Positions 1-61,321 of a stretch of DNA of 61,321 nucleotides are shown in pieces. The translations under genes and the position numbers were made by a program. Each line of letters opens with the position of its first letter. Position 1 is the first letter of the stretch. The notes beneath the pieces were generated by a model. The model had not been told where the DNA came from. It worked only from the letters and a program-made list of their open reading frames with translations, and ran no database searches. Source of the DNA: a virus; IMG/VR virus record IMGVR_UViG_3300021181_000012, positions 1 through 61,321 of that record. One strand, written 5' to 3'.

Positions 1-195
1 TCATCGTGGGGAAGTTGAAGTATGGCGGAGAGGGTGGGATTTGGAGTCTTGCAGCGTTTTTAGCGTTCCTTGCAACCGTTGCAAACGCAGGACATCCGCG
101 TATTCATTGGCGATCAACAATGTGACCGAACATCCCAGAACTAGCAAAACTGACACAACAGCAAATCGGCTCGACAAAAATGTGACAAAAATCAC
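1..195 (-). CDS. possible small membrane-anchored protein
   Basis: A 64-codon frame opens with GTG at 195 and closes with TGA at 3-1. It encodes a hydrophobic N-terminal segment (about residues 9-29) followed by a short polar tail, as in a single-pass membrane or signal-anchor peptide. The ribosome site is weak (AAGGG directly before the GTG). No family is recognised. A perfect TTGCAAC palindrome lies inside the frame at 70-84, so the frame could also be chance coding over a regulatory region. Confidence 0.3.
   Translation of the reverse strand: MIFVTFLSSRFAVVSVLLVLGCSVTLLIANEYADVLRLQRLQGTLKTLQDSKSHPLRHTSTSPR
70..84. promoter_or_regulatory. perfect palindrome of the TTGCAAC operator family
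   Basis: TTGCAACCGTTGCAA is a perfect 15-bp inverted repeat around a central C. Near copies overlap the promoters at 4860-4984, 10945-10982, 16259-16288 and 19961-19990. No good -10 box sits at the 18-bp spacing here, so this copy may be an operator or serve a gene to the left of the window. Confidence 0.5.
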
Positions 196-299
196 GCCCT
201 TGACGTGAGCATTTTACCGCCCTCGAAAAGATCACCGCTTGACCGCGATGGTAGACTGTCCTTACCGTCAGGCGACGAAACCAAAACAGGAGGACGATC

Positions 300-884
300 A
301 TGACACTGCTCAATCTATTGCAAAGAGTTCGCGGAACCGAACGCTCAGCGCCCCTGGCCAGACTGCTCGCCGAGCTTGACATCCAACCGTTCGACACGAA
401 GAGTGTCGAACACTACAAAGCGGAAAAGAAGGAGAAGACGTTCCTCTCCATCCTGACCACGATGCCTGGGTCCGGGTCCTGGCAAGAGATACACACTTCC
501 ACTTCCAGAAGGTTCGTAAGCCCATCGATTACCGATCCTGCTGGGCTTCTCCTCACAGAGGAAGTTGAAATGGACGCGCAGGCGCGCCAACAGGGTTGGG
601 ATCTTCGATTTTTCCACGACCGCTGTCGATTGACAGTTCCCCATGCCATATTCCTGCGCTGGCGGCGTATGAGCATCGCTGAAGCCGTGGCCACGATTGG
701 CGTGCCTGAATACATCGCCAACAAGGCCGCACAGATTCTTGACAAATCACCCGAGGCCGTCCTGGAAGTGGACGCTCTCGAATCGAAGGTCCGGCCTTAC
801 GATCCGTTCCTGATCGTGAAGCAGGGCGAGGAAGAGTATTACGTCGAAGTGTGGGGCGACGACGAACGCGAATTCAGCCACTGA
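300..884 (+). CDS. hypothetical phage protein, 194 aa
   Basis: The ATG at 300 follows an ideal AGGAGG site. The product is soluble and charged, with no signal peptide or membrane segment. Its middle is rich in Arg and Trp, and the C-terminus is acidic (residues EVWGDDE near the end). I recognise no domain. The gene stands alone and ends at a hairpin terminator that separates it from the leftward nucleotidyltransferase gene, so it is probably its own transcription unit. Confidence 0.75.
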   Translation: MTLLNLLQRVRGTERSAPLARLLAELDIQPFDTKSVEHYKAEKKEKTFLSILTTMPGSGSWQEIHTSTSRRFVSPSITDPAGLLLTEEVEMDAQARQQGWDLRFFHDRCRLTVPHAIFLRWRRMSIAEAVATIGVPEYIANKAAQILDKSPEAVLEVDALESKVRPYDPFLIVKQGEEEYYVEVWGDDEREFSH

Positions 885-908
885 GTGTCCAGCAAAGAGG
901 AGCCAACC

Positions 909-945
909 AAGCCACAGGGATTTCACATCTTGTGGCTTTGTTTTT
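909..945 (+). terminator. intrinsic terminator after the 300-884 gene
   Basis: AAGCCACA (909-916) pairs with TGTGGCTT (931-938) and is followed by TG and five T. It lies between two converging genes and touches the stop of the leftward gene. Confidence 0.7.
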
Positions 946-1742
946 CACAGTCGATACCTCATCTCCCAGTGGCGGCGATACGCGTCGGCAATCACGCGCG
1001 AGACGAAGTTGCGATCGATCTCCGGCTGCAGCGGCGAGCTGGCTTCGGCCGCACGGCAAATCTCCGAGCGCTCGGTCGCATTGCGGATGACCCAATCCTC
1101 CGTGTACTCGCCGTTGCGAATAGCGATCAACAGATCTTTCTGCGGAGAGGGTAGCGTGATGATCCCGCTGCGCATCAGTTCTTCGCACTCGATCAGCAGC
1201 CGGATGATGTGCATGGCGAACTTGGTGTCGTAGCCGTACTTCGCGACCAGGTCGGGCCGATTCACGTTGCGGCTACGCTCGCCCGTCATGCGCATCAACT
1301 GCGCGGTCGCGAAGCCCAGGAATTGTTTGTAGTGCTTCCGGCACAGGAACTGCAGACGATATTTCTCGACGGCATGGAACCAGGTGTCGAACGCACCGGC
1401 TGGCACCGGCAGCGCATTCTTCGCGAAGATGGCGTGCAGGATGCTGGGGTTCCCCTTGCAGGCCAGGTGCGCCCATTTCTGCAGCCCGTAGAGCGTGATG
1501 TCGATGTCGCTGGAATCGTTCTTGCGTTCATTCGTGCTGGTGGACCAGACGAAGTGTTCATAGCTATCGACGCCGATGATTTTTTCTGGCGGCTCGACGT
1601 AGACGCCATAGATGTCGAGATCGTCATAGCCGGAGACTTTCGCCCCGTGCAGGGCGGAGCCACCCACGAACAGGTGGATGATCTCCGTCCAGTACGGGAA
1701 CTTCGCTGCCTTCACGTGGTCGAGCAGTGCGCTATCGACCAT
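945..1742 (-). CDS. DNA polymerase beta-superfamily nucleotidyltransferase (YcgL/RlaP-like)
   Basis: This is a 265-aa protein with the nucleotidyltransferase signature GGSALHG followed by DDLDIYG near residues 27-47, the usual G-S...D-x-D metal and nucleotide site. A further acidic motif, SDIDITLYG, lies near residue 80. The length and the helical C-terminal half suit the COG3541 group, whose members often accompany RNA ligases and are thought to act in RNA repair. It overlaps the HisRS-like gene by 11 nt and follows it in the same leftward operon, so the two are probably translated together. The substrate (RNA end, tRNA or protein) cannot be read from the sequence. Confidence 0.8.
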   Translation of the reverse strand: MVDSALLDHVKAAKFPYWTEIIHLFVGGSALHGAKVSGYDDLDIYGVYVEPPEKIIGVDSYEHFVWSTSTNERKNDSSDIDITLYGLQKWAHLACKGNPSILHAIFAKNALPVPAGAFDTWFHAVEKYRLQFLCRKHYKQFLGFATAQLMRMTGERSRNVNRPDLVAKYGYDTKFAMHIIRLLIECEELMRSGIITLPSPQKDLLIAIRNGEYTEDWVIRNATERSEICRAAEASSPLQPEIDRNFVSRVIADAYRRHWEMRYRL

Positions 1743-2388
1743 TGCCGTTCCCGTTCTCCAGCAGCAGCATCACGCGCTCTACGCCGATGGCGAAGCCGAA
1801 GCCCCGATCGTAGGGACCTCCGGCGCACACCTGCTTCTGGGCTCCCAGTTGGTCGCAGTTAATTTCAAAACCGTCGCCGGTGTAGTAGGCGTAGCGGGGT
1901 TTGACGGCGGTGTTGAGGTTGAATTTTTTAGTGAAGACGGTCATCATCCGCGTGGCTAACTCGATGAAGAGTTCGCGCTGAGCGTCGGGATTGGTCGGGT
2001 TTAGAATCTCGACGCCGAACTGCGTGAACTCATGATACCTGCCCATCTGGGGCCGTTCATTACGCCAGCATTTCGTGATATAGAACACTCTCACGTCGCG
2101 GCGAGCCTTCCAGAGCGTGCTGGCAATCAGTCTGCATGTGATGGTTCCTTCCGGCCGCAGACAGATACTTCTGGCAGTGGACGGCTCCGGGAATGAATAC
2201 ATGTGACGAAGCGCTTCTTCCTCGCCCTGGTACAGCTCGGTCAGATCGAGGATGGGGAGTTGGATTTCGCGCGCCCCGAAAACTTCGGCGATGGGGGTGA
2301 GTGTATTGCATATTCTGCGGTACCTCTCGGCGTGTTCGTATACCAAAACGCGCGTGCCGCGCGGCGCAAGCTTCAGATGTAAGTCCAC
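1732..2388 (-). CDS. minimal histidyl-tRNA synthetase-like protein (catalytic core only)
   Basis: The 218-aa product carries class II synthetase motif 2 (RPEGT, then WRNERPQMGRYHEFTQFG), a histidine-site-like stretch (RYAYYTGDGFE, then GAQKQVCAGGPYD) and motif 3 (GFGFAIGVERVMLLLE). A full HisRS has about 420 aa. The anticodon-binding domain is absent, as in HisZ-type paralogues. It starts at GTG 2388 after a GGAAGGGGA ribosome site. It is coupled to the nucleotidyltransferase downstream, which suggests work on a tRNA-like or RNA end rather than normal histidine charging. The family call is solid. The role is unknown. Confidence 0.85.
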   Translation of the reverse strand: MDLHLKLAPRGTRVLVYEHAERYRRICNTLTPIAEVFGAREIQLPILDLTELYQGEEEALRHMYSFPEPSTARSICLRPEGTITCRLIASTLWKARRDVRVFYITKCWRNERPQMGRYHEFTQFGVEILNPTNPDAQRELFIELATRMMTVFTKKFNLNTAVKPRYAYYTGDGFEINCDQLGAQKQVCAGGPYDRGFGFAIGVERVMLLLENGNGNGR

Positions 2389-2429
2389 GTTCTACGTCCC
2401 CTTCCAGGATTTTTTGCGGTGAAGAGAAA

Positions 2430-2489
2430 AGCACTTGACATGCCTCTCTATACTGACAGGTAAGATTATATTTAGCACTGTCAAGTGCT
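2430..2489. promoter_or_regulatory. 11-bp inverted repeat between divergent operons
   Basis: AGCACTTGACA (2430-2440) and TGTCAAGTGCT (2479-2489) are exact inverted copies 38 bp apart. They lie between the leftward HisRS-like operon and the rightward 2504 operon. Each arm contains TTGACA and, on its own strand, an AT-rich TATAMT box starts 8 bp beyond it. This spacing is wrong for a classical promoter. A repressor site or a long stem in both leaders is as likely. Confidence 0.55.
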
Positions 2490-2503
2490 CCGGAATTTAC
2501 CCG

Positions 2504-2953
2504 ATGGAACGCCATTACAAGCTCGACGACAATCACGAACTGGTGCCGTGCGATCTACTCACCTGGGCTGAATGGCTAGAGACTGCCGGAGAGAAGCGGG
2601 TGGTTGGGCAACAGGTCGTGGGCCGCTTCTGGGTCTCAACCGCCTGCCTTGGCCTCGATCACGACTTCTCGGCGATGCACCTGATCCGCGAATACGGCGG
2701 CGGCATTCCGGTTGATTTCTACCGCCCGCTGGTATTCGAGACCATGGTCTTCATGGCCGCCATCTCAGAGATTGAAATGTCCAGCTCGAAAAAGAAGATG
2801 AAGTATCACGAGCCGCAAGGGTACCAGACCCGGTACCGCTCCTGGGATGACGCCAAAGCGGGGCACGAGCACGCCGTGAAGCTTATGACGCGGTACGACC
2901 GGATGCTAACGCACCACCAGAATGTGCTGGCCAGACTTGAAGGTGATTTGTGA
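2504..2953 (+). CDS. hypothetical phage protein, 149 aa
   Basis: The start is taken at ATG 2504, just beyond the inverted repeat. An upstream in-frame start would run through the repeat. The protein contains a FETMVF segment and a YQTRYRSWDDAKAGHE segment, a pattern I associate with small phage proteins of unknown function encoded near the edge of early operons. It has no membrane segment. Its stop overlaps the GTG of the next gene by four bases, so four consecutive genes here are coupled. Confidence 0.8.
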   Translation: MERHYKLDDNHELVPCDLLTWAEWLETAGEKRVVGQQVVGRFWVSTACLGLDHDFSAMHLIREYGGGIPVDFYRPLVFETMVFMAAISEIEMSSSKKKMKYHEPQGYQTRYRSWDDAKAGHEHAVKLMTRYDRMLTHHQNVLARLEGDL

Positions 2954-3381
2954 CCAACCTCGCAGTACAAATATTTGCCGACGTTATTTTGTTCAGCGTG
3001 ATCGGATTCAACATCGCCATTACGCGGAAACTCAGGCGCAGTGCGCGCGAGATGAAAGCCGAGTGCGCCGAACTGGCGCAGTTTAATCGCGACAAGTTCC
3101 CCATGATGGTTTCCGCGCTGGAGCGGCTGGCGGTGGCCGTGTGCCCACTGTGCGCGTTGGCGGCCGGAGAAGGTCGCGGAGAATGCGAGGGCGAGGCCAT
3201 GGCCGCCGACGCCGAGATCGATGGCCACCACGCGGTCTATGTGCGGGGCGGGTGCGGCACGACGCCCTGCCGGGCAGCAAGCATTCGCGCCGACGCCCGT
3301 AGGCTCTTCGCGGAAGCGTTTGGGGAAGGCGAGGACTTCACTATCGTGGGCGCGCCCGTGAAAGAGGGTGAACCGTCATGA
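2950..3381 (+). CDS. membrane-anchored hypothetical protein, 143 aa
   Basis: It starts at GTG 2950, overlapping the previous stop. One N-terminal transmembrane helix (about residues 6-24) is followed by a basic, coiled-coil-prone stretch. The C-terminal half is Ala/Gly/Glu-rich and carries several Cys. No catalytic motif is evident. Its stop overlaps the ATG of the macro-domain gene (ATGA), indicating coupled translation. Confidence 0.7.
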   Translation: MTNLAVQIFADVILFSVIGFNIAITRKLRRSAREMKAECAELAQFNRDKFPMMVSALERLAVAVCPLCALAAGEGRGECEGEAMAADAEIDGHHAVYVRGGCGTTPCRAASIRADARRLFAEAFGEGEDFTIVGAPVKEGEPS

Positions 3382-3809
3382 AGCAGATTCACGGCAATCT
3401 TTGGAGCTGGTACGGGAAGCCCTCCATCATCGTGCTCATCACCACCAATGGGATCGTGACTGCGGGCGGGCGGGCCATCATGGGGCGAGGCTGCGCGGAA
3501 GAGGCCAAGCTGCGGTTCAAGGACATCGACCTTGAGCTGGGCCGCAACATCCGCATCCACGGCAACCAGATGTACTCGCTGGGCGGCGGCCTGATCTGGA
3601 GTTTTCCGGTGAAGCGTGACTGGCGCGACCAGGCTGACCTCGGGCTGATCGGCGAGTCGGCCAGCCAGCTCGAAGCCATGGCGCTGAAGCGCGCCGAGGA
3701 ACATTTCATCCTGCCCCGGCCAGGCTGCGGCAATGGCGGACGAACCTGGGATGAAGTTGAGCCGGTGATCGACTTCCTGCCTGACAACGTGCTGGTCATT
3801 TCCAAGTGA
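3378..3809 (+). CDS. macro domain protein (ADP-ribose-binding or -hydrolysing)
   Basis: The 143-aa protein is a single macro domain. ITTNGIVTAGGRAIMGRGCAEEA supplies the ADP-ribose loop (residues about 22-44), and LPRPGCGNGGRTWDEVEPVI is the C-terminal phosphate loop of phage and bacterial ADP-ribose phosphatase-like proteins (written here as two overlapping landmarks, PRPGCGNGG and W..V.P). Macro domains remove ADP-ribose marks or process ADP-ribose-1''-phosphate left by RNA repair. An RNA ligase, a nucleotidyltransferase and a phosphoesterase occur in the same window, so an RNA-repair or anti-defence role is reasonable but inferred. Confidence 0.85.
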   Translation: MKQIHGNLWSWYGKPSIIVLITTNGIVTAGGRAIMGRGCAEEAKLRFKDIDLELGRNIRIHGNQMYSLGGGLIWSFPVKRDWRDQADLGLIGESASQLEAMALKRAEEHFILPRPGCGNGGRTWDEVEPVIDFLPDNVLVISK

Positions 3810-4114
3810 GGCCGGAGATTAGCAGCGGCTTCGCGCGTGCCCGGCGAGCCGCGAAACGCTTCCACATCTGCACCCGCTGCCTCACCAAGAAAGCCGAGAG
3901 AAAAGGGAAGCGATGGTTGACCAAGTGCAGCGATTGTAATCAGCACGAGCGAGACACCGCGCCCGCGCGCCTGCGAAAAAAATATAAGGAATCCGATGCA
4001 GCCGGGCTGTGCGTGCGCTGCAATAAAAACGCGCAGCAGGACACTAATAAGCGGTGCGAGCCCTGCGAAGCGAACCACCAGAAAATAAAAAAGGCGTCCC
4101 GAAAGGACGCCTGA
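3806..4114 (+). CDS. small basic zinc-ribbon protein, 102 aa
   Basis: GTG 3806 overlaps the macro gene stop by four bases. The chain has two Cys pairs near the start (CTRC, CSDC) and two more later (CVRC, CEPC), and it is very rich in Lys and Arg. This suggests a two-module zinc-binding nucleic-acid-binding protein. Its last codons lie inside the hairpin at 4093-4111, which also serves as terminator for the converging gene. Confidence 0.75.
   Translation: MRPEISSGFARARRAAKRFHICTRCLTKKAERKGKRWLTKCSDCNQHERDTAPARLRKKYKESDAAGLCVRCNKNAQQDTNKRCEPCEANHQKIKKASRKDA
4084..4111 (-). terminator. intrinsic terminator for the leftward gene
   Basis: GGCGTCC (4093-4099), loop CGAAA and GGACGCC (4105-4111) form a perfect 7-bp stem. 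On the minus strand it is followed by a T-rich run at 4092-4084. It lies 23 bp after the stop of the 4134-4814 gene. Confidence 0.85.
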
Positions 4115-4133
4115 AAAGCAACAGGGGTAAGAG

Positions 4134-4814
4134 TTAAAACTCGGCCGTACCGCGCCGCGTTCTGGGGGCGCGAGGGATCTCCACGGGGACGAACTTCTCC
4201 GGCTTCAAATCGAAGTACTGCATGGTGACGCCAATCAAGCGACGCGCGAACTTGGTCCGCGTACCCGGATGCGGAGGCAAGCGCTTGTCGATGGCCTTAA
4301 GCAGGCGGCAGCATTCCAGAAGCGCCTCCTCCGGGCTTTTCGGCAAGCTGTGGGCCAGCGTCCCGGTCATGCGCTTGGGCCTGCGGGCCACGATCTGTTC
4401 CACCCACGTGGCATAGGTTTCCGGCGTGCCACTCTTGGGGGGCGGGAACTCCGCAATGGGCCTGGTCCATTCTCCCAGGTTGCCCTGTTTGGGGCTGGGG
4501 GTGATGGTCAGCCGACGATTCATCATGGCCACAACCGCAGCCGCAGGCAGTTCCTTGGTGGCATTCCGGTACCCGTACATATACCCGTAGGCGGTCCGCA
4601 GCACCAGACCCAGAGCGGTGAGGGCTTTAAGGAAATAGCCATACGGGTGCAGGATGGTGTGCAACTCGGCGACGCGCTTGCCGATGTACAGCGGGTTCGG
4701 CGGGTTGACGGAGGCAATTTCCTTTAGATTGCGCTGCACCATCCGGTAATTGTCGTCATTCAGAAAGTCCAAACTGCTGCGGTCAAATCCTTCAAATCCT
4801 TCGCGTTCGATCAA
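4134..4814 (-). CDS. hypothetical protein, 226 aa, under a divergent promoter
   Basis: The start is TTG 4814, chosen because AGGAG lies 8 nt upstream (gap CCAACC plus two) and no ATG fits better. The product has a Tyr/Ala-rich hydrophobic middle (around residues 55-85), a Pro-rich linker and a basic C-terminus. No domain is recognised. It is a single-gene unit with its own promoter (4889-4860) and terminator. It is divergent from the ribbon-helix-helix gene, an arrangement common for phage regulators. Confidence 0.7.
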   Translation of the reverse strand: MIEREGFEGFDRSSLDFLNDDNYRMVQRNLKEIASVNPPNPLYIGKRVAELHTILHPYGYFLKALTALGLVLRTAYGYMYGYRNATKELPAAAVVAMMNRRLTITPSPKQGNLGEWTRPIAEFPPPKSGTPETYATWVEQIVARRPKRMTGTLAHSLPKSPEEALLECCRLLKAIDKRLPPHPGTRTKFARRLIGVTMQYFDLKPEKFVPVEIPRAPRTRRGTAEF

Positions 4815-4859
4815 GGTTGGCTCCTCTTGGTTTCGCTGGCTGCGTGCGTTACTACCGAG

Positions 4860-4984
4860 AGATTAGCAAACGTTGCCAGTTGGCGTCAAGCGGAAATACT
4901 CGCTGCATCCTGCTACAGGTTGCATCGCTATTTCTGGAATTTCAATGTTTTCACTTGCAACGGATGCCAATAAAAGCCTAGTCT
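4860..4984. promoter_or_regulatory. divergent promoters with TTGCAAC-type operators
   Basis: Leftward: TTGACG (4889-4884), 18 bp, TAATCT (4865-4860), with GGCAACGTTTGC inside the spacer. Rightward: TTGCAA (4955-4960), 18 bp, TAGTCT (4979-4984), with GCAACGGATGCC overlapping the -35 box. Both contain an imperfect form of the GCAAC-N-GTTGC palindrome. A ribbon-helix-helix protein is encoded directly downstream of the rightward promoter. Confidence 0.65.
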
Positions 4985-5015
4985 CTGTCTTGTTGGCGAG
5001 AGGCAGGCAGTAACC

Positions 5016-5213
5016 TTGGCAACACAGAAAGACACGCGAGCGTTAATCCGCGTCGATCGCGGGCAGGCCGACGAGATCGACAGCTACTGCAAAATCACCG
5101 GAGTCACCAGGGCCAACGCAATTCGTCAAGCCATCGCCCTGTGGCTCACCGAGGCAAAACCACAACGCCTGGCCGCCTTCGCAGGCAAACGCAAACCAAA
5201 GGCTGAGGAATGA
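5016..5213 (+). CDS. ribbon-helix-helix DNA-binding protein
   Basis: The 65-aa product has the CopG/Arc layout: a short beta strand (ALIRVD, residues 9-14), helix A (GQADEIDSYCKITG) and helix B (RANAIRQAIALWL), then a basic tail. These proteins bind short palindromes as dimers. It starts at TTG 5016, since no ATG is available. It is the first gene after the divergent promoter and a good candidate to bind the repeated TTGCAAC operators, though this is inferred from position alone. Its stop overlaps the next ATG. Confidence 0.8.
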   Translation: MATQKDTRALIRVDRGQADEIDSYCKITGVTRANAIRQAIALWLTEAKPQRLAAFAGKRKPKAEE

Positions 5214-5332
5214 AAACCAAGAAGCGCACGGCACCGACGCAAGGCGTGAACGGCCGGATGCACGCCGTGCTGCATCGCAAGACCAAACGCCAGCACTGGC
5301 TGGCCAACCTGATCCGGAAGATCAAGAGATAA
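5210..5332 (+). CDS. very small basic protein, 40 aa
   Basis: ATG 5210 overlaps the stop of the ribbon-helix-helix gene (ATGA) and is preceded by GAGG. It encodes 40 residues, about a third of them Lys or Arg, plus three His, ending LIRKIKR. Its overlap and ribosome site support a real gene. No family is recognised, and nucleic-acid binding is possible from charge alone. Confidence 0.6.
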   Translation: MKTKKRTAPTQGVNGRMHAVLHRKTKRQHWLANLIRKIKR

Positions 5333-5440
5333 AACGACACCGTCCGCCCACCCGGCAAGCGTTTGGGTAGACAGTCTCCGGGGGGATCGTCGCTGCCCCC
5401 AGTCAGCGCCCCCCGGAGCCCTCCAATTTCGAGGACGCAA

Positions 5441-5635
5441 ATGAAGATCGAAGAACTCGCAAACGACATCGACCGCCGTCACGCCACTCGCGCCGAGAGC
5501 GCGCCCAGCGTATCCGCCAGCCGACCAACCTTCAACGCGATCAGGATTGAGCGCAAGATGTGGACCTACAGAGAGGCACGCGATGAATTCTATGATACCG
5601 ACCGGCGCAGTCCAATTGCGCAGCCAGCTTCGTAG
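5441..5635 (+). CDS. hypothetical protein, 64 aa
   Basis: ATG 5441 has a GAGGA site 9 nt upstream. The frame extends further 5' but runs through a C/G-rich non-coding-looking stretch, so this start is preferred. The product is charged and polar (MKIEELANDIDRRHATR at the start) with no membrane segment. The following Fis-like gene begins inside it in another frame. Confidence 0.55.
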   Translation: MKIEELANDIDRRHATRAESAPSVSASRPTFNAIRIERKMWTYREARDEFYDTDRRSPIAQPAS

Positions 5636-5867
5636 CCTGGCGCGTCACTGCATCCGGAATTCGGTCGGCTTCCATCTAGCGAGGCAGTGGTTCAGGCGGG
5701 CTTTGCTGGAGGAGCTGCTAGAGGTCCACGGCAACAACCAAGTGGTCATCGCCGAGATGATTGGGATGCACCGCAACACCGTGGGCCGCTTTATGCGCGA
5801 TCACCACCTGGAACCGGGCAAAGCGCGGCGAAGGGGCCAGGAACCGAGAGAAAGGAGGACCCATTGA
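5583..5867 (+). CDS. Fis/NtrC-type helix-turn-helix protein
   Basis: The start is ATG 5583, 6 nt after GAGAGG and overlapping the previous gene. The 94-aa protein ends with a Fis-like helix-turn-helix: ALLEELLEVHGNNQVVIAEM then IGMHRNTVGRFMRD (about residues 38-72), followed by a very basic tail. It probably acts as a DNA-binding regulator or architectural protein. It sits in the same short operon as the ribbon-helix-helix gene. Confidence 0.7.
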   Translation: MNSMIPTGAVQLRSQLRSLARHCIRNSVGFHLARQWFRRALLEELLEVHGNNQVVIAEMIGMHRNTVGRFMRDHHLEPGKARRRGQEPRERRTH

Positions 5868-5944
5868 CAAACCTCATCTGTGCGTTGGCGATTGTATGCT
5901 CTATCACGATTCCCCACCCGCATTTGATTGGCCGCGCCTCGTAG
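5864..5944 (+). CDS. possible 26-aa hydrophobic peptide
   Basis: TTG 5864 overlaps the stop of the Fis-like gene and has a strong AAAGGAGG site 6 nt upstream. The peptide is largely hydrophobic (residues 3-16) and could span a membrane. The only support is the ribosome site and the overlap. Confidence 0.35.
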   Translation: MTNLICALAIVCSITIPHPHLIGRAS

Positions 5945-6014
5945 GCACCGTAGCGAGGGCGGAGCGGTAACCACGGTGCGGCAAGGTCGCGCGGAACAAA
6001 AGGAGGTCACTCGG

Positions 6015-6335
6015 ATGAAAACGTTTTTCGCCGCGCTCGCAATCGTCAGCGCAGCGCTTGCCATGCCAGCCGGGCAGCAAGATCATCCATGCGGAGACGG
6101 ATATGTCCGCGCCTGGGAAGATGGCAGGTATGTGTGCGATCCAGAGGAAAAGACCGTGGCCGTCTTCGAGGCCGACTGTATCGATAAAGTTGAGGTGACG
6201 AAGGGCTCTCGGATATATATGACCATCGGCTGGGACGGGAAACCAGACAAGAACGATTGGCGCAGCGAGCACCTTCAACTCACGATCAAAGACAACTGCC
6301 AGCCGCATTACGAGAAAGTGAAGGTACACCAATGA
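6015..6335 (+). CDS. secreted small protein with signal peptide, 106 aa
   Basis: ATG 6015 follows AGGAGG. The N-terminus MKTFFAALAIVSAALAMPAG is a classical cleavable signal peptide. The mature part is acidic and carries four Cys (CGDGY, VCDP, DCIDK, NCQP) that could form two disulfides outside the cytoplasm. No family is recognised. It could act at the cell surface, for example in superinfection exclusion, but nothing in the sequence proves it. The stop overlaps the next ATG. Confidence 0.7.
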   Translation: MKTFFAALAIVSAALAMPAGQQDHPCGDGYVRAWEDGRYVCDPEEKTVAVFEADCIDKVEVTKGSRIYMTIGWDGKPDKNDWRSEHLQLTIKDNCQPHYEKVKVHQ

Positions 6336-6598
6336 AACGCCTGCATAAACTCGCGATGGTCGTGGTGGCGCGGGTGCTAGAGCTGCTGCGGGATTACGAT
6401 CGGCAATGCTATATCTGCTGGGTGCCGATCACTGACCTGGCTGGGAGGGCCTACGATCACCATCTCTGCAGTGAGTGCCACGCCTCGACTCGTAAGCTAG
6501 CGAAGCGCCGCCGCAAGGAGTGGCGGCAGCGCGCAAAAAGATTGGCAAGGGTGTCCGGCACAGCTCCGGCCCCGGTAGACAGCGGAGTTGGGCCGTAG
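6332..6598 (+). CDS. basic zinc-finger-like protein, 88 aa
   Basis: ATG 6332 overlaps the previous stop by four bases. The chain has a hydrophobic first helix, then CYIC and CSEC pairs about 27 residues apart, as in a small treble-clef or HNH-like zinc site. The stretch after it is extremely rich in Arg and Lys. No HNH catalytic His pattern is evident, so I call only zinc and nucleic-acid binding. Confidence 0.6.
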   Translation: MKRLHKLAMVVVARVLELLRDYDRQCYICWVPITDLAGRAYDHHLCSECHASTRKLAKRRRKEWRQRAKRLARVSGTAPAPVDSGVGP

Positions 6599-6679
6599 CC
6601 AAGCACCCAACCTGAGCCTTCGGCGAGCAGAAGCCATAGCTATACGCCGACGTGGCGGGCAACGGTCCCGCCGTTTCAC

Positions 6680-6705
6680 TTGACATCATTGGTTACAATA
6701 TACTG
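6680..6705 (+). promoter_or_regulatory. TTGACA / TACAAT element directly before a start codon
   Basis: TTGACA (6680-6685) and TACAAT (6694-6699) lie 8 bp apart. The ATG of the next gene begins six bases after TACAAT. If TACAAT is the -10 box, transcription would start at or next to the ATG. CACTTGACA matches one arm of the 2430-2489 repeat. Confidence 0.4.
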
Positions 6706-7035
6706 ATGCCAAGGCGTAATCCATTCGACAATCCAGACGCTAAGAAGTGGCTCGCTGATGTCGAACAAGACATGCTGCCAAAACTGGAAGGCTCAGCGTT
6801 TATGATGGCCGTGTTTGATGGCAAAGTGACAGCCGAGTTCGCAGTGCAGATCGGCGCGGCGATCATGCTCGACAAGCCAATCGTGTTGCTGGCGCTGGAA
6901 GGCGCGAGCATTTCGCCAAAACTCGAACAGGTAGCGGATGCGATTGTGCGCGGCGATCCTAAGCTCGACCCAGTCAAGAAGCGCCTCACCGAGGCAATTC
7001 AGCTCGCGCTCTTGAAGCGCGGAATTTCCACATGA
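6706..7035 (+). CDS. hypothetical protein with nucleoside deoxyribosyltransferase-like segment, 109 aa
   Basis: ATG 6706 is preferred, but it has no ribosome site. An upstream GTG at 6652 would translate through the promoter-like element. The segment FAVQIGAAIMLDKPIVLLAL (about 47-66) resembles the C-terminal 'E-x-G-x-A...KPI' part of the nucleoside 2-deoxyribosyltransferase/TIR-like fold, but the N-terminal catalytic part is short or missing. A nucleotide-binding role is possible. The lack of a leader is notable. Confidence 0.6.
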   Translation: MPRRNPFDNPDAKKWLADVEQDMLPKLEGSAFMMAVFDGKVTAEFAVQIGAAIMLDKPIVLLALEGASISPKLEQVADAIVRGDPKLDPVKKRLTEAIQLALLKRGIST

Positions 7036-7112
7036 CCGCAGCGCACGCACTTCCACCAGCGCCCCAGGCGTTCCCACTTATGCTTGAGTAGCAGACAGAC
7101 CAGGAAGCGCAC

Positions 7113-7355
7113 TCACTTGGGCCAATAGCAGACGCCAGACTTATCGCAGTCGGTCGGGCAGGGCGGGGTGCCGTCGTAGTAGACGCCGTTGATGTAATGC
7201 GAACAACTGTGCCCATGAAGAGCCAGGCCCACGCTCACTCCTACCACCGAGCCGACGATGAGCGCGGTGGCCTTCGGATGCCGGTGGATGGTGGCACAGC
7301 CGCCGAGCGGCGCGATGAGCAAGAGGGCGACGAGCTTTCGCAATAGAGAGTTCAT
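7113..7355 (-). CDS. small lipoprotein, 80 aa
   Basis: The start at ATG 7355 overlaps the upstream gene by four bases. The sequence MNSLLRKLVALLLIAPLGGC is a signal peptide ending in a lipobox (LGGC), so the Cys near residue 20 should be lipidated. A second hydrophobic stretch (ALIVGSVVGVSVGLAL) follows, and six Cys occur in the last 35 residues. It might be an Rz1-like spanin partner or a surface exclusion lipoprotein. The sequence does not decide between these. Confidence 0.65.
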   Translation of the reverse strand: MNSLLRKLVALLLIAPLGGCATIHRHPKATALIVGSVVGVSVGLALHGHSCSHYINGVYYDGTPPCPTDCDKSGVCYWPK

Positions 7356-7702
7356 TTGCCCCCACACGTGCCGCAAACGCTGGAAAGGGGAACGGGGATG
7401 TTGGCCTCAATCCACTCGGCAGCGGCTTCGGCCGCGCCATCGCGCGTAGGCGCGCAAACGACATGGCCCTTCGCGGTCAGGCAGGTATCACCAGTGTGTT
7501 CCAAGTTCTCGCACGCGTTCATCGAACGCGACTTAAGCGCGTCCATCAGGTGCCGGTAGCCTTGCTCGGAAGCGGGCGTCATTATTGTCCAGTTGCCCGG
7601 CACCGGCGAGCCTGTGGATGGTTTATGAACTGGCCCCCGCGCAAGTGAGATCGCCATGCACGCTACAAGGCATAGTACGACCACGATAGCAATAACTTTC
7701 AT
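7352..7702 (-). CDS. secreted Cys-rich protein, 116 aa
   Basis: The N-terminus MKVIAIVVVLCLVACMAISL is a signal or lipoprotein-type leader. The mature part has paired Cys (CENLEHTGDTC, CGTCGG) and looks like an exported globular domain. It is coupled to the lipoprotein gene by a four-base overlap, so the two may act together in the envelope. No family is recognised. Confidence 0.65.
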   Translation of the reverse strand: MKVIAIVVVLCLVACMAISLARGPVHKPSTGSPVPGNWTIMTPASEQGYRHLMDALKSRSMNACENLEHTGDTCLTAKGHVVCAPTRDGAAEAAAEWIEANIPVPLSSVCGTCGGK

Positions 7703-7718
7703 TGGTTATTCCTTGTCA

Positions 7719-7745
7719 CAAAACTCCCCGATTCAGGGGGTTTTG
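7719..7745 (-). terminator. hairpin at the end of the 7733-8038 gene
   Basis: CAAAACTCCC (7719-7728) pairs with GGGGGTTTTG (7736-7745), a 10-bp stem with one G-U pair. It overlaps the stop region of the leftward gene and lies before the start of the next. The U run is short, so it may only partly stop transcription. Confidence 0.45.
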
Positions 7746-8038
7746 ATGAAATGTTTGAGGCGGACTTTCCTCCGCCCAATTTCCTTCTGGGCACGCACAA
7801 ACTCCGAGCGAAAATTGGTCATGATCTCGATCACCTTGTCGATCTTTTTCAAGCCATCGGCATCAGACGAGAAATACCAGTTGATCTTCCGGTTGCAGTC
7901 TGACAGGTCCATATTGGCCGAGAAACGGCGGCGGCGAGAGTTTAAGCGCGAGACAATGGCGTAGGCCACGATCGATTCGCACCCGCCAGGATCGATATAG
8001 TCGGCCCGAGAGGTGTGGACCTTAAGGGTGCGTTTCAT
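7733..8038 (-). CDS. hypothetical protein, 101 aa
   Basis: A basic protein (MKRTLKVHTSRADYIDPGG at the start) with an Arg-rich patch (SRLNSRRRRF) and a helical C-terminal half. No domain is recognised. Four-base overlap with the gene upstream places it in the long leftward operon that begins at 10913 and includes the RNA ligase. Confidence 0.65.
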   Translation of the reverse strand: MKRTLKVHTSRADYIDPGGCESIVAYAIVSRLNSRRRRFSANMDLSDCNRKINWYFSSDADGLKKIDKVIEIMTNFRSEFVRAQKEIGRRKVRLKHFIKTP

Positions 8039-8232
8039 TGGTCACCTCCTACTGGCCCGAGCGGGATCGCCGTGGTATGGCTTCCCAGCATAATCACGCG
8101 GCGCGCGATCCGCGCCGCAGCCTGTACGCGTTCTTCGTAGATGTCAACCTTGATCTCGGCCGGGTAGTAACTCCCGACCGGGCCGCCTAGCAGGTGCGAG
8201 ATTTCAATCAAAGCTTCGACGGCGATGTTCAT
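8035..8232 (-). CDS. hypothetical protein, 65 aa
   Basis: A small soluble protein starting MNIAVEALIEISHLLGG. It overlaps both neighbours by four bases, which supports its reality. It is mostly helical with a Gly/Pro-rich end. Function unknown. Confidence 0.65.
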   Translation of the reverse strand: MNIAVEALIEISHLLGGPVGSYYPAEIKVDIYEERVQAAARIARRVIMLGSHTTAIPLGPVGGDQ

Positions 8233-8669
8233 GACACCGCCTGGTCGGCAGAGATATAACGCACCCTTACCCCCCTAAAGACGCCAGGATGGCCAGGGTG
8301 ATTATTCTCAGCCCACTTCAATCCCAGCGCACTGAATGCGTTCTTGGCGTGCCAGATGAAATGCGTCGGAGCCAGCTCCTCCACCATCTTCCGAACCTCA
8401 ACAGCTCGGTCTTCATCAGGGCCAATCACCAGGCTGTCGGTCTTTAAGCCAATGGCGTGACGGATCACGGCGGTAGTCGAGCACTTCAGCGCTTCCATGC
8501 GGTCGTCCTCATCAGGACCACGCAGGGCCGAGAGCACGTTCCATAAAGCGCTAGTGGCAACGTCGTCGCCATACCCGTAGTTCAGGAACTCAACGATGCG
8601 ATCCAGTTCGGCTTTCCAGTCGCGGGGAGGTTTCGCCTCTTTATACATATCGCTAAACGTTGCGGACAT
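8229..8669 (-). CDS. hypothetical protein, 146 aa
   Basis: A soluble, mixed-charge protein with no signal peptide. Landmarks are YGYGDDVATSALW, GPDEDDRMEAL and FIWHAKNAFSALGLKW. No catalytic motif is recognised. Its start overlaps the upstream 8653-8856 gene by 17 nt. It is probably a phage-specific accessory protein of the ligase operon. Confidence 0.7.
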   Translation of the reverse strand: MSATFSDMYKEAKPPRDWKAELDRIVEFLNYGYGDDVATSALWNVLSALRGPDEDDRMEALKCSTTAVIRHAIGLKTDSLVIGPDEDRAVEVRKMVEELAPTHFIWHAKNAFSALGLKWAENNHPGHPGVFRGVRVRYISADQAVS

Positions 8670-8856
8670 GGGTCTGTCTCCTATCGGGGATCTCCCGAAT
8701 CATTAGTCCGGTGTCGGTGCGGCCCTGCCAGTGTCCCTTGGGGCAGCGCCAGAATTCCCCGTCGCTGACCAGCATCAGGTCGCAGTCCTCGCCGAGGTTC
8801 ATCGCTTGCACGTTACAGATCAACTCTTTCGGGATGGGTACTTCTTCAACGGACAT
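8653..8856 (-). CDS. hypothetical protein, 67 aa, single zinc-knuckle-like
   Basis: A small protein (MSVEEVPIPKELICNVQ at the start) with three Cys (ICNV, DCDL, RCPKGHW) that could form part of a small metal site. It overlaps the 8229-8669 gene. No family is recognised. Confidence 0.6.
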   Translation of the reverse strand: MSVEEVPIPKELICNVQAMNLGEDCDLMLVSDGEFWRCPKGHWQGRTDTGLMIREIPDRRQTHVRNV

Positions 8857-8858
8857 AG

Positions 8859-9044
8859 TTAGTCACTGAACTTCGAATGCGCCGCTTGCCATGCCAAGGC
8901 ATCGCAGTAATACGACTGCCGCCCATCGGCAACGCATTGCTGATAAATCTTGTCGTGATACGCCTGCTCTTGTTTGACCGAGTAACTTGCGAACAGGCCG
9001 ATGGTCCACAGAATCAGCGCAATCCAAACTACGAAGCGAAACAT
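8859..9044 (-). CDS. single-pass membrane protein, 61 aa
   Basis: The N-terminal helix FRFVVWIALILWTIGLFASY spans a membrane. The rest is a short polar domain with two Cys. The ATG overlaps the stop of the ligase C-terminal gene (TAATG), so it is coupled to the ligase. It could be an anchor or a small inhibitor. Function unknown. Confidence 0.65.
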   Translation of the reverse strand: MFRFVVWIALILWTIGLFASYSVKQEQAYHDKIYQQCVADGRQSYYCDALAWQAAHSKFSD

Positions 9045-9262
9045 TACGCGTTGTCCTTTTCGAGGAACGAATTCGACACGATCTTCAACTGCACGCGGCC
9101 GAGGCCACGCTCGTGGCGCTCAATCAGCGGCTCGATCACTACACCCTCGCGGATGTTGGTTGCGCCCGCCACCATCGACTTACCTTCCGCCAGAGCCTTC
9201 ACCATGGCCGAATCGAACGGGCCGATATGTAGAACGGGAACTACTTCGATGCCGTCAGACAT
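9044..9262 (-). CDS. C-terminal piece of a split DRB0094-type RNA ligase (motifs IV and V)
   Basis: This 72-aa ORF starts at ATG 9262, eight bases after GGAGGAG, in the -1 frame relative to the upstream ligase ORF, overlapping it by 22 nt. It contains REGVVIEP (ligase motif IV) and LKIVSNSFLE (motif V, catalytic Lys). In single-chain ligases of this family both lie at the end of the same polypeptide. Alone it cannot adenylate RNA, so it must work with the 9241-10338 product as a second subunit or through frameshifting. A real ribosome site favours separate initiation. A sequencing error is the other explanation. Confidence 0.75.
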   Translation of the reverse strand: MSDGIEVVPVLHIGPFDSAMVKALAEGKSMVAGATNIREGVVIEPLIERHERGLGRVQLKIVSNSFLEKDNA

Positions 9263-10338
9263 TCGAGCTTCTCCTCCAGAGGGGCGGAGCGAATGCGGCC
9301 CACTAACATCGGGTCCACTTCTTCCTGCCACAGATTGTTAATGTTGACGGTGGTCATCTTCGGCGCCCAGCCGTGCGGGCCGAGAATATCGAAGAGGAAG
9401 AACCGCACCTTGCCCGGCTCAGCGCCGTAGCGGAACTTGTCGCCCTGGGTTGGCACCACTTCGCCATAGAGCGTGTAGCCAGGATGTTCGCGGCACCACT
9501 GCTCGATGGCGGGATTCTGTTCGAGCGCATCGCGCCACACACACTTCGCGCCGGGGCTCTTCCACATGGTGCGCGAGCCCACATACATCACGCCGTCTTC
9601 GAAGGTGTAGCGGGCGTTCGAGCCGTGGATCTTCTCGGTCACGATTACCTGCTCGCCTTCGTGCAGCGCGTGTGGATAATTCTTGAAGCCTTCCACGTCA
9701 TAGACGCGGCGGTCTTCCTTGGGACCGCGCTGGCTATGGCCGCCAGTGTTCCCGTTCGGGCGAAAGCCCAGCAACTCCAGCAGCCAGTACCACCAGCCCA
9801 TCAGCGAACGAGGCCAGCCGGTGCGCTGCTGGCGCGCCTGCCGAGTGTCGAGACTCTGGGGCTCGGGCGGCTGATAGTGCGAGATGCCCATGGCGGTAGA
9901 AAGGTCATCGCCTTCCTTGGGGCTGCGAACGGTCGAAGCATCATAGATGCGCACCCAGTTCGGGATCTGAACCAGCAAACCTTCCGACCATTCCTTGCGA
10001 AACTTGCGCGGGATCACACGCCGGTGCTTGACGGGGATGTCGTCGTTCTCGGTAAAACCCTTACCAGCCCACATGAAGGCGAATTGCTCGGAGTTCGGCA
10101 CCACGCTGTCGGGCTGTACATAAACAGCCAGGTCGCCGACTTCGAACTCACCCAGCTTCACAACGATCTGGTAGCCGTCCACCTGCACAATGCCCAGGGT
10201 GTCGGCGTTGGGGTGTTTCAGAATCTCCGCAATGCGGACAACGGGGGCCTGGTGACTTTTTTTCTTCGTCTCTTTGTCCTGGTCGCGATCCAGCTCTGGG
10301 ATCTTGCCGTAAAGGCCGTCAATGGCAACGCTGCTCAT
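9241..10338 (-). CDS. RNA ligase, DRB0094/Rnl5-like, N-terminal and main catalytic part
   Basis: The 365-aa protein has an N-terminal OB-like tRNA-binding-type domain (about residues 30-140, including HPNADTLGIVQVDG) and an adenylyltransferase domain. Motif I is VTEKIHGSNAR with the AMP-accepting Lys near residue 233. Motif Ia is VGSRTMWK, then YGEVVPTQG and the motif III region RFFLFDI. The ORF stops before motifs IV and V, which lie on the next overlapping ORF. Ligases of this family seal 3'-OH/5'-phosphate breaks, typically in nicked RNA. It is central to an operon of small genes and may repair phage or host tRNAs cut during infection. Confidence 0.85.
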   Translation of the reverse strand: MSSVAIDGLYGKIPELDRDQDKETKKKSHQAPVVRIAEILKHPNADTLGIVQVDGYQIVVKLGEFEVGDLAVYVQPDSVVPNSEQFAFMWAGKGFTENDDIPVKHRRVIPRKFRKEWSEGLLVQIPNWVRIYDASTVRSPKEGDDLSTAMGISHYQPPEPQSLDTRQARQQRTGWPRSLMGWWYWLLELLGFRPNGNTGGHSQRGPKEDRRVYDVEGFKNYPHALHEGEQVIVTEKIHGSNARYTFEDGVMYVGSRTMWKSPGAKCVWRDALEQNPAIEQWCREHPGYTLYGEVVPTQGDKFRYGAEPGKVRFFLFDILGPHGWAPKMTTVNINNLWQEEVDPMLVGRIRSAPLEEKLECLTASK

Positions 10339-10341
10339 GCC

Positions 10342-10509
10342 TTACTCTCCAAACTCGATCGCGGCGTCGATGCCCTCTTCAAAAGCGTCGCTGAACGTGC
10401 CCAGCACAAATCCGACCACAAAGCAGAGGGTCACTGGAACGATCAGAAGAACCATGACCGGAATGCGGTAAACGTCGCGCCAGGGAAGCGCCTCATCGTT
10501 TAAGTTCAT
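10342..10509 (-). CDS. small membrane protein, 55 aa
   Basis: The start at ATG 10509 overlaps the metallopeptidase gene by four bases. After a short polar head (MNLNDEALPWRD) a hydrophobic stretch of about 25 residues (VYRIPVMVLLIVPVTLCFVV) spans the membrane, and the tail is acidic. No family is recognised. Confidence 0.65.
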   Translation of the reverse strand: MNLNDEALPWRDVYRIPVMVLLIVPVTLCFVVGFVLGTFSDAFEEGIDAAIEFGE

Positions 10510-10913
10510 TTCTTTCTTCCTCTCAGTTGCCGGTCGAGTCCAACCAGCAGTTCGGAGTTCACGTTGATGACTTGCTCCTCGACCGTGTCTCCGGCTGGGT
10601 CCGGGCCTTTGATGGCGTCGCGCATCCCGCACATCTGAACGTGCAACAGCTCATGCACGATGGTGGACTCAATCTCGTCGCGACCGTCTTCGTCGGCGTA
10701 GTCGTCGGGATGAAGGATCAGGATGGTGGCCCGCAGGTGGTTGTCGTTCAACATGCAGCGCCCCCAGGAGATGGTCCCATCGTCCGGGATCAGCATCTCG
10801 CGCGAGCGGGCGTAGCGAATCTTGATGTGCCATTGCTGCAGGCGAAGCAACTTCTGCCAGCGCTCCAACAGGCGGCGCAGGTCCGCTTCGCTCGGGGGTG
10901 ACGTTTTCTGCAT
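10506..10913 (-). CDS. HExxH zinc metallopeptidase-like protein, 135 aa
   Basis: The start is ATG 10913 (MQKTSPPSEADL). The motif TIVHELLHVQM (near residue 98) is a typical HExxH zinc site, preceded by an SprT-like layout (WHIKIRYAR, then GRCMLND, then ATILILHPDDY). It may cleave host or phage proteins or bind protein-DNA crosslinks. The ATG begins only seven bases after a consensus -10 box, so the transcript is probably leaderless. It is the first gene of the leftward ligase operon. Confidence 0.75.
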   Translation of the reverse strand: MQKTSPPSEADLRRLLERWQKLLRLQQWHIKIRYARSREMLIPDDGTISWGRCMLNDNHLRATILILHPDDYADEDGRDEIESTIVHELLHVQMCGMRDAIKGPDPAGDTVEEQVINVNSELLVGLDRQLRGRKK

Positions 10914-10920
10914 GTAAAGA

Positions 10921-10982
10921 TTATACCAGATACCGTGGACAGAATGCAAGCTTGCAACAGATGCCAATGATCTGGTATAATA
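10921..10982. promoter_or_regulatory. back-to-back promoters around a TGCAAGCTTGCA palindrome
   Basis: Leftward: TTGCAT (10950-10945), 18 bp, TATAAT (10926-10921), with TGG before the -10 box. Rightward: TTGCAA (10953-10958), 18 bp, TATAAT (10977-10982), again with TGG. The two -35 boxes abut at the 12-bp palindrome TGCAAGCTTGCA (10945-10958 region). One bound factor could control both the RNA-ligase operon and the replication operon. Confidence 0.8.
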
Positions 10983-11000
10983 TTTGCAGTGGAGAACTCG

Positions 11001-11744
11001 ATGCACGAAGCAGGAACCCCCGAACAGATCACCGCACTATACGCAGCTCTCAGCCTGGCCCAGGCGGAATTCCCCAAGATCGAAAAGACCAAGAGCGCCT
11101 ACAACTACAAGTACGCCCCCATGGACGAGATCGAACTCAAGATCCGTCCCGTCCTCATCAAGCACGGCCTGGCCGTCTTCCACCCCATCAACCACGTCGG
11201 CGAGAGTGGCAAGCAAGCCGTGGGAGCGCTCATCGTCCATGCGCTGGGCGGCCGGTTCTGGTGCGATGGGCTCATCATCCAGGAAAGCGCCAAGCCGCAG
11301 GACCAGGGCGGGCATATCACTTACGGCCGACGCTATGTCTATTGCTCCATGCTCGGCATCACCTCGCAGGACGACGACGAGTCAGTCCTTGCGAAAAGCC
11401 CTCGTCGCAGCACCGTGACGAGGCGGGACGGCGTAGCTCAAGATGGTCGAGCGCCGATCGCTGGACGTAGTTCGGTGCCCCCAGCGCCAGTCGGAGATTC
11501 CGGTTCGATTCCGGACCCGTCCCTACCCACTAAACAAGAGCGCATTGAGTATGTCGCGCGCCTGGGCAACTACCGCAAACAGGTCACCGACGATGCGCTG
11601 CGGGCATTCCTTCTGCGCGAGTCGGGCGCATCCGAGACGCGGCTGATCGCGAAGAAAGACTGGCTCAAGCTACTCACGCAACTCGACGACGCCCTGGCGA
11701 AGGGCAAGCTTCTGGAGGCCGTCAGTGAAAATTTCAACCGCTAG
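11001..11744 (+). CDS. erf: ERF-family single-strand annealing protein
   Basis: 247 aa, starting at ATG 11001 after TGGAG. The N-terminal 120 residues match the ERF recombinase pattern: YNYKYAPMDEIELKIRPVL, HGLAVFHP, then GGHITYGRRYVYCSMLGI and DDDE. ERF proteins anneal complementary single strands during phage recombination and genome circularisation. A variable linker and a small helical C-terminal domain follow. It opens the replication operon and overlaps the PP2C gene by 20 nt. Confidence 0.9.
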   Translation: MHEAGTPEQITALYAALSLAQAEFPKIEKTKSAYNYKYAPMDEIELKIRPVLIKHGLAVFHPINHVGESGKQAVGALIVHALGGRFWCDGLIIQESAKPQDQGGHITYGRRYVYCSMLGITSQDDDESVLAKSPRRSTVTRRDGVAQDGRAPIAGRSSVPPAPVGDSGSIPDPSLPTKQERIEYVARLGNYRKQVTDDALRAFLLRESGASETRLIAKKDWLKLLTQLDDALAKGKLLEAVSENFNR

Positions 11745-12495
11745 CAAGATGGGCCGTCGCACCTACCAGGAAGATCGCTATGTCGTCCATCACACCGGCG
11801 CTGGCGTTCTCCTGGCCGTCATGGACGGGCACGGCGGTGAAGATGTCGCCGATGTATGCAAGGACTACGTCGGCCACTTCTTCGATTTAACACTCGTCCC
11901 TTTAGACAATGGCGACCCGCGCGCATTTGACAAGGCGCTGGCACTGACCATCTGGGAACTCAACTGCATCACGAACGAGTATCACTCCGGCTGCACCATC
12001 TCGCTAGCCTTTATACCGAAGAGTGAGGACAAGGTCTTCATCGCCACCCTGGGTGACTCGCCGGTCATTGTCCGATCGCCAAGTGGAGTTACCTGGATAT
12101 CTGAAAGCCACAACGCGCGCACCAACCTCGAAGAGCGCGAAGCGGCCGAGAAGCGTGGCGGCATCTACCACGGCGGTTATATCTGGTGCGCGCCACACGG
12201 GCTCTATCCCATGGGCGACAGCGGCCGTGGCCTGCAGATGACCCGCAGCCTCGGCGACACCGAGATGGGGCCGGTAATCTCCCGCGATCCCCAGATCGAG
12301 ATTCACGCGCTGGGAAAGTTTGTCCTCGTGGCCACCGATGGATGCTTCGATCCCGGCCATGAGAATGAATCGCAGGCCGTAGCCGACGTGATCGCCCTCA
12401 TCGACCAAGGCGGAGACGCCAAAGCCATCGTCGATCGCGCCGTCCAACTTCCCACCGAAGACAACGCAACCGCAGTCTTACTAACCAAGGAGTAA
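11725..12495 (+). CDS. PP2C-family Ser/Thr protein phosphatase
   Basis: 256 aa with the full set of PP2C motifs: RRTYQEDRY (5'-acidic site), VMDGHGG (metal Asp), GCTISLAFI, TLGDSPV, TRSLGD, VATDGCFD and EDNATAVLL. All metal-binding Asp residues appear intact, so it should be an active Mn/Mg-dependent phosphatase. The GTG start lies inside the ERF gene. A PP2C between recombination and SSB genes is unusual in phages. It may undo host phosphorylation of replication proteins or of kinase-based defences, which is inference. Confidence 0.9.
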   Translation: MKISTASKMGRRTYQEDRYVVHHTGAGVLLAVMDGHGGEDVADVCKDYVGHFFDLTLVPLDNGDPRAFDKALALTIWELNCITNEYHSGCTISLAFIPKSEDKVFIATLGDSPVIVRSPSGVTWISESHNARTNLEEREAAEKRGGIYHGGYIWCAPHGLYPMGDSGRGLQMTRSLGDTEMGPVISRDPQIEIHALGKFVLVATDGCFDPGHENESQAVADVIALIDQGGDAKAIVDRAVQLPTEDNATAVLLTKE

Positions 12496-12500
12496 CACCC

Positions 12501-12905
12501 ATGTCCATGTCAGTCAATAAGCACACCATCCTCGGCCACGTCGGCAAAGACCCGGAGTTCAAGGTCACACCGGGTGGCACCGCTGTCGCCAAGTTCTCCA
12601 TCGCCACCAACCACCGCCAGAAGGACGACTCCGGCAACTATCAGGACAACGTCGAGTGGCACAACGCCGTAGCCTTCAGCCGCACGGCCGAGATCGTCCG
12701 CGACTACATCAAGAAGGGCGACCCGATCTACATCGAAGGCCGCAGCCAGACCCGGTCCTGGGAAGACAAAACGTCGGGCAAGAAACAGTACATGACCGAA
12801 GTCATCGTCAACGACCTCCAGCTCCTCGGCACCAAAGGCGGCAACCGCACGGATAACTCCAGCGCCGCACATAAGCCGATCGGGGACGAAGACATCCCCT
12901 TCTAA
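12501..12905 (+). CDS. ssb: single-stranded DNA-binding protein
   Basis: 134 aa. An OB-fold with typical SSB landmarks (NKHTILGHVGKDPEF, AVAKFSIATN, EWHNAVAF, GDPIYIEGRSQTRSW) is followed by a short linker and the acidic tip GDEDIPF, which recruits partner proteins. The ATG at 12501 follows AAGGAG. It coats single strands for ERF, the RecB-like nuclease and the helicase encoded around it. Confidence 0.95.
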   Translation: MSMSVNKHTILGHVGKDPEFKVTPGGTAVAKFSIATNHRQKDDSGNYQDNVEWHNAVAFSRTAEIVRDYIKKGDPIYIEGRSQTRSWEDKTSGKKQYMTEVIVNDLQLLGTKGGNRTDNSSAAHKPIGDEDIPF

Positions 12906-13790
12906 GTGGCGGAGAGGAAGCCCACAGTGGACACGCCCGCCTACCAAGGGCGGGCGACCATCCACTTTCATCCGGGCAAGCACTACTACACCGTAAGTGT
13001 GCCATCGCTCAACCGTGAGCGTGTGTACCAACCCGGTGTCACGTCCATCATCAAACTCAAGGATAAGTCCGGGCCTTTGATGTGGTGGGCGGTCGAACAG
13101 TGCGAAGCCTATGCGCGGCAAAAGATCTCCGAGCAAGAGGAGGATGGCGAGGTATCGCTCAAGCTCATCTACGACACGCTGCACGAGATGCGCTTCCATT
13201 ACCGCGATGTGGCGCGCCGGGCAGCCGACATCGGCACTGCCGTGCATGACTACCTGCACCGGTACCTGGTATGGAAGGCGTTCGGCGGCGATGAGCCTGA
13301 GCGGCCAGAAGAGATCGAAGCCAACGTTCAGACCAACAACGCGATCGACGCCGGGCTGCAGTTTTTCGGCGAGCACGACATGAAACCGCTGACGATCGAG
13401 CAGCCGGTGTGGTCGGCAACTCACGGCTATGTCGGCACCGATGACTTCATTGGCTATGTCGATGACGAGCTGTGCGTGTGTGATTACAAGACTTCCAAGA
13501 ACTTATACCCCGAGGTCTGGCTGCAGACGGCCGCGTACCAGCACGCTTACCAGGAAGAGCACCCGCGAGCTGAGGTCAAGGCCCGGTGGGGAATCAACGT
13601 CGGCAAGGATGGCGTGCTGCGAGCCGAGCGGCGCGGACCAGAGTGGTTCGCGGATGATTTTAAGGCGTTCCTGGGCCTGGTGGAGATTTACCGCTGGGAC
13701 CGAATCCATGGCGGTGGTGAAAGCAAAACCGCCACGGAAGTAATAGGCCCACTGCCTGACGTTGGCTGGGTCGAGGAGTTGGCGGCGTGA
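12906..13790 (+). CDS. PD-(D/E)XK exonuclease, RecB/Cas4-like
   Basis: 294 aa, starting at GTG 12906 directly after the SSB stop. The nuclease core is GTDDFIGYVDDELCVCDYKTSK with Asp, Asp-Tyr-Lys and then QTAAYQHAY (the QxxxY motif), around residues 175-215 (cited as separate landmarks GTDDFIGYVDD and DYKTSK). An N-terminal helical part holds ADIGTAVHDYLH, as in other phage RecB-like exonucleases. With ERF and SSB it should make and anneal 3' single strands in a lambda Red-like pathway. Confidence 0.85.
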   Translation: MAERKPTVDTPAYQGRATIHFHPGKHYYTVSVPSLNRERVYQPGVTSIIKLKDKSGPLMWWAVEQCEAYARQKISEQEEDGEVSLKLIYDTLHEMRFHYRDVARRAADIGTAVHDYLHRYLVWKAFGGDEPERPEEIEANVQTNNAIDAGLQFFGEHDMKPLTIEQPVWSATHGYVGTDDFIGYVDDELCVCDYKTSKNLYPEVWLQTAAYQHAYQEEHPRAEVKARWGINVGKDGVLRAERRGPEWFADDFKAFLGLVEIYRWDRIHGGGESKTATEVIGPLPDVGWVEELAA

Positions 13791-14470
13791 CGGAGGAAGA
13801 GTTGGGTCAAAACAACGTGTGGACGGCATTCTACTGGAAGGACTATCTGGCTGACACCGGTGGCCTGAGTGCCCTAGAACATGGCATGTACTTCCAGCTC
13901 ATGGCGAACTACTACGCCAGTGGCCAGCCACTCCCGTCTGACCGGAAGGTTCTGCGGAGGATGTGTAAGGCTATCAATAACGCAGAAAAACACGCTTTAG
14001 AAATTATTTTAGAAAAATTCTTCACTATCGACAGCCTCGTTTTTCGTCACAAGCGAATCGACGAGGAAATAGCTAAGCGCATTGAAATCAGCAGGAAGCG
14101 CAGCGAGGCGGTGTCCACCAGATATACAAGTGAACCTACAAATGTACCTACAAATGTAGAACAAGTGAACACACATACACATACACATACACAAAGAGCT
14201 AGGCGCGCACCCAAAATCGCCACCACTTATCCTGAAGATTTCCAGCCCAGCGACGCCAACCGCGCTCTTGCCAGCAAGATGGGCGTCAACCTTGAGAACG
14301 CACTAGCCGCGTTCAAGGCAAACCATCTCAGCAAAGGTTCCGCCTTCAAAGACTGGCACCAGGCGCTTACCACCTGGCTACTGCGAGAGCCATCGTTCAA
14401 CCGGGCTCCGGCGAAGAAACAACCCCTACCCACCTTTGATGCCGTCAAGGCGTTTCGGGAGTCCAAGTGA
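13787..14470 (+). CDS. DUF1376-type replication initiation protein
   Basis: 227 aa. The N-terminus (WTAFYWKDYLADTGGLSALE, then HGMYFQLMANYYASGQPLP) is the DUF1376 winged-helix-like domain found in phage replication proteins next to helicase genes. The middle holds a run of alternating Thr and His encoded by a short DNA repeat at about 14167-14192. The C-terminal half resembles helicase-loader tails. It overlaps the DnaB gene by four bases, which supports a helicase-loading or origin-binding role. Confidence 0.85.
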   Translation: MTEEELGQNNVWTAFYWKDYLADTGGLSALEHGMYFQLMANYYASGQPLPSDRKVLRRMCKAINNAEKHALEIILEKFFTIDSLVFRHKRIDEEIAKRIEISRKRSEAVSTRYTSEPTNVPTNVEQVNTHTHTHTQRARRAPKIATTYPEDFQPSDANRALASKMGVNLENALAAFKANHLSKGSAFKDWHQALTTWLLREPSFNRAPAKKQPLPTFDAVKAFRESK

Positions 14471-15780
14471 CCGACTTAGTTGAGATCAACGCACCCTTCG
14501 GCCAGATCGCCAGCCTCGAAGCTGAGCGCGCCGTACTTGGCGGCATCCTGCTGGAGAACACTGCCTATCCAGAAGCTGCGGGCTCTTTGAAGCCGCAGGA
14601 CTTCTCGCTCGACTCACACCGCATTCTCTATCGGCGCATGGCTGACCTGGCCGAGGCTGATCGCTCGATCGACCTAATCACCATGATCGACGAGCTGTCG
14701 CGCCATAACGAGCTGGAGAAGATTGGCGATGTGGGCTATGTGTCGAGCCTGGTCGATGGCGTGCCCGACCGCCCGAGCATTGCCAACTATGTCCGCATCG
14801 TGAAGGAGAAGGCACAGCTCCGCTCCCTGATCGTTGCTTCCAAGAACAGCATCGAGCGCGTCTTCGCAGGCGAGGCCCCGGTCGATGTGGCCGGTGCCAT
14901 GGTCGATGCCGCCCTCGACATCCAGGCGTATTCCACCCGCGCGCAGGCCGTGCGCCCAAAGGACTTCATGTTCGAAGTGAAGGAAGAGTTGGAACGCCAA
15001 TCGAAGATCCAGGGGTTAGTCGGCCTGCCCACCGGCCTCGACAACCTCGACGAGGTTACGGGCGGCCTCCGGCGCGGCGAGCTGGTCTGCATCGGTGCGC
15101 GGCCAGGAGCAGGGAAGAGCGCTCTAGCCTGTCAGATGGTTGCGGCCAACTCCGAAGCCAATACCGACTCAATTTTCTTCTCCCTGGAAATGGGGCGCAC
15201 CGACATTGGCCGCCGCTTCATTGCCATGACCACCGACGTTACCTCAAAGCAACTCCGGCATCCGCACCTGATTCAAGACGCGGGCTGGAAGACGATCGGC
15301 CGGGCGCTCGGCGACATTGCTTCCTGGCCAATGGTGATCGACGACAACGGCAGCCTCTCGATCAACGAACTGCTGGCGCGGGCCAAGCTGGCGATTAACC
15401 GGGGCGCGCTTTTGGTGGTGGTCGATTACCTGCAGCTTGTGCGCGCCGATGGCCGCGAACTGCGTGAGCGCGTCGGCAAGGTAGCAAACGCGCTGCGCCT
15501 GCTGGCTAAGCACGAGAAGGTCGCCGTGGTCATGCTGTCACAGTTGCGCCGTCCGCACGATGTGAATGACGAGCCTACGCTGATCGACCTGAAAGAGTCG
15601 GGCGACATCGAGGCACACTCCCATGTGGTGCTGCTGATCCATTCCCCGATCGCCGATGACGGCAGCCCGAGTGGTGAAGACCGGATCATCATCGCCAAGA
15701 ATCGCAACGGCGTGCGCGGGTCGATCCCGGTGAAGTTCGTAGGCGACAAGATGAAATTTTATTCGAGGTACTTGGGTTAA
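14467..15780 (+). CDS. dnaB: DnaB-family replicative DNA helicase
   Basis: 437 aa. The N-terminal domain (ERAVLGGILLENTAYPEA) is typical of DnaB. The RecA-like domain has Walker A GARPGAGKS (about residue 212), FFSLEM, the DnaB motif 3 region VVVDYLQLV, and LSQLRR with the arginine finger region further on. It should unwind the replication fork. It starts at GTG overlapping the DUF1376 gene, its likely loader. Confidence 0.95.
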   Translation: MTDLVEINAPFGQIASLEAERAVLGGILLENTAYPEAAGSLKPQDFSLDSHRILYRRMADLAEADRSIDLITMIDELSRHNELEKIGDVGYVSSLVDGVPDRPSIANYVRIVKEKAQLRSLIVASKNSIERVFAGEAPVDVAGAMVDAALDIQAYSTRAQAVRPKDFMFEVKEELERQSKIQGLVGLPTGLDNLDEVTGGLRRGELVCIGARPGAGKSALACQMVAANSEANTDSIFFSLEMGRTDIGRRFIAMTTDVTSKQLRHPHLIQDAGWKTIGRALGDIASWPMVIDDNGSLSINELLARAKLAINRGALLVVVDYLQLVRADGRELRERVGKVANALRLLAKHEKVAVVMLSQLRRPHDVNDEPTLIDLKESGDIEAHSHVVLLIHSPIADDGSPSGEDRIIIAKNRNGVRGSIPVKFVGDKMKFYSRYLG

Positions 15781-15783
15781 CTT

Positions 15784-16287
15784 ATGCAAATCGGAAGACC
15801 CAGGACGAAGAACCTGCTCGTGGCAGCCCCGTGCCGCGCGTGTGGTTCTACTGAGCGTTATCTGAACGGTAAGTGTCCAGAGTGTTCGCGGCGCGCCACT
15901 GCCGAGTCCTACGATGTCGGTTCCGACTTTGCACTTAGCTATTACGGCCCCGGTTGTAGGTGTTGCGGCGAATCTGATCGCAGAATGCTGGCCATCCACC
16001 ACATGAATGATGACGGTCAGCGTGAATCTCAGCTCGGCAGGCCGTTCTACGCACAACTCTACCGCATTTACCAGAGGGATGGAGCGGCTGGGATGCCGAC
16101 CGATCTAGAAGTACTCTGCTACAACTGCCACGCGGCGCACCATAAGAATGGCGGGATCTGTCCGCATCGATCTCGTGGCTCGCGCGTTCTGGCCTGGATG
16201 CGGAGGTTCTCCTGGTTCGGCGCGCGCCCTCATCAGGCATATTATCCGTTTCCGGTACTTGCAACCGTTGCCAATGTTGTGGTATAA
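15784..16287 (+). CDS. zinc-ribbon plus HNH-like endonuclease
   Basis: 167 aa. An N-terminal ribbon (CRACGSTERYLNGKCPEC) precedes an HNH-type core: CRCCGESDRR, LAIHHMNDDG (catalytic His pair) and LCYNCHAAHH. It may be a homing or packaging-type nuclease. The last codons run through the next promoter: the stop TAA lies inside its TATAAT box, so the C-terminal tail after about residue 140 may be recently extended. Confidence 0.8.
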   Translation: MQIGRPRTKNLLVAAPCRACGSTERYLNGKCPECSRRATAESYDVGSDFALSYYGPGCRCCGESDRRMLAIHHMNDDGQRESQLGRPFYAQLYRIYQRDGAAGMPTDLEVLCYNCHAAHHKNGGICPHRSRGSRVLAWMRRFSWFGARPHQAYYPFPVLATVANVVV

Positions 16288-16288
16288 T
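16259..16288 (+). promoter_or_regulatory. TTGCAA-18-TATAAT promoter with operator palindrome
   Basis: TTGCAA (16259-16264), 18-bp spacer starting CCGTTGCCA, TATAAT (16283-16288) preceded by TGG. GCAACCGTTGC is a perfect inverted repeat overlapping the -35 box. It drives the 16306 gene and what follows. Confidence 0.85.
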
Positions 16289-16305
16289 ATTTACAGAGGT
16301 TGAGA

Positions 16306-17022
16306 TTGGTAGACGCATTCACCCCCGAGCAAACCCAGGAAGCCGAAGTCGTCCGTTCCCAGATCCAGTCCTACATCGCGGCTAACCGCGACCACCAGGC
16401 TGATCTTGAAAGCAACTATGTCGAGATCGGCGACCGGTTGGTCGCGGTCAAGACGGCGCGTTACTGGCGGCTGTGGCAGTTCAAGAACTTCTCAGCCTTC
16501 ATGGAATCGCTCGACTCGCGCACTAAAAACTATCACAGCATGGGCGTAGCCCGCGACTTGTTGCCAGTCGTTACCAAGGCTGACTTAGTTGTCATGGGTA
16601 TTAGTAAAGCCGCCCTGCTGCGCAAGATGATTAAGGGCGGCAAGCCGATCTCGGCCGAGCTGGTCGAGATGGCGAAGTCGAAGACCAAAGAAGAGCTGGA
16701 AGGCGCTGTGGCGGTTGAGCTTGGGCTAGTCGCCAACGAAGAGAAGGGCGACTGGTTCAGCTTCGGCGGCGCGCGCCTCGATACGGCTGAGCGCGAAGAG
16801 TTTCTCCGGACCATGAACACAGTCATCCGGTCCGCCGAGATTGAAGGCGAGGAGATTACCAACTGGCAAGACACGCCATCCTCGCGCAAGAAAGAATTGC
16901 TATTCCTGCTGTTTGCGGAGTTTTTGAGTACCTATGCCGTATACGCGCAAGAACAAACGCCGAGTCCACCGAGTGCTGGTGGAGATGAAGAACGGCCAGC
17001 CTTTCCGGATCTTTCGCAGTGA
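16306..17022 (+). CDS. hypothetical phage protein, 238 aa
   Basis: TTG 16306 is chosen because AGAGG lies six bases upstream. TTG 16300 is an alternative. The protein is alpha-helical and acidic, with the landmark YVEIGDRLVAVKTARYWRLW near residue 40, which recalls DUF3102-like phage proteins that couple a helical core to a DNA-binding part. The end overlaps the HNH gene by 89 nt. No catalytic motif is visible. Confidence 0.75.
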   Translation: MVDAFTPEQTQEAEVVRSQIQSYIAANRDHQADLESNYVEIGDRLVAVKTARYWRLWQFKNFSAFMESLDSRTKNYHSMGVARDLLPVVTKADLVVMGISKAALLRKMIKGGKPISAELVEMAKSKTKEELEGAVAVELGLVANEEKGDWFSFGGARLDTAEREEFLRTMNTVIRSAEIEGEEITNWQDTPSSRKKELLFLLFAEFLSTYAVYAQEQTPSPPSAGGDEERPAFPDLSQ

Positions 17023-17344
17023 CAAGGCGGCGGTGCTGGCATCCCTGGCCGGATGCCGGGTGCAGGAAATGCAGCGCTGGCTCGCCATCGGCTCCATACG
17101 CGAGCAAGTCAGGATGCGGGCGGGTGACGCCTGTGAGCGCTGCGGAACGATGTTGACCAGCGCCACCGGCGAGATGCACGAGACCAACCCGCGCGGCAAA
17201 GGTGGAGAGATCAGTCTCGTAAATTGTGAATGGCTGTGTCACGACTGCCACCAAGGCAAGGCGGACTCGGCGCATGGCGATCGTAGATTGCACTTCGGAG
17301 AAGTGACCAATGTCGATACCCCGGTGTACTCATGGCGTCTATAG
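16934..17344 (+). CDS. HNH endonuclease
   Basis: 136 aa. CERCGTML and LCHDCHQGKADSAHGDR give the two Cys pairs and the HNH core, with MHETNPRGKGGE as the first His strand and NCEWL linking them. The N-terminus is basic. It starts inside the 16306-17022 gene and ends inside the next gene, so three frames overlap in a row. It may be a homing or a packaging-associated nuclease. Confidence 0.85.
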   Translation: MPYTRKNKRRVHRVLVEMKNGQPFRIFRSDKAAVLASLAGCRVQEMQRWLAIGSIREQVRMRAGDACERCGTMLTSATGEMHETNPRGKGGEISLVNCEWLCHDCHQGKADSAHGDRRLHFGEVTNVDTPVYSWRL

Positions 17345-17540
17345 CCCTTATGGCGATGGTCAACCCTCCGAGTACTGTACCGGCTGTACGGTGCCGGTCA
17401 TGCGCATTACCTTCATCCTGACGCCCGCCGAGGAAGACGAACCGGAGCCGGTGTCGTGCCCCGCTTGCGGCGAGCTGATGGACGTTACCGACGAATACGA
17501 CCTGGAGTGTTTTAGCTGCGGGTTTAACGATTTGAATTGA
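17310..17540 (+). CDS. small zinc-ribbon protein, 76 aa
   Basis: ATG 17310 lies inside the HNH gene. Two Cys-rich halves (CTHGVYSPYG...CTGC; CPACGELM...CFSCGF) form probable zinc ribbons, and the body is acidic. Perhaps a transcription- or protein-binding adaptor. No family is recognised. Confidence 0.7.
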   Translation: MSIPRCTHGVYSPYGDGQPSEYCTGCTVPVMRITFILTPAEEDEPEPVSCPACGELMDVTDEYDLECFSCGFNDLN

Positions 17541-17547
17541 ACACATT

Positions 17548-17958
17548 ATGACGAGTGTACTTACCAAATCAGCCATCATCACCTGTGAGAACGGGGATGA
17601 GATTGAATTCACCGAGGCGGAGCTAGAGACTCTCCGCTCCAATAACACGGCAGTCATTACCTGCGACGGCCCGCGCTGCGCAACGCATCACGGAGATAAG
17701 GCCGCCTCGTTCAGCCTCAACGATGAGGCGATGCGCAAAGCTCCAGACTCCGTGCCCGACGCGACCTTCAAGTGGTTCCGGGTCGGCCAGTCCCAGGGCC
17801 AGGGCGAGATGGTGCTTGAGTTCTGCAGCCCGCAATGCAACAAGGATTGGCTTAGCTACAGCTATGTTGAGCCATTATCACCGCGCGAGAGAGCGGCGCA
17901 GATGAAGAACAATTCAAGCCTAGGTGCGGTCAGCCAGGCAGACGGAGAAGCATTATGA
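17548..17958 (+). CDS. hypothetical zinc-binding protein, 136 aa
   Basis: The chain holds CDGPRCATHHG and CSPQCNKDW, a likely Cys/His metal site spanning residues about 40-110, with a Trp- and Phe-containing core between them. ATG 17548 is eight bases after the previous stop. Its end overlaps the vWA gene (ATGA), suggesting co-translation with it. Confidence 0.7.
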   Translation: MTSVLTKSAIITCENGDEIEFTEAELETLRSNNTAVITCDGPRCATHHGDKAASFSLNDEAMRKAPDSVPDATFKWFRVGQSQGQGEMVLEFCSPQCNKDWLSYSYVEPLSPRERAAQMKNNSSLGAVSQADGEAL

Positions 17959-19025
17959 AACAGTACATCGGCATCAGTCGCGACCACTCAGGTTCCATGG
18001 CCACTCTGGCCAGCCTCGCCAAGGCGGACTACAACGAAAACATTGACGCCATCCGCAACGCCGCCACCAAGGAAGGCATCGACACCATTGTCACCACGGT
18101 GAAGTGCGGTGTGGGCTCGGGCCTGGTCGAGCGCGAGTCGGTGAACTCCAGCGTCGCGGCCTTGAAACCGCTGACCAGATATGAAGCGTCCGGCCAGACC
18201 CCGCTGTTCGACAGTGTCGGCGAGCTGGTCGAGTTGCTGCAGAAGTCCCCCGACGCCGAAGATCCCACGGTCTCCTTCCTGGTCATGACTATCACTGACG
18301 GCCAAGAGAACGCGTCGCGGCGCTACACCGGCGCAGCTCTGGGCAAGCTCATCCGCGAGAAGCAAGCCACCGACCGGTGGACGTTCGTCTTCCGCGTCCC
18401 ACATGGCTACAAGCGTGAACTCGCGAGCCTCGGCATTCCCGAGGGTAACATCCAGGAGTGGGAGCAGACCGAGCGCGGCTTCAAAGAGAGCACGGCGGTT
18501 CTGCCACAGGCGATGGCCGTCTACTACAGTGCCCGTAGCGCTGGCGTGCGCGCGACTGACAGCTTCTACGCCAACCTTACCAATGTCAGCAAGTCGCAGA
18601 TCAAAGGTGCTATGACTGACATCTCGGGCCAGGTTAAGTTCTGGCCGGTAAGTCAGGTCGATCAGATCCGTCCCTTCGTCGAGACCAAGCTCAAAGGCAA
18701 GGGCATGATCCTGGGCGCGGCCTTCTACCAACTCTCGAAGATGGAGAAGAAAGTCCAGAGCTACAAACAGATCGTGATCCGCGACAAGAAGTCCGGCGAA
18801 GTGTACGCCGGGGATTCCGCGCGCGACTTGCTCGGGCTGCCGACTGCGGGCTCGATCACGCTCTCGCCGGGCAACCACGGTAACTATGACATCTTCGTGC
18901 AGTCGGCCAGCGTCAACCGCAAGCTGGTGCCGGGCACGAATGTCATGTACTGGGATCAGTATGCGGCCACGCTCGGCGCGCACTGTCCCGCGACCTATGC
19001 CGGGCCGGTACGGGGCATGAAGTGA
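17955..19025 (+). CDS. vWA-domain protein with intact MIDAS
   Basis: 356 aa. The N-terminal von Willebrand A domain has all MIDAS elements: RDHSGSM (residues 9-15), GQTPLFDS (Thr) and ITDGQENAS (Asp). The C-terminal third (from about residue 255) looks like a separate beta-rich domain. It binds a divalent ion and probably a protein partner. It is the first of two vWA proteins in this region, 2 kb before Ro60. The gene starts after GGAGAAG and overlaps its neighbours on both sides. Function unknown. Confidence 0.85.
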   Translation: MKQYIGISRDHSGSMATLASLAKADYNENIDAIRNAATKEGIDTIVTTVKCGVGSGLVERESVNSSVAALKPLTRYEASGQTPLFDSVGELVELLQKSPDAEDPTVSFLVMTITDGQENASRRYTGAALGKLIREKQATDRWTFVFRVPHGYKRELASLGIPEGNIQEWEQTERGFKESTAVLPQAMAVYYSARSAGVRATDSFYANLTNVSKSQIKGAMTDISGQVKFWPVSQVDQIRPFVETKLKGKGMILGAAFYQLSKMEKKVQSYKQIVIRDKKSGEVYAGDSARDLLGLPTAGSITLSPGNHGNYDIFVQSASVNRKLVPGTNVMYWDQYAATLGAHCPATYAGPVRGMK

Positions 19026-19453
19026 CAGTAGCGGACTACGAGAAAGCCCTCGCGTCGTTGCTGGCGTGGCGTGAAGAACGCAGTAACGGCACCAATGGAA
19101 TGCTGGGCGTCTTGTTTGTCGTGCGCAACCGGTCGAAGGCCATGTGGAGTAGCGGTGACTGGTCCAAGATCATCGAAGGCCATAATCAGTTCTCTTCGAT
19201 CAGCGTACTCGGCGACAGCCAGACCGTAACTTTCCCCGACGTGCGCGATCCGTCGTTCCTGGCCATTCTGCAGGCGGTTGACTCGGTCTACGACGACGAG
19301 CGCGTGGATGTGTTAACCAATGGCGCGCTGTACTACGCGGACCTGGGGTCGAAGGGATACACGGTGGGCGGGTGGTTTGACCGGAACATCGTACAAGACC
19401 CGGCCACTCACCCGCGCATTGCGCAGATCGGCACCACAACTTACTTCAAGTAG
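19022..19453 (+). CDS. SleB/Hydrolase_2-like cell wall hydrolase
   Basis: 143 aa. The middle and end follow the SleB-type hydrolase pattern: GVLFVVRNRSKAMW, a Gln-Phe segment (HNQFSSIS), GALYYADLGSKG, WFDRN and RIAQIGTTTYFK. This family cuts peptidoglycan glycan strands. There is no signal peptide, so export would need a holin, and a candidate lies far away at 46854-47069. It could be the endolysin, though it sits among early genes. Start at GTG overlapping the vWA stop. Confidence 0.7.
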   Translation: MTVADYEKALASLLAWREERSNGTNGMLGVLFVVRNRSKAMWSSGDWSKIIEGHNQFSSISVLGDSQTVTFPDVRDPSFLAILQAVDSVYDDERVDVLTNGALYYADLGSKGYTVGGWFDRNIVQDPATHPRIAQIGTTTYFK

Positions 19454-19463
19454 GAGCCAGCAG

Positions 19464-19658
19464 ATGAACCCGGTCGATCAGAAGTGGCTCGACGCACTCA
19501 CCGCGAAGTATCCCGTCGAGGGAATCACGTTGCCGTTCTGGCGGAACACTGACGGCTCAGTCAACGCCGTCGTAACCATTACCCACTATCTCACCTTGAT
19601 CGGCGTCAAGCTCCAACCAGGTGGACGCATCGCCGATCCTGGGGAGCATGGAGAGTAG
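19464..19658 (+). CDS. hypothetical protein, 64 aa
   Basis: ATG 19464 follows GGAG. A small soluble protein (MNPVDQKWLDALTAKYPVEG at the start) with a strand-rich centre (VNAVVTITHYLTLIGV). It lies between the hydrolase and the nuclease-like gene with short gaps. No family is recognised. Confidence 0.6.
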   Translation: MNPVDQKWLDALTAKYPVEGITLPFWRNTDGSVNAVVTITHYLTLIGVKLQPGGRIADPGEHGE

Positions 19659-19660
19659 TT

Positions 19661-19957
19661 ATGGCCGACAAGCGCTGGAAGCAGTTCGAGCGGTTCGCGG
19701 CCGACCTGATTGGCGGCAAGCGCTACTGGGCCAACTCGGGCGAAGCCATCGACTGCGAGTCGGAAGACTTCGTAGCCCAGTGTAAGTTAGTGGCATCGCT
19801 CTCTCTGGCCGCGCTGTCGAAGCTGTGCCAGGTCGCGGCCGATCAGGCTAAGGCGAAGGGCAAGGTCGGCGTAGTCGTCACCAAGGTCTCGAAGCGCCAG
19901 CTCCCGGCCATCATCAGCATGACGGCGGAACAGTTCCAGAGCCTGGTCGAAAAATAA
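19661..19957 (+). CDS. PD-(D/E)XK-like small nuclease, possible junction resolvase
   Basis: 98 aa. RFAADLIGGKRYWANSGEA is followed by DCESEDFVAQCKLVAS, which gives an Asp ... Glu-x-Lys-like arrangement (E..QCK) typical of the small Hjc/VRR-type nuclease fold. A helical and beta-strand rest (GKVGVVVTKV) follows. The size fits a single nuclease domain. Assignment rests on this motif only. Last gene before the 19961 promoter. Confidence 0.55.
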   Translation: MADKRWKQFERFAADLIGGKRYWANSGEAIDCESEDFVAQCKLVASLSLAALSKLCQVAADQAKAKGKVGVVVTKVSKRQLPAIISMTAEQFQSLVEK

Positions 19958-19960
19958 CAC

Positions 19961-19990
19961 TTGCAACGGTTGCCAGTGTTCTGGTAGAAT
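19961..19990 (+). promoter_or_regulatory. TTGCAA-18-TAGAAT promoter of the Ro60 unit
   Basis: TTGCAA (19961-19966), 18 bp, TAGAAT (19985-19990) with TGG before it. GCAACGGTTGC overlaps the -35 box. The start-site region ATATTTATAG matches that of the 10977 and 16283 promoters. It is the only clear promoter before the lipoprotein, DUF6197-like and Ro60 genes. Confidence 0.85.
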
Positions 19991-20041
19991 ATTTATAGAT
20001 CAAACGAGCAACGAGTATCAGCACACGGAGAAATAAAGTTC

Positions 20042-20704
20042 ATGGATTTGAAACGCGGTTTCACTGCAATCGTTCTGTGCATCACCCTGGTCCTCGCAGG
20101 CTGCACCACGGCCTGGATCACCGAAGTCGAGAACATCATCACGGCCGTCATTCCGGCCGTCGTGAATATCATCACCCTGGTGGGCGAGTTGGATGGCAGC
20201 GGAGTTTCAGCCACGGACCTCAACCTGGTCCGGAACGTGGGCACGCAGGCCACGGGCGATCTGCAGCTTCTGCAGTCCTTGATTGCGCAGTACCAGAAGG
20301 CCGACGCCACGGCGCAGCCTGGCCTGTTGCGCGAGATCTCCATACTCGCAGTCACCATCCAGACCAACCTTACGGCGCTGCTTCCGGCTTTACATATCAG
20401 CGACGCTGCGACCGAGGCCAAAGTTGTGGCAGTGGTCGGCCTGGTGGTCTCTGAAATCGATTCACTCGTCGCCGTGCTGCCTATCGTCAATACAGGCAAC
20501 ACCGGGGTCATCGGCGGGGATATTCGGCTTCCGGCGTATCAACTGAAGTCTCCGCCGCTTTCCGCCAGCGCCTTTGTCAGTAGCTACAACTCCACCATGA
20601 CAGCGAAGACGGGCAACGCAGCGCTCGACAAGGCCACGTCCGGCTTGAAGATCCACCTGCATGGCCGGTTCATGCGGTTCGTTACGGTCGGAATTCTGAA
20701 GTAG
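20042..20704 (+). CDS. phage lipoprotein, 220 aa
   Basis: The N-terminus MDLKRGFTAIVLCITLVLAG plus Cys is a lipoprotein signal peptide with lipobox LAGC. The mature protein is helical, with repeated Val/Ile/Thr-rich segments and few charges (for example LQLLQSLIAQYQKADATAQ), and a basic C-terminus. It is the first gene after the 19961 promoter. A role in superinfection exclusion or envelope change is possible. Co-transcription with Ro60 is notable. Confidence 0.75.
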   Translation: MDLKRGFTAIVLCITLVLAGCTTAWITEVENIITAVIPAVVNIITLVGELDGSGVSATDLNLVRNVGTQATGDLQLLQSLIAQYQKADATAQPGLLREISILAVTIQTNLTALLPALHISDAATEAKVVAVVGLVVSEIDSLVAVLPIVNTGNTGVIGGDIRLPAYQLKSPPLSASAFVSSYNSTMTAKTGNAALDKATSGLKIHLHGRFMRFVTVGILK

Positions 20705-20719
20705 TCCAAGGAGACATAC

Positions 20720-21046
20720 ATGCCAGTCGAGAACGTGAAGCTCGTAACCGCTGCCAAGAAATTGCTGAAACTGTTCGGCCCCAAGGGCGAGCACTGGACG
20801 CTCCGTAGTAACGCGCGTGATGCCAATGGCGACGAAGTCCCGGTCATGTCGCGCAAGGCTATCCAGTGGTGCCTCAGCGGGGCTACGCAAAAGCTTAACC
20901 TGCCGTCGTTAGTGCGGGGTGAACTTCGGCAGGCCGTTCCCACGGCATCCTTCGTGGGTTTCAATGATTCACACCGCACCTACACCCATGTGCGCAAGTT
21001 CCTTGAAAAGATCGTCAACCGGAAAGAGCTGAAGACTAAGAGCTAA
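20720..21046 (+). CDS. DUF6197-like hypothetical protein, 108 aa
   Basis: A small basic protein with AIQWCLSGATQKLNLPS and FVGFNDSHRTYTHVRKFLEK, a pattern recalling the DUF6197 family of phage and actinobacterial proteins (W-C-x-x-G-A and N-D-x-x-x-x-x-H). Function unknown. AAGGAG-type site before ATG. It lies 15 bp before Ro60, so the two are almost certainly in one transcript. Confidence 0.6.
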   Translation: MPVENVKLVTAAKKLLKLFGPKGEHWTLRSNARDANGDEVPVMSRKAIQWCLSGATQKLNLPSLVRGELRQAVPTASFVGFNDSHRTYTHVRKFLEKIVNRKELKTKS

Positions 21047-21061
21047 GGAGCTGCAACCCCC

Positions 21062-22654
21062 ATGCGATATCTCATTCACCGCGCAGTAGCGATCGGTAAC
21101 CCGCCCCAGAGTCAGCCGCTGAACGACCGTCAGTCGAAAAACAGCGCTGGCGGTTACAGTTTCACTCTGGATAAGTGGGGCAAGCTCGACCGTTTTCTCA
21201 TCCTAGGCAGCGAAGGTGGCAGTTACTATGCCAGCGAGCAGAAGCTTACCGAGGAGAATGCCACCAATCTGGCAGCGTGTGTGAAGGAAGATGGCATTAA
21301 GGTGGTCAAGCGCATCGTCGAGATCAGCGATGCGGGCCGGGCTCCGAAGAACGACCCGGCGCTGTTCGCTCTGGCTTACGCCTCGGCGAAGGGCGACGAC
21401 GACACGCGTAGTGCGGCTCTGGCTGCACTGCCCAAGGTCGCACGCATCGGCACGCATCTGTTCCACTTCACCGCCTTCGTCAACACCATGCGAGGCTGGG
21501 GCCGTGGACTGCGGAAGGCCGTAGGTAACTGGTATGCCCAAGCTGGCGAAGAAGATTGGGATCGCCTGGCCGAGCAGGTCACAAAGTACCAACAGCGTGA
21601 GGGCTGGAGCCACCGCGATCTACTGCGCCTGGCGCACCCCAAGCCGACCTGCCGTCCGCACCAGGCAATCGCTAAGTGGGTAGTCAAGGGCGGAGAGTTG
21701 AACCAGACCGCGCCCGAGAAGTTGGTGGGCCACGTTGAACTGCAAGAGGCCACGACGCCGAAGCAGGCCGTGAAGCTCATCACCAAGTACGGGCTCGTGC
21801 GCGAGTCCGTGCCCACTGAACTGCTGAAGTCTCCTGAGGTATGGGAGGCCCTGCTCGCGCGGATGCCCATGACGGCGATGATTCGCAACCTGGGCAACCT
21901 GTCGAAGTGCGGGTTGCTGACTCCATTGAGCGAAGCCTCGAAGATGGTAGTCGAGCGGCTGAGCGAGGAAGCGCTGCTGAAGAAGGCGCGCGTACATCCG
22001 ATTCAACTCTTGATCGCGCAAAAGACTTACGGCTCCGGCCATGGCAACAAAGGCAAAGGCGAATGGACGCCCGTGCCCCAGGTAGTTGACGCATTAGACG
22101 GCGCTTTCTACTCAGCCTTCCAGAACATTATCCCGTCAGGCAAGCGCTTCTACCTGGGGCTCGATGTGTCGGGCTCGATGTCCTGCGGCGAAGTAGCCGG
22201 AGTCAACGACTTCACGCCTCGCGAGGCATCGTCCGCCATGGCCATGGTCACGGCGCGCAGCGAGCAGAACTACTACGTCGCTGGCTTCCAGGAGCGCATG
22301 ATCCAGCTCATGATTACGCCGAAGTCGCGGCTCGATCAGATCTGCTCTGCTACGGCGAAGCTGCCGTTCGGCTCTACCGATTGCGCCCAGCCCATGCTGG
22401 ACGCGCTGGCAAAGAAGTTGCCGGTGGACGTGTTCGCGATCTACACCGACTCCGAGACCTGGAGTGGAACAACGCACCCAACCGTGGCCCTGGAGCGCTA
22501 CCGCCAGCAGACTGGCATCCCGGCGAAGTTGATTGTCGTCGGCATGGTGGCCAATCCGTTCACGATCGCCGATCCGAACGATGCTGGCATGTTGGACGTG
22601 GTCGGATTCGATTCAGCGACGCCGCAGATCATCTCACAGTTCGCGGAGGCGTAG
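21062..22654 (+). CDS. rsr: Ro60 (TROVE + vWA) RNA-binding ring protein
   Basis: 530 aa, the size of animal Ro60 and bacterial Rsr. The N-terminal TROVE domain (about residues 15-350) shows YSFTLDKWGKLDRFLILGSE, QKLTEENA and GWSHRDLLRLAHPKP (separate landmarks). The C-terminal vWA domain has an intact MIDAS: GLDVSGSMSCG, FGSTDCAQP and IYTDSETW. In characterised bacteria Ro60 forms a ring that binds misfolded RNA and Y RNA, which tethers it to PNPase for degradation of structured RNA. Six Y RNA candidates follow 266 bp downstream. The start ATG follows AAGGAG. Confidence 0.97.
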   Translation: MRYLIHRAVAIGNPPQSQPLNDRQSKNSAGGYSFTLDKWGKLDRFLILGSEGGSYYASEQKLTEENATNLAACVKEDGIKVVKRIVEISDAGRAPKNDPALFALAYASAKGDDDTRSAALAALPKVARIGTHLFHFTAFVNTMRGWGRGLRKAVGNWYAQAGEEDWDRLAEQVTKYQQREGWSHRDLLRLAHPKPTCRPHQAIAKWVVKGGELNQTAPEKLVGHVELQEATTPKQAVKLITKYGLVRESVPTELLKSPEVWEALLARMPMTAMIRNLGNLSKCGLLTPLSEASKMVVERLSEEALLKKARVHPIQLLIAQKTYGSGHGNKGKGEWTPVPQVVDALDGAFYSAFQNIIPSGKRFYLGLDVSGSMSCGEVAGVNDFTPREASSAMAMVTARSEQNYYVAGFQERMIQLMITPKSRLDQICSATAKLPFGSTDCAQPMLDALAKKLPVDVFAIYTDSETWSGTTHPTVALERYRQQTGIPAKLIVVGMVANPFTIADPNDAGMLDVVGFDSATPQIISQFAEA

Positions 22655-22864
22655 ATGCAGGTGCAGATCCCGCAGGTCACGCTCGAAGACACCAAGGGGT
22701 TCGCCGAGGCGTGGAATAAGTCGAGGCCCATCGTGGTGATCTTCGATCCGCACGACCTGGCGTTCGCCCAAGCATTCGCGAACTTCGCAGTGCAACGAGT
22801 TTTCGCTGGCCTCATCGCGCAACAGGAAGCAGAAGCGAAGAGGCTGACGGTTGTGGAACCATAG
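22655..22864 (+). CDS. small protein between Ro60 and the Y RNAs, 69 aa
   Basis: ATG 22655 follows the Ro60 stop with no gap (TAGATG). A short beta strand (PIVVIFDPHDLAFA) is followed by an amphipathic helix (AFANFAVQRVFAGLIAQQEA). No family is recognised. Its position makes it a candidate accessory factor for the Ro60-Y RNA particle, but that is positional inference. Confidence 0.7.
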   Translation: MQVQIPQVTLEDTKGFAEAWNKSRPIVVIFDPHDLAFAQAFANFAVQRVFAGLIAQQEAEAKRLTVVEP

Positions 22865-28267: not shown

Positions 28268-29317
28268 TTAGGTAACTTCCTCGTGGTAAAAGTGCGCCGC
28301 ATCCGCGCCTGCCGCTGTCCAGGCAATGCCGGTGGCAGGGTCGTTGGGGATACAGTTCTGCACCCAGGTTAATCCCGAGTTCGCGGTAAAGGTTGTGCCC
28401 GTGGCGGCCGAGCCGCTGCTGAGCACTCCGTTCGTATAGGTGCGCGTGGCGGCGTCATCCTTCTGGTAGTAAGACACGGCCACAACCTGCGAGGGCGCAG
28501 TAGTCAGGCTGGCGCTGGGCATGGCGTAATCGTCAATCACAGCCGAGCCGTTGGCGCTCACATAGTCCGAGGAGTTCGGCGGCACGACGGCAACGCAGGC
28601 GTGGTTGGTGCCAAGACCGTTCGGAGTCCAGTTGGTGTTCGTGCCCGCGCCGCTGGGTAACTTGGTTACGGGCTGGCGGTCGGTGCCGATGGGCGCGTTC
28701 TGGGTCGAGCCGGTTGCGTCCCACACGCGCAGGTAGTCGGTGTACATCGACTGGTTAGTGTTGCCGATCGCGCCGATCTCCACCTGGTTGGCGTAGGCGT
28801 TGCCGGTCTGACTGGTGTTCAGACTGGCGGCGCTGTTGATGACCTGCACGCCATCGAGCCAACACTTCACCTGGCCTACAGTGGTCGAGAATGTGACCTG
28901 CACTTCAATACCATGAACGGGCAGAGTCGCGGTGGTAATCAATCCATTCGATGACGCGGGGCCAACGGCCGTGCCGCCCGATCCACCACGATAGAACTGC
29001 AGTGAGCCCGTAGCGGTGAGCCCCAGGTAGCACTGGATGGTACCAGCATCGCGGAAGCCGAAGACTCCGGAGTTTGAGCTGGGCGGCAGTGAGCCCGCGC
29101 CGAAGCTGCAGAAGCCGATCAGCGTGGCCTGGTTGCTGGTCAGGTTTTTGCGCAGGGCCGCGTTGGTGGCAATGAGCACACCGCCGCCCTGGCAGCCACT
29201 GGGCGGGGTAAAGCGCGCAAAGGCTGAAGAGTAGGTGATGGTGCCAGTCACCAGGTCGTAGGGCGACTGAGCCGAAGTGGTGATGGTGCAGTAAGTGTCG
29301 GTGAACTGAAAGGCCAT
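28268..29317 (-). CDS. LamG/concanavalin-like tail protein, 349 aa
   Basis: A Ser/Thr/Gly-rich, strand-rich protein. GIEVQVTFSTTVGQVKCWLD plus GVQVINS is typical of a LamG-type jelly-roll sugar-binding fold, and the ending YYQKDDAATRTYTNGV fits virion proteins of this kind. It probably binds the host surface. It is followed with a 3-nt gap by the 27719-28264 gene. Function inferred from fold and place. Confidence 0.75.
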   Translation of the reverse strand: MAFQFTDTYCTITTSAQSPYDLVTGTITYSSAFARFTPPSGCQGGGVLIATNAALRKNLTSNQATLIGFCSFGAGSLPPSSNSGVFGFRDAGTIQCYLGLTATGSLQFYRGGSGGTAVGPASSNGLITTATLPVHGIEVQVTFSTTVGQVKCWLDGVQVINSAASLNTSQTGNAYANQVEIGAIGNTNQSMYTDYLRVWDATGSTQNAPIGTDRQPVTKLPSGAGTNTNWTPNGLGTNHACVAVVPPNSSDYVSANGSAVIDDYAMPSASLTTAPSQVVAVSYYQKDDAATRTYTNGVLSSGSAATGTTFTANSGLTWVQNCIPNDPATGIAWTAAGADAAHFYHEEVT

Positions 29318-29350
29318 AGGGTGTATACTCAGCGATCAAAGGAGATCGCA

Positions 29351-29641
29351 ATGCCAAAAGGTATGGGGTTGATTCTGTCCGCTGCCGGGCTATTCATAGG
29401 CTTCACGTTTGGCTACTTCTTCGACCTGGCCAAGTGCGACCACGACTATCACCCGTTCGGTACTACGCCGTATCTCTACGACACGCACACGGGAAGGGTG
29501 TGTGCCCCGCTTCGGGAGTCAGAAGACGCGTACAAAAAAGCTACCGTGAATCCAACCCCCGGCAGCCCACTCGGAGACGTGTTCGACCAGGCAGCCAAGT
29601 TGCCCCATGGGGCGGCCGACATGATCCCGGCCTGTGAGTAG
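29351..29641 (+). CDS. small rightward membrane protein inside the leftward virion block, 96 aa
   Basis: ATG 29351 follows AAAGGAGA. One N-terminal transmembrane helix (LILSAAGLFIGFTFGYFF) is followed by a polar domain with three Cys. It is the only clear rightward gene between 27.7 and 61.3 kb, squeezed between two leftward genes with end gaps of 33 nt and 0 nt. TATACT at about 29323 may be its -10 box. It looks like an independently expressed moron. Confidence 0.7.
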   Translation: MPKGMGLILSAAGLFIGFTFGYFFDLAKCDHDYHPFGTTPYLYDTHTGRVCAPLRESEDAYKKATVNPTPGSPLGDVFDQAAKLPHGAADMIPACE

Positions 29642-32600
29642 CTACCATAGCGGCATGTGCGGCGAGAGATCGCGCAGCAGCCGGTTGTAAGTGGGGTCGG
29701 CCTCGCGGTCTTTCTTAATCATCGAGGTTAGCGCCTTCTTGACGTATGCCTTGCCCTTCTCTTGAAGGATCGGCAGCAACAGCTTCTTCTCCTGCGGCGT
29801 GGCCACGTCGTAGACCTGCAGCAGCTCTTTCACCGGCAGCCGATTCGAGCGCGTGTAGAGGCGCGCGTCCCAGTCGCTCATCGGCTTACCTTCAGCGCCA
29901 CCTTTCGAGGTAGCCTTGAAGTTGTCGTAGATCTGTTTGGCCTCGTCCTGGGTAAGCTCTTCGTCGTGAACTTTCTGGTTGATGTCCGGGCCTTTCAGTT
30001 TCCCGCTTCTCAGGTCGTCTTCCAGTTGCATCACATACTGGTGGCGGTTCAACTTCGCGGTATCCACCGGCCCAGACTCCGAGTTAGAACTCGCCAGCTT
30101 CGAGGCCGTCTTGTAAGCCGTGGTTGTGTCAGGCTCGACGTTAACGCCTAATGAGCGCGCCACGCCGGTGCCAATGCCTTCACCCTCGCGCCGGAAGGTT
30201 GGCACAAAGTTCTGTGAAGAGATGGGCAAGACGTTGCGCAACAGGTCGTGAACTTGTTTCTCGGCCGTGACCTGCTTGCCTTGCTCGTCGCGGCCTTGCA
30301 GGTACTCTGCGCCCGTGCGCATGGTAAGCGGGTTCAGACGGTTATAGATAAATCCGCGCGGGTCGGTCATGGCGTGGAAGATGTCCTGCGGCATGGTGCG
30401 CACCGACATCACATTTTTGCCATCCGGCGAGACCACCGCAAAAGGGTGCTCGGGATGGATCTTGCCGTTGACTAACAGATTCAAGGCTTGCGCGGCGGCG
30501 AAGTTATACAGCGCAATGCGTCCCAGGCTCTGGGCAATGACCGATCCGCCAGGCTGGAATCCATACTTAGCGAAGGCGACCTGACTTCCGGTGAAGTCGG
30601 GGGCTAGCAGGAACAGCCGCAGGGCGTCGCGCGTGTTCATACTGGTGCCCAGCATCTTCCAGTTGAGACCGCCGAAAGCTGCATCCACAATTTTAGACGC
30701 GGCGAAGTCTACCTGGTCTGGGCTCCAGTTCTTATTGCGCTCGCCGAGCTGCTTCGATACCTTCTCGAAGGCTGCACCTTTGAGGCGATCGATGTAGCCA
30801 TTCGCGCCGAACAGCTTCTGCTCGATGTTCTCCATCGCCTTGCCGAAGACTGGCACCTTACTAAGCAGTCCGCCGCCGCCGCCCAGGCCCTCAGAAAATT
30901 CAAGTCCAGCCTTGGTCGATCCGCCAAGGATGGTGGGGCCGAATTTCTTCGTCACGGCCGCCGAGTCTGCGGCCAGTCGTGGCGGCCGGAAAGCTTCCAT
31001 CGGCCCCAGGCCCATCTGGAGTCCGCGCAGATATTCCGTGGTCCAATGGAAGGGGCTGAGGAGTGGGTTGAGTAAGCTGGTCTTCGCCGTTGAAGATAAC
31101 TTGAGCAGCGGACCGAGGATTGAGTTCTTGCGCAGCCATGAGCTGTCTTCGCCGAAGGCGGTCTTCACCGGCTCGACATACTTCGGGTGAATCAGCAGCG
31201 GCTTTGCCTCGGTGATCGGAATGCTTTTGGTTGAATCGTTCGGATCGCGCGCGTCGGCGAGCCAGCGCCTGCGGGTAAAGGTATCCGGCCCATCCTTGTA
31301 GTCATGCACGTCGAGATAGAGCTTGCCATCCTGGCCCTGGAATAGGCGCTCTGGTGGAACCTTATTCAGATCAACACCTGCCGCGTCGGCAGAAACGGCC
31401 GTGCGCGTCTTGCCCGGCATCAATCCAGTGCCGCCATTAGGATCTGGGATCACTTCCTTTACGCCGCGAATGGTAGCCGGGCTTACGGCCATCGGCATCC
31501 CGTCTTGAACGCGCTCCGCCAGTAGCGCTTTTTCGGCTTCGAAGTGGGCCATTTTCTGGCCAACCTGACGGATATATTCTGCGTGCGCCGCTGCGAGCCC
31601 GCGCGTTGGTTCCAGTCCTGCCTTCAGGGCATCGACGGCGGTCGGGAACTCGCGCGCCTTCAGGTGCTGTGGTGTGCCCACCATTCGCCGCGAGCGATCA
31701 AGCAAGCCGGAGTTCATGCCGTCTTGCGGATCGTAGATGTGCGGCCCGGCGTAGTTCTCACGGCCTTCGTTCGAAGCGCCGCCAGGCAACGCCTCGCGGA
31801 CGATCTTCCTGTCTTTGTAGTCTTCCCAGAACTCGCGATACCGATCCGCCAAGCCAGACGACAGGTTCTTCACTTCGTCGGGCAGCTTCTGGGCCTTGTC
31901 GAGCAGGTCGGCCCAGCGCTGGCGAATCTGGGGTTGAATGTTCTTGTCGGCCAGCACATCATCGTGCCAGGCTTTGAGTTGGTCGGTGGTAGTCAGTCTG
32001 GGCGGAGCGTTGGGGCCGAACGGGCCAACGGGCGCGGCTTCCCCCAGCTTCCCGCCAGCTTCGTGATACAGCATGGCAGCCATGTCGGTGGGCTTGTCTT
32101 TGATAAGGTCGAGATGGTCGTGCTCGAACTGCTCGGCGCGCTGGTTGAACGAGCGCTCCTGCTGCTGCGCGATGCCGATGATTTCCTTGTCGTGCTCAAC
32201 CACCGGCGAGTCTGGAGTGCCGCGCAGTAAATGCGCCGCGCTCAGCCCGGCCGCGACCGTTCCCAACGCAGCCGAAGTAATCATCTCTGCGGCCGTGTCG
32301 GTGTCCCCGGCCTTGATGGCGTCGCCAATGCGCGGCACGGCTTTGGTAACGTCGATGATCTGGTTCGCGGTGAAACCGAAGTTAGCCAGCTTCTCAATCG
32401 TACCTGAAGCCGTGGCTACCTTGGCCGCAACGTCTGGGCTAAGTCGAGATAGCAGTGAGGCTCCGGCCCGCCCAGCCACACTCAGTCCGCCTTCAGTCAC
32501 AGCTTCGCCAGCCTCGGCGGCAGCCGTAGATGCACCGGCTTCGGCGATCCCACCCAGGCCGCCAGTTACTAACATCAATCCGATGTTCAGCGGGCTAGTT

Positions 32601-32941
32601 AGGCCAGAAGCAAACTTCTCTGCGGCGCGCTCGATACCACCGGCACCTTGCCTGTATTCGGGAATACCGAAGTAGGTAGAGAGCGGGCGCGTGAGTGCCG
32701 ACTCACCTTCGCCCATGTTGCCGGGTCCGCCGCCAGAGTCCTGGCCAGAGCTTCGGGCGGCTGCTGCCAGGGGGCTCAGCGATTCTCCGCCAGGCGCGGC
32801 GGATGGCGACGCAGTATCCTGCGTGGACATTGCCTGCTGTAGCGGGCTACTGGAGGCAATGGGCGTGTCGGGTGTTTGTGCCTGAGTACGACTGGCGGCT
32901 AGAGCTTGTGCCAGCGGACTGCCCTGCGTGTCGTCTGCCAT
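29642..32941 (-). CDS. large internal virion protein, 1099 aa
   Basis: A Ser/Gln/Ala-rich N-terminus leads to hydrophobic Gly/Ala stretches (GLMLVTGGLGGIAEAG, around 130-145) and long helical regions. Internal repeats of charged heptads occur around residues 255-345. Size, composition and position among tail and internal genes suit a podovirus ejection or internal core protein. It has no enzymatic motif that I recognise. Start at ATG 32941, directly after the next gene stop. Confidence 0.75.
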   Translation of the reverse strand: MADDTQGSPLAQALAASRTQAQTPDTPIASSSPLQQAMSTQDTASPSAAPGGESLSPLAAAARSSGQDSGGGPGNMGEGESALTRPLSTYFGIPEYRQGAGGIERAAEKFASGLTSPLNIGLMLVTGGLGGIAEAGASTAAAEAGEAVTEGGLSVAGRAGASLLSRLSPDVAAKVATASGTIEKLANFGFTANQIIDVTKAVPRIGDAIKAGDTDTAAEMITSAALGTVAAGLSAAHLLRGTPDSPVVEHDKEIIGIAQQQERSFNQRAEQFEHDHLDLIKDKPTDMAAMLYHEAGGKLGEAAPVGPFGPNAPPRLTTTDQLKAWHDDVLADKNIQPQIRQRWADLLDKAQKLPDEVKNLSSGLADRYREFWEDYKDRKIVREALPGGASNEGRENYAGPHIYDPQDGMNSGLLDRSRRMVGTPQHLKAREFPTAVDALKAGLEPTRGLAAAHAEYIRQVGQKMAHFEAEKALLAERVQDGMPMAVSPATIRGVKEVIPDPNGGTGLMPGKTRTAVSADAAGVDLNKVPPERLFQGQDGKLYLDVHDYKDGPDTFTRRRWLADARDPNDSTKSIPITEAKPLLIHPKYVEPVKTAFGEDSSWLRKNSILGPLLKLSSTAKTSLLNPLLSPFHWTTEYLRGLQMGLGPMEAFRPPRLAADSAAVTKKFGPTILGGSTKAGLEFSEGLGGGGGLLSKVPVFGKAMENIEQKLFGANGYIDRLKGAAFEKVSKQLGERNKNWSPDQVDFAASKIVDAAFGGLNWKMLGTSMNTRDALRLFLLAPDFTGSQVAFAKYGFQPGGSVIAQSLGRIALYNFAAAQALNLLVNGKIHPEHPFAVVSPDGKNVMSVRTMPQDIFHAMTDPRGFIYNRLNPLTMRTGAEYLQGRDEQGKQVTAEKQVHDLLRNVLPISSQNFVPTFRREGEGIGTGVARSLGVNVEPDTTTAYKTASKLASSNSESGPVDTAKLNRHQYVMQLEDDLRSGKLKGPDINQKVHDEELTQDEAKQIYDNFKATSKGGAEGKPMSDWDARLYTRSNRLPVKELLQVYDVATPQEKKLLLPILQEKGKAYVKKALTSMIKKDREADPTYNRLLRDLSPHMPLW

Positions 32942-34132
32942 TTATTGGAGAGCTTGCCGAACCGCGCCAACCGCTTTCTTCCCGGCTTGGTATATGTTCT
33001 TGGCCCCTGATTCAAGGATCGGCGTAACGTCGCCCCTTGACGGAGCGGCCGGATGCGCAGCAGGATCGTCTGCGTAGCCTTGGTCAACCAACAACTTGTT
33101 AGCTTTCACCATATCGCCGCCGCTTTGAGAGAGCGCTCTCTTAGCCACATCCACGGGAGCTGTCATCCCCTGCGTCGTAGCCTTGGGGATCGCCGTGGTC
33201 GCATTGATCCCGAGCGCCTGGGTTTGCAAGCCGCGCAGAGTTTCCTGCTGCTGCTTCAGTTCATCGGCGCGCGCCTGGTCGTTCTGGTTCTTGGCTTCGA
33301 TGATGCTTTTCTCCAGGGAGTCAATCTCTTTGGTCAGAGTCCCGGCAATCGCAAATGCGGCCTTGGGATTCTTGGCGCTCAACTGTTTCAGCGCATCCTG
33401 GGTGGTCGCATTCGGGTCCGTCTTCTTCATTTCATCGAAGGTCTTGTTCCACTCAGTGAGGCCACGGTCCAGGAGCTGAGAATTTTTCTCGTCCTTGCTG
33501 GCCCGACCAGCCTCGGCGGAGTCCTTTAGGGCGGCGGCGTCCAACTGCCGAATGCGCGCCGAGGTCTCGCCATTCTTCAGCTTCTCGTTCTCGTTCGCCA
33601 GGGTCTGCTGGTGCGCTTTTTCATATTGACCGGTGAGGACAGAGAACTGTTGCACCGGTATCGATTGACCAACGCGTAACTTCTCGGTCGTGCCAGGATA
33701 GTAGGTGTCGATCTTCGATTGCTTCAACAAGTCGAGATATTCTTTTGTAAGCGGGACCGAGGCGTCCTTGTCGAACGCGCTATACACGGGAGCGTAGGAA
33801 GATGTAGTGTTCCCGGCCTTGTCGGTGGTTAGAATCGTTTTAACGCCGGTCTGTTCCCAGTCCCACGCGGTAGCTTTCGGGTTCGCCTTGATGATGGCGT
33901 CCATCTCCTGTTGCGACTTATTGTCTGCCATCGGCGCAACACCGGCTGCCCGGTAAGGCGAGAACTTGGCGATGCTGTTTTCCGCTTCGCGCTGGTATAA
34001 GCCAAACTTTCGGTCTTCACTGAAGGCGTTGATGGTTTGCTGGGTCCTTAACGTCTCCAGGTTCTCGTGGGCGATCGTGGCCCTCCGCATCTCTTGCTCA
34101 GTCTGAAAGCCCTGGGCCTCGCGCTGATTCTT
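32942..34132 (-). CDS. coiled-coil internal virion protein, downstream part after an amber codon
   Basis: From 34132 an open frame of 14 codons (KNQREAQGFQTEQE) leads to ATG 34090 and then 382 residues, mostly coiled coil (for example KIDTYYPGTTEK flanked by heptads; ESIIEAKNQNDQARADELKQ region). The same frame upstream is the 34133-34558 gene, separated by one TAG only. The coiled coil looks continuous across it. ATG 34090 has only a weak ribosome site. Either separate initiation, readthrough or a recent nonsense mutation explains this. Confidence 0.75.
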   Translation of the reverse strand, partial: KNQREAQGFQTEQEMRRATIAHENLETLRTQQTINAFSEDRKFGLYQREAENSIAKFSPYRAAGVAPMADNKSQQEMDAIIKANPKATAWDWEQTGVKTILTTDKAGNTTSSYAPVYSAFDKDASVPLTKEYLDLLKQSKIDTYYPGTTEKLRVGQSIPVQQFSVLTGQYEKAHQQTLANENEKLKNGETSARIRQLDAAALKDSAEAGRASKDEKNSQLLDRGLTEWNKTFDEMKKTDPNATTQDALKQLSAKNPKAAFAIAGTLTKEIDSLEKSIIEAKNQNDQARADELKQQQETLRGLQTQALGINATTAIPKATTQGMTAPVDVAKRALSQSGGDMVKANKLLVDQGYADDPAAHPAAPSRGDVTPILESGAKNIYQAGKKAVGAVRQALQ

Positions 34133-34558
34133 CTAGTCCTCTATCTTATTGCGGCGCTGTTGTTCCGTCTGCGCGCGCTGCCGGTCCTGCTGCTGCTGCG
34201 CGTTCTGCTGTGCCGAGGCCGCACCTTTCCCCAGGCCGCCGAGGAAGCCACCGCCGCCCACGCCCGCCAATCCCATCATCGCGCCCATCACCATCGAGCG
34301 CCCCCACTGTCCTGGGGACTTCGGTTGACTCGGATCTCCACCACCCATGAAGTCACTCATCGCCTTGCCGAGCATGGCGTGCTTGGCGACGGCGGCTACA
34401 CGCGGATCTTGTTGCGGCTGCTGCGGGGTAGCCGGTTGTGGTCCCTGAAACTGCGCCATCCGCTGCTGCAGCGGAGCATTGCCCACCTGCCCTGGGTCCT
34501 GTTGAGGTCCGGGCGGAGCCTGCTGCGGTTGCTGCGTCTGCATGGGTAAGTCAGCCAT
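34133..34558 (-). CDS. Gln-rich internal virion protein, upstream part ending in amber TAG
   Basis: 141 aa: a Gln/Pro-rich N-terminus, a Gly-rich hydrophobic middle (MVMGAMMGLAGVGGGGFLGG) and a Gln/Arg coiled-coil end (AQQQQDRQRAQTEQQRRNKI) that stops at TAG 34135-34133. The coil continues in frame in the next 14 codons and the 382-aa product. A membrane-active middle fits ejection proteins. See the next entry for the joint reading. Confidence 0.75.
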   Translation of the reverse strand: MADLPMQTQQPQQAPPGPQQDPGQVGNAPLQQRMAQFQGPQPATPQQPQQDPRVAAVAKHAMLGKAMSDFMGGGDPSQPKSPGQWGRSMVMGAMMGLAGVGGGGFLGGLGKGAASAQQNAQQQQDRQRAQTEQQRRNKIED

Positions 34559-34590
34559 GAAATTCCTTTTGTGCTTTTGTAAGCTAGAAG

Positions 34591-34971
34591 CTAGGTCGTG
34601 AAGTAACTCAGTGGCGTCGTCGAGTCAATCGCCTGGTCAGTGAGCGCCCGGCGCAGAAAGCTGACAACGGTACTTACACCGCCGAGTTCCTTGATGCCGT
34701 AGACGCCGAGAACGTTTGCCAGTGTGCTGGTGGGTTGCAGGCCAGCGCGTGACTTGCCGGTAATCTTCAGCTCCATGTCAAACAGCGCGGCCTTGTAACC
34801 ACTAAGCAGGGAAGCGAACACACGTCGGCCCTGCTCGTCGGTCTCATGCTTGCCCGGCCGCGCGAAGCTGCGAATCAGTAAAGGGTTGCGCAGCCGGTAA
34901 GCTTCGGATTCAGGATTGTGAATGCCATTCGCTTTACCGATAGCATCCACTAAGGCTTCGATCTTGTTCAT
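34591..34971 (-). CDS. structural hypothetical protein, 126 aa
   Basis: A helical soluble protein (MNKIEALVDAIGKANGIHN at the start; FASLLSGYKAALFDMEL). It lies among internal virion genes with short gaps. The layout recalls small virion-morphogenesis proteins with a lysozyme-like N-terminus, but no catalytic site is visible. Function unknown. Confidence 0.65.
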   Translation of the reverse strand: MNKIEALVDAIGKANGIHNPESEAYRLRNPLLIRSFARPGKHETDEQGRRVFASLLSGYKAALFDMELKITGKSRAGLQPTSTLANVLGVYGIKELGGVSTVVSFLRRALTDQAIDSTTPLSYFTT

Positions 34972-34974
34972 AAG

Positions 34975-35613
34975 TTAGAGTGAGCCCAACAGTCCGGCAG
35001 CTCCACCGCCCATGCCGCCCGTCATCAGGCCCATAGCTCCGCCGCCCACCAGGCCGCCGATCTGCTGCAGGGCCTGCTGATTCTCCTGGTAGTTAATGCT
35101 GGCCGAACTAAAGGCATCTTGCCCGGACGTGTTGGCCGCGCCCGCCAGGCCGGTCGGGTTATAGGTTGAGGCCGCGCCTTGCAGGCCGCCCGCCGCCGCC
35201 AGATAATTCTGCCGCCCTTGTGCGTATCCCGCCTGGGTAATGCCGAGCTGTTCGCTCGATTCCAGGCCCGCAGCGGTGTTCGCGTTCTGCCCTGCAATCT
35301 CCGCCTGGGTTCCGCTGGGCAAGAATTGATTACCGCCGCCAACCGCCGCGACGTTCTCATTGCTGGCTCGGGCAGCCGCAGCATATTGTGAAGCTGTGCC
35401 GCTGGTGGCCTGCGAACGCAGCGCCGAATCCTCGGCCGGACTAAACCCGTACTGGTTAATGCCAGCTTCCAGGATAGGAGCGAAGGACTTCTGCAGGCTG
35501 CTCAGGATGTTGGTTTGCCCTGAAAACATCTGCGAGTAGCCCTGCTGCAGGGTGCCATAGAAGGACGCCTGCTCGGCGGCGAGTTGATTTTGCTGGGAGC
35601 TGGGACCGCACAT
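34975..35613 (-). CDS. internal virion protein, Gly/Ala/Gln-rich, 212 aa
   Basis: Starts MCGPSSQQNQLAAEQASFY, continues with alternating helical and Gly-rich stretches and ends in a hydrophobic Gly-Met tail (GGLVGGGAMGLMTGGMGGG). Composition and tail match small podovirus internal proteins that insert in membranes during ejection. It follows the GNAT-like gene by 2 nt. Confidence 0.7.
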   Translation of the reverse strand: MCGPSSQQNQLAAEQASFYGTLQQGYSQMFSGQTNILSSLQKSFAPILEAGINQYGFSPAEDSALRSQATSGTASQYAAAARASNENVAAVGGGNQFLPSGTQAEIAGQNANTAAGLESSEQLGITQAGYAQGRQNYLAAAGGLQGAASTYNPTGLAGAANTSGQDAFSSASINYQENQQALQQIGGLVGGGAMGLMTGGMGGGAAGLLGSL

Positions 35614-35615
35614 AG

Positions 35616-36020
35616 TTAGCCTTGAAGATCTAAGAGGTAGTCATTCGTGTCCGCAATGCGGACAAAGCCGAAGTGCTTCTGGCAGAACCGAATCAAAGGT
35701 TCGGAGACGCTGTCAAAGACGAGGTACTTCATTCCGGTTCCCCGGATGCGCTCGCGCACGGCAGGGAATTCACGGGCCAAAGCCACCGCCGTGCGTCTCG
35801 GTTCCTGCGGAGCGAACTGAATATGTAGACGAACAATCTCGGCGTCGAGTGGCTCGATGCGGAGATACATGACCGGACCGACCTTATCTTCGACGGCCAG
35901 GTTCAGACTGTCGGACTGGCGGAAGAAAGCTTCCGTCATCCTTCTCGCGGAATGATCTTGATCGTGCGAGATCCAGTCACTAATGATTGGTCGGTCTTTG
36001 TCAGAAAGATGTCGCAGCAT
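35616..36020 (-). CDS. GNAT-like acetyltransferase-fold protein, 134 aa
   Basis: The order of elements (VGPVMYLRIEPLDAEIVRLH, EPRRTAVALAREFPAVRERI, GMKYLVFDSVSEPLIRFCQK, then FGFVRI) follows the GNAT N-acetyltransferase fold, with a short CoA-binding loop and the typical C-terminal H-x-x-GF. It sits among virion genes, as do similar proteins in other podoviruses. The substrate is unknown, and the CoA loop is weak. Confidence 0.6.
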   Translation of the reverse strand: MLRHLSDKDRPIISDWISHDQDHSARRMTEAFFRQSDSLNLAVEDKVGPVMYLRIEPLDAEIVRLHIQFAPQEPRRTAVALAREFPAVRERIRGTGMKYLVFDSVSEPLIRFCQKHFGFVRIADTNDYLLDLQG

Positions 36021-36025
36021 TCTGA

Positions 36026-37138
36026 CTAAGCGGGGCCTATCGCAAGCCAGGTAAACGGTGAGCCATCAGAACTGATAGTCGAGAAGCTGGTAGTGCCGAG
36101 AGCGTTGAGCTGGGTGGTGCCCGTGCCAGGTCCGGTGCTTAACAGCACGATTGGGGTTCCACTGAAGGCGACGCTAAAGGTAATCGTGGTTGTGCTGACG
36201 CCGGTGCCAAACTGCAGGCGCAGGCCGGTAGCGGGTACCAGCATCGCAGCGGTCTGCCAGTCGGCCGTCGATGAAGAAGTGGCTACCAGAGCCTGGCCAG
36301 TCGTTGGGGTGCCGCTGACCGTAACTCCGCCGATCGAGCTAGGCGTTCCCCAGCCTGCGGTGGTTCCGCTGGTAGCGGTCAGCACTTCGCCAGCGGTAGG
36401 GGTTCCGCTTACGGTAATGCCACCGACCTGGTTCGCGTTGTTGATGCCCGAGCCGCTAGTCTCGATAGCCGCGCCGGTTCCCACCGTCATCACAGCGGTC
36501 GTGTTGGTGCCCGAAGAGAGCGCCGCGAAACTTCCGACCGCGCTCGATGCCGCGATCCACTTCGTTCCAGTCCCGGTGGAGCTGAGGATCTGGCCAGCGG
36601 TCCCATTCGATCCCAAGCCATCGGTCAAGGTGGCGGCAATCACCAGATCGAGCAACGAGGCGTTCCACGGGGACGCGGCCGTGCCCAGCCTCTGGCTGGT
36701 GTTTCCGATCGCGGGCAGCAGGTTGTCGGCCGTAATGGTCTGATCGCCCGACGGACTTAACAACACCGCCGTGCCCAGCAGGCTGGGGCCGGTGCCGCTC
36801 ACCGGTATCCAAGTGCCTACATTGAAGGGCGACGGAGAAGATGGGACGAGATAGTTCTGCTGGTTGAGGCCAGCCTGGGTGCCGTTCGCCCGGTAGGTGT
36901 TGACCAGGTAATACGATCCAGCAGGAGTAAGTTGGTCGTTAGGCCAGACGAAGACCGCACCGGCAATGTTGCCGTTCGCGTCCAGCGGAATGCGCAGCGG
37001 GTATCCGGCCACAATCTCGCCTGGATCGACCGGCTCCTGCGAGTCGTGCGAGAGCTGCATGGTGAGATAGCCGTTAGCTAGCGGGTTGCCTTCGAAGTCT
37101 TGAAACGCTCCGCCTTGGATCTGTGTCTTGCCCGACAT
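36026..37138 (-). CDS. tail fibre protein, 370 aa
   Basis: The N-terminal domain (GGAFQDFEGNPLANGYLT, LDANGNIAGAVFVWPND, AGSYYLVNTYRANGT) is shared with the 27719-28264 protein and is probably the virion-attachment part. The long middle is a Gly/Thr/Ser-rich repeat region with several copies of a GGVTVSGTPTTGQALVATSS-like unit, typical of trimeric fibres. The end is a beta-rich tip (TTITFSVAFSGTPIVLLS). Confidence 0.8.
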   Translation of the reverse strand: MSGKTQIQGGAFQDFEGNPLANGYLTMQLSHDSQEPVDPGEIVAGYPLRIPLDANGNIAGAVFVWPNDQLTPAGSYYLVNTYRANGTQAGLNQQNYLVPSSPSPFNVGTWIPVSGTGPSLLGTAVLLSPSGDQTITADNLLPAIGNTSQRLGTAASPWNASLLDLVIAATLTDGLGSNGTAGQILSSTGTGTKWIAASSAVGSFAALSSGTNTTAVMTVGTGAAIETSGSGINNANQVGGITVSGTPTAGEVLTATSGTTAGWGTPSSIGGVTVSGTPTTGQALVATSSSTADWQTAAMLVPATGLRLQFGTGVSTTTITFSVAFSGTPIVLLSTGPGTGTTQLNALGTTSFSTISSDGSPFTWLAIGPA

Positions 37139-37151
37139 CGAATGGAAGCTC

Positions 37152-37379
37152 CTACAAAGAAGGGGTGATGATGCGCGACTGCGGGATCATGCCGTCGCGA
37201 TAGAACTGCCGCAGCGAGTCCGGGGTAACCACCACGGGCGGCAGAGGGCACCGTAGAAATGGGTTGGGACCAGGGGGAAAGACCGGGGAAGTGAAAGGCC
37301 CAGAGATCGACACGGCTGGCATCACCGGAGAGTAGCCGGTCATGTCACGTGGTGTGGTGGCCTCGGCTAAGGATGGCAA
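37152..37379 (-). CDS. small Pro-rich virion protein, 75 aa
   Basis: A Pro-rich chain with PFTSPVFPPGPNPFLRCPLP in the middle and a short basic end. No domain is recognised. It lies between the fibre and the 934-aa tail protein with gaps of 2 and 13 nt, so it is likely a linker or accessory of these. Confidence 0.55.
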   Translation of the reverse strand: MPSLAEATTPRDMTGYSPVMPAVSISGPFTSPVFPPGPNPFLRCPLPPVVVTPDSLRQFYRDGMIPQSRIITPSL

Positions 37380-37381
37380 CG

Positions 37382-40186
37382 CTAGTCCTCCTGCATGAAG
37401 CCGCCGAACAGCGTCATCGACAACAGTTCGTTCTGGAAGTTCTCGGCAGGCCAGGCAATTTGAATTTGTAAGTGCCTGCAGAGTGCGGGCTGCTTTGTCT
37501 GAGAGAAATAGAAGCGCTGGTTGTATGTGCTGGTACTCTTCGGAAGTTGCGGAGGGTCGGAAGTAAATAGCAACAGCGATTCGAAGTTGCCAGAGACTTC
37601 ATCGATCAGCACGCCGGGCACGGGCTGGCCTCCCAGGGCCAGGGCGTCGGTCGTAAGAAAGCTGAGTTCGGCAATCTGGCCAGGCTGTGCCAGCACCAGC
37701 GAGCCGATGGTGAAGTTGGCGGGGAAGGGTGTGCCATTGTCGGTCCATACCGTTAGGTCGCGTTTAAGAATGGGGCCAGTCGCGGTTGAGCCGACCAGTA
37801 ACTGGTGCAGGCCGGGCGACACTTCCACCGACTGCACCGCGTGTGCGCCGCCTGTAATGGTGGCAAACGGGCTCCAGGTCAAGCCGGACTCGGGCGCGGC
37901 CGTGGGTGTCATGCGGAACCATCCCGTGGAACCATCCGCGACATAGAGCGCGTGGTCCTGCGATCCCGACACGTGCCAGGTTACATAGGCCGTGGCTGGA
38001 CTCCAGTTCGATAGTTGGAACTGATCGCCGATCGGAAAGCCGACTTGGCTGATCCCGGAAGATGGATCGAGCGAGATGACCTGCGAGTCTGACGTGAATA
38101 GATAGATGGTGGTCCCGTTGACCGCCAGCGCGTTGTATGAGAGCAGGCCGATGCCGGTAGCGTAGGGTGAAGAGAATAGCGGGTTGGGAGTGGTTCCTTG
38201 ACCAAGGATGATGTAGATATCGGAAATAGTGAAGACGATTGCGCCACCGCTGGTGGGTACGATACGTGAGACGCGCGAGGGGAAGGTGGCGGAATTGACC
38301 GCAGGAAACGTTACACTGCCGTTACCAACAACCGTGTCAGGCCCACCGCTCCAAAAGACTACATTGTCCACGCTACCAAAGACGCGGCCTAAGTGGTAAG
38401 TCAAGTTGACCAGGCCGGTTGGCGGCGGGTTATTCGCCCCCGCCTGTGGTCCAATTAAGAATAAGTCGAGGTTGGAGTCCGGGTTCTGGTCGAAGAAAGA
38501 CCACTGCGCCCCGCCTCCAGGGTTCGGGATACTGGCCAAGAATAGCGGCGTTGCGCCACCATCTGTAGTGCGGAAGATCCAAATCGAATCAACTTGAGGG
38601 TCGGCTGAACCAACCCCTCCAATTTCAGCCCCGTCCGCGACAGCATTGGTCAGCGGCGTGAGTGGCGACAGAGTACTTACCGAGCCATCCACTGCGTGGT
38701 AGCTATAACCATACTCCCAGCCAGTGAAGGCCAGAGTTAGCCACGGCCCGACATTGGTCCAGGTTAGGCCATTGTCGGTTGTCGTGCCGCTGTAAGTAAC
38801 GTTCCACGCTGGTTTGCTGCTTCCGGTTGGCCCGCTGCCAGCTCTGACCTGCTGCAGATTGCCATTCGAATCCACGCAGACATCGCCGTTGATACCACCA
38901 GAAATGACCGGAGTCTTGCCCGGTGCCCAGGGCTGCGGGCCGTTAAGAATTGGCCCGGATGAAACCGACCCAAGCCAGTAGCTCTGGGTCCATCCGTAAC
39001 CGCCATCCGAAAGAGAACCATTTCCGCTGACCGTCGGAGGCTCAAACGCCGGGAGTCTGCCGCTGGTTGGGCCACTGCCGACAGCAGTCCACACAAAATC
39101 ATTCGAATCGGAGATCATTGGAGTGGCCACTGCGTAGCTCGCAAAAGGCTGCCAGATAACTAAACTGGCTGCAGTGATGCCATTCCCGTTGAGCGGATTC
39201 TGTGGCGAAAGCGCAGGCGCTTGGGTTGGCGGTGTGACGCCCCAGTTAAAAACCGGCGTTCCATAATTCGTCCACGTGCTCAGGCCGTCGGCAGTCGTTC
39301 CGCCGAGCGATCCAGACCACGCTGGAACCGATGCGCCCGTAGTGGCGGGTGTGCCAACGTCCGTCGTTGTGGCTGTGCCAAAATCCGCAGACGATGCGTA
39401 GTTCGCGTGGTCGAAGTATGCAGTGACGAGAAACGTGGAGCCACTGGGTACGACAGATAGACTGAATAGGCGGTTGCCGTTCAGGAAGCTTGCCCCGCTT
39501 AGCCCGCTCGGTGTAAAGCTCATCCCCGTAGTTGCCGAGAACGAAGCGCTCAGAAACGTCAACAGGACTGTCTTCCCGGTTACAGCTACGGTAGTAATCG
39601 TCCCTACTTGGTAGGCGCTCAGATATTCCAGGTTGCCGTTCGAGTCGATAACCGTGGTTCCAACGTCGTAAGTCGATGTCGCCACCGCCGTGTTTGGCAC
39701 CCATAGTCCGGGTTGCATCCACTTCTTCTGGTCAACGCCGTCGCCGAAGTAGAGCGTGTTACCCACGCTCTGCATGAATGTTTGTCCAGCTCCGGCGCTC
39801 TTCATCCAGATTGCGGTCTTCGTGCTGGGGCCGGTGCCGTTATAGAGAATGGTCGGCGTGTCCACCATCACGGTGATGGTTTCGCTGGAGGCAGAGAACT
39901 GCCGGAACTCGTAGAAGGAATCAACGTCCGTGAAGGTCGAAGAGTTGTAAACCGACAAACCGGGCCGACGCGTGGGCGTCAGCCGGTTCGAGATTTCCGT
40001 GTTCGAGCCAGCGATCATGGCGTCGCCACGCGCGCCGTAGAACTTCTCTTCGATGCGCGTCGATCCGGCATCGCGCAAGGGGTTGCGTTGCGTCCACAAC
40101 CCCTGGAAGAATCGGTTGGTGAAGATGGGCGCGAGATGAACCGGCCTGGTAGTCTGTGCGCCGGAGAGTTGTAGTTGGTTCGCCAT
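37382..40186 (-). CDS. large tail protein (nozzle/tubular-B-like), 934 aa
   Basis: The N-terminus (PIFTNRFFQGLWTQRNPLRD, then FYGARGDAMIAG) is the conserved start of podovirus tail tube or nozzle proteins. The rest is made of beta-propeller-like repeats (many W-T-x-x-G and TTDGGATPLF units). Length fits T7 gp12-like or larger nozzles. It should form the tail tip through which DNA leaves. It overlaps the glycosyltransferase gene by one base. Confidence 0.75.
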   Translation of the reverse strand: MANQLQLSGAQTTRPVHLAPIFTNRFFQGLWTQRNPLRDAGSTRIEEKFYGARGDAMIAGSNTEISNRLTPTRRPGLSVYNSSTFTDVDSFYEFRQFSASSETITVMVDTPTILYNGTGPSTKTAIWMKSAGAGQTFMQSVGNTLYFGDGVDQKKWMQPGLWVPNTAVATSTYDVGTTVIDSNGNLEYLSAYQVGTITTVAVTGKTVLLTFLSASFSATTGMSFTPSGLSGASFLNGNRLFSLSVVPSGSTFLVTAYFDHANYASSADFGTATTTDVGTPATTGASVPAWSGSLGGTTADGLSTWTNYGTPVFNWGVTPPTQAPALSPQNPLNGNGITAASLVIWQPFASYAVATPMISDSNDFVWTAVGSGPTSGRLPAFEPPTVSGNGSLSDGGYGWTQSYWLGSVSSGPILNGPQPWAPGKTPVISGGINGDVCVDSNGNLQQVRAGSGPTGSSKPAWNVTYSGTTTDNGLTWTNVGPWLTLAFTGWEYGYSYHAVDGSVSTLSPLTPLTNAVADGAEIGGVGSADPQVDSIWIFRTTDGGATPLFLASIPNPGGGAQWSFFDQNPDSNLDLFLIGPQAGANNPPPTGLVNLTYHLGRVFGSVDNVVFWSGGPDTVVGNGSVTFPAVNSATFPSRVSRIVPTSGGAIVFTISDIYIILGQGTTPNPLFSSPYATGIGLLSYNALAVNGTTIYLFTSDSQVISLDPSSGISQVGFPIGDQFQLSNWSPATAYVTWHVSGSQDHALYVADGSTGWFRMTPTAAPESGLTWSPFATITGGAHAVQSVEVSPGLHQLLVGSTATGPILKRDLTVWTDNGTPFPANFTIGSLVLAQPGQIAELSFLTTDALALGGQPVPGVLIDEVSGNFESLLLFTSDPPQLPKSTSTYNQRFYFSQTKQPALCRHLQIQIAWPAENFQNELLSMTLFGGFMQED

Positions 40187-41235
40187 TACACTTTCTTAAG
40201 GTAGGCCAGCCAGGTTCTAACGCTGGCGTTGTCGTACTGTTCCAGGTTCTCCAGGTTCGCGGCGAGGATTGCCGACTTCTGCGGGGAGTTGGTCACCTTG
40301 TCGAGTACGGCCACCATAGCGGGCGCGTTGGTGGGGTCCGCGAAGCATAGTGGAGACGCCCAGGTTACTTCTGACGACGCCACCAGAGGGACCTTCGTTG
40401 CCACCGCATCGGCGGCGGTGATGTTAAAGGTCTCCGTGAACGACACCGCCATGGAGGCATCCATCGCAGCCATGGTCACGAGAAACTGATCGTGCGTTTC
40501 CCAGCCATGTTCGATGAGGGTGTGAGCGGTTCCGGCGAACAAGGCGCGCAGGTTGCGCAACACGTTCTCGCCATGCTGCTCGCAGCGCGTGCCATTGATG
40601 TGGAAGTGCAGCACTTTCCTAGTGCGGTCGGCGAACTCGATTGCCGCCAGAGCCTGGATGAGTTGGTTCTTCAGCGGCCGGATCGCTCCGAAGCAGGCGA
40701 TGTTGAGAATCCCGTGCTCGGGCTTCTGCTTCTTGGCCTGGTTCAGCGGATACCAGTTGGGCAGGTACGACACCTTGTCGTTCGCCATCCAGTCGCCAAA
40801 CCGCTGCGTCACAATGGCGCGCAGGTCAAGCGTTGCCCGCTCAGAGTTGCTGGCCAGCGTGACGTTGTCGTAGTTCAAGTATTCTTTGATCCACTCAATG
40901 GCCACGCCTTCAACCGCGAGGAACGGGACTTCGCTGTGGATTCGGACTACCCACCGCACAGAGGGATGAAGCTGGGCCAGTATTTCGAACTTGCTGGGCA
41001 CAACCCAGAGCGCCTCAATCACGGCGATGTCAGGCTTGAACTCGGTAACCTCGCGGTCGATGTCATTGTTGTCGGTGACCTGCACCAGCTCGGCGACCAT
41101 GCCGTGCTGGTTCAGCATCTGGACTACGAAGAGGGCAGAGTTATACAGACCGCCCAAGCAGTCCGAGTAAACACGACCAGGGCCGTACTCGTCACAGTAA
41201 TCGGCCCGCTTCTTGATGATGAATAAAATGCGCAC
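40186..41235 (-). CDS. GT-B glycosyltransferase, 349 aa
   Basis: Signatures of a GT4-like glycosyltransferase: N-terminal MRILFIIKKRADYC, GGLYNSALFVVQMLN, then the C-terminal half with NIACFGAIRPLKNQLIQALA and an E-rich active region (SFTETFNITAADAVATKVPL). No signal peptide. Placed inside the virion genes, it may glycosylate virion proteins or modify the host surface. Start ATG 41235. Confidence 0.8.
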   Translation of the reverse strand: MRILFIIKKRADYCDEYGPGRVYSDCLGGLYNSALFVVQMLNQHGMVAELVQVTDNNDIDREVTEFKPDIAVIEALWVVPSKFEILAQLHPSVRWVVRIHSEVPFLAVEGVAIEWIKEYLNYDNVTLASNSERATLDLRAIVTQRFGDWMANDKVSYLPNWYPLNQAKKQKPEHGILNIACFGAIRPLKNQLIQALAAIEFADRTRKVLHFHINGTRCEQHGENVLRNLRALFAGTAHTLIEHGWETHDQFLVTMAAMDASMAVSFTETFNITAADAVATKVPLVASSEVTWASPLCFADPTNAPAMVAVLDKVTNSPQKSAILAANLENLEQYDNASVRTWLAYLKKV

Positions 41236-41284
41236 AGAGATACCTCGGGAGATGGAAGCGAACCGGGAAAGGAAAGTTGAGAAG

Positions 41285-42340
41285 TTATTGACCCCAGTAA
41301 TCGAAGGGCCAAGCAGGCCCGATGGGCATCCCGTACTTGTAGGGACCGCCGCCCATCATGCTTTCGCTGGGATAAAAAGATGTGTCGTCGCGTTCGCGGT
41401 CAGCGCCGCGCAGGGCCATCATGAGCGCCTCTTCCCACTTGGCGTAGGATTCGCCAGCCATCTTTGAGCCCGCGTGCTCGTACAGCATGGCGATCATGCC
41501 TTGCCGTAGAAGGTAGGCGTACTCGTCGGGGATGGGAGCGATGGTCTGCAGCAGCGAAGTCAGCGTCGGCGGCTTGCGTTGATAGACGGGAATAATCAGC
41601 CAGGCCAGACCCGAAAAAGCTGGCAGAGGAGCCAGCCGCATGGCGTATCCGTTCGGATTCGCGACCGTCCAAGTAACCGTGCCATCCAGCACAGTGGTCC
41701 CGGCAGATGCACCGATGGGAGCGGAAGGTTTGATAGAACCGCTGATTCCATAAGGCGAGCCGGGTGGCAGTGTAATCGGGCCGGTGGTGAAGCCTGGGCT
41801 ATTGATGTTCAGGCCCAGCACGGTTGAATTGATGAACAAGATGTTGCCGTTGCCGTCGATGAACTGCTGGATCGGCGTCATCGGCGTCATCGACTGGCCG
41901 TAGCCGCAGCCGTAAGAAGTGTTCGCGAACCACTGCCCCATGAAGGCCAGTGAGTTCGGAATATAGGACACGTTGAACGGGATACCTTGATAGGAAGTCT
42001 GTCCCAGGTCCCTCACTGACTCCATGGTAAAGATCGGCTTGGGCGCGAGGTTCCCGTTGTTGGTTGAGTTATTAATGTCGATGCGCCAAGCGCTTTCAAG
42101 CCATAATAACTCAGTTACCTGGGTGACATAGTCCTGCTGTAGGGCGACGGTGAGGATCGACGGCACATAGCCACGATTCCACTTCCAGTCCAGCGACTGC
42201 GCGAGAATGCGTTGCATCACGTCGTTGGCGACGTTCATGAACGGCCGCTGAGTCCAGCCACCAGCTCCGAACAGGGGGTTCAGTTCCGGGTAAGACTTAA
42301 TGTCATCGGCGATCGATTGCAACGTGAGCGTGCTAGCCAT
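41285..42340 (-). CDS. tail adaptor-like protein, 351 aa
   Basis: The N-terminus (MNVANDVMQRILAQSLDWKW) and the beta middle with LQQDYVTQVTELLWLESAW match the layout of the 42704-43435 protein. A long insert of Ser/Gly/Pro-rich beta sequence (about residues 165-240) follows. The end (IAPIPDEYAYLLRQGMIAML) repeats the pattern of the other copy. Together they look like paralogous portal-to-tail adaptor proteins (T7 gp11-like). Confidence 0.7.
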   Translation of the reverse strand: MASTLTLQSIADDIKSYPELNPLFGAGGWTQRPFMNVANDVMQRILAQSLDWKWNRGYVPSILTVALQQDYVTQVTELLWLESAWRIDINNSTNNGNLAPKPIFTMESVRDLGQTSYQGIPFNVSYIPNSLAFMGQWFANTSYGCGYGQSMTPMTPIQQFIDGNGNILFINSTVLGLNINSPGFTTGPITLPPGSPYGISGSIKPSAPIGASAGTTVLDGTVTWTVANPNGYAMRLAPLPAFSGLAWLIIPVYQRKPPTLTSLLQTIAPIPDEYAYLLRQGMIAMLYEHAGSKMAGESYAKWEEALMMALRGADRERDDTSFYPSESMMGGGPYKYGMPIGPAWPFDYWGQ

Positions 42341-42350
42341 GGGCTTCCTT

Positions 42351-42704
42351 TTAGTGGTGAGACAAACTCCAGGCCGCGCCCGCCGCGTTGTCGGCGATCG
42401 AGTATGCTCGCACCGTGATAGCCAATCTGCGGTGGCGTGGGCGGAGCCAATGTACGGCCACGATCTTGACTGCCGCCTGAATGCTGAAGTAAGCGATCAG
42501 CGTTGGCCGGTTCCTGACGAACGGCCTGGCGACTGGATTAAATTCGTGAAACCCGAAGGTTTGGCGGTTGCGGTCAGTGGCGTAAGCGTCGGCACCAGTC
42601 GCGGCCAGTTGCACCACGTCCAGTAGGAGCGTCGGTTTCTCCGCTGTTTGCGCGGAGATACAAACATGCGCCAGTAGTATCAAGGCGAGGACAACGGAGC
42701 GCAT
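42351..42704 (-). CDS. DUF5658-like secreted/membrane protein, 117 aa
   Basis: Signal peptide MRSVVLALILLAHVCISAQT, then LLLDVVQLAATGADAYATD and FHEFNPVARPFVRNRP, a layout common in small membrane proteins of soil Acidobacteria (DUF5658-like, with N-P-V-x-x-P-F). A second hydrophobic helix follows. It overlaps the adaptor gene by one base. It has no clear virion role and may be a host-derived moron. Confidence 0.6.
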   Translation of the reverse strand: MRSVVLALILLAHVCISAQTAEKPTLLLDVVQLAATGADAYATDRNRQTFGFHEFNPVARPFVRNRPTLIAYFSIQAAVKIVAVHWLRPRHRRLAITVRAYSIADNAAGAAWSLSHH

Positions 42705-43435
42705 TACGATAACCCGCGACCTTGGCGTCCCATCTGGGTGTTTTGCACTCCTGACTGCTGCGTCGTCGCCGAGTTCACCTGGTCGGCCAGGAAGATGTTG
42801 ACCTGGCTGTCGGTCAGTGCGCCGTTGGCGGCAATCACCTGGCGCAGGAAGGTAGTCAGCATCGCGCCATAGCGGCTGTCGTTGATGTACTCGTAAGTCT
42901 TCGCCATGAAGCCGGAGTTGTAGAGGTTCGAGAAGTAGTCAGGGATCGGTGCCCAGGTGTCGGCAGTGGTCTTGAACAGCGGGCAGGCAAGCTGGTAAGT
43001 GAGGGTTACGGTGTAGACCTTATCGGGTGGCGGAATCAACCGGAAGGTGATGTTGCCGTTACCGTCGTCGAGCCGCGCTGCAATGCGAGTTGGCAGGTTC
43101 TGCTGAGCCTCTTCGCTGAGGTTTAGTACAACGTCCAGCTCATGCACTGCTGGTGCCGTTCCGGTATTGTCGGTGACGGTCGCCTTCTCCAGCCAGCCAA
43201 ACGTTCCCAGACTTTCTTCGTAGTCCTGCACTGCGGCGATCGTCGTGAAGGTAGCGGTCGAGCGGTTCCAGCGCCAGGCAAAGGGCGGTGAGAGCATGAA
43301 CTGCCGCACCCAGTCGCCAATGGTGAACGCCGGATCATTCGTCCCGCTGAACGTCAGTGGGGCGTTCCTCACGAAGTTCTGCGCCACGTTAATGGTTCGG
43401 CCGATCGTGTTCGTAGAGTTCGGGGGATTCGACAT
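42704..43435 (-). CDS. tail adaptor-like protein, 243 aa
   Basis: Shares with the 41285-42340 protein the order FAWRWNRSTATFTTIAAVQD, LGTFGWLEKATVTDN, DDGNGNITFRLIP and TWAPIPDYFSNLYNSGFMA. The fold seems helical-beta, as in podovirus tail adaptors. Its C-terminus is Gln/Ser/Thr-rich. Role inferred from similarity and place. Confidence 0.7.
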   Translation of the reverse strand: MSNPPNSTNTIGRTINVAQNFVRNAPLTFSGTNDPAFTIGDWVRQFMLSPPFAWRWNRSTATFTTIAAVQDYEESLGTFGWLEKATVTDNTGTAPAVHELDVVLNLSEEAQQNLPTRIAARLDDGNGNITFRLIPPPDKVYTVTLTYQLACPLFKTTADTWAPIPDYFSNLYNSGFMAKTYEYINDSRYGAMLTTFLRQVIAANGALTDSQVNIFLADQVNSATTQQSGVQNTQMGRQGRGLS

Positions 43436-43509
43436 GGCGTCCTAAGCAAGAACGGAGCGAGCAGGCTTTCGTTCCCGCCCGCTCCGTCGCTGTGAATGTG
43501 TTGGTTTGG

Positions 43510-44010
43510 TTACCGCGTAGCCATCGCCTTGGTCGGGTCCTTGAAGCTGCGTTGGCCCGCGCGCGACATGCGGTTCGCGCTCTTCTTGCTGAACCACTGC
43601 GCGTCGGCTTCATCGTTCGACCAGATCTGTTTCTGGCAGTTGGTGCAGATCCCCACGACGACGCCGGTGTCGAGCTGGTGCATCACAAACGATTGCAGTT
43701 GGCCCTGGAATTCGCTCAAGGCGTTCGAGCCCTGCAGGTGAGCGCAGTGCTTTCTGCTGTATTCAATTTCGGCGTTGATCCGGGTGTGGACCTCGCGCAT
43801 CTGCTCGCGCATGACCTTGTCGTTCTGCTCGGTGCGCGGATCGACGTAAGGCTTGCGCGATTCGATAAGGGCGTTGGCGATCACCTTACTTGAGGCTTCG
43901 ACGGCCTGGCTGACCGAGGCGCTAATCAGCGCCTGCAGTTCATCCATCCCGATCGAGATCTTGCCGCTCTTTACTTCAGGGGCGGCCTTTGCTTCGTGAA
44001 CTTCTGGCAT
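43510..44010 (-). CDS. coiled-coil plus Cys/His-domain protein, 166 aa (paralogue domain of 26428-26970)
   Basis: ATG 44010 is preferred over a longer frame. The first half is helical (ISIGMDELQALISASVSQAV, YVDPRTEQNDKVMREQMREV). The second has CAHLQG, a central His, then GICTNCQKQIWSN and AQWFSKKS. This matches the zinc-like domain of the early protein. Probably a virion-associated or assembly factor. Confidence 0.7.
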   Translation of the reverse strand: MPEVHEAKAAPEVKSGKISIGMDELQALISASVSQAVEASSKVIANALIESRKPYVDPRTEQNDKVMREQMREVHTRINAEIEYSRKHCAHLQGSNALSEFQGQLQSFVMHQLDTGVVVGICTNCQKQIWSNDEADAQWFSKKSANRMSRAGQRSFKDPTKAMATR

Positions 44011-44046
44011 GTGTGCTTCTTCTCCTGGGCTAATCCGGCCCACTGG

Positions 44047-44730
44047 TTAGTCTGCTGTTTTGTTGTTACGGTATTCCCAAAGTCGCCGGTACCACACGGT
44101 CGATGCCGGTCCATCAGCGCGGCCAAACTCACGATCGCTTTGTGCTTCAGTCAGCAAGCCGGTGCGAATCAGCCTGAGTAGCACGGTGCGCCCGCCGCGT
44201 ATCCGCTCGCGCACGGGAATGTCGCGCGCGTCGAACTCGTAGATGCTGTACTCCGGCAACGCCCCCGAGGGGCAATAGAACAGGTACTCAAAGTCGCGGC
44301 CGTCGAGCTGGGGCTGGGGGCACGGGTAAGTGCGAAAGATGGCAACACAATTCTCGATGCGGCCGTCGGTGTAGTGAAGGCAAGGCACAAGCTTTCGTAC
44401 TCTGCCGAGAAAGTTACCACTCTGCATGGCGCGGCCCACGCGGGCGCGGTCGTCACGGTAGTCATCCTGGTTGGCCCAGCGCTGCCGCCTTACGGCCTCA
44501 GAATTGTAATTACGCTCGCGCAGGCGCGCCGTGTGCTCCTCGGTGCTGAGCCGAGGAGCGGATGCGCAGGTAGTGCATAGATCCTTACGCCCATCTCGAT
44601 AGCTGCTGTCGCGATTGAAGAAGGCGTAAGGAAGGATGCGGAGACAACCGATACACTCTTTACCCAGGAGTTCGTTACTTTCAACGACCTCCTGAGAGAC
44701 AACATTGGCTGGATCGTTTATTTCGTGCAT
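44047..44730 (-). CDS. zinc-finger virion-region protein, 227 aa
   Basis: CIGCLRILPYAFFNRDSS and LCTTCASAP form a treble-clef-like zinc site near residues 26-55. The middle is basic (ERNYNSEAVRRQRWANQDDY) and the end holds several Tyr and Arg. It resembles phage proteins with an N-terminal Cys-pair domain followed by a basic linker. Role unknown. Gap of 12 nt to the next gene. Confidence 0.65.
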   Translation of the reverse strand: MHEINDPANVVSQEVVESNELLGKECIGCLRILPYAFFNRDSSYRDGRKDLCTTCASAPRLSTEEHTARLRERNYNSEAVRRQRWANQDDYRDDRARVGRAMQSGNFLGRVRKLVPCLHYTDGRIENCVAIFRTYPCPQPQLDGRDFEYLFYCPSGALPEYSIYEFDARDIPVRERIRGGRTVLLRLIRTGLLTEAQSDREFGRADGPASTVWYRRLWEYRNNKTAD

Positions 44731-44742
44731 GGAGGGAAAGGT

Positions 44743-45420
44743 TTAGAGTTGGGTGATCGAGAATTCACTGACGGCCGCAACCCCGCCGACTCCGTTACCC
44801 CAGGTCGAGGTAGCGCAGAACTGGATGTTCGCTACGGCGGCAGCAGTCGCGGTAGTGGGGTTGGTGGTGGCCGCCCAGGTGTTGTAACTCCGGGTGGTAC
44901 CGTTGAAGTCGTACCAGTACTGCCCGATGACTACCTGTGCCAGCGAGTCCCAATGCAACTGCGCTTCGAGGAGAAACCCGAAGGGCGCTACGGACGTGGC
45001 TTGGGCGGCGGCGCTGACGCTGGTTAAAGCCACACCAGCCTTGGTCGTGCCCAGATATAAGGTCGCCTTGTAGGTGTTGCCCGCGTTCGAGGCCGGGGTA
45101 ATGGTGCCTGCGAGCCGCACCAGGAAAGGCTTGTCATTGTCAAAGACGCCGCTGTTATACGGCACCATCGGCGCAGCGGCATATCCCTGCCGCGCAAACG
45201 AGGCGTCGAGTAAGGATGGGTTAATCGTCTGATCGATCGGGCTCTGTGAGCCCAAGATCAGCGACTGCGTCGGGAGAGAAAGCACGGCAATGACGGAGGT
45301 CGAGGCCGAGTCGTTCCCAATCTTGAATTCCGTTTCAGTAACGGCCGCCAGAGTCTGGGAGAGTATCTGGTTTCGTCCGGTTCCGCCGTAGTAGGCAGCA
45401 ATTGCACCTGGTCCTGACAT
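44743..45420 (-). CDS. virion protein, 225 aa (paralogue of 50045-50722)
   Basis: A Ser/Thr/Ala-rich beta protein. ETEFKIGNDSAST, AVLSLPTQSLILGSQSPIDQ and the end ATSTWGNGVGGVAAVSEFSI recur in the 50045-50722 product of exactly the same length. It is probably a capsid decoration or head-fibre protein. Located between a histidine phosphatase and the zinc-finger gene. Confidence 0.75.
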   Translation of the reverse strand: MSGPGAIAAYYGGTGRNQILSQTLAAVTETEFKIGNDSASTSVIAVLSLPTQSLILGSQSPIDQTINPSLLDASFARQGYAAAPMVPYNSGVFDNDKPFLVRLAGTITPASNAGNTYKATLYLGTTKAGVALTSVSAAAQATSVAPFGFLLEAQLHWDSLAQVVIGQYWYDFNGTTRSYNTWAATTNPTTATAAAVANIQFCATSTWGNGVGGVAAVSEFSITQL

Positions 45421-45455
45421 GAATGGTTCCTTTAGTTAACTTGGGTTTTGTGTTT

Positions 45456-46091
45456 CTAGGTAATTTCCTGGCCCCTTGCAGATGACGCCGGGCGCGGCTT
45501 GAAGATTGGTTCTGCGTCGAGCTTTCCATTCTCGATATAGATCGCGGCTACACCGCCTGGTTCAACCAGGGTGTAGTCGTGGTGGCCGCCGAGCATGGTT
45601 CCAACTTCGTGGATAATGCTGGAGTGAGCGACCAGTAATATGGGCTCGCCGATATGTAGTCCGATCCGGATCGCCTCAACGATCAGCGGGCGGATGCGGC
45701 TTTGAAATTCGTAGAGCGATTCGCCGCCCGGCAAGGGGATGTCCGGATGCTGGACGTGGTAATCGACTAACTTGATGTTCTCGGCATTCTTAGGCTGTCC
45801 ACCCAGGTCGCCCACATCCCACGCGCGCAGCCGAGGGTTCTCGGTCAGCATGTTGCGGTCAATGCCTTTGTGGTCGGCGATGATGTGCGCGGTCTCGCGC
45901 GTGCGCTTGCGGTCCGAAAGCACGATGCCAGATACGGCAATCGGCTCCAGATAGTAGGCGAGCTTATGCGCGTCGCGCTTACCCCTGGCGTCGAGGGGCG
46001 CATCGATCGGCCCCCGGTACGCGTCCTTGGCATTCAGGTCCGTGGTACCGTGGCGCGCCAACAGCACGAGCATGTGCTTTTCGCTAGGCAA
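45456..46091 (-). CDS. histidine phosphatase (phosphoglycerate mutase-like), 211 aa
   Basis: The RHG motif LLARHGTTDLNAKDAYRGPI (residues about 9-28) carries the catalytic His, and LSDRKRTRETA (basic pocket) and LLVAHSSIIHEV (second His) complete the site. An active phosphatase is expected. It overlaps the 46084 gene by 8 nt. Histidine phosphatases in virion operons have been seen in other phages, but the substrate is unknown. Confidence 0.85.
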   Translation of the reverse strand: MPSEKHMLVLLARHGTTDLNAKDAYRGPIDAPLDARGKRDAHKLAYYLEPIAVSGIVLSDRKRTRETAHIIADHKGIDRNMLTENPRLRAWDVGDLGGQPKNAENIKLVDYHVQHPDIPLPGGESLYEFQSRIRPLIVEAIRIGLHIGEPILLVAHSSIIHEVGTMLGGHHDYTLVEPGGVAAIYIENGKLDAEPIFKPRPASSARGQEIT

Positions 46092-46446
46092 CAGTTTCGT
46101 CCTGGGTAAGATTGGCGGTGGTGAAGGAAGCTTTCAATGCGCCGCTAGGCTGTGAGTTAACCTCGTCAAGGGGCGCTTCGATCGCGCTCTCGACAACGGA
46201 CTGCACTTCGTCTTTGGCGTCGCGTCCAGCTTTAACTTCAAGCAACAGTGCGAACAGGTCGGGATGGTTGACTTCGGGGTAGCCCTTGTCGAGCATCAAT
46301 TCAATGGCAGCCTTGCGCCATTCGCGCGTGGCTGATTCATTGCGTGCCAGGTCGCGGAGGATGGGGCCGGGGAGATGGCCGAGCTGGTCGTTGCGCTGGG
46401 CAAATAAGCGCCGAGCATTGTCGGCGCGGGCAAGGGATTCATTCAT
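46084..46446 (-). CDS. hypothetical protein, 120 aa
   Basis: A helical, acidic protein (MNESLARADNARRLFAQRND; WRKAAIELMLDKGYPEVNHP). No membrane segment and no domain recognised. The gene is between a small beta protein and the histidine phosphatase, with 3-nt and overlapping junctions. Confidence 0.65.
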   Translation of the reverse strand: MNESLARADNARRLFAQRNDQLGHLPGPILRDLARNESATREWRKAAIELMLDKGYPEVNHPDLFALLLEVKAGRDAKDEVQSVVESAIEAPLDEVNSQPSGALKASFTTANLTQDETVA

Positions 46447-46449
46447 GGT

Positions 46450-46830
46450 TTAGCCGAGCAGGATGAACTCAATATTCGTCGCTAGCGCCGACGCTGTAAC
46501 GGATAGGGCTGTGATGCCGCTGGTCGCATTGGTCTCGACATAAACAATGGTCGAGCCAGGCTGCAGAGTGATGATCGTGGCCGTCGAGCCGCCGTTCGGC
46601 GTCCAGGTTACGGTTACCGTCGCGGTGGTGCTCAGGTTCTTGATGTAGAGGAACTGCGTCGGGCTGAGGGGAAGACCGAGCGTAGTCGGACTGGTGCCGA
46701 CTGCCAGGCCCTGCGCGTAGTCGAAGATAGTGCCGAGGTACTGAAACACCAGCGCCTTGGTAAGTTGGACGCTGCCCGACAGGTTGTCGGTCATCGTGAT
46801 GTTGCCGTTAAGCGCGCCGGTGATAGGCAT
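46450..46830 (-). CDS. small beta-rich virion protein, 126 aa
   Basis: Thr/Ser/Gly-rich, with strand pattern LYIKNLSTTATVTVTWTPNG and TIITLQPGSTIVYVETNATS. It resembles small phage head or tail completion proteins that form a beta sandwich. No enzymatic motif. Position between the holin-like gene and the 46084 gene. Confidence 0.7.
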   Translation of the reverse strand: MPITGALNGNITMTDNLSGSVQLTKALVFQYLGTIFDYAQGLAVGTSPTTLGLPLSPTQFLYIKNLSTTATVTVTWTPNGGSTATIITLQPGSTIVYVETNATSGITALSVTASALATNIEFILLG

Positions 46831-46853
46831 CTATATATCCTCGTGGTCGATGG

Positions 46854-47069
46854 TTATGAGATGGAAGGCAGGAAGATGCTCAAGAGCCAGAGGATAGCCA
46901 CGACGACAACGATGACGGTGACCACCTTGCGAATGGGTTCGGGCACGCCGAGATAGCCCATCGCCCAGAAAAGCAGGTAGCAGAGCAGGGCGAAGACGAT
47001 GCCGATAATAATGAGATGGACCAGGCCGCCTATAGCAATAACAGGGGCGGTGAGCAGGGCAAGAAACAT
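46854..47069 (-). CDS. two-helix membrane protein, holin-like, 71 aa
   Basis: Almost entirely hydrophobic: MFLALLTAPVIAIGGLVHLI then IIIGIVFALLCYLLFWAMGY, a short positive loop (VPEPIRKV), and a third hydrophobic stretch (TVIVVVVAILWLLSIFLPS). Size and topology fit a holin, or the Thivi_2564-type membrane family common in environmental bacteria. It lies directly downstream of the capsid gene. Confidence 0.65.
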   Translation of the reverse strand: MFLALLTAPVIAIGGLVHLIIIGIVFALLCYLLFWAMGYLGVPEPIRKVVTVIVVVVAILWLLSIFLPSIS

Positions 47070-47128
47070 TGAGGGCTCCGAGCAGTACTGTATGTGCGGA
47101 GATTAGAGACGGTATTCTCCGCAAGGTG

Positions 47129-47156
47129 GCGGGGCGTGCCTATGAACACGCCCCGC
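47129..47156 (-). terminator. GC-rich hairpin after the capsid gene
   Basis: GCGGGGCGTG (47129-47138) pairs with CACGCCCCGC (47147-47156), 10 pairs, 18 nt after the capsid stop. There is no U run on the minus strand, so it is likely a partial terminator or an mRNA-stabilising hairpin that raises capsid expression. Confidence 0.55.
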
Positions 47157-47173
47157 TCCTAGTTAGTCCAGGG

Positions 47174-48160
47174 TTAGCTGGAGCTGGTTTCAGACTGCAG
47201 GCGACGGATCACCATCGTCGAGCCCGGCCGCAGCGTGTTGGTGTACTTCACGTTGTAGCTGACCCATCCACCGATCTGGCGAGCCGGATCGGAGACGCTG
47301 CCCTGGGCAGGAGCTTCCTGCACCATGAGGCGGTAGTTCTTCTCGCCGCTCTCGGGGTTTTTGCCCAAGAAGACGCTGAACAATGCGTCGTCGGAGAAGA
47401 GGTAGGTGTTGTAGTAGGTGTTCGAGCTGATGGTCACGGACGGGGCCGTGGTGGTCTGCTTGAACCGTACTCCCGCGAACTCGATGACATCCTCGTTCGG
47501 CAGGGGCGCGAGCAACTTCTGCGCCATGGTGTCGTTGCGCTTCAGGATGTCAGTCAAGCCGTTGAACGAGGTATCGTTCAACACATCGTGAACCACGAAC
47601 GGGTGGATGATTCCGCCCCAATATCCGTCCTTAGTCAGGGGACGAGCATTGACGCCAGCGAGCTGCTGCACGGCGGTACGAATGTTCGACGCGGTCAGGT
47701 AGGAGCCGTTCGCCAACTGGATGTTGACGGAGCTGTCTACGCCGGTCGCGGCGTCGGCCGTGAGCTGTACGAGCGAGTTGAGGGTGAGGGCCAGGCGGTA
47801 GTTCAGCTCGGTCGCCAGGTTCTGAAGCAGCGAAGGATCGTCGATCGCTACATCCATTGCCAAGTCGGACGAGTTGATGAAGTCCGCGTACTGCCCGATC
47901 GTCGCCACGATCTTCGTGGACGATTCAGTGATCGGGGACCCAACCGTGCCTTCCGCTGCCTGGTTGATGTTGCCTGCGAGCAGGGAGTAAGTGAAGAACT
48001 GAATCTGGTTGCCTGAGCGAAGAGGAAGCGGTTTCTGCTTCGTCATGCTCATAAAGGGAACCTGAGCCTTGAGGTTGGGAATCGCCTGCCGCTCGTAGTA
48101 GATGGCCACTAAGTTCGGCAACGCGCCCGAGGTCAGAATTGAGGCCGGTGAGAAAGCCAA
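47174..48160 (-). CDS. major capsid protein, N4-gp56 type
   Basis: 328 aa with the layout of the N4-gp56 family: YYERQAIPNLKAQVPFMSMT, then PLRSGNQIQFFTYSLLAGNI, EGTVGSPITESSTKIVATIG and QYADFINSSDLAMDVA. This is an HK97-type shell subunit. It is bounded by the scaffold gene upstream and a hairpin downstream. The C-terminus (RRLQSETSSS) is short and polar. Confidence 0.9.
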   Translation of the reverse strand: MAFSPASILTSGALPNLVAIYYERQAIPNLKAQVPFMSMTKQKPLPLRSGNQIQFFTYSLLAGNINQAAEGTVGSPITESSTKIVATIGQYADFINSSDLAMDVAIDDPSLLQNLATELNYRLALTLNSLVQLTADAATGVDSSVNIQLANGSYLTASNIRTAVQQLAGVNARPLTKDGYWGGIIHPFVVHDVLNDTSFNGLTDILKRNDTMAQKLLAPLPNEDVIEFAGVRFKQTTTAPSVTISSNTYYNTYLFSDDALFSVFLGKNPESGEKNYRLMVQEAPAQGSVSDPARQIGGWVSYNVKYTNTLRPGSTMVIRRLQSETSSS

Positions 48161-48194
48161 TGTGTTACCTCAGTATGTTGCTGGGTTGTTTCTT

Positions 48195-49373
48195 TTAGCG
48201 CCGAGTCTGGCTGGCATAGCGGCGGACGGCGGCAAATTGGGCCGCGATTTCCGCATCGGTCATGCTTTCAAACTCTTCGTCTGAGGGCGGCCGTGGAGCG
48301 CCGGTACGCGGAACGTTCACCGTTTCGCGTTGCCGTAGTCCTAAGCCCGCTCTCTGTCCAACTCGTACATTCGCAATACGCGAACTTGGAGCTGGGGCGG
48401 CAGGCTGTGCCGGGAGTGCCGGTGCAGGAACTGCCTGTGGTTCGGGTTCGTCCTCATCGGACGGGCCAGGCTCTAACTCAAGTAATCCGTCTTGAGCTAA
48501 GTCCTGGAAAGCTTCGTCGAGACTCTCTGGAGTCCAGGCTCCGGCGCGACACACCGCGTCCATCATCTCGTCTTGATTCTTGTCGGTCAGCGTTTTGCCA
48601 AGCTTGTACTTGGCGAGCCAGCCGAGCATAGCCTTGTAGTTGTCGTCGAGCATCAGATACTCCGGATGCTGAGACTTAAAGACTCTGACGGTAGCTTCGT
48701 TGTCTAACTCGCTTTTGGCGAGGCTGCCCTGGTTGGCCAACCCGACCAGTTGATCGATGGTCAGGCCGGTACGCTTCTGGAAGTAGGTATCGAGAGCCAG
48801 GCCCGGATCGTCCTTGAGCTGGTTCTTGATTTCGAAAATTTCGTCGGCCGTCAGCGGGCGCGCTTGCGGTACCGGTTGCGCGGTCTGAGGCGGCAGCGCG
48901 GGGGCGGGGCGCGCGGTCAGTTTGATCTTACGATCGAGGTCGCGGATGTGCCGCGTGGCGTGCATCTTCGCCGCCGCCACATTGCTCCACATCTCGTCTT
49001 TGGTTTTGCCGTAGAAGATCTCGGGGTTTCCGCTGCCGCTGTCTAAGACAGCTCGCCATCCCTTTCCGGTCTTATCAATCGAAAGCGTCGAGCCATCTTC
49101 ATACTCGATAACTTCCGGAGCGGGCGGGGCAGCAGGTGCAGGCGGGGGAGCAGGCGGCGCAGGCGGCGCGTCCTCTGCGTCAGGAAGGGCAGGGCCGAGC
49201 TGTTCTTCTTCAGCGATCTCTCCAAGCTGGTCAGCAAAGCTGGCCGGGGAGGGCCTTACGTCGAGAGGGGCGAATAACTCATCCGCGAAGCCATCCGGGG
49301 GCGGAACCTTATTGGACGGGTCATCAGAGGGAGTAAGGTCTACGGGCGCAAACTGTTCTTCGGTGCTTAGCAT
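48195..49373 (-). CDS. scaffolding protein, 392 aa
   Basis: An acidic, Pro/Ala-rich protein. The N-terminus is acidic (EEQFAPVDLTPSDDPSNKVP) and a Pro-Ala linker follows. The middle is helical (LTADEIFEIKNQLKDDPGLA; LGWLAKYKLGKTLTDKNQDE), and the C-terminal end is helical and basic. The position directly before the capsid gene and the composition are those of scaffolding proteins. No protease triad is visible. Confidence 0.8.
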   Translation of the reverse strand: MLSTEEQFAPVDLTPSDDPSNKVPPPDGFADELFAPLDVRPSPASFADQLGEIAEEEQLGPALPDAEDAPPAPPAPPPAPAAPPAPEVIEYEDGSTLSIDKTGKGWRAVLDSGSGNPEIFYGKTKDEMWSNVAAAKMHATRHIRDLDRKIKLTARPAPALPPQTAQPVPQARPLTADEIFEIKNQLKDDPGLALDTYFQKRTGLTIDQLVGLANQGSLAKSELDNEATVRVFKSQHPEYLMLDDNYKAMLGWLAKYKLGKTLTDKNQDEMMDAVCRAGAWTPESLDEAFQDLAQDGLLELEPGPSDEDEPEPQAVPAPALPAQPAAPAPSSRIANVRVGQRAGLGLRQRETVNVPRTGAPRPPSDEEFESMTDAEIAAQFAAVRRYASQTRR

Positions 49374-49417
49374 TCAGGCGGTATCCTCAAGCAATCCGGC
49401 TTGACGGGTGGTTAGGG

Positions 49418-49798
49418 TTAGAGACTTTCTGGGGGTACTGGGCTGGAGCGCTTTAAGCCTTCCTTCACTACTTCAGGAACGCTGGCGCTGGCGATGATGA
49501 GGTTTTGTGCGTCTTCGACAAAGAGGGCGTAGACGCGGGTGGCGGCATAGGCAATGGCGTGAGCAGCCAGGACCTCATCCTTATTAGCGGGGTCGGTCGA
49601 GAGCAGGCGCTGGGCTTCCTTGGCGGCGTAGCTGCCGAGAATCTCCAGCACGACATCCCAGCCGGGTGAGTTGACAATGTGCGCCAGCTCCCGGCCTTTC
49701 TGCCAAGCATCGATCTGGTACTGTTCTTCCTCGCCCAGGTTGCGACCATTGATGGTCTCTAACTTCTGGGCGAGTTCCTTACTGGGCGCACGAGGCAA
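49418..49798 (-). CDS. hypothetical head-region protein, 126 aa
   Basis: TTG 49798 is chosen because AAGGAG lies nine bases upstream. A longer frame upstream is out of character. The product is helical (KELAQKLETINGRNLGEEEQ, LLSTDPANKDEVLAAHAIAY) with a short C-terminal tail. It overlaps the Cys-rich gene by 20 nt. It is a likely head-assembly factor. No family is recognised. Confidence 0.65.
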   Translation of the reverse strand: MPRAPSKELAQKLETINGRNLGEEEQYQIDAWQKGRELAHIVNSPGWDVVLEILGSYAAKEAQRLLSTDPANKDEVLAAHAIAYAATRVYALFVEDAQNLIIASASVPEVVKEGLKRSSPVPPESL

Positions 49799-50039
49799 GG
49801 TTCTGGTCTCCTTGGCACTGCATCTGCAGGTCACCTTGTAGGCCGCCATAACTCTGACCGTAACTCTGGCCGCTGCCGACCTGTTCGGCGTAGCCCATCC
49901 CAAGTGTGTTGACGCCAACAGCCTGACCCAGCGTGCTGGTGCCGCAGTAGGGCTGATAGTAAGGGGTGTAAGGGTGAGGGTAAGTGTTGTTGGATCGCCC
50001 GCAATGCGGGCAGTAACCACAGACTGGACAAGCGCTCAT
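49779..50039 (-). CDS. Cys- and Tyr-rich small protein, 86 aa
   Basis: Starts MSACPVCGYCPHCGRSNNTY with four Cys in two pairs, then a Tyr/Pro-rich stretch (PHPYTPYYQPYCG) and Gly/Gln-rich repeats (SGQSYGQSYGGLQ). The N-terminal pairs suggest a zinc knuckle. The low-complexity tail is typical of small virion or adaptor proteins. Start at ATG 50039. Confidence 0.65.
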   Translation of the reverse strand: MSACPVCGYCPHCGRSNNTYPHPYTPYYQPYCGTSTLGQAVGVNTLGMGYAEQVGSGQSYGQSYGGLQGDLQMQCQGDQNLASCAQ

Positions 50040-50044
50040 AGTTC

Positions 50045-50722
50045 TTAGAGCCTTTCGAGTGCGAATTCGTTCACTTGCAACGTGCCACCAACGGCATTGC
50101 CCCACTTCGCGGTGGCGAAGAAGGTGAGACCAGAGAGCGCGGCAACCGCCAGGGGAGCGGCGTTCGCGGTCACCGGTGCCACATAGGTTGAGGCAGTTCC
50201 GAAGTTCCCGAGCGACTGATAGAAGCCGCCAAGCAACCCCGAGGCCAGATCCCATAGCAGGGTACTTTCGAGGCTGAAGTTGTACTGGCCGCCAGCTACC
50301 GTGGCAATCGCGCCGGTCGAGCCGAACACGTTGGCTGCGGTCCCGATGTTGGTCGTGGTCCCGCAGTAGATCTTCACGGTAATGCTGGCCGCAGCGTTCG
50401 CCACAGCCAGTCCGACGCCAGAAATGCGAAGCCGGAAGGGCAGGCCATTAAAGGAGCCGGTGTTGAACTCCGGACGCTGAACGCTGCGACCGAGAATCGG
50501 AGCCTCACCTTGCTGCGAGAGTCCACGGTTCACGTTGATGTCGAGCGGACTTTTCGACCCGACAATCGAGGTCTGGGTTGGCACGCTAAGAATCGCGGTC
50601 GAGCCCGAGCCCGTGTCAGTGTTGAGCAGGAATGCCGTTTCCGTCACCGTGGCCAGCGTTTGCAGGCCGATGAAGTTGCGGAGAGTCCCGCCCGTAAATC
50701 CGGAGAAGGTGTTGAAGTTCAT
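50045..50722 (-). CDS. virion protein, 225 aa (paralogue of 44743-45420)
   Basis: Same length and landmarks as the other copy: ATVTETAFLLNTDTG, AILSVPTQTSIVGSKSPLDI and the ending ATAKWGNAVGGTLQVNEFAL. A Thr/Ser/Gly-rich beta protein, likely decorating the head. The two copies flank the capsid genes at distances of 3-5 kb, so two related decorations may be used. Confidence 0.75.
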   Translation of the reverse strand: MNFNTFSGFTGGTLRNFIGLQTLATVTETAFLLNTDTGSGSTAILSVPTQTSIVGSKSPLDINVNRGLSQQGEAPILGRSVQRPEFNTGSFNGLPFRLRISGVGLAVANAAASITVKIYCGTTTNIGTAANVFGSTGAIATVAGGQYNFSLESTLLWDLASGLLGGFYQSLGNFGTASTYVAPVTANAAPLAVAALSGLTFFATAKWGNAVGGTLQVNEFALERL

Positions 50723-50725
50723 GGG

Positions 50726-50899
50726 TTATTTGCTCACGGGGTCAGGGGTGTGGTTGTAGAGAGCCAGTGCAGCCTGCGCGGCCGAGATGACTCCGGCGAA
50801 GACCGCTTGGTAATGGGGTGGTACCAGAGTGGATGACAGAACCGCGATCTCTACGACGATCGCGAGGAATTGGAGGATGCCGTGCGTTAACTTATTCAT
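50726..50899 (-). CDS. small membrane protein, 57 aa
   Basis: ATG 50899 (MNKLTHGILQFLAIVVEIAV) follows an AGGAGT site and encodes one or two hydrophobic helices (LQFLAIVVEIAVLSS; YQAVFAGVISAAQAALALY) and a short polar tail. It lies between the portal and the 225-aa virion gene, with gaps of 14 and 3 nt. It may be a second holin or pinholin-like protein. Confidence 0.7.
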   Translation of the reverse strand: MNKLTHGILQFLAIVVEIAVLSSTLVPPHYQAVFAGVISAAQAALALYNHTPDPVSK

Positions 50900-50913
50900 G
50901 AGTTACTCCTGAG

Positions 50914-53001
50914 TTAGGCGTTCGAGCCGAAGCCAACATTGCCGGGCTCGCCGCCAACCGCTTCGGGTGTTTCGGTGGTTTCCAGGGTGTGCCGCAACAC
51001 TTCGCGGCCCGCACGATCCATATTCTCAACGTCAACCAACTCCATCGCGTTCTGGTGTTTCTGTTGGAGCTGCTGACCTTGGGCTTGAATCATCTGCCCC
51101 TGCCGCGCCTGCGCCTGCGCGCCGGGCTGCATCTGCATGAAGCGCTGTTTCTCCTGGTCGTCCATCTTCACGACCACGTCGTTGAAGTTCTTCCAGTCGG
51201 AGACTTCGAAGAACATGCGCATGATCTCGACCACATCGACGCGATAACCGGCGATGGCGAGCTGCTGAGTGGTTTGTTCGTTGGTCAGGAACTGCACCAG
51301 GATGGGCAGAGCCTGCGACATATTCTTGCGGGCCTGCATCTTCGAGGCCGCCAGGATCGAGAACTTGACGCGCGCATTCAGCAATCGCACCAGGTCGCCC
51401 GAGTCCTTCATGTACTCATGCTCCAGCTCTTCACCCAGGATGTAGCGCAGGGTAGCCACCGGCATGAGGGCGCGGTTGAGTTCGTGCGCCGAATAGAGGA
51501 AGGGGATAATGACTTGGCCAGCCAACTTCTCAACGAAGTCGCTGGTCCGGTTGCCCGCGCCCGAAGTGAGCGCCGAGATCCCGGCCGCCGAGCGGGCGGC
51601 ATTAGAGTGTCCACTGGCACCCGCGATACCCTGCGAGGCCATCTCGTTCGCGCCCGAGACTTGCTCGGCGCGCTGCTGCGACAGGCCCAGGTGTTGGGCC
51701 GCTTCCGGCACAGGCGGCAGACGTTCGAGGACTTTGAAGTCATCCTTATTATCGACCTCGACAATCTTGCCGGGGGCGATGCGGATGGACTGCGTGGGCA
51801 CGCTCTTGCCGCGTACCCGAATGAATACGCCGTTCAGGTTCAGCGCGGCGTTGTCCAGCCAGAGGTTGGTCACGCCCTGTTGCAGGCGTTGTTCTGAGCC
51901 GATCGTCTTCGCCAGACCCATCGACCAGAAAGCTTCCGGAACATCCCACCAGCCCAGGCTGAGGAAGGGGATGATGCCGTAAGGATTGTCATCGTTGCAG
52001 ATCACGAGCTTCTGCTGCAGCACGACGATGTATTGCTTCTCGTCCCAACGCTCCAGCACTTCGAGCGGCTGGTTGAAGGGGTCAACCGTGGTCTCTTCGA
52101 AGCGCGCTTCAGCGCGCGCGTCCCACAGCGGGTTGCGAACGGAGAGTTCTGAGAGCGCTGACTTAGCTTCTTCCTTGGGCGGGAAGAACAGCATGAGCAG
52201 TTCTTCGCGGCTGGGGATGTTGAAGCCCGGCCGGTCGCGCATCTTGTCGAGCTGGTTCCAGGTCAGGTACTGCCGGTGGATGACATACTTCGCTTTGCGA
52301 ATATCCGGGACGTTGAGTCCTGGGTCCACCAGCACATGGCGCAGGTTGACGATGTGTTCGAAGCTGGGGCGATCGACATACTCTTCGACCGTCTCCTCTT
52401 CTAGGTCTTCGTCATCGTCCGCGATCTGAATGTCGGGCGATCCCTGAATGGGACTGGGAAGTGTGAGTGGTTGGGTCTTGCGCCGGTAGATCTTGCGCTC
52501 GCGCGTGAAGGTCTCCCAGCCCCACTTCCATATTCCGGTGCCGAATAAAATTGTGTTGGTTACGCCGAGGCGTAGCTCTTCGCGGAAGTTGATGTCTTCA
52601 AGCTGGTAGCCCAGAAGAGCGCCGACTGCGCGCGCCGCCATGGCCGTTGTTCCCGGCCGCTGCTGCACCATGAACGGCGGGTTCTCGTAGAAGAGCCCAT
52701 TCAGAACTTGCGGGACAATCGAATTGGTCGCTGTCGCGACAGTGAAGAATGGGACATTGGCTCGCTCGGTCTGCGTACCTTCCCAGTAGCGAGCCGCGAA
52801 AGGCGACTGATATAAGGTTGCTGCGGTCGGCCATTGCATCACCCACTGCTTAGAGCCTTCGTAGTTCTCCGCGCGGATCGCGTCCTGCACCACGAGCTGC
52901 AGGGCTGAATCGTCCGACCATAGGCCGGTATTCAGAGCGTGCAGCGCGGCTTCCGGGCGGAGTGGCCGCTGTAGATCTACGGCCGGTTTATCGAGTAACA
53001 C
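50914..53001 (-). CDS. portal protein (head-tail connector), 695 aa
   Basis: The layout (WPTAATLYQSPFAARYWEGT, NFREELRLGVTNTILFGTGI, KVWERWDEKQ-like beta core, then ASGHSNAARSAAGISALTSG and long C-terminal helices) is that of a podovirus portal ring subunit. Start at GTG 53001, with AAGGA upstream. C-terminal Gln-rich helices (QAQARQGQMIQAQGQQLQQK) probably line the barrel. Confidence 0.85.
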   Translation of the reverse strand: MLLDKPAVDLQRPLRPEAALHALNTGLWSDDSALQLVVQDAIRAENYEGSKQWVMQWPTAATLYQSPFAARYWEGTQTERANVPFFTVATATNSIVPQVLNGLFYENPPFMVQQRPGTTAMAARAVGALLGYQLEDINFREELRLGVTNTILFGTGIWKWGWETFTRERKIYRRKTQPLTLPSPIQGSPDIQIADDDEDLEEETVEEYVDRPSFEHIVNLRHVLVDPGLNVPDIRKAKYVIHRQYLTWNQLDKMRDRPGFNIPSREELLMLFFPPKEEAKSALSELSVRNPLWDARAEARFEETTVDPFNQPLEVLERWDEKQYIVVLQQKLVICNDDNPYGIIPFLSLGWWDVPEAFWSMGLAKTIGSEQRLQQGVTNLWLDNAALNLNGVFIRVRGKSVPTQSIRIAPGKIVEVDNKDDFKVLERLPPVPEAAQHLGLSQQRAEQVSGANEMASQGIAGASGHSNAARSAAGISALTSGAGNRTSDFVEKLAGQVIIPFLYSAHELNRALMPVATLRYILGEELEHEYMKDSGDLVRLLNARVKFSILAASKMQARKNMSQALPILVQFLTNEQTTQQLAIAGYRVDVVEIMRMFFEVSDWKNFNDVVVKMDDQEKQRFMQMQPGAQAQARQGQMIQAQGQQLQQKHQNAMELVDVENMDRAGREVLRHTLETTETPEAVGGEPGNVGFGSNA

Positions 53002-53013
53002 TGGCTGGCGTCC

Positions 53014-53220
53014 TTATGGGGTTGAGCTGTTCTTCTGGTCGTCGCGCTCCGCTTGTCGCCCCTGGGCGTGAGCTGCGGTGAGCAGTTCGTCGAGGCGGCT
53101 ATTTAAGCTGAGATGGATCTCGGTGATGGACTTGCGGTTCCGCAGGTTCAAAAACAGAGACAGTAGCGACGCGATGGTCGGCGGGATGGCCGCGATGATG
53201 GCAACCCAGATGGGGATCAC
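53014..53220 (-). CDS. small membrane protein, 68 aa
   Basis: The N-terminal helix IPIWVAIIAAIPPTIASLLS continues into LFLNLRNRK and a coiled-coil-like amphipathic part (ITEIHLSLNSRLDELLTAAH). It resembles small virion-operon membrane proteins (class of Rz-like or holin-like) without clear signature. Lies between terminase-side and portal genes. Confidence 0.65.
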   Translation of the reverse strand: MIPIWVAIIAAIPPTIASLLSLFLNLRNRKSITEIHLSLNSRLDELLTAAHAQGRQAERDDQKNSSTP

Positions 53221-53766
53221 TTACGAGCGGCCAGAAGGGATACTGGCCTTGCCTTCAGGAACTTCTTTGACGCGGGTCTGGCTGTAGCCTTTGGCTTCAA
53301 TCATCCCAGTTGCGAGGTTCACGCTTTCCGGAATAGAAATCTCGCCGCCCTCTTGATTGGCTTCGCCCTTGTTCACGCGAACCGGGAAGGCTGAGGCGAT
53401 CTTTCCAGATCGTCCACCACTCTCCCAACTCGTCGGGCTGCCAGAACCTTTCGGGCCAGGGCCGCCGTCTTCGAGATGGCGCGGGCCACACTGGTTTTCG
53501 CTTTGCGAGGCCAGCATGTCAGTGCCTTCGGCAGTGCCATGAGCGCCGCTCTGGCCGGTAGCGTCATCCACATCGGCGACCGGAAAGTCCGAGCCCTTGG
53601 TCTTATAAGGATCGAACTGCATGGGGGTCATCGGAACGAGGTCGTCTTTACCGCCACCGTCCGAACTCTGGCCGTGGCCTTCCGTCACGCCGCCCTTGCG
53701 CGCGCCGCTGGGACCTTGGTTGACCTTCTCGTTGTTCATATTCTTTGGAGCCTTACTCTGTGCCAT
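53221..53766 (-). CDS. low-complexity virion-operon protein, 181 aa
   Basis: Rich in Gly, Ser, Lys, Asp. Starts MAQSKAPKNMNNEKVNQGPS and has no predicted fold except a short C-terminal part (ISIPESVNLATGMIEAKGYS). Likely a disordered packaging or assembly factor encoded between terminase and portal. No family is recognised. Confidence 0.65.
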   Translation of the reverse strand: MAQSKAPKNMNNEKVNQGPSGARKGGVTEGHGQSSDGGGKDDLVPMTPMQFDPYKTKGSDFPVADVDDATGQSGAHGTAEGTDMLASQSENQCGPRHLEDGGPGPKGSGSPTSWESGGRSGKIASAFPVRVNKGEANQEGGEISIPESVNLATGMIEAKGYSQTRVKEVPEGKASIPSGRS

Positions 53767-53792
53767 TCTTGTGTTCCTTTGTTAATAGATCG

Positions 53793-61321: not shown

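Follow-up and report, generated by a model that had tools for sequence, protein, structure and literature searches.

Some phage enzymes are encoded by genes in pieces, i.e., by two ORFs in place of one. The nrdA gene of phage Aeh1 is split by mobE, and the resulting NrdA is fully functional (PMC2988022). The 43A and 43B products of phage 25 copurify with activity, and in phage 44RR what separates the two parts of gene 43 is an untranslated spacer, with no endonuclease (PMC2988022). Genes in pieces are thus already known in phages; a "split" or "two-subunit" RNA ligase, or one encoded by two genes, was not found in the literature searched. The RNA ligases of the DRB0094 type, with the Naegleria gruberi enzyme (PDB 5cot and the 6vt series) as their solved relative, are single chains in which an N-terminal OB fold precedes a C-terminal nucleotidyltransferase domain, with all the catalytic motifs present. 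The solved mutants of the Naegleria ligase include K170A, E312A and K326A.

The locus discussed here belongs to a soil phage (IMG/VR record IMGVR_UViG_3300021181_000012, positions 1 to 61,321; this whole stretch of 61,321 nt is called the window). It has the same domain order and the same catalytic motifs as the DRB0094-type ligases, but motif I and motifs IV and V lie on separate ORFs, named ORF-A and ORF-B. The arrangement is best explained as a real, derived gene fission that probably yields a functional two-chain RNA ligase, a reading to which a probability of about two in three is given and in which we infer assembly and activity from the sequence.

Layout of the gene pair and its active site

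The features of the locus, all on the (-) strand, are the following.

9241-10338 (-), ORF-A, 365 aa: OB-fold domain and nucleotidyltransferase motifs I to IIIa of a DRB0094-type RNA ligase
9631-9633 (-), K236 of ORF-A: motif I lysine (EKIHG), the predicted adenylated residue by alignment to 5cot
9248-9321 (-), extra segment of ~74 nt (3n+2), edges approximate: codes for the ORF-A tail and carries the ORF-B start signals
9271-9277 (-), GGAGGAG: putative ribosome-binding site of ORF-B, ending 8 nt before the ATG at 9262
9241-9262 (-), overlap of 22 nt between the end of ORF-A and the start of ORF-B, which is in the -1 frame relative to ORF-A
9044-9262 (-), ORF-B, 72 aa: nucleotidyltransferase motifs IV and V
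9146-9148 (-), E39 of ORF-B: motif IV glutamate (REGVVI), by alignment to 5cot
9083-9085 (-), K60 of ORF-B: motif V lysine (LKIVS), by alignment to 5cot
9042-9046 (-), TAATG: stop of ORF-B joined to the start codon of the small ORF that follows

The original prediction had described the frame, the overlap and the position of GGAGGAG exactly as they are found, and had placed EKIHG on an upstream ORF devoid of motifs IV and V, with which both the coordinates and the division of the profiles agree. ORF-A matches the PHA02142 OB fold (PF21189, E 2.7e-15) and then positions 2-94 of the RNA_ligase profile PF09414, the same profile of which ORF-B matches positions 118-170. The TIGR02306 profile (RNA_lig_DRB0094) is shared between positions 6-128 (best stretch) on ORF-A and 278-341 on ORF-B, and PHROGs family phrog_968 is likewise divided between the two. 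The TIGR02306 scores, 87.9 bits for ORF-A and 36.2 bits for ORF-B, are both below the curated cut-off of 151 bits, as expected when one protein is divided.

Alignment to 5cot assigns KIHG and FLFDI (motif IIIa) to ORF-A, and REGVVI and LKIVS to ORF-B; K170, E312 and K326 of the Naegleria ligase align with K236 of ORF-A and with E39 and K60 of ORF-B, respectively. The placement of the motif V lysine on the second ORF was therefore right, as judged by this alignment and by its K326A counterpart. The break had been located between motifs III and IV; it does lie before motif IV, and its position can now be refined to the stretch just after motif IIIa. It follows from the chemistry of the family that both parts would have to join, since one chain carries the motif I lysine and the other the motif IV glutamate and the motif V lysine. 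By contrast, ORF-A alone could have taken another role (e.g., RNA-end binding), with ORF-B unused, as its OB fold is intact and its tail is new. This is extremely unlikely, because motifs I and III on ORF-A and IV and V on ORF-B have all been kept, which is sensible only for joint catalysis, and because the tail is predicted, at low confidence, to be poorly ordered.

The start signals of ORF-B are rare and strong among the ATGs of the window: at the same spacing, the GGAGG core precedes 10 of 1720 and the full GGAGGAG only 2 of 1720, so the putative ribosome-binding site is more than chance. The TAATG junction behind ORF-B is typical of a tight operon. Codon usage across the extra segment follows the ORF-A frame (score 0.42; in-frame 5-95% range 0.18 to 0.73), and in the ORF-B frame it passes from an out-of-frame-like -0.29 before the ATG to an in-frame 0.49 from the ATG on, the switch of coding frame falling at the ORF-B ATG. 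These data bear on programmed -1 ribosomal frameshifting, by which A and B would be joined as one protein, and for which speak the -1 frame of ORF-B, open over 94 nt of overlap, and the presence of single-codon slips (C CCG, G GGC, C CCT). Frameshifting is nevertheless very unlikely: besides the non-coding-like codon usage of the ORF-B frame before its ATG, the X XXY YYZ heptamer is absent, the RNA structure is not unusual (z -0.10), and the fused product would have more than 20 surplus connector residues. A split intein was also considered and rejected, as neither an Int-N Cys/Ser1 nor an Int-C HN before Cys/Ser/Thr occurs in the short ORF-A tail or the ORF-B head MSDGIEVVPVLH.

The extra segment and its origin

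In the window, 251 nt separate FLFDI from EGVVI, which is no multiple of three, whereas 65 fused relatives have connectors of 49-72 codons (median 59) between motifs IIIa and IV. An excess of ~74 nt, e.g., from GAAGTG at 9321 to GAAGTA at 9247, explains both the length and the frame. Because the extra segment holds the ORF-A tail together with the ribosome-binding site and the ATG of ORF-B, a single insertion can account for the entire arrangement.

The excess also tells against a sequencing or assembly error in an ordinary fused gene, an explanation suggested by the metagenomic origin of the assembly and by the fused state of almost all the relatives. A one-base change would still leave the connector more than 20 residues too long, and a second contig, IMGVR_UViG_3300021405_000009 (98,239 bp), has the identical split. 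This contig matches the window without a difference over the 7,095 nt that surround the split and over a further 26 kb, and differs from it by seven mismatches in another 9 kb; it is thus no mere copy of the window record, while shared reads between the two assemblies are possible. A one-base indel or sequencing slip is ruled out by the second contig and the ~74-nt excess, and the probability left for an error of any kind is negligible. The second contig starts and ends with the same ~147-nt stretch of the window (33194-33341) and, on account of this repeat, is probably a complete circular map of the phage.

As for the source of the segment, phage records yielded no match to the ORF-A tail taken by itself. 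A tandem duplication of the VPVLY-GPFD segment was evaluated by the similarity of adjacent segments, which is unusual with the 74-nt unit fixed (0.1-0.3% of controls) but not over all unit lengths (0.12); at the protein level the similarity had p 0.07, and the tail obtained no score from the core profile. No homing endonuclease gene is found at the break in the window, where there are only 74 nt. The DNA similarity of the insert to the 3' end of an HNH endonuclease gene that interrupts a related ligase (locus L136, see below) did not reach significance (shuffle p 0.105; genome control 0.19), and P0006, considered under the HNH-remnant idea, had no match in the window phage. Under fair controls, then, the evidence for either origin, HNH remnant or tandem duplication, falls short of significance; the equivalent start of the C-terminal ORF in L136 weakly favours the endonuclease. 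An HNH-domain ORF unrelated to the HNH gene of L136, at the level of the PF01844 cut-off, is present at 17132-17263.

Fused relatives and a second fission in the same loop

Viral contigs scanned by alignment gave 147 loci with a ligase match, and in 135 of these the ligase is in one ORF; the others are contig-end truncations, the window phage again, two broken genes (L071 and L155), one gene with a split intein (L086) and L136. In the C-terminal scan one ORF was found at 64 of 71 loci, and the ligase gene of Tunturiibacter phage Tunturi_3 is fused as well. The nearest ligase, L242 from an Acidobacteria MAG, reads as fused, yet it has two N exactly at the junction; the closest relatives that are securely fused are therefore L027 and L115. 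For two phages whose terminases are related (77-82%), the contigs contain no ligase. Since nearly all the relatives are fused, the split of the window is derived; the tree places the fissions of the window phage and of L136 apart, each surrounded by fused genes in well-supported groups, so that the gene must have split twice. A fused gene in phages related to this one had been named in advance as evidence against a genuine split. Such genes are indeed the rule, and what they indicate is a derived split, not an error.

The organization of L136 (IMGVR_UViG_3300038463_000150) is as follows.

2492-3463, ORF-A': ligase that stops in the same loop as that of the window
3444-3833, HNH endonuclease ORF, 129 aa (phrog_3106, E 4e-27): free-standing, overlaps the end of ORF-A'
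3830-4048, ORF-B': starts behind AGGAGG with MSLKEHWVPVLYTGPFD

Like the window phage, L136 has a DRB0094-type ligase split in this loop, with a C-terminal ORF that starts from the equivalent residue behind a strong putative ribosome-binding site; the distance from the Met to VPVL is exactly that of ORF-B. Unlike the window phage, it has an HNH gene between the two halves, and it is an independent event in the tree. Thus, this ligase can be cut in the loop, and one of the agents that do so is a selfish endonuclease. Among the 80 loci at which this HNH family was examined, a ligase is nearby at L136 alone. It is possible, and proposed here tentatively, that a homing endonuclease repeatedly cuts this one loop and was lost in the window phage, leaving a stable, obligate two-chain ligase with motif I on A and motifs IV and V on B.

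The ligase might instead have been inactivated recently, the insertion having broken the gene and both ORFs being debris not yet decayed. In keeping with this, the exact split form is confined to one phage species (two near-identical contigs), and the ligase genes of the related phages L071 (2507-2911) and L155 (2435-3015) are truncated or internally deleted, from which it appears that the gene can be lost or is dispensable. Against it, both ORFs keep all the motif residues, the strong putative ribosome-binding site is at the right place, and L136 is cut in the same loop with ORF-B' intact. Furthermore, ORF-B has no excess divergence: its conservation relative to ORF-A (+0.049) is among the highest of 57 sequences and as good as in the fused homologues, which argues against relaxation, although selection on the split state is not measurable from one species and a recent break would be equally well conserved. 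Inactivation is therefore considered rather unlikely. The claim that this is a genuine two-part gene and no simple error is well supported by the second contig, the ~74 extra nt, the undecayed ORF-B and the independent fission of L136.

Other interruptions and additions were noticed in this family. Inteins bearing LAGLIDADG endonuclease domains are located exactly at catalytic motif I (KIHG then S/C) of the phage DRB0094-type ligases L035 (1-2217) and L099 (659-2710), and the near-copies L145-L147 probably contain the same insertion. In L086 (2513-5096) the ligase is divided by an apparent split intein, and a free-standing, endonuclease-like DUF7487 ORF lies between the intein halves. In L306, L307 and L322 (156-821 and 1535-2722) the full ligase gene is preceded by an additional, shorter ORF that resembles a ligase.

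A candidate two-chain ligase and its known counterparts

The preferred reading, a functional two-chain ligase, would start from a single-chain DRB0094-type ancestor. An insertion of ~74 nt into the surface loop between motifs IIIa and IV would have broken the gene, shifting the frame, terminating ORF-A and supplying the ribosome-binding site and the ATG of ORF-B; one likely cause would be the insertion of an HNH gene that has since been lost. The two ORFs would then be translated separately, with coupled translation, from one message, and the chains would reassemble spontaneously and non-covalently into a working ligase, to which chain A would contribute the OB fold and the adenylated lysine, and chain B the motif IV glutamate and the motif V lysine. 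In the predicted structure of the fused relative L027 (mean pLDDT 85.5), the cut falls between the helix 298-304 and the strand 314-319, and the strands of motif IV (344-349) and motif V (362-366) come after it. On this model, ORF-B would add strands to the catalytic domain, which would imply a large interface between A and B. The poor order predicted for the ORF-A tail counts against the two-chain reading.

Such a ligase may mend RNA that host defences have cleaved. Further RNA-repair proteins are encoded by the phage, namely RlaP (945-1742), a Ro60 protein (21062-22654) and a metallophosphoesterase (23684-24499); in jumbo phages, the occurrence of RlaP closely follows that of RNA ligases (PMC7824862). 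The RlaP nucleotidyltransferase gene (945-1742, -) adjoins that of a short protein similar to the HisRS catalytic core (1732-2388, -), possibly an RNA-end repair pair. The Ro60 (TROVE and vWA) gene, a tRNA-Ile(GAU) gene (23123-23197) and the metallophosphoesterase gene lie in a row at 21062-24499.

If the two chains work together, they would form a naturally occurring ATP-dependent RNA ligase of two chains, in which each of two genes supplies part of the catalytic motifs. The few genes in pieces known to work would gain a further enzyme, and conditional RNA joining would have a split ligase at hand. The endonuclease-bearing state (L136) and the endonuclease-free state (the window) would both be represented. 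The likeness is to Aeh1 nrdA, T4 gene 60/39 and gene 43 of phages 25 and 44RR, all of which are phage enzyme genes in two ORFs; gene 43 of 44RR shares with the window the absence of an endonuclease at the split. The putative window ligase differs from them in being another enzyme and in having a short overlapping junction with no endonuclease gene.
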